Positions 1 to 22,668 of a stretch of DNA of 22,668 nt are shown piece after piece. Made by a program: the position numbers and the translations under genes. Under the pieces are notes generated by a model that ran no database searches, was not told the DNA's origin, and worked only from the letters and a program-made list of their open reading frames with translations. Origin of the DNA: a virus; IMG/VR virus record IMGVR_UViG_3300037508_001813, positions 1 through 22,668 of that record; one strand, written 5' to 3'. Numbering within the stretch: position 1 is the first letter of the stretch; each line of letters begins with the position of its first letter.

Positions 1-580
1 GCCCCATTGCAAACGCTGGGTCTGCCTCGACCCGCTCTACGTAAAGGTCATCGGTGTCCTTGCAGACGGCCAGGTACATCGCCCGAGTCAAGCCCATGAG
101 GTTCATGTAGGTCTGCATCTGGGAAATGTGCAGCGGCTTGCTTTCGCGCACCTTCTTTGCCAGCAGGTCGTTGAAGCTCTTGACCGAATGCGTCTTGAAC
201 TCCAGGACATGCCATGTCTTAGGCGCTTCCAGAAGGTTGATGGCCACACCGTCAAGCGAGCCACCAAAGTGGCCACCATGCGCTTGGACCCGAAACTGGC
301 GGCCAGTATCTGGATCAACCTCCAGGACCGTCGCTCCAGTTCGTCGCAGGTTCTGAACCAGACGGGCTTCCTCGAGTTGGCCGGTTTCGAAAAGGCGCAG
401 GAGGCGTCCTGGGTGCTGAGCCCGGGTGACCCAGCGGAAATCAAACCAGAGCGCTCGCTCACAGTCTTTGCCGATCAGCGATGCGCCAAGGTGGGCTCGA
501 AATCCGTCCCCAGCGTCGGCCTCGTAGGCCGCGAAGATCGCGTCCCTTGTCGGGCTGGTGATGCTTGGCAACTCAGCCAT
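1..580 (-). CDS. Phage-type PD-(D/E)XK (RecB/Cas4-like) nuclease, 3' part beyond the window
   Basis: The frame is open from ATG at 580 through the left edge, giving 193 residues with no stop. Seen: a catalytic-looking set of D110 in GGSLDG, then E127-F-K129 in VLEFKT, then Q154-M-Q-T-Y158, the RecB-family motif IV pattern. That order (D, ExK, QxxxY) defines PD-(D/E)XK nucleases of the RecB/Cas4/YqaJ kind, metal-dependent DNA exonucleases or endonucleases. The ATG overlaps the stop of the upstream gene in ATGGCTGA, so the two are probably translationally coupled, and a G-rich stretch (GGGGGTG) precedes the start. The location after an AAA/RecA-like ATPase and a DUF669 protein suggests the exonuclease arm of a phage recombination module. 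Substrate polarity cannot be read from sequence. Confidence 0.85.
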   Translation of the reverse strand, partial: MAELPSITSPTRDAIFAAYEADAGDGFRAHLGASLIGKDCERALWFDFRWVTRAQHPGRLLRLFETGQLEEARLVQNLRRTGATVLEVDPDTGRQFRVQAHGGHFGGSLDGVAINLLEAPKTWHVLEFKTHSVKSFNDLLAKKVRESKPLHISQMQTYMNLMGLTRAMYLAVCKDTDDLYVERVEADPAFAMG

Positions 581-962
581 GCTGCACCCCCTGTTTAGCT
601 TGAAGCTCTCGGGCACGGGTGACCACTGCCTGCCAGCGTTCGTCATCGCAATCGGCACGCAGCACCTCGATCAGCGCGTCCTTGAACCGCTCTCGGTGCC
701 CGACGGGTTGGGCAACATGAAGCTTGGCCATGTGTGCCGTCAACTGCGCCAGTTCCTGCTGCTTCACACGAAGCGCAGTTTTGGCCCGGTGGAACCACGT
801 GGCATCGAGTGACTTCTTCTCCGTCTGGCGACGGATATCGGTCGTGGCGATCTGGATCCGGATGGAGGCGATCTCATCTTGAAGCGCGGCCAGACGCTCA
901 CGGCAGCCCTGCAATGTGCTGGGCAGTCGGATCGGCGTGGCCGCTAGAGCGTGCTCATGCAT
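573..962 (-). CDS. Small coiled-coil phage-type protein of unknown function
   Basis: 129 residues from ATG at 962, chosen because GAGGAGGA sits about 6-8 bases upstream. The frame stays open further upstream to 1109, but that part is Arg/Pro-rich and overlaps the end of the DUF669 gene, so I regard it as non-coding. The middle of the protein (roughly residues 20-80: repeated leucine, glutamine, lysine and alanine, as in KQQELAQLTAHMAKL) is strongly helical and probably a coiled coil. The C-terminal part contains a conserved-looking HRERFKDALIEVLRADCDDERW stretch with acidic and aromatic residues. No enzyme motif is visible. Its stop overlaps the nuclease start, so it may be a partner of that nuclease; this is inference from gene order only. 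Confidence 0.75.
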   Translation of the reverse strand: MHEHALAATPIRLPSTLQGCRERLAALQDEIASIRIQIATTDIRRQTEKKSLDATWFHRAKTALRVKQQELAQLTAHMAKLHVAQPVGHRERFKDALIEVLRADCDDERWQAVVTRARELQAKQGVQHG

Positions 963-975
963 GCTCGGGTCCTCC

Positions 976-1506
976 TCAGGCCTGACGCTTCCAGGGCAGG
1001 CCGTTGGCCGCGGGAGTAGCGGTCGGCGCAGCCGTGATGGGACGTGCGGCAGCAGGTGCCGAGGGCGGCGTGAACGACGGCGCGGGCGGCGCTGCTGTTG
1101 CGCTGGCACCGCCTCGCGGCAGATAGCGAATGGAGTTGGACTCGCCGTACATGCCCTTCGGGGGACGCACCCTCACATCCAGGGTCATTGGGACCAAGTG
1201 CAACTGCTCGGAGTTGCTGACCTGCAGCTTGCCCACGGCGCGACAGATCGAGGACAGGGTGCGCTTGGCGATCTCTACCGTGTCCGGGTTGGCGTTGACC
1301 AAGTTGAGCCGGTCGAAGAGTTTGCGTCCGACGTACTGGCCCTCAAGGATGTCGACCTCCAGGTAGAGGTACTGGCCGGTGCCATCCTTGGTCGCACGCA
1401 TTTCGCTGGCGACGATTTGGCCAAGGTACTTGCCCGGAGGCAGGACGTCGTAGTTGCTGCTGGGCTCGACAGAGGATGCGTCGAAGGTTTGTCCGAATGA
1501 AGCCAT
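976..1506 (-). CDS. DUF669 family phage protein (probable ssDNA-binding accessory)
   Basis: 176 residues starting at ATG 1506, with AAAAGGAG eight bases upstream. Residues 15-115 match the DUF669 pattern as I know it: an N-terminal PPGKYLGQIVASEMRATKDGTGQYLYLEVDI-like beta segment, then GRKLFDRLNLVNANPDTVEIAKRTLSSICRAVG. That motif occurs in phage proteins next to AAA/RecA-like ATPases and exonucleases. The family is generally thought to act with phage recombination proteins, possibly as an OB-fold ssDNA-binding partner. The last 50 residues are a low-complexity Ala/Pro tail ending in PWKRQA, like the disordered tails of SSB-type proteins. It lies between the ATPase and the small coiled-coil gene, all minus strand and closely spaced. 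Confidence 0.85.
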   Translation of the reverse strand: MASFGQTFDASSVEPSSNYDVLPPGKYLGQIVASEMRATKDGTGQYLYLEVDILEGQYVGRKLFDRLNLVNANPDTVEIAKRTLSSICRAVGKLQVSNSEQLHLVPMTLDVRVRPPKGMYGESNSIRYLPRGGASATAAPPAPSFTPPSAPAAARPITAAPTATPAANGLPWKRQA

Positions 1507-1522
1507 GGTGATTACTCCTTTT

Positions 1523-2305
1523 TCAGGTGCGGGTGGTGGTGGAAGGGATCAGGGTCGAATGCAGGGTTTCAGGCATGGCCTGCGCAAAGGCAGACCATTC
1601 AAGGGGAAGCGTGTCGGGCAGGTCGTAACGGTTCTTGGCCAGGAATGCGGGGCGTTCGACCGTGTGAATCACACGCTCGCCCGAACCCACGGCACGGCTG
1701 ACCTTTTTGTTGAAGCCGACGTCCGCCTTGACGGTGGAGATGCGGTAGTTGGCAAACAGCACAACGTCCGAGTGCTCTTGCAGCAGTGCCGCTGCGCGGG
1801 CATGGAGCTTGATCACATACCTGTCGTAGGGGTCGTGCTCAGGCGAATCGAAGCGCTTGATGTCGGTGTGGGCGATCTGCACCACGGTCATGCCGCGGTC
1901 GTCGCGAAGCGCATTGAGGCCATCGATGTATTGGCGCCAGAGGTTCAGGGCAGCAACGTAGCCTTTGCCGTACCCGGCGTCCTCGATCGAATTCCATCCG
2001 TTGTCGCGGCAAGCTTTAGCCCAGACCAGCGGTTCCAGCCAGTCCACGCTGTCGACCACGACCGTGGAAAAGTCGTGTTGCTCGGTGTAGAGAGCTGCAA
2101 GCGCCTCCATCACCTCATCGAAGGTCCGTGACAGCGGGAAGTTCGCAGCCGACAGCGTGCCCAGACCATCTTCCGTCTGGATGAATACGGGTTTGTTGGC
2201 CTGGCCTGCGAAGGTGGTTTTACCGACGCCAGCAACGCCGTGGATCAGCACCCTTGGTGGCTTGGGTGTTCCAGCCCGGTTGAGTTGTGCAAGGGAGATG
2301 GCCAT
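1523..2305 (-). CDS. Phage RecA-like/AAA ATPase (AAA_24, Sak4-like recombination ATPase)
   Basis: 260 residues. A Walker A motif GVAGVGKTT lies at residues 23-31 near the N terminus. A Walker B-like strand STVVVDSVDWLEP (D85, D88) follows, then a sensor-type strand GMTVVQIAHTDIKRF. Early P-loop, short length and context fit the phage nucleotide-binding proteins often annotated AAA_24 or Sak4-like, which promote single-strand annealing or strand exchange in phage recombination. ATG 2303-2305 overlaps the previous stop as TGATG, with GGGGAGG upstream, so translation is coupled. With the DUF669 protein and the PD-(D/E)XK nuclease downstream it makes a recognisable recombination module. Exact subfamily is inferred. 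Confidence 0.87.
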   Translation of the reverse strand: MAISLAQLNRAGTPKPPRVLIHGVAGVGKTTFAGQANKPVFIQTEDGLGTLSAANFPLSRTFDEVMEALAALYTEQHDFSTVVVDSVDWLEPLVWAKACRDNGWNSIEDAGYGKGYVAALNLWRQYIDGLNALRDDRGMTVVQIAHTDIKRFDSPEHDPYDRYVIKLHARAAALLQEHSDVVLFANYRISTVKADVGFNKKVSRAVGSGERVIHTVERPAFLAKNRYDLPDTLPLEWSAFAQAMPETLHSTLIPSTTTRT

Positions 2306-2829
2306 CAGACTGCCTCCCCAAATTTGCTGTCATTCGCTGCCTCAGGCACAGCACCGTCCACGATGCGCTCGAGCTTGTATGTGGGCTTTCCGGCCTTGAG
2401 CGTGCGTGCGGGTTCGAACAGTTGGCGCACGGCAGGCGGCCAGGCCGTGTACTTGGTCTCAGCGACCTTGACCTCCAGACTCACGTAGTCCTCGGGGTTC
2501 TCCCCCCACTTGCGCAGGGCCTCGACGGCTTCTTTGAGCTTGCGCTGGTCGTACTCCACCTTCTTGGGGAGGTCGGCAATCACGGTGTGGCCATCCACAT
2601 CAAAGCGAACCGTACCGGTGTTCTTGCCAGCATCCTGGCGCAACTGATGCGCCCGCTCACCGAAGCGGCGGTGCAGCACACCTTGGAGGAATTGCTTGTA
2701 ATGGCGGGCGGTGTCCTCAGCATCAGACACGCGCTGGATCAGGCGGTAGAGGTCCGCCAGTGGCAGGCTTTCAAGCTCTGCCATCACGAAGTTGCCCACC
2801 TCGTCGAGGGCATCGGGTTCAGGGATCAT
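2305..2829 (-). CDS. Conserved phage-type hypothetical protein upstream of the recombination ATPase
   Basis: 174 residues from ATG 2829, preceded by AAAGAGAG. I do not recognise a named family. The N-terminal half (DALDEVGNFVMAELESLPLADLYRLIQRVSDAEDTARHYKQFLQ...) is helical and acidic. The middle (TGTVRFDVDGHTVIADLPKKVEYDQRKLKEAVEALRKWGENPEDYVSLEVKVAETKYTAWPPAVRQLFEPAR) has a beta hairpin followed by a helix and a Trp/Pro-containing segment, and looks like a compact DNA- or partner-binding domain. Its stop overlaps the ATPase start (TGATG), so it is very probably made together with it. A role in the recombination module is inferred from this coupling alone. Confidence 0.75.
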   Translation of the reverse strand: MIPEPDALDEVGNFVMAELESLPLADLYRLIQRVSDAEDTARHYKQFLQGVLHRRFGERAHQLRQDAGKNTGTVRFDVDGHTVIADLPKKVEYDQRKLKEAVEALRKWGENPEDYVSLEVKVAETKYTAWPPAVRQLFEPARTLKAGKPTYKLERIVDGAVPEAANDSKFGEAV

Positions 2830-2843
2830 GGGGACTCTCTTTC

Positions 2844-3272
2844 TTAGTGGGTGCCGGTGGCGGGCACGGGGGAAGGCGTACCAACCTGGCGAAGGCGGGT
2901 GCGGATTTCGGGTGGCGTGAGGGTGCTGGCAGATCGCACAGCGATGTAGCGGTAATGGGCATCGCCCACCTTCAAGCTGAACAGGTGGACCAACCCCAAC
3001 TCGCAGGCGATCCAGGCACGTCGGGCAAGTGCGTGAAGGCGATTGCGTTCCTTGGACTCCAAGCCGCTGCCCGAGTCAGAGCGATCCAGCAGCAGGAAGC
3101 CTTCGTGGTACTGGATAGACTGGCCGACCAGGGCGTTTGCCATCCAGTCGCACAGACCGGCCTCGGTGAGTTTTTCGGATGGCACGTACACGGCTTGCAA
3201 GGCTGCTTTTCCAGCATCAATGCCAAGCCCGAGGTGGCTGCGCGTCGTTTCAACAATGGTTTTTGTGTTCAA
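2844..3272 (-). CDS. Hypothetical protein of the phage-like operon
   Basis: About 143 residues. The frame is open from 3308, but the best start is a TTG at 3270-3272: GGAG lies eight bases upstream of it and the protein would begin NTKTIVETTRSHLGLGID. No ATG lies near that point, so the start is uncertain. Seen: a segment with IQYHEGFLLLDRSDSGSG, then a helical stretch of basic and Ala/Leu residues (ERNRLHALARRAWIACELGLVHLF), then KVGDAHYRYIAVRS, and a proline-rich C terminus. I cannot assign a family. It sits 14 bases upstream of the next gene in the same direction, between the sigma-like gene and the recombination genes. Confidence 0.65.
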   Translation of the reverse strand: MNTKTIVETTRSHLGLGIDAGKAALQAVYVPSEKLTEAGLCDWMANALVGQSIQYHEGFLLLDRSDSGSGLESKERNRLHALARRAWIACELGLVHLFSLKVGDAHYRYIAVRSASTLTPPEIRTRLRQVGTPSPVPATGTH

Positions 3273-3358
3273 AATCAAATCTCCAGGCGTGAGTTGGCCT
3301 ACCACCACCGCCCAGAGGGGCGCGGCGTTTGCGGTTCTTGAAGGTTCTTACCGAGCGA

Positions 3359-3382
3359 GGGGGCTGGTTTTCTCAGCCACCC
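3359..3382 (-). promoter_or_regulatory. Intercistronic hairpin between the sigma-like gene and the next gene
   Basis: On the minus-strand RNA this reads GGGGTGGCTG-AGAAAAC-CAGCCCCC. It forms a 5-bp GGCTG/CAGCC stem extended by three G-C pairs across one bulged base, with a 7-nt A-rich loop. It follows the sigma-like stop at 3392 by 9 bases. There is no T-run after it, so it is not a standard intrinsic terminator; it could stabilise or process the operon mRNA. Confidence 0.4.
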
Positions 3383-3391
3383 CGCGATCGG

Positions 3392-4009
3392 TCATGCAGC
3401 CGGCCGGATGCCGAACATGCGCAGGTGCATACGCAGGTCGTCAACACGGCGGTAGAAAGTGGCGGTGGACATCCCTGCAGCCTTGGCTGCGCTCGGAATG
3501 TCGTGGTGTCTGTCGATCAGGTCGAAAAGGTCTTGCTGGTCCTGACTCATGCAGGCCAGCGCGGCATGGATGTCATGCAGCGTTTCGCTGTCCCTGAACA
3601 GATCCCGGTCATCGGACCAGAGCGGTATGACGTTTTTGCCCATGTGGGAAGGCTGAGGCAGACCGAAATAGCTGGGATCGTTTTCAGCGTCCCGGAAATC
3701 TGGCTGATATTCAACCCTGCCCCATTCCTTGCTGAGCGCATTGGCAATGTCAGCGGCTAGATTTGCCGAAACGGCGCCCGTAAAGGTATTTAAACTGCCT
3801 TTGGTGACATCAAAAGCCGGTTCACGCTCAAGCAATCCAAGAATAATTGACTGCCGAACATCCTCTGCCTGTGATTCAGACAGGCGAAAGTCCCGCTTGA
3901 GGGATGCAGTCCGAACGGCAGCCGCCGCCATAGCGGACGCCAGGTAGTCGTTGGTGTAATTGGCGGAAAGGTGTCTCATGTTTGCGCTTTCGTGTTCGAA
4001 TGCGCTCAT
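3392..4009 (-). CDS. Sigma-70-like protein (phage/element-borne)
   Basis: 205 residues from ATG 4009 (MSAFEHESANMRHL). A TTG at 4021 in the same frame and an internal ATG ten codons on are alternatives, and no strong Shine-Dalgarno decides between them. The N-terminal half (SESQAEDVRQSIILGLLEREPAFDVTKGSLNTFTGAVSANLAADIANAL) resembles sigma region 2: a helix followed by the F-D-x-x-x-G-S-L/F-x-x-F pattern seen in 'sigma-70 family' proteins of mobile elements. The C-terminal 55 residues (ALACMSQDQQDLFDLIDRHHDIPSAAKAAGMSTATFYRRVDDLRMHL) look like region 4 with a helix-turn-helix. It may direct transcription of late or element genes. The middle is variable linker. Whether it is a true sigma factor or only related in fold is open. 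Confidence 0.65.
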   Translation of the reverse strand: MSAFEHESANMRHLSANYTNDYLASAMAAAAVRTASLKRDFRLSESQAEDVRQSIILGLLEREPAFDVTKGSLNTFTGAVSANLAADIANALSKEWGRVEYQPDFRDAENDPSYFGLPQPSHMGKNVIPLWSDDRDLFRDSETLHDIHAALACMSQDQQDLFDLIDRHHDIPSAAKAAGMSTATFYRRVDDLRMHLRMFGIRPAA

Positions 4010-4100
4010 GATGCCGGCCAATTTTCAATAGCAAATAAGCTTTGGAGTGCTAACCAAATGCTGTGGGTGGGCAAAACACCCGGGCAGGATTACCGGAGCA

Positions 4101-4124
4101 CCCGGTTTGGGTACCCAAACGGGG
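4101..4124. repeat. 24-bp near-perfect palindrome
   Basis: The core GTTTGGGTACCCAAAC (4105-4120) is a perfect 16-bp palindrome. It is extended by three further pairs on each side across a single mismatch (4104/4121). An outer AAACACC (4074-4080) / GGTGTTT (4132-4138) pair surrounds it. It lies in the gap between the 315-aa gene and the sigma-like gene. It could be an operator, a recombination site or an RNA stem; there is no T-run for a terminator. Confidence 0.7.
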
Positions 4125-4128
4125 TAAA

Positions 4129-5076
4129 TCAGGTGTTTGATTTGGCTTTTCGGTGCCCAGAAATCCACTCATTGATCGTACCGACTGCAAAAGTGTCCAG
4201 ATCTTGCCGCCGGGCCTCTTGGGAAAGCCAAAGCCAGAGCTCGGCAGCGGCGGCAGCAATGCTTTTGCTCTGGTACGAGGGGTTTTGGTCGTATTGGGCC
4301 AGAACTGCATCTCGACTTTGATTGCGCCGTTGCAAGCTTTTTTCTTTTCCGATTTGGCCCCAGGCTCGTCGCTTCTCACTTTCCGCCTTCTTGATTTCCT
4401 CGATGCCCTTTTTTACGCCTTCCTTAGTCAAAGTCTCTGCACGATCAATTGTGGCCTCAGTCAACTCTTTAAGCTGAAGCATTTTTTTAACTGATTCAGC
4501 GTAAGTAACCGTTTCCATCGCCTCAATCAGGTTACTGCCAAATCGTGAAACTTCATGGGGCTCGTAATTTTTGTTTTGTCGAGGGATTCTCTTCATTTGC
4601 TTGAAATCAAAGGTCGACTCCAACGATTCGAGATATCCGCCGACCATGGCTAATGCCATTGCAGCAAAATATTCGTACTCCTTGACATTGGGGATATCAG
4701 GATCATTCGAAGTTTCCATCGTCTCAAGAACTTCTTTTGCAGCTTCAATCGGTCGCGTATTGTCGGAAGTTTTAATATCGTAGTGCTCAAAGGCTTCGGA
4801 CTTGAAGTCACGGAAATGTCCGTCTTCATCAGTCTCCAGAAGTTCATATCTTTCATCGCTTTCAATCGCTGAAATAGCTTGATGTTTTTCATTATCGAAA
4901 TAGCTGTCAATGCAAGCATCAATTTCGTCAGCAAGCCATCGAACCTGCTTTGACGATCGGCCCTGGAGTAAATAACGCGCCCTCCAGACAATTTCACGCG
5001 CTTCAGAAAACGGCGCCCAAGAAATTTCATCTTTCATCGGATCGAAGTGGTCCAGATTGCTCGGGTAAAAGCCCAT
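4129..5076 (-). CDS. Hypothetical 315-aa protein, AT-richer than its neighbours
   Basis: 315 residues from ATG 5076 with a strong GGGGGAGAG Shine-Dalgarno. I recognise no family. Residues 1-90 are acidic and helical. Residues 130-170 contain YEYFAAMALAMVGGYLESL, a hydrophobic helix not long or clean enough for a confident membrane segment. Residues 205-265 (KKMLQLKELTEATIDRAETLTKEGVKKGIEEIKKAESEKRRAWGQIGKEKSLQRR) are a long charged helix, probably a coiled coil. The C-terminal 60 residues (QSRDAVLAQYDQNPSYQSKSIAAAAAELWLWLSQEARRQDLDTFAVGTINEWI) look like a small helical domain of the sort found at the end of mobile-element proteins. Base composition is clearly AT-richer than the flanking genes, which suggests separate acquisition. 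Defence or regulatory cargo is possible but unproven. Confidence 0.75.
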   Translation of the reverse strand: MGFYPSNLDHFDPMKDEISWAPFSEAREIVWRARYLLQGRSSKQVRWLADEIDACIDSYFDNEKHQAISAIESDERYELLETDEDGHFRDFKSEAFEHYDIKTSDNTRPIEAAKEVLETMETSNDPDIPNVKEYEYFAAMALAMVGGYLESLESTFDFKQMKRIPRQNKNYEPHEVSRFGSNLIEAMETVTYAESVKKMLQLKELTEATIDRAETLTKEGVKKGIEEIKKAESEKRRAWGQIGKEKSLQRRNQSRDAVLAQYDQNPSYQSKSIAAAAAELWLWLSQEARRQDLDTFAVGTINEWISGHRKAKSNT

Positions 5077-5116
5077 ACTCTCCCCCTAATAACGGCTGCG
5101 TGCTCAGATAAGTTCT

Positions 5117-5122
5117 ATTGTA
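5117..5122 (-). promoter_or_regulatory. Possible -10 box for the 315-aa gene
   Basis: On the minus strand TACAAT lies about 40 bases upstream of the gene's ATG. The only candidate -35 at 17 bases spacing is a poor TTTTCT. The A/T-rich context contrasts with the flanks. A weak call. Confidence 0.3.
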
Positions 5123-5173
5123 AGTTTTGCCCGCCACTGAGAAAACAGCCAGACCCGGCCGGTATGAACCTTC

Positions 5174-5356
5174 ATGCCAGCCCAATCTTCACGCCCCGCC
5201 TCCAAGAAGCCCCCAGAACGGTCCTCAGCAGCCGTCGTGGGCGCCATCCTTGCCCTAGCCGTCATCCGGATGCATGACCGCCAGGATCGACTTGATAACC
5301 TGACCGAACAGAGCGTTAGTACGGGGTGTCCTGACCACCAAGGAGAACCCCAGTGA
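5174..5356 (+). CDS. Small ORF coupled to the DUF2924 gene
   Basis: 60 residues, ATG 5174, ending in QGEPQ with its stop overlapping the GTG start of the DUF2924 gene as GTGA. The reading frame is G/C-biased in third positions, and the coupling to a real gene favours a true product. There is no clear Shine-Dalgarno and I recognise no family. Content is a basic Ser/Pro N terminus, then an Ala/Val-rich helix and RMHDRQDRLDNL. It may be the first gene of the recombinase operon. Confidence 0.45.
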   Translation: MPAQSSRPASKKPPERSSAAVVGAILALAVIRMHDRQDRLDNLTEQSVSTGCPDHQGEPQ

Positions 5357-5799
5357 CCGAAACCGTTGTGGCCCGAGTGGCCGCCCTCAAGACCATCACC
5401 ACCGCCGAGCTCAAGCAGATGTGGCGGGACCTCTTCAACCAGGAGCCGCCCCCGTTCAACAGGCGATTCCTCGAAACCCGCCTGGCTTACCGGATTCAGG
5501 AATTGGCCTACGGCGGCCTCAAGCGCGAAACCGCCAAGCGTCTTGCACAACTCGGTGAGCAACTCGATGGCGGAAAACAAGATGTCCGGCGCCGTCGCCT
5601 GGATAACCGACCAATCGCCGGCACTCGCCTGATCCGGGAATGGCAAGGCACATCCTGTGAGGTGTTGGTCTGCGTTGACCACTTCGCCTACAACGGCCGG
5701 CCATACAAGTCGCTGTCCAGCATTGCCCGCGCCATCACCGGCACCAACCGCAACGGCTGGGCTTTCTTCGGCCTCGGCTCGGCAAGGAGCGCAGCATGA
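5353..5799 (+). CDS. DUF2924 domain protein of a serine-recombinase module
   Basis: 148 residues from GTG 5353, with AAGGAG 8-10 bases upstream. The family pattern is clear: LKQMWRDLFNQEPPPFNRRFLETRLAYRIQELAYGGL in residues 20-60 and GTRLIREWQGTSCEVLVCVDHFAYNGRPYKSLSSIARAITGTNRNGWAFFGL in the C-terminal half. The latter resembles the DNA-binding HTH-like 'YRSLSAIARAITGTHWNGPRFFGL' seen in these proteins. DUF2924 proteins are almost always found directly upstream of a large serine recombinase in phages and genomic islands, and are thought to assist or regulate it. Its stop overlaps the recombinase start (ATGA). Confidence 0.92.
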   Translation: MTETVVARVAALKTITTAELKQMWRDLFNQEPPPFNRRFLETRLAYRIQELAYGGLKRETAKRLAQLGEQLDGGKQDVRRRRLDNRPIAGTRLIREWQGTSCEVLVCVDHFAYNGRPYKSLSSIARAITGTNRNGWAFFGLGSARSAA

Positions 5800-7142
5800 C
5801 GGATGAGCGTCGCCTGATCTGCGCCACCTACACGCGCAAGTCCACCGAAGAAGGGCTTGATCAAAACTTCAACTCGCTGGACGCCCAGCGAGACGCCTGC
5901 GAAAACTTCATTGCCAGCCAGAAGTCCGAAGGCTGGATGATGGCCCGCGAACGCTACGACGACGGTGGCTTTTCTGGCGGCAATATGCAGCGACCTGGAC
6001 TTCAGAAGCTGCTGGATGATGTCCGCAATGGCATGGTCGACATCATCGTGGTCTACAAGATCGACCGGCTGTCGCGCTCGCTTGCCGACTTCGCCAAACT
6101 GGTCGAACTCTTTGACGAGCACAAGGTCACCTTCGTGTCGGTGACGCAGGCGTTCAACACGACGACCTCGATGGGGCGGCTAACGCTGAACATCCTGCTG
6201 TCCTTCGCCCAATTCGAGCGCGAACTCGCCGGCGAGCGGGTACGCGACAAGATCGCCGCCTCACGCCAGCGCGGTATCTGGATGGGCGGCATGCCCCCGT
6301 TTGGCTATGACGTCAAAGACCGCAAGCTGATCCCAAATCCTGCCGAAACGCAGATCGTCCGGGAAATGTTCCAGCGCTTCGCCGCAACGCCTTCAATGGC
6401 AACCCTTGTGAGAGACCTGCGTGCAAGAGGTGTCACATCAAAGTCCTGGACCACCTCAAAAGGGATCGAGCGCAGCGGGAAGTTGATCACCAAAGGGTAT
6501 GTCTACAAGGTATTCAAGAACACGGTCTACATCGGGATGGCCGCATACAAGGGGAAGCAATTCCCCGGCGAACATGAACCGATCATCGAGCAAGAACTCT
6601 GGGATACGGTCCAGGAAAACCTTAAGGCTGGCGACAAGCACGTGAAGGGCGGATCCGAGTCTCGCGACACAAAAGCCCCAACGCTGCTTCGTGGGCTGCT
6701 GTTTTCACCTGAGGGGCGTGCGTTCACGCCAGGCTGGACCAGCAAGGGTCCCAAACGGTACCTGTATTACATCAACACGGATGCGATCAAGCTCGGCAAG
6801 GATGCCTGCGAGGTCCGCCGCATACCAGCGGGTGAAATCGAAGGGGTGGTAGTGCAACAAATACGCGGGGCCCTACGCTCGCCAGAAATCCTGTCTCAAG
6901 CCGTGCATGAAGTGTCAATTGCCCGTCCGGACATCAGCGAAACAGACGCCATCAAGCACCTGCAATCGATCGACCAGGTTTGGGACCACCTCTTCCCGGC
7001 AGAGCAGGTGCGCATCGCGCATGCATTGATTGAGAGGATTACCGTTCGCAAAAACGGCATCAGCATCACTTGGAAGACCAAAGGCATGCCCAGGTTCCTG
7101 CGTGACTCGATCATGCAGCAGCCCTACAAGGAGGCCGCATGA
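5796..7142 (+). CDS. Large serine recombinase (resolvase/invertase N-terminal plus recombinase domain)
   Basis: 448 residues. The N-terminal catalytic domain (about 1-150) contains YTRKSTEEG with the nucleophile S16, then DDGGFSGGNMQRPGLQKLL, VYKIDRLSRSLADF and NILLSFAQFERELAGERVRDK, all hallmark serine-recombinase motifs. The central recombinase domain (about 170-270) includes PPFGYD and GYVYKVFKNTVYIGMAAYKGKQFPGEHEPII. The usual zinc-ribbon cysteines are absent: the equivalent stretch LLRGLLFSPEGRAFTPGWTSKGPKRYLYYINTDAI lacks CxxC. That seems normal for the DUF2924-associated subfamily. The enzyme cuts and rejoins att sites through a phosphoserine link. Start ATG overlaps the previous stop and the stop overlaps the next ATG. 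It is the only site-specific recombinase in the window and is plus strand within a minus-strand operon, so it probably moved this or a nested element. Confidence 0.95.
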   Translation: MTDERRLICATYTRKSTEEGLDQNFNSLDAQRDACENFIASQKSEGWMMARERYDDGGFSGGNMQRPGLQKLLDDVRNGMVDIIVVYKIDRLSRSLADFAKLVELFDEHKVTFVSVTQAFNTTTSMGRLTLNILLSFAQFERELAGERVRDKIAASRQRGIWMGGMPPFGYDVKDRKLIPNPAETQIVREMFQRFAATPSMATLVRDLRARGVTSKSWTTSKGIERSGKLITKGYVYKVFKNTVYIGMAAYKGKQFPGEHEPIIEQELWDTVQENLKAGDKHVKGGSESRDTKAPTLLRGLLFSPEGRAFTPGWTSKGPKRYLYYINTDAIKLGKDACEVRRIPAGEIEGVVVQQIRGALRSPEILSQAVHEVSIARPDISETDAIKHLQSIDQVWDHLFPAEQVRIAHALIERITVRKNGISITWKTKGMPRFLRDSIMQQPYKEAA

Positions 7143-7573
7143 CACCCTCACTACAAATGCCGGAAACAACGCACATCCCAATGACCTTCCGTCCACGTGG
7201 CGGAAAAACAGTGATCGTCATGCCTGATGGATCACGAGGGGTCGTACGCCGGGAGGCAACGATCGATAACACGATGATCAAGGTGATCGCCAGGGGCGTC
7301 CGGTGGCAGCGACTGATCTATGACGGCACGTATACATCGATCGAGGACTTGGCTGCAGCGGAGAAGATCAACCCGTCCTACATCAGCCGAATCTTGAGGC
7401 TGGCGTTTCTGTCACCGGTCGTAGTGCAGGCGATCCTTGATGGGTCGCATCCTGCCTGGCTGACGATGAGGGATCTGCTGGAGCCATTTCCGATGGACTG
7501 GCGACAGCAAGAGCAAAAGTTCCTGGCTCAGTTTCGGCCCGAGCCCGCCGTGGCCAGATCGAGTGCAGCCTGA
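7139..7573 (+). CDS. HTH protein, third gene of the DUF2924-recombinase module
   Basis: 144 residues starting at ATG 7139 (ATGA overlap with the recombinase). Residues 60-105 (GTYTSIEDLAAAEKINPSYISRILRLAFLSPVVVQAILDG) read as a ParB/KorB-like helix-turn-helix in which a motif of the type SIEDLAAAEKINPSYISRIL is the recognition unit. Similar small HTH proteins regularly follow the DUF2924-serine recombinase pair. Likely role: transcription factor or accessory directionality factor (inferred). The last 46 bases of the gene overlap, convergently, the 3' end of the macro-domain gene on the other strand. Confidence 0.8.
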   Translation: MTPSLQMPETTHIPMTFRPRGGKTVIVMPDGSRGVVRREATIDNTMIKVIARGVRWQRLIYDGTYTSIEDLAAAEKINPSYISRILRLAFLSPVVVQAILDGSHPAWLTMRDLLEPFPMDWRQQEQKFLAQFRPEPAVARSSAA

Positions 7574-8055
7574 AACACCGCCTGCATCTGGGTATCACCA
7601 ACGCAGATGCGCACCAGAGTGATGTCTGGAAACTCGGGGGCTCGGCTAAGCAACGCCTTCAGAATGATCTCAGCGGCTAGTTCGGGCGGAAATTTGAAGA
7701 CGCCCGTACCGACAGCGGGCATCGCCATCGACTTGATTCCTGCATCCTTTGCAACCCTAAGCACTTGGGCGATTGCAAGGTCAAGGTACTTCTCCGGGTG
7801 ATCGTCATTGATATAACTGGCTGCCCTGGCATGAATGACGTACGGGTTTGGAAGCTGGAAGCCCGGGGTGACAACAGCTTCGCCGAGTGCGATAGGCGAG
7901 TAGCGGCGGCAGTACTGCTCCAGTTCCGGCCCCGCCGCTGTGTGAATGGCACCAGCGACACCTGAACCAAACCGCAGGTTCGCATTTGCCGAGTTCACCA
8001 GCGCGTCCACATCCGGTTGACGGACGATGTTACCGACTACGATCTCAACCCGCAC
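7528..8055 (-). CDS. Macro domain protein (ADP-ribose binding/hydrolase-like)
   Basis: 175 residues from GTG 8055, with GAGGAAAG upstream; the start overlaps the stop of the 194-aa gene. The macro fold is clear: VEIVVGNIVRQPDVDALVNSANANLRFGSGVAGAIHTAAG (residues 3-42), then VIHARAASYINDD and the ADP-ribose phosphate loop AMPAVGTGVFKFPPELAAEII. MacroD enzymes hydrolyse ADP-ribosyl bonds or O-acetyl-ADP-ribose. Anomaly: in the canonical GGGVDGAIH the catalytic-type Asp is replaced by Ala (A34 in GSGVAGAIH), so this may be a binder or a hydrolase with a different mechanism. It is the last gene of a four-gene cassette. Confidence 0.9.
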   Translation of the reverse strand: MRVEIVVGNIVRQPDVDALVNSANANLRFGSGVAGAIHTAAGPELEQYCRRYSPIALGEAVVTPGFQLPNPYVIHARAASYINDDHPEKYLDLAIAQVLRVAKDAGIKSMAMPAVGTGVFKFPPELAAEIILKALLSRAPEFPDITLVRICVGDTQMQAVFQAALDLATAGSGRN

Positions 8056-8629
8056 GTTTCTTTCCTCGCCGCTTAGGCTTTTGCCACATCGAAAGAATCA
8101 CCTGATCGGAAATCTCCCCCATCCGCGGGGTTACCCAGTTGTACCCGCCATCACCAACTGCGTCATAAAACTCTGCTGGGGTCCGCCATAGCCCCCACCA
8201 TTCACAAACCGGCCCACCTTGTCCGTGAACCTCGATAAGGCACCCCACAAACGCAATAGACCCGTCACTGCCGATTAGTCGATAAGCATGCAACGACGCA
8301 AGCAAGTATGTGTCGTCGCCGGCTTGCGCGTAGTTGATCCGCTGTCGGGCCCAACTCAACCGATCTGCATCTTGAATCTCAACTTCCTCTGGGATATCGA
8401 GGTTGTATCGAGCCTCTGCATCGGAAAATTCAAGTTGGGCGATGTAGCCGAGCTTCAAAGAATTTTGCTCACCGAGATCGGCAATCAAAAAGTCCCAGCC
8501 GTCGATCTCCAGCCACTCGCAGATCCGAGTGAGTCCATCCGGTTCTTCCACCCCAGCGGCGAAGTCCCTCAGTACAGCGTCCGCAACAGGTTGGAGGTCA
8601 GGAGGCAAACATGTTTCAGCGTTCATCAT
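8045..8629 (-). CDS. Hypothetical protein preceding the macro-domain gene
   Basis: 194 residues, ATG 8629 (a second ATG directly follows at 8626). The Shine-Dalgarno GAGGGGG overlaps the previous gene's stop. I recognise no family. Seen: an acidic helical N-terminal region with ICEWLEIDGWDFLIADLGEQNSL. The centre (YTLASLHAYRLIGSDGSIAFVGCLIEVHGQGGPVCEWWGLWRTPAEFYDAVGDGGYNWVTPRMGEI, approximate) is rich in Trp and Gly, like a small mixed alpha/beta domain. The C terminus is very basic (KPKRRGKKRAG). The stop overlaps the macro gene by 11 bases, so the products are probably made together. Function unknown. Confidence 0.7.
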   Translation of the reverse strand: MMNAETCLPPDLQPVADAVLRDFAAGVEEPDGLTRICEWLEIDGWDFLIADLGEQNSLKLGYIAQLEFSDAEARYNLDIPEEVEIQDADRLSWARQRINYAQAGDDTYLLASLHAYRLIGSDGSIAFVGCLIEVHGQGGPVCEWWGLWRTPAEFYDAVGDGGYNWVTPRMGEISDQVILSMWQKPKRRGKKRAG

Positions 8630-8637
8630 TGGCCCCC

Positions 8638-10368
8638 TCAGGGCTTACGGCCGAACAACTTGGACAAAAACCCTCCACCGCTCGATGCACTAGGCTTCGG
8701 GCTTAGGTCGCGCAGGGGCTTGTCTGGAAGTTGGCGCATACGGCTGTCGGGAATGAACTGCTCGAGCAAATCCGCCCGCGGCTTCAACCCCCACTTGCGT
8801 AGGACATCAGAGAAGAGGCGCGGAGCAGATTCAGCCGCTTCAATGGCGTAGAGATCCGGCGCAAGGATTTCCGCATAGTCATCAAGAGACCACTCGCGCT
8901 CAATAGTGATCGCCTGCTGGGCTTTGTGGCAGGGGAAGTTTCGTTTGCCAGCCGAAACACGGCCAACAATGTCGTGCTCCAAGACAAGTATCAGAGCCGA
9001 AGCACAGGAGCCGAAATTATGTTGGTCATCATCGTTCGGACTGCTAACAAGTTCCTTGGCCCAGCGTAGCCAGTACTGAATGGCTCGATGTTGAGGGAAC
9101 TGCGTGTGCACTCGAGCCGCCTCCCGCACTTCGTCAGCATTCAGCTGGGGACGCAACTCCTCCAGGAACGAGAGCACCTCCGCATCACCCATTGCAACGA
9201 GCGCGCCGAAAACAGCGGCTCGATTGGCAAGGGTAGATCGAGAAAACAAGTTGCGGAGCTCGCCGCATGCATAAAGCTCGCCATTGACGTAGTCAGAGGA
9301 AGATACGAAGTCGATTGCCGCTTTTGTTGTGATCGGCACGTCGTCATCGAGGACCAGGAACGGTAAGAAGACGACAGGCAAAACCTTGCCAGCCTCTACT
9401 AGCCCAACCATTTCACCTTCAAGAAGCAGACGGGTATCACTGTCCAGGCCCTCGGCGACAGCGTGCTTGTACACCGCTGAGATCTTGGCGATGTAAGAAG
9501 TGTCGCCCTCGACGCCGTAGCAAAAGAAAAGCACTCGCAGAAGGTCAACTAGCTGCTGCTCTGAAAATTGCTTCCACTCGTCCGAAGCCAGAATCTTGTC
9601 AACATCTTCGATCGATTCAAACTTCAGCCGCTGAGGTTTCTTGACCTGAGGCTCATTTTCTTTTTCCTCGGAGAACTCCGGAAGCCAGACGGCAGGAAAA
9701 ATCTTCTCGAAGAAAAATCGTTTGAACTCTTCGGAACTCAGAGCAGTGTCTTTAATGTGTCCAGAAATTCCAGTTTTTTCGATCGATCCAGCCCAGGCAT
9801 AGAACAGAGCCTGCAGTTCTGGTTTCACATGGACTTCGGATGTAACGACATCAGCCAAATAGGCGGCGGCGGACTCTGGATCATCAGCCTCATCACCGTC
9901 GCCACCTCCAGCCATTGCCTCAGAGACCCGGCTCCACGGATCGCCAAGGTGGCGCTTTACGCTTGCTGCTACTCGTACAACGTCATCCTCAAAGCGTTCA
10001 AAGATCTGATGGACAACTTCACGCCTCGACTCTTCTTGGATTTGATTACTTACCAAAACCAATGTTGGACAACTTCCGTAGTCCAATGCGATGAGAGGCT
10101 CAAAGTCTTGCTGAGGAATCCAGGTGTCGCCAACGGTAAATCGCCCGACTTGCTCAACTGTTTGGCTAAATGGATTGAGCATGACCTTCACCAATGGAAG
10201 GGGCGCATTTAAAGTCGACTTACCGACGCTAGCTACAAAAGTCAGTGTGGGGCCAAAAGGATTGACGATTACCAGCGCATAAAAAACATCCAACTCGGCT
10301 CCGTCCAGGTCTTCCAGCGAGGACGTGATCGGCTCGGCGTACATTTGTACAGAGCACGGGGTACTCAT
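8638..10368 (-). CDS. Large uncharacterised 576-aa protein of the macro-domain cassette
   Basis: 576 residues, ATG 10368 in an ATGA overlap with the 94-aa gene, with GGAGGTGG upstream. I do not recognise a family. Residues 1-120 look like an alpha/beta domain with hydrophobic strands (ELDVFYALVIVNPFGPTLTFVASVGKSTLNAPLPLVKVML). An acidic Gly/Asp-rich linker with a GGGDGDEADDPESAAAYL stretch lies near residue 155-175. Residues 250-440 are a mainly helical HEAT-like region (ELLRVLFFCYG, NRAAVFGALVAMGDAEVLSFLEELRP). The C terminus ends in a basic amphipathic GGGFLSKLFGRKP tail, a type often used for protein or membrane docking. No nuclease, ATPase or protease motif is obvious. Possible scaffold of an accessory (perhaps defence) system: inference only. 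Confidence 0.75.
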   Translation of the reverse strand: MSTPCSVQMYAEPITSSLEDLDGAELDVFYALVIVNPFGPTLTFVASVGKSTLNAPLPLVKVMLNPFSQTVEQVGRFTVGDTWIPQQDFEPLIALDYGSCPTLVLVSNQIQEESRREVVHQIFERFEDDVVRVAASVKRHLGDPWSRVSEAMAGGGDGDEADDPESAAAYLADVVTSEVHVKPELQALFYAWAGSIEKTGISGHIKDTALSSEEFKRFFFEKIFPAVWLPEFSEEKENEPQVKKPQRLKFESIEDVDKILASDEWKQFSEQQLVDLLRVLFFCYGVEGDTSYIAKISAVYKHAVAEGLDSDTRLLLEGEMVGLVEAGKVLPVVFLPFLVLDDDVPITTKAAIDFVSSSDYVNGELYACGELRNLFSRSTLANRAAVFGALVAMGDAEVLSFLEELRPQLNADEVREAARVHTQFPQHRAIQYWLRWAKELVSSPNDDDQHNFGSCASALILVLEHDIVGRVSAGKRNFPCHKAQQAITIEREWSLDDYAEILAPDLYAIEAAESAPRLFSDVLRKWGLKPRADLLEQFIPDSRMRQLPDKPLRDLSPKPSASSGGGFLSKLFGRKP

Positions 10369-10649
10369 TTGTCCACCTCCGATTTGGTTATTGTTTCTGA
10401 CTCCAGAGCGTTGACTTCATCCAATCGTATGACTTCGACCCTCAGGCCTTGCTTTTCAGGCAACTGCCTATAGCGCTTCCATGCGCCGGCCCGGTAGGGC
10501 TTTGCTTCATCATAATCACTTTTGGTTAAAGCCGACCCTCCGTAGCGCCCCTGAAGGTAATGGCGCAGCGATCCATCTTCGTAGTGGACACGCACACAAG
10601 CGGTCACTGAGCTTTTCCACTTTTTATCGATGAACAGTATTGTCTTCAT
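10365..10649 (-). CDS. Small unknown protein after the SNF2 helicase
   Basis: 94 residues from ATG 10649; a GTG two codons upstream (10655) would overlap the Shine-Dalgarno AAGAGG, so the ATG is preferred. The protein begins KTILFIDKKWKSS and has VTACVRVHYEDGSLRHYLQGRYGGSALTKSDYDEAKPYRAGAWKRYRQLPE, a beta-rich, basic, Tyr-rich stretch. I recognise no family. It begins just after the SNF2 stop, whose TAA almost touches the Shine-Dalgarno, and ends overlapping the 576-aa gene start (ATGA). It therefore links the helicase gene to the macro-domain cassette. Confidence 0.7.
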   Translation of the reverse strand: MKTILFIDKKWKSSVTACVRVHYEDGSLRHYLQGRYGGSALTKSDYDEAKPYRAGAWKRYRQLPEKQGLRVEVIRLDEVNALESETITKSEVDK

Positions 10650-10658
10650 GTTCACCTC

Positions 10659-12284
10659 TTAATTGGCCAGCACCGTTTTTCGCACGTCGCGCACATGCTT
10701 GCATTCCCCGCGGTACTCAAACCCTGGGCAGGTGCACTGCAGATGCCCGCTTCGACCGAAGGAGACTATGTATGACTTCTTTGGGTCCTTAGAGCTTGGG
10801 AACTCCCACGAGCCAGTCTCCATCAGAGGCGCGTCCTGGGGCAGCGCGGCCACCATCTCGCCGATGATGTCCAGGCGCGCCCCTTCCTGACCCACCGCAC
10901 GAGCGGCCTTGGACTCTTGCATTAGAGCGGGGCCGAGGCGGGTAAGCTCTTCCTGGAGGTCCTTAAGGATTGAAGCGTCAGGTAGCTCATCCGATTCCAC
11001 GGCCTGCACGAGTTTGAGCTTAGCCTCAAGGAGCCGGGCGATATAACGGTCCAGCGTGCCGTTCGCTAGCAGGTACTCGACGGTGACCTGCTTGTCCTGG
11101 CCAATCCGGTAGCACCGATCCTCGGCCTGAAGGTGATTGGCCGGAACCCAATCGAGGTCCTGAAAAATCACATGGGTTGCTGCAGTGAGATTCAGGCCGA
11201 CACCCCCTGCAATCAGGTTGCAAAGCGCCACTGTGACATTGGGATCCTTTTGAAAGGCATCCATCGCTTTCATGCGCTGCTTGGCGCTGTCTGCACCGGT
11301 GATCGTGACGGCTTGATCGCCCCACGTCTTCTTGTGCCGCGTGATGCCCTCGGTGTACGAGGTAAAGACGATCACCTTTTGACCGCTGGCCACAACGTCC
11401 TTGACGCGCTCAGCGCATGCGGCGTGCTTGGCTTTATGGAGTGCCAGCCGCAGCTTTGTGATCCGAGCCAGGAACTCGGTATCGTTGGGGCGGCTCGCAT
11501 CTGAACCCAGAAACCAGTTCAGGAATCCCTCATTGGCATTCCATGCGGCGTCGCCGGTTATCTGCAACGGCACCCAGGTACGGATTTTTGGTGGAAGGTC
11601 CAGGACCTCATCCTTCTTTCGCCGCAACATCACCTCTTTGAGCAGGAGGTTGAGTTCGCTAATGTTCGATGCACCGTCCGTTACCCATCCATAGTTGTTG
11701 CGATAGGCACCACAGTACTGACGGGCAAAGGAGATGAAGCTGCGGGCAGCCGGGTGGCCAACCGCTCGCAGCAGGTTGAACAAGTCCCGCGGCCGGTTGG
11801 GCATCGGTGTGCCGGTGAGCAGAAAGACCAGGCGAGGACCCGTCACGCCGGCGCGTTTGTCGTCTGATACACCGAGGATCTTCAGCGCCTGGGAGGATCG
11901 CTGGCTCGCGTTCTTGATGAAGTGCGCCTCATCCAGTGCGACGCCTGTCCAGGCGACCTTACGCAACCGATCTGCGTTACGGGCCAGCAGGTCGTAGTTG
12001 ACGATCACCCATTGGGGCTGTGAGTGCTCGTAGCCGGAGACGCCCAGAACCTCGATCCGGGCATCCGGGTCAACCAGAAGGATTTCCCGTGCCCAATTCA
12101 GTTTCAGCGACGCGGGACAGATGATGAGAAACACGCCCGAAGGCGCGGACTCTTTGAGAGCGATGATGGCTTGGCGTGTCTTACCCAGACCCATGTCATC
12201 GCCAAGGATCGCGCGGCCGCGACGGGCCAAAAACTCAACTCCCGTTACCTGATGCGGATAAAGCGCATAGCTTTCAAGATTCAT
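10659..12284 (-). CDS. SNF2-family helicase/translocase with C-terminal SWIM zinc finger
   Basis: 541 residues, ATG 12284 with AAAGAGGAG upstream. Helicase motifs in order: Q-like motif YPHQVTGVEFL near residue 10, Walker A GDDMGLGKT (28-36), DEAH (118-121), LTGTP (156-160), then the RecA-2 motifs GGVGLNLTAATHVIF and the SNF2-typical AEDRCYRIGQ. The C terminus carries a SWIM motif: C517, C519, C528 and H530 (CTC...CKH). SNF2 proteins are ATP-driven dsDNA translocases that remodel protein-DNA complexes. The SWIM domain gives DNA or protein binding. This short form resembles helicases found in phage and integrative-element replication or recombination clusters. It is the third gene from the operon promoter. 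Confidence 0.93.
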   Translation of the reverse strand: MNLESYALYPHQVTGVEFLARRGRAILGDDMGLGKTRQAIIALKESAPSGVFLIICPASLKLNWAREILLVDPDARIEVLGVSGYEHSQPQWVIVNYDLLARNADRLRKVAWTGVALDEAHFIKNASQRSSQALKILGVSDDKRAGVTGPRLVFLLTGTPMPNRPRDLFNLLRAVGHPAARSFISFARQYCGAYRNNYGWVTDGASNISELNLLLKEVMLRRKKDEVLDLPPKIRTWVPLQITGDAAWNANEGFLNWFLGSDASRPNDTEFLARITKLRLALHKAKHAACAERVKDVVASGQKVIVFTSYTEGITRHKKTWGDQAVTITGADSAKQRMKAMDAFQKDPNVTVALCNLIAGGVGLNLTAATHVIFQDLDWVPANHLQAEDRCYRIGQDKQVTVEYLLANGTLDRYIARLLEAKLKLVQAVESDELPDASILKDLQEELTRLGPALMQESKAARAVGQEGARLDIIGEMVAALPQDAPLMETGSWEFPSSKDPKKSYIVSFGRSGHLQCTCPGFEYRGECKHVRDVRKTVLAN

Positions 12285-12320
12285 GACTCACTCCTCTTTA
12301 GCAGATTGGCCTATTGGCGT

Positions 12321-12349
12321 GGGGCCTGCAATTCGGATGAACTCGCCCC
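12321..12349 (-). promoter_or_regulatory. Leader hairpin A, upstream of the SNF2 gene
   Basis: A 29-nt G4-5...C4-5 hairpin on the minus-strand RNA, about 18 bases before the Shine-Dalgarno element GCTAAAGAGGAG. It is 23/29 identical to hairpin B at 12692-12720, and the fifth base pair changes from C-G to G-C between copies (a compensatory change). The shared ATCC sequence lies at the tip. Probably a translation- or stability-control element; no ligand or protein is known from sequence. Confidence 0.6.
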
Positions 12350-12367
12350 GGATGTCGAAGTTAGAAC

Positions 12368-12655
12368 TTAGCGCCTCTGAGGCTCACTGGATGAGCCTGT
12401 GGACTCTATGAATTGGTTGATCGCGGATCCCAGCGAAACGAGCTGCGCCCGCTCAATGCAGCATCGAGCCTTAACCCGCTTCTCTTGCGGGTTCTTGGCG
12501 GTCAGGAGTTGGGTCTTGATGACGAGCTCGGTCAGCCAAGGCTGGGCAGGTATCGGCTTGATGATGAGCGTTTCGACGTAGGTGTCGGACGCAGACAGGG
12601 TGCACTCGACCTCAGTCAACGGCTCGGTCGTGGCAAGGGTTTCAGCGATAGACAT
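12368..12655 (-). CDS. Small unknown protein between DUF3293 and SNF2 genes
   Basis: 95 residues from ATG 12655, chosen because AAAGAGGAG lies upstream; the frame runs open to 12739, but that extension crosses leader hairpin B. Protein: SIAETLATTEPLTEVECTLSASDTYVETLIIKPIPAQPWLTELVIKTQLLTAKNPQEKRVKARCCIERAQLVSLGSAINQFI, i.e. about four beta strands, a basic turn and a C-terminal helix, ending in SSSEPQRR. I recognise no family. It lies in a phage-type early operon between DUF3293 and SNF2, so a small accessory (anti-host or DNA-binding) role is possible. Confidence 0.7.
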   Translation of the reverse strand: MSIAETLATTEPLTEVECTLSASDTYVETLIIKPIPAQPWLTELVIKTQLLTAKNPQEKRVKARCCIERAQLVSLGSAINQFIESTGSSSEPQRR

Positions 12656-12691
12656 GTTGGATCTCCTCTTTAGCCGCTTTGACGGTGTGTC

Positions 12692-12720
12692 GGGGGCGGC
12701 AATTTGGATCAAATCCCCCC
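12692..12720 (-). promoter_or_regulatory. Leader hairpin B, upstream of the 95-aa gene
   Basis: Second copy of the 29-nt element of the SNF2 leader. Its five-base G/C-rich arms flank an inner AAATT/GATTT-type stem with ATCC near the loop, and GCTAAAGAGGAG follows 17 bases on. Copy A has the same layout with 18 bases. The repeat of hairpin plus Shine-Dalgarno spacing implies duplication of a regulatory leader. Confidence 0.6.
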
Positions 12721-12750
12721 AGCCCTTGAGGTGGGCCACCCCGAAAATCG

Positions 12751-13182
12751 TCAGCGCAACAGGATCAGTTGCGGGACTGCATCAGGTCCCACCCAAACGA
12801 TGGCGTCTTGGTCAAATTGAATTCCAATAGCTTTAGCAGGCTCCAGGGCCAGACCCAACGCGAAGTAGCTCTTCTCCGCTGGCCATTCGGTGCCTTCTTC
12901 GCTGCCGGAGCCTTCAATGGTCTGCAGCCTCAGCTCCTGAAGCTTGCCGGCAAGTTCGGCATGCCCGAGCTCGTTGGCTTCATCGGACTGGATGGCCCCG
13001 CGCGGGTTGTAGGCGGTCAGGAAGGCGCCGCAAGCAACGCCGCTGGCAGCAAACAAGGCAGCAATGCGCTCCGAACGTTTGCCAATGTTCAAGACGATGT
13101 CTTGATCGGTGTGACCGAGTCGGTAGTCCGTGGCCAGGTAGGCGCGGACTTTGTCGGGATGGATCTGCGTCGTTTCAGACAT
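12751..13182 (-). CDS. DUF3293 domain protein, first gene of the operon
   Basis: 143 residues, ATG 13182 with GGAGGG upstream (inside a hairpin). Family signature as I know it: YLATDYRL at the start, then IGKRSERIAALFAASGVACGAFLTAYNPRG (an 'xAF(I/L)TAxNPR' motif), then ELAGKLQEL, then GTEWPAEKSYFALGLALEPAKAIGIQFDQDAIVWVG near the end, matching DUF3293. The function of the family is not known. The in-frame open stretch to 13269 overlaps the structured leader, so I reject the longer start. As the promoter-proximal gene of the minus-strand operon it is the direct target of the leader attenuator. Confidence 0.85.
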   Translation of the reverse strand: MSETTQIHPDKVRAYLATDYRLGHTDQDIVLNIGKRSERIAALFAASGVACGAFLTAYNPRGAIQSDEANELGHAELAGKLQELRLQTIEGSGSEEGTEWPAEKSYFALGLALEPAKAIGIQFDQDAIVWVGPDAVPQLILLR

Positions 13183-13213
13183 AAAAAAGCCCTCCAGAGA
13201 GTCTATGGAGGGC
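13183..13213 (-). terminator. Intrinsic terminator/SD-sequestering hairpin at the DUF3293 start
   Basis: The stem GCCCTCCA / TGGAGGGC is 8 bp with a 9-nt loop. Six T residues (13183-13188) follow and abut the ATG. The Shine-Dalgarno GGAGGG is the 3' arm of the stem. This is the layout of an attenuator: terminate or hide the ribosome site unless an upstream structure changes. Confidence 0.75.
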
Positions 13214-13317
13214 CGACGCATCTCCCGGTTGGTTGCTCCGGCTGGAGCCGCATCCGCTTTCGCGTCCACCTTGCCCGGGGGCAGGTTGGTAAGGCCGTCG
13301 GGCCTTGTCTTGATGCA
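13183..13317 (-). promoter_or_regulatory. Structured 5' leader of the phage-like operon (riboswitch/attenuator-like)
   Basis: A leader of about 135 nt between the predicted start site and the DUF3293 ATG. Visible elements in RNA order: hairpin AAGGCC-CGAC-GGCCTT; a stem ACCTGCC/GGCAAGGT with one bulged A; GCGAAAGC (a GNRA-type loop); hairpin GCTCC-AGCC-GGAGC; a possible enclosing GACGC/GCGTC pair; and the final terminator hairpin. The motif ACCAACC occurs twice, before the second stem and after the GCTCC hairpin. Class not recognised. Regulation by premature termination and Shine-Dalgarno masking is inferred. Confidence 0.6.
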
Positions 13318-13323
13318 GGCTTA

Positions 13324-13351
13324 ACTGTAACCGAATCGTTCTGCCTGTCAA
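13324..13351 (-). promoter_or_regulatory. Sigma-70 promoter of the minus-strand operon
   Basis: On the minus strand, -35 TTGACA (13346-13351) is separated by 16 bases from -10 TACAGT (13324-13329). The expected start is about 13317. It feeds the structured leader and the DUF3293-SNF2 genes, and faces away from the HTH-hsd operon. Confidence 0.65.
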
Positions 13352-13361
13352 GCCCCGGTCA

Positions 13362-13380
13362 AGGCTCATCCCTTGAGCCT
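13362..13380. promoter_or_regulatory. Inverted repeat upstream of the operon promoter (candidate operator)
   Basis: Arms AGGCTCA and TGAGCCT, 7 bp each and perfect, separated by TCCCT. It lies 11 bases upstream of the -35 box and between the two divergent transcription units, so it could bind a regulator such as the neighbouring HTH protein. Confidence 0.5.
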
Positions 13381-13396
13381 GACCCCCAGCACAATA

Positions 13397-13423
13397 TTTC
13401 AATCTTTCACCCAAGGATTGAAA
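13397..13423. promoter_or_regulatory. 8-bp inverted repeat before the HTH-hsd operon (candidate operator)
   Basis: Arms TTTCAATC and GATTGAAA are perfect, with an 11-nt spacer. A -10-like TATGCT follows at 13433-13438, but no good -35 is visible. The site overlaps the presumed promoter of the HTH gene and its spacing would suit a dimeric HTH repressor (autoregulation: inference). Confidence 0.55.
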
Positions 13424-13469
13424 ATTTTGCACTATGCTGGTGTTTTCTACCGCCAATCTGGCCAAGACC

Positions 13470-13673
13470 ATGCCATCCAGCACAGCTGAAAACGCCATCA
13501 TGACCATCGGGGAAGTCGCCGACTACCTCAAGGTCACCGAGCGAACGATCTACAGGCTAGCTGGAGCTAAGCAGATACCAGCCTTCAAGGTCGGGGGGAG
13601 CTGGCGGTTTTCAAAAGCAGACATCGACCGTTGGATTCGGGAGCAGTCATCAACTGCCGACCTCAAAGATTAA
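13470..13673 (+). CDS. Small HTH (HTH_17/excisionase-like) DNA-binding protein upstream of hsdM
   Basis: 67 residues if started at ATG 13470; 13500 (MTIGEV) and 13434 are alternatives without a clear Shine-Dalgarno to choose. The core [46 protein letters not shown] is the HTH_17/BldC-excisionase winged fold, complete with the recognition helix (ERTIYRLAG) and the KVGGSWRF wing. Such proteins act as directionality factors or small repressors. Its stop is 14 bases before the hsdM ATG, so it is probably cotranscribed and may act as a controller of the restriction-modification operon. The nearby inverted repeats would be the binding sites. Confidence 0.85.
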
Positions 13674-13687
13674 TCAGGAACATCAAC

Positions 13688-15234
13688 ATGACTGGCATTC
13701 AACAACGCGCAGAACTGCAACGTCGGATTTGGCAAATCGCGAATGACGTTCGCGGGGCAGTAGATGGATGGGACTTCAAACAGTATGTATTGGGTGCCCT
13801 GTTTTATCGATTCATCAGCGAAAACTTTGCGGCCTACATCGAAGGCGGTGACGATAGTCTTGAGTACGCCAAATTAAGCGATAGCTTCATCACCCCAGAG
13901 ATCAAGGATGACGCCATCAAGACCAAGGGCTACTTCATCTATCCAAGCCAGCTGTTTTCCAATGTGGCCGCCAGCGCCAATACCAATGACAGCCTGAACA
14001 CCGACCTGGCCAAAATCTTCTCGGCCATTGAATCCTCAGCCATGGGCTACCCATCAGAGCGCGACATCCGAGGGCTGTTTGCTGACTTTGACACCACGAG
14101 CAACCGCCTGGGCAACACCGTTAAGGACAAAAACGACCGCTTAGGCAAAGTGCTCAAAGGCGTAGGAGAGCTGGACTTCGGTGACTTCGATGACAGCCAC
14201 ATCGACCTGTTCGGTGATGCCTATGAATTTCTGATATCCAACTACGCGGCAAATGCTGGCAAATCTGGCGGCGAGTACTTCACCCCCCAGCATGTGTCCA
14301 AGCTGATTGCACAGCTGGCCATGCACAAGCAAACCAGTGTCAACAAGATCTACGACCCGGCCTGCGGTTCGGGCTCACTGCTATTGCAGGCTAAAAAACA
14401 CTTCGATGACCATCTCATCGAAGACGGCTTTTACGGTCAAGAACTCAACCACACCACGTATAACCTGGCGCGGATGAACATGTTCCTTCACAACGTGAAC
14501 TACGACAAGTTCAACATCCAGCTGGGCGACACGCTGATCGAGCCTCACTTTGGCGATGACAAACCGTTCGATGCCATCGTCTCCAACCCGCCTTATTCGG
14601 TTAAATGGGTGGGCAGTGATGACCCCACGCTCATCAACGACGACCGCTTTGCCCCGGCGGGGGTGCTGGCGCCGAAGTCCAAGGCTGACTTTGCATTTGT
14701 GCTGCACGCTCTGAGTTACCTCTCCAGCAAAGGCCGTGCTGCGATCGTCTGCTTCCCCGGCATCTTTTACCGCGGTGGTGCTGAGCAGAGAATTCGCAAG
14801 TATTTGGTGGATAACAACTATGTCGAAACCGTGATATCGCTGGCGCCGAACCTGTTCTATGGCACCACCATTGCCGTCACGATTCTGGTGCTATCCAAAC
14901 ACAAGCTAGATACCACCACCCAGTTCATCGATGCCAGCGGCCTGTTTAAGAAAGAAACCAACAACAATATCCTGCTGGACGAGCACATCAAAGAGATCAT
15001 GGCTGTTTTCGACAGCAAAGCCAATGTCGATCATTTCGCACAGTCAGTATCTTTCGAAAAGGTCGCAGCCAACGACTACAACTTGTCAGTCAGCAGCTAC
15101 GTCGAGGCCAAGGACAACCGCGAGGCCGTGGACATCAAGGCACTCAACGCGAAGATCTCAAGTATTGTGGCGCGACAAGCAGTGTTGCGAACTCAGATCG
15201 ATGCCATCGTTGCTGAATTGCAAGGAGACGAGGC

Positions 15235-15238
<4 letters not shown>
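13688..15238 (+). CDS. hsdM: Type I restriction-modification methyltransferase subunit HsdM
   Basis: 516 residues from ATG 13688 with AGGAA upstream; the open frame back to 13631 overlaps the HTH gene. An HsdM N-terminal domain ([37 protein letters not shown]) is followed by the N6-adenine methyltransferase core: SAM-binding motif [11 protein letters not shown] (223-232) and catalytic motif IV NPPY (300-303). GEYFTPQ precedes motif I as in the EcoR124/type IC group. HsdM with HsdS methylates adenine in a bipartite target, and with HsdR forms the restriction complex. The stop overlaps the hsdS start (ATGA). Confidence 0.96.
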
Positions 15239-16532
<1,294 letters not shown>

Positions 16533-16536
<4 letters not shown>

Positions 16537-19500
16537 GCGATTACAAAACAATTGCCGAGTCAAAGAAATTCATTGTTCTCGACCAATACACCCAAGAATG
16601 GAAGGTCGCGGAAAGTTATCAGAGCGAAAGCGATCTGGAACGGGAGTTGATTGCCGACTTGCGCAATCAGGGATACGAATACCTGCCAAGTCTGAACGAA
16701 CCTGATGCAATGCTTGCCAACGTCCGCGTTCAACTGCAATCGCTCAATAACGTGCAGTTTTCCAACGGCGAGTGGATGCGCTTTGTCGAGACCTATCTGG
16801 ACAAGCCCAGTGATGGCATTGTCGAAAAAACCCGCAAGATTCACGATGACTACGTGCACGACTTCGTCTTTGACGATGGTCGCATCCAGAACATTCGCCT
16901 GCTGGACAAGAAGAACATCGCCCGCAACAAGGTGCAGGTGATCAAGCAGTTTGAGCAGACCGGCACGCACGCCAACCGCTATGACGTCACGATTCTGGTC
17001 AATGGCCTGCCGTTGGTTCAGGTTGAGTTGAAAAAACGTGGCGTGGCCATCCGCGAAGCCTTCAATCAAGTGCATCGCTACAGCAAGGAGAGCTTCAACA
17101 GCGAGCACTCCTTGTTCAAGTACCTGCAGGTCTTTGTGATTTCCAACGGCACCGACAGCCGTTACTTTGCCAACACCACGCAGCGCAACAAGAACAGCTT
17201 CGACTTCACCATGAACTGGGCGAAGGCGGACAACAGTCTGATCAAGGACCTCAAGGACTTCACTGCCACGTTCTTCCAGAAGAACACTCTGCTCAATGTG
17301 CTGCTGCACTACTCGGTGTTTGATGTGAGCAACACGCTGCTGGTGATGCGTCCGTATCAGATCGCAGCCACGGAGCGCATTCTCTGGAAGATCAACAGCG
17401 CATTTCAAGCCAAGTGCTGGAGTGACCTGGAAGGCGGTGGCTTCATCTGGCACACCACGGGCTCAGGCAAGACCCTGACCAGTTTCAAGGCAGCGCGACT
17501 GGCCACGGAACTCGACTTTATCGATAAGGTGTTCTTCGTAGTGGACCGCAAGGATCTCGACTACCAGACCATGAAGGAATACCAGCGCTTTTCACCGGAC
17601 AGTGTGAACGGTTCTGACAGCACTTTAGGGCTTAAGCGCAACCTGGCGAAGGATGACAACAAGATCGTCGTCACCACCATTCAGAAACTGAACAACCTGA
17701 TGAAGAGTGAGGGCGACCTGCCAATCTACGGCAAGCAGGTCGTGTTTATCTTTGATGAGTGCCACCGTAGCCAGTTCGGCGAAGCGCAGAAGAACCTCAA
17801 GAGGAAATTCAAGAAGTTTTACCAGTTCGGTTTCACCGGAACCCCCATCTTCCCGGAAAACGCCTTGGGCGCAGAAACGACGGCCAGCGTGTTTGGCAGA
17901 GAGCTGCATTCGTATGTCATCACCGATGCGATTCGTGATGAGAAGGTGCTCAAGTTCAAGGTTGATTACAACGATGTGCGTCCGCAGTTCAAGGCCATTG
18001 AGTCCGAACTGGATGAGAAAAAACTCAGCGCAGCTGAGAACAAACAAGCTTTGCTACACCCCGATCGCATCCGTGAGATCACCCTGTACATTCTGAACAA
18101 CTTCAGACAGAAGACCCACCGCCTGCATCCGGGCAACAAGGGCTTCAACGCTATGTTTGCAGTAAGCAGCGTGGATGCTGCGAAGCTGTATTACGAATCC
18201 TTCAGAGAACTGCAAAAGGGCGCTGACAAATCACTGCGTGTAGCGACCATCTTTTCATTCGCAGCCAATGAGGAGCAGGATGCCATCGGTGACATCCAGG
18301 ACGAGAGCCTGGAAGTCTCAGCCATGAACAGCAGTGCCAAGGAGTTCTTGAGTGCAGCCATTGCCGACTACAACGCAATGTTTAAAACAAACTTTAGCGT
18401 TGATAGCGATGGCTTCCAAAACTACTACCGCGATCTGGCCAAGCAGGTTAAAGCCAAGGAAATCGATCTGCTGATTGTGGTCGGTATGTTCCTGACGGGC
18501 TTTGACGCGCCCACGCTCAACACCTTGTTTGTGGATAAAAACCTGCGCTATCACGGCCTGATGCAAGCCTTCTCGCGCACCAACCGCATTTTTGACGCCA
18601 CCAAGACCTTCGGCAACATTGTCACCTTCCGTGATCTGGAGCAGGCGACCATTGACGCCATCACCCTGTTTGGTGACAAAAATACGAAAAACGTGGTGCT
18701 GGAGAAAAGCTACAAGGAGTACATGGAGGGCTTCACCGATGTGGCCACTGGTGAAGCGCGGCGTGGCTTTGTGGAGGTGGTTAAGGAGCTCGAAACACGC
18801 TTCCCTGATCCTGCTGCCATTGAGACAGAGGCTGACAAGAAGGCTTTCGCCAAACTCTTCGGCGAGTATTTACGCATCGAAAACGTTTTGCAGAACTACG
18901 ACGAATTCGCCAGCTTGAGGGAGTTACGAGACGTTGACATGAGTGACCCAGCAGAGGTGGAAGCGTTCAAGTCAAAACACTATTTGACCGATGAAGACAT
19001 GACTGCAATGGCCACCATCACGTTGCCTGCTGAGCGGAAAATCCAGGATTACCGATCTACCTACAACGACGTACGCGACTGGCAGCGTCGGGAAAAAACT
19101 GCTGACGATAAGGACAGATCAACCATCGACTGGGACGACGTAGTCTTTGAGGTTGACTTGCTCAAGTCGCAGGAAATTAATTTGGACTACATCCTTGAAT
19201 TGATTTTCGACCACAACAAGAAAACCAAGAGCAAATCCGAACTGGTGGATGAAGTTCGTCGCGTCATTCGTGCAAGCCTTGGTAATCGCGCAAAAGAAAA
19301 TTTGCTGGTCGACTTTATCAACAAGACAGATCTCGACCAGATTGGCGACAAGGCTAGCGTGATTGAGGCTTTCTTTTCTTTTGCGCAAGCTGAGCAGCAA
19401 CGTGAAGCCCAAGAATTGATCAACTCCGAGAGCCTAAATGCGGATGCCGCCAAGCGGTACATCGCGGCATCACTGAAGCGTGAGTACGCCAGTGACAGTG

Positions 19501-19631
19501 GTACGGAGCTGAATGCTGTTTTGCCCAAGATGAGTCCATTGAATCCGGAATACCTGACCAAAAAGCAGAGCGTGTTTCAAAAGTTAGCGGCTTTTGTAGA
19601 AAAGTTTAAAGGGGTGGGCGGCAAGATTTGA
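16533..19631 (+). CDS. hsdR: Type I restriction endonuclease/translocase subunit HsdR
   Basis: 1032 residues; ATG overlaps the hsdS stop (ATGA). N-terminal nuclease: D151 in YDVTILVNG, then E165-L-K167 in VQVELKK and the Q179...Y183 motif, the type I PD-(D/E)XK signature. Motor: Walker A HTTGSGKT (307-314), DECH (408-411), TGTP (435-438), then [32 protein letters not shown] in the second RecA domain. The C-terminal third is helical and contacts the methyltransferase. Length and motif order are those of the EcoR124/type IC family. It cuts DNA after ATP-driven translocation when the HsdMS complex meets unmethylated sites. The ATGA junction makes its translation likely to depend on completed hsdS translation. 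Confidence 0.97.
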
Positions 19632-19703
19632 GAATTTTTCTCATTTCAGAATAAAAGATTTGACCGAAAAATCTCAGCAGCTTTTCATTGAAAGACTAAT
19701 TAA

Positions 19704-20093
19704 TTGACTGCTACCAATCCTTCTCAGATCTTCAAAGAACTTTGCGATCTAGCCGACAGCGAGTTAGACGATCAACTGCCCGAAAGAATTCAACAGCTTC
19801 AGGCGCAGGGACTTGAACTGAAGGTCGAGACGAATCTCGATGAACCAGAATTCATCACAGACCCCAACTCCTACACCGAAGTCATCCAGTACTGTGAGCT
19901 CTGGATTGGCGACGCCAAAGTCTACGAATGGCAGGAAACATACTGGGGTAGTTTTGGCGGCATGGGGGCTGGCTGGTGGATCGAGCAAGGCGACACTTCG
20001 ATCGACTTCGACGTACAGGCGCTCCTGGAGCTTCTTGACCTTCTACCCGAGGCACCGGAGGTTCCCAAACCCGACATTGCAGGCGATGACTAG
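19704..20093 (+). CDS. Small acidic hypothetical protein after hsdR
   Basis: 129 residues if a TTG at 19704 is the start (TATNPSQIFKELCDLADSELDD...); no ATG and no good Shine-Dalgarno were found, so the start is uncertain. The product is strongly acidic, with a Gly/Trp-rich middle (WQETYWGSFGGMGAGWWIEQGD) and a Leu/Pro C terminus (LLELLDLLPEAPEVPKPDIAGDD). I recognise no family. It lies 72 bases behind hsdR in the same direction. It could be an anti-restriction or regulatory protein of the operon or an independent gene; nothing in the sequence decides. Confidence 0.6.
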   Translation: MTATNPSQIFKELCDLADSELDDQLPERIQQLQAQGLELKVETNLDEPEFITDPNSYTEVIQYCELWIGDAKVYEWQETYWGSFGGMGAGWWIEQGDTSIDFDVQALLELLDLLPEAPEVPKPDIAGDD

Positions 20094-20130
20094 CATGGGA
20101 GGGAAGAGTTCACCTTGGACTTGTTCAAAC

Positions 20131-20179
20131 GGTACGGCACCAAAACCCCTATTTTTCGCCAACCCCCTCCCGCCGTACC
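20131..20179. repeat. Inverted repeat with 33-bp spacer in the hsd-tRNA gap
   Basis: Arms GGTACGGC (20131-20138) and GCCGTACC (20172-20179) are perfect. The same gap also has AGTCAGGAG twice (20190-20198, 20255-20263) and TGAGACG twice (20203-20209, 20220-20226). No ORF with support. Possibly an element end. Confidence 0.5.
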
Positions 20180-20271
20180 ACGGCCAAAAAGTCAGGAGGT
20201 CCTGAGACGAAACGGGGTTTGAGACGGTTTTCAGGGGTGGGTGGTTATGGGGACAGTCAGGAGCCCAAAGC

Positions 20272-20296
20272 AAAAAGCCCCGCGTGGTGCGGGGCT
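20272..20296 (-). terminator. Intrinsic terminator downstream of tRNA-Ser
   Basis: On the minus strand AGCCCCGC-ACCA-CGCGGGGCT-type stem is followed by TTTTTG (T-run at 20272-20276). It lies 46 bases beyond the tRNA CCA end. Confidence 0.85.
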
Positions 20297-20309
20297 CTGT
20301 GCGCTAAGC

Positions 20310-20327
20310 AACTCGCCTGAGCGAGTT
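20310..20327 (-). other. Hairpin in the tRNA-Ser trailer
   Basis: Perfect 7-bp stem AACTCGC / GCGAGTT with a 4-nt loop, between the tRNA 3' end and the terminator. Probably part of the precursor processed away. Confidence 0.6.
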
Positions 20328-20341
20328 TGAAGGTCTTGTTC

Positions 20342-20433
20342 TGGCGGAGAGAGCGGGATTCGAACCCGCGGTACGCTTTGAAACGTACACACGCTTTCCA
20401 GGCGTGCGATTTAAACCACTCATCCACCTCTCC
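20342..20433 (-). tRNA. tRNA-Ser (anticodon GGA)
   Basis: 92 nt including encoded CCA. The 7-bp acceptor stem starts GGAGAGG (last pair G-U). D arm GGTGGATGAGTGG-like; anticodon loop CTGGAAA within the GCACGC/GCGTGT stem, giving anticodon GGA. The long serine-type variable arm (TGTACG...CGTACC) is present and the T arm is GCGGG-TTCGAAT-CCCGC. Discriminator G. Reads UCC/UCU codons. It is a common integration-site type, but the tRNA, CCA and terminator are intact here. Confidence 0.97.
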
Positions 20434-20443
20434 GATAGGCTCG

Positions 20444-20469
20444 ATTATACGTGAGCGGCTCTGCGTCAA
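20444..20469 (-). promoter_or_regulatory. Promoter of tRNA-Ser
   Basis: A perfect -10 TATAAT (20444-20449, minus strand) lies 10 bases before the tRNA 5' end. A -35-like TTGACG (20464-20469) is only 14 bases away, so the spacing is short. Confidence 0.6.
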
Positions 20470-20740
20470 TCGTAAGCCGAGCGAGCCCCGTGCAGGAAAC
20501 ACCATGTTGATGAAGTTCGTTCGCTGCGACCGGTAACAGTCGTTGTGATTCAATCTGAACGTAAAGTTGATAAAGTGAAGCGAATACCGGGACTTTGGCG
20601 TGTAGCAACCTGGACTATTCCTGAGCGCTCAAGTACCGTGTCAAAAAACTCTCGAAAATTCTCGAAAACGCTTCTGGTTTTACTTCGACGAAACACTTTG
20701 GCAATCCCGGTCACTAACCCGATTAAATCTATTTGATAGA

Positions 20741-20752
20741 AACGATATCGTT
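20741..20752. promoter_or_regulatory. 12-bp perfect palindrome at the yghU start
   Basis: AACGATATCGTT abuts the ATG. No Shine-Dalgarno is recognisable here, so the palindrome may be an operator overlapping the translation start. Could also be chance. Confidence 0.4.
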
Positions 20753-21646
20753 ATGAGTATACAATCTAACCCTGACTTGAAAGCCGCATCTGGCCTCGTC
20801 GCTGACTATTCACCACCCAAGGTTTGGACTTGGGATAAGGCAAACGGGGGGCGGTTTGCCAACATCAACCGTCCGATTGCTGGAGCCACCCATGAAAAGG
20901 CATTGCCCTTAGGAACTCACCCGTTACAGCTTTATTCTCTTGGAACGCCAAATGGCGTCAAAGTTACCGTCATGCTTGAAGAACTGCTGGCGCTTGGTCT
21001 TCAAGGTGCTGAATACGACGCTTGGCCGGTTCGTATTGGCGACGGCGAGCAATTCAGTACAGGTTTTGTTGAGATCAATCCCAACTCTAAAATTCCTGCC
21101 CTTGTTGATCGAAGCGGCGACAAACCCGTTACGGTGTTTGAGTCGGCCGCCATTTTGTTCTACCTTGCAGAAAAGTTTTCGGTTTTCCTGCCCACTGAGC
21201 ATCCAGCGCGCAGTGATTGCCTTTCCTGGTTGTTTTGGCAAATGGGCAGCGCGCCTTACCTAGGCGGTGGTTTTGGCCACTTTTACGCTTATGCACCGAG
21301 CAAAATGGAATATCCAATTGACCGCTTCACCATGGAGGTGAAGCGCCAGATGGATGTGTTGGATCGTCTACTCAGTGATCGTTCATTCATCGTTGGTGAG
21401 TCCTATACCATTGCAGACATGGCAATTTGGCCGTGGTACGGTCAACTAGTGCTTGGTAGACTTTATGGTGCAGCAGAGTTCCTTGACGTTGAAAGCTATA
21501 CAAACTTGCTGCGCTGGGCTCGAGACATTGGCGCTCGACCAGCCGTTCAGCGCGGAAGGCTTGTCAATAAGTTGACTGGCGACGCGGACATGCAGGTGCC
21601 CGAGCGGCACAGTGAGGCTGACTTTAACGGCAAGCGCCTCGATTGA
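20753..21646 (+). CDS. yghU: Glutathione S-transferase-family disulfide reductase YghU
   Basis: 297 residues, ATG 20753. Very close to E. coli YghU in my recollection: PPKVWTWDKANGGRFANINRPIAGATHEKALPLG at the N terminus, then HPLQLYSLGTPNGVKVTVMLEELLALG (start of the thioredoxin-like GST N domain), NPNSKIPALVDRSG...VFESAAILFYLAEKF (glutathione-binding loop, with the E-S pair), LFWQMGSAPYLGGGFGHFYAYAP and the C-terminal helical YTIADMAIWPWYG motif. YghU-type enzymes bind two glutathiones and show disulfide-bond reductase activity with little classical transferase activity. A cytosolic chromosomal housekeeping or stress gene, divergent from the tRNA. It marks the normal chromosome beyond the accessory region. 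Confidence 0.94.
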   Translation: MSIQSNPDLKAASGLVADYSPPKVWTWDKANGGRFANINRPIAGATHEKALPLGTHPLQLYSLGTPNGVKVTVMLEELLALGLQGAEYDAWPVRIGDGEQFSTGFVEINPNSKIPALVDRSGDKPVTVFESAAILFYLAEKFSVFLPTEHPARSDCLSWLFWQMGSAPYLGGGFGHFYAYAPSKMEYPIDRFTMEVKRQMDVLDRLLSDRSFIVGESYTIADMAIWPWYGQLVLGRLYGAAEFLDVESYTNLLRWARDIGARPAVQRGRLVNKLTGDADMQVPERHSEADFNGKRLD

Positions 21647-21722
21647 GCAGGGGCCCGCTGGACCCCCAAGACCTTGAACTAGGGCCTGTTAGGCCCTCAT
21701 GCAATTAGCGAGTCAAGATGAA
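21647..21722. other. Convergent gap with hairpin between yghU and the coiled-coil gene
   Basis: Contains AGGGCC-TGTTA-GGCCCT near 21694-21710, a stem of 6 bp usable from both directions, without a T-run. May stop transcription from both convergent genes; weak call. Confidence 0.35.
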
Positions 21723-22451
21723 TTACCCAGCGATCAGCTTGGTGATTCGCTCTTGATTTGCAGCGATTTTCTTATGGTTTTCAAGAATGCTTTGGCGACG
21801 CTCATAGATTGCGTCTGCGTTCTTTAGAATCGCCGCCCGATTGCCTTCGACTTTTTCCATCACGGCGTCGATCTTTGCGCGGTTGGCCGTGGCGCGCTCT
21901 TGAATCTCTGCAATCCTTGAACTGTTCGATGCAATGCGCTCTGCATTTGTTTCCGGGGTCGCTTGCTCGGGATGCAGATCGCCGTCGAGCCATTTACGGT
22001 TCGTCTCGATATTGCCGGCGTTAAATTCGACGATGTCGGCATTGCCTTCCATGATCATGTGATTGACTTCGATCAGCATCTTGTTGATTTCGCTCATCTT
22101 TTCGCTCACAGCAATAACTCGGGCATTGAGCTTTGAGCGATGATCAAGAAAGTCAATGTGGGCCTGATTCAGCATGGAGTCACGAAAGTTCTCCTGGACC
22201 GCACCCTCAACCTTCATCGATTGAAGAATAGCCTTGCGGTTCCTGAAAATATCATCGGTATTTTGATTGGCCATCTGGCGGTTGCCCATGAAGGCCGCCG
22301 AGTAGTTCTTCATGATCAAGGCTCGGTTTTCCTCAATCATTGAGCGCTCGCGATAGGCCTGCGCCTTATTCCACATGACAGTGGATTCAAGTTCAAAAAG
22401 TTTCTTGCGATTGGCGCGGATGTTTGCGCGATTATCTTCGACCTGACTCAT
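21723..22451 (-). CDS. Coiled-coil protein with asparagine every seven residues
   Basis: 242 residues if started at ATG 22451 (MSQVEDNRANIRANRKK), where GGAG lies six bases upstream (GGAGAAGTTGATG); the frame is open to 22616. The codons just upstream encode ASNRSNLEKL, which continues the pattern, so a longer N terminus is possible. The protein is almost all helical with recurring NRxxIxxN units: DNRANIRANRKKLFE, EENRALIMKNYSAAF, TANRAKID, GNRAAILKNADAI, ENHKKIAANQERI. Spacing of Asn is 7 (or 14), with Ile four residues later, i.e. a heptad with Asn in one core position and Ile in the other. I do not recognise the family name. No signal peptide or membrane segment. Structural or scaffold role is the most that can be inferred. 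Confidence 0.8.
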   Translation of the reverse strand: MSQVEDNRANIRANRKKLFELESTVMWNKAQAYRERSMIEENRALIMKNYSAAFMGNRQMANQNTDDIFRNRKAILQSMKVEGAVQENFRDSMLNQAHIDFLDHRSKLNARVIAVSEKMSEINKMLIEVNHMIMEGNADIVEFNAGNIETNRKWLDGDLHPEQATPETNAERIASNSSRIAEIQERATANRAKIDAVMEKVEGNRAAILKNADAIYERRQSILENHKKIAANQERITKLIAG

Positions 22452-22598
22452 CAACTTCTCCAAATTAGAGCGATTGCTCGCTACGGGTTTTTCGGAATTT
22501 ATGACGCGCTCGCCGTGATTCAGTGAGTTGCTTTGAGAATTCGGTCTACGCGCGAGTTGGATCTTACATCGAAACATTTGACAACACATACAAGGCAC

Positions 22599-22627
22599 AA
22601 AATATATGTGCAGCAATGGAAATGCAA
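22599..22627 (-). promoter_or_regulatory. Candidate promoter of the coiled-coil gene
   Basis: On the minus strand TTGCAT (22622-22627), 17 bases, TATTTT (22599-22604). The predicted start near 22590 would leave a leader of about 140 nt and would exclude the ATG at 22616. Confidence 0.4.
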
Positions 22628-22668
22628 ACTTGAGAGTCTTGATTTTTCGAGCACGAGAGCAGCTAAGG

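Follow-up and report, generated by a model that had tools for sequence, protein, structure and literature searches.

The leader in front of the DUF3293 gene in the window, by which we mean the whole 22,668-nt stretch of the IMG/VR virus record IMGVR_UViG_3300037508_001813, was identified as a SAM-I/IV riboswitch. It very probably acts as an OFF switch that opens a mobile operon when S-adenosylmethionine (SAM), the methyl donor, is low, with SAM being sensed again on later cistrons. The features concerned are as follows.

13346-13351, minus strand: -35 box TTGACA (consensus scan)
13324-13329, minus strand: -10 box TACAGT after a 16-nt spacer (consensus scan); the predicted start, near 13317, adjoins P1
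13219-13321, minus strand: SAM-I/IV riboswitch aptamer, RF01725 (Rfam, 53.8 bits; cut-off 41.1)
13312-13316, minus strand: 5' strand of P1, GCAUC, pairing with GAUGC at 13250-13254
13291-13306, minus strand: P2 hairpin, in which CCGACG (13296-13301) is the candidate antiterminator partner
13274-13280, minus strand: P3 loop CCCGG, proposed to form a pseudoknot with the 3' tail (complementarity by sequence)
13224-13228, minus strand: CCGGG of the tail, with which the P3 loop is proposed to pair
13213-13218, minus strand: anti-P2 segment CGUCGG, abutting the 5' arm of the terminator
13188-13214, minus strand: terminator hairpin, with the Shine-Dalgarno GGAGGG as its 3' arm
13183-13188, minus strand: U6 tract of the terminator (sequence)
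12751-13182, minus strand: DUF3293 gene (PF11697), SAM-lyase-like fold
12662-12740, minus strand: SAM-V-like riboswitch, copy 1, placed at the next ORF's ribosome-binding site
12368-12655, minus strand: 95-aa ORF, no family match
12290-12365, minus strand: SAM-V-like riboswitch, copy 2, placed at the SNF2 gene's ribosome-binding site
10659-12284, minus strand: SNF2-family helicase (gene annotation)
5138-13316, no strand assigned: 8.2 kb unit common to the window and locus L002 at 95%, with unrelated flanks

The consensus promoter scan returned a single site on the minus strand (13351-13324; 10/12 matches, 0.2 expected), giving a leader that runs for about 135 nt between the predicted start and the ATG at 13182. 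The folding energy of this leader (MFE -58.7 kcal/mol, z = -2.19, an equally good fold in 4/200 shuffles) was, taken alone, modest evidence of structure. The original prediction, made from the letters of the window, had described a structured leader, and the promoter, hairpins, GAAA loop, two ACCAACC motifs and terminator on which it drew were all located in the sequence: the GAAA loop (CGC-GAAA-GCG) caps the hairpin preceding the 3' strand of P1, the first ACCAACC forms the J2/3-P3 core, and the second belongs to the 3' tail, ahead of CCGGG. It had also stated that the leader matched no known riboswitch class, a point corrected by the Rfam covariance search, in which RF01725 was the sole match reported and was covered over its full model (positions 1-99), with E = 2.8e-8 for a 361-base local stretch and 1.7e-6 for the whole window.

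The last hairpin of the leader consists of the stem GGCCCUCC-11 nt-GGAGGGCU, with 7 Watson-Crick pairs and one G-U, followed by U6 and the AUG; it was not found by the terminator scan because the scan takes only loops of 3-8. Its Shine-Dalgarno GGAGGG sits 7 nt ahead of the DUF3293 AUG. The earlier proposal of a regulatory leader whose last hairpin could affect both transcription and translation was supported. The element agrees with the SAM-I/IV class described by Weinberg and colleagues (PMC2864571) in its full-length match over the cut-off, its helices P1-P3, P5-like hairpin and SAM-core bases, and in the proposed P3-loop pseudoknot, and differs from it in standing ahead of DUF3293 on a mobile cassette, whereas the usual partner is a methionine gene, and in having a terminator arm that is also the Shine-Dalgarno. 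For the candidate pseudoknot, which would correspond to the described PK-2 arrangement of SAM-IV (PMC6890682), every base of the tail CCGGG but the first was invariant among 13 aligned leaders; CCCGG and CCGGG being complementary and nearly invariant, no covariation could be counted.

A scan of genome contigs for DUF3293 provided 20 loci, in 12 of which RF01725 lay directly upstream of the gene; in the others the RNA was lost or the locus distant, with L014 retaining the terminator end only and L007 a decayed form. In the 13 aligned leaders, the pairs of P1, P2, the P5-like hairpin and the terminator were preserved despite changes, as the original prediction would have it, and 5 pairs of the RF01725 helices showed double changes. 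The match to SAM-I/IV together with this pairing preserved through double changes was far beyond chance. In addition, the SAM-contact regions (CAUY..GA, CAACC, AAGGUG and the AUG of the P1 3' strand), taken from the list in PMC6890682 and mapped onto SAM-I numbering via our own alignment, were matched by pattern in 39 of 40 leaders, and the fortieth (L085) retained the AUG as well. SAM-I/IV preceded a DUF3293 gene in 20 of these 40 leaders, a count from which L079 and L084, with short overlapping frames, were left out.

The class was sparse in Burkholderiales, being over the cut-off in 19/401 genomes of the family of G004; it occurred in 3/274 genomes of the class of G014, and in 0/20 gammaproteobacterial genomes with other DUF3293 genes, on which ground a general tie between DUF3293 and SAM-I/IV was rejected. 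The labels Acidobacteria, Verrucomicrobia and Akkermansiaceae, carried by the metagenome-assembled genomes (MAGs) of some loci, possibly reflect binning errors and were given no weight as an argument for spread across phyla. An annotated plasmid, pPNAP04 of Polaromonas naphthalenivorans CJ2, showed the same order of SAM-I/IV (62.9 bits), DUF3293 and SAM-V-like element (55 bits); as CJ2 is an environmental strain in culture, the arrangement is testable.

The gap downstream of DUF3293 was conserved as well, and held the first of two RNAs resembling SAM-V. The Rfam model SAM_V (RF01826) gave 27.8 bits (E 0.0071) for copy 1 and 17.5 bits for copy 2 against a cut-off of 41, and both are therefore termed SAM-V-like rather than members. 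A model built from 13 SAM-V-like copies (R1) recovered copy 1 at 99.8 bits and copy 2 at 32.9 bits (E 1e-7). Over 40 matches, 94.4% of the cells were paired in the structure consisting of a 5' hairpin, P1, pseudoknot and P3, and 60 cells carried double changes compared with 16.0 after shuffling (0/500 shuffles), P1, pseudoknot and P3 all being covered; the pairing signal collapsed when the structure was slid. The pseudoknot was 98.7% paired, C-G being replaced by A-U, U-A and G-C; since only the 5' hairpin and P1 had guided the fitting of the alignment, pseudoknot and P3 give independent support for the fold. Among the ligand-contact bases named for SAM-V (PMC6061858), U9, U20, U47, A48 and A50 were kept in 13 aligned copies, whereas U8 and A18 varied, with G at the U8 position of copy 2 and of some others.

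These RNAs share with SAM-V and SAM-II (RF01826, RF00521) the H-type pseudoknot, the P3 hairpin, the UUG...CUAAA core and the overlap with the Shine-Dalgarno, and differ in falling below the Rfam cut-offs, in mostly bearing an extra 5' hairpin, and in the subgroup with G at U8. At least one such element was present in 28 of the 40 SAM-I/IV loci. Because their pseudoknots lie on the ribosome-binding sites of the 95-aa ORF and the SNF2 gene, we propose that SAM would be read once at transcription and again at translation on the later cistrons. Tandem SAM riboswitches have been described for SAM-II/SAM-V and in two cases of SAM-I/IV followed by SAM-II (PMC9481103). The present arrangement resembles them in having two SAM aptamer types per transcript, transcriptional and then translational, and differs in that the switches are separated by a gene and a further cistron has a second SAM-V-like copy ahead of it, with as many as four copies within one operon at L003.

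The promoter, SAM-I/IV element, DUF3293 gene and SAM-V-like element together constitute a cassette of about 0.68 kb that occurs ahead of different genes. By blastn, the segment from SAM-V-like copy 1 to the promoter (12662 to ~13340) was 74-87% conserved in many loci with unrelated flanks, and the payloads behind it included metK, small proteins without assigned function, SNF2 and MoxR/VWA genes; metK followed directly in L010, L011 and L015, where it was extra to the housekeeping copy of those genomes. The larger 8.2 kb unit carries a serine recombinase together with the operon, and L002, with which it is shared, is a bacterial MAG with other flanks. The identity with L002 stops exactly at 13316, the first base of P1, and the promoters of the two differ; an incoming riboswitch would thus depend on the local promoter. 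The two ends of the unit, searched for an att-like direct repeat, shared short matches only. Hence, while the phage-like nature of the operon claimed at the outset is in keeping with the IMG/VR virus record and with the genes for phage replication located at 1-4 kb, mobile element or genomic island is the better term for a unit that also resides in a bacterial MAG. A tRNA-Ser (20342-20433) and a glutathione S-transferase gene (20753-21646) suggest that the right end of the record is host chromosome. Meanwhile, proteins that remove ADP-ribose were seen in both the window operon, which has a macro-domain gene (7528-8055) with a weak DarG match, and pPNAP04, where an ADP-ribosylglycohydrolase gene (L133, 5400-6344) lies behind the cassette.

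The partner gene of the switch may bear on SAM itself. An AlphaFold2 model of the DUF3293 protein (pLDDT 85.5), compared with the PDB by Foldseek, ranked solved phage SAM lyases 1, 4, 5 and 6, with weak scores (E 0.1-0.6, TM 0.31-0.39), and also matched PII-like structures; in BFVD, a phage DUF3293 protein came first, followed by annotated phage SAM hydrolases (probability 1.00, E 0.004-0.008). For the model of a distant homologue from L018 (pLDDT 88.2), T3 SAMase (7ock_K) ranked third, with 3.5 A over 92 columns and, at 0.75, the highest probability among the 50 matches listed. Profile comparison by hhalign between DUF3293 and eight phage lyases gave a score of 35.7 (E 3.3e-5), while 200 column-shuffled profiles reached at most 19.1 and the reversed profile 11.8; the narrow DUF3293 alignment (A3) against T3 SAMase alone gave a probability of only 0.26%. 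The relation thus emerges only when both sides are represented by diverse alignments, and rests on profiles and folds, from which a distant relationship between DUF3293 and phage SAM lyases is, in all likelihood, to be assumed. The lyase family PF23780 (S-AdoMet_lyase) was the second family for 11/18 proteins (best E 0.01), no other additional family being matched by most members; on the window protein it scored 12.6 bits, below its cut-off of 28, and DUF3293 is accordingly a relative of PF23780, not a member.

In comparison with the phage lyases (PF23780; T3 SAMase and Svi3-3; PMC7877911), DUF3293 shares the fold and colinear motifs. In the hhalign alignment its E103 and Q125 were placed with the active-site Glu and Gln: E103, the Glu before beta-3, resembles T3 E68 and Svi3-3 E69, and Q125, contained in the motif [FY]xQ[DN][AC], is proposed as the equivalent of Svi3-3 Q104. 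On the other hand, the active-site aromatic (Tyr58 of Svi3-3, or Phe) is absent, its place in the alignment being taken by Gly93, and the single-protein sequence match is weak. A lyase raised at low SAM would be odd if DUF3293 cleaves SAM, and a role in SAM binding or in control of MetK seems likelier than cleavage; T3 SAMase is known to bind and inhibit MetK (PMC8406200). A protein-based scan of viral contigs and a tblastn search of phages returned no DUF3293 relatives, sequence comparison with the PDB gave chance-level matches only, and no paper on DUF3293 was found in the literature searched, which mostly excludes subscription journals.

From these relations, a mobile cassette carrying a member of the SAM-lyase fold group would constitute a module acting on the cellular SAM supply or reading it, and in the metK-carrying cassettes DUF3293 stands beside an accessory SAM synthetase. 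A serious possibility, which we rate at somewhat less than even, is that the purpose is plain SAM homeostasis, with the cassette providing an accessory SAM synthetase together with a PII-like protein that binds SAM and partners the synthetase, and having no link to phage defence. The metK genes of three cassettes, the divergent metK of MoxR/VWA operons that follow SAM-I/IV leaders, the PII-like structure matches and the effect of T3 SAMase on MetK all favor it, whereas the window and most other cassettes have no following metK and their payloads vary. The operons with MoxR-type AAA, VWA/metallopeptidase-like and divergent SAM synthetase genes behind SAM-I/IV (L005, L009, L070, L072, L079 and L090-L092; in L131 only the start of an AAA gene is visible) are possibly a separate SAM-regulated system.

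A SAM-depletion alarm on mobile defence islands is an unlikely extension of the same module. Under such a scheme, a phage that destroys SAM by its lyase to evade DNA methylation-based defence would release the SAM OFF-switches, so that the accessory SAM synthetase or other effectors would be made, and DUF3293, a tyrosine-less lyase relative, could join in by disturbing phage lyase trimers or by acting on MetK. Systems of SAM-dependent DNA methylation beside the cassette, namely a type I restriction-modification system in the window, DUF499/DUF1156 in L002, an MmeI-type system in L006 and a C5 methylase in L009, are consistent with it. In the window, a divergent HTH_17 gene is followed by the complete type I set (hsdM, hsdS and hsdR) over 13470-19631.

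As for the switching itself, the aptamer would form at high SAM, the terminator hairpin would fold behind it and RNA polymerase would halt in the U-tract, and in any read-through RNA the same hairpin would mask the Shine-Dalgarno of DUF3293. At low SAM, the 5' arm and loop of P2 would instead pair with the pre-terminator segment (CCGACG with CGUCGG), reaching into the 5' arm of the terminator and weakening its hairpin, whereby transcription and translation would open. We infer the direction, SAM being OFF, from the riboswitch class and from the compatibility of aptamer and terminator. The P2/pre-terminator pairing extended over 10-12 bp in many leaders and 14 bp in L090/L092, was replaced by AAGAGAGU/GCUCUCUU in L088, and was recognized by eye as GGGUUGACA with UGUCAACCC in the gammaproteobacterial leader L131. 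The flanking P2/anti-P2 pairs were 84% formed over 19 distinct rows, with 6 double changes versus 2.4 expected (18/2000 shuffles), and this pairing and its double changes give moderate support to a candidate antiterminator that excludes P2.

The version in the window is imperfect: its nine pairs are interrupted by a C-C mismatch (-15.1 kcal/mol for the duplex). The minimum-energy fold there contains aptamer and terminator together, at the -58.7 kcal/mol given above versus -45.7 kcal/mol for the forced antiterminator at full length, and the antiterminator was about 10 kcal/mol worse before the terminator was complete and 13-15 worse afterward. The six-pair helix CCGACG/CGUCGG forced alone was discarded as an antiterminator, the terminator in the window remaining possible beside it; the nine-pair version does compete with the terminator 5' arm and is thermodynamically worse. 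Aptamer and terminator being compatible and the antiterminator energetically unfavorable, antitermination would need to be kinetic and may be leaky, and these calculations point to a default-OFF, kinetically controlled switch.

With this weak antiterminator, with the Shine-Dalgarno lying within the hairpin and with translational SAM-V-like elements on the later cistrons, the same riboswitch might act on translation, its hairpin masking the Shine-Dalgarno and its U-tract terminating little or independently of SAM. Such a reading appears improbable, given that stem and U-tract were retained in 13/13 aligned leaders, that P2/anti-P2 pairing covaries, and that in many related leaders the terminator lies well ahead of the gene, with a separate SAM-V-like element at the ribosome-binding site. 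Far less probable still is an aptamer variant for another ligand such as SAH or a polyamine, for which spermidine-sensing SAM-I variants offer a precedent (PMC10853860) and with which the non-methionine genes DUF3293 and SNF2 would agree. The core bases were kept in essentially all 40 leaders, unlike the spermidine class with its altered J1/2 and P3 internal loop (PMC10853860), and a second SAM fold within the same operons, metK as a partner gene and the relation of DUF3293 to SAM lyases likewise speak against it. The ligand switch among the three options left standing by the original prediction was upheld, while the other two, a protein-bound antiterminator (put/nut-like) and a ribosomal or attenuator leader, are extremely improbable, as only the presence of a terminator favors them, the SAM-I/IV match is full-length and no sign of a leader peptide was found.

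The individual SAM-I/IV switch proposed here is ordinary, since both the class and SAM-I/IV-then-SAM-II tandems have already been described; what appears new is the repetition between cistrons, the location on a mobile cassette and the partnership with a SAM-lyase-like gene. A known riboswitch class is now linked to genes outside methionine metabolism, SAM sensing would be repeated over successive cistrons of one mobile operon, and a SAM-V-like group missed by Rfam is defined. DUF3293 meanwhile gains a testable biochemical hypothesis, namely that it binds SAM, cleaves it or controls MetK. Beyond the cassette, a tandem pair of SAM-I/IV elements about 100 nt apart was seen in a Gemmatimonadetes MAG (L032/L042, G015:C5:24660-24979), and small proteins with a GDLA(V/I)V...N(I/L)G motif and no assigned family recurred behind these riboswitches in L066, L067, L088 and L019.
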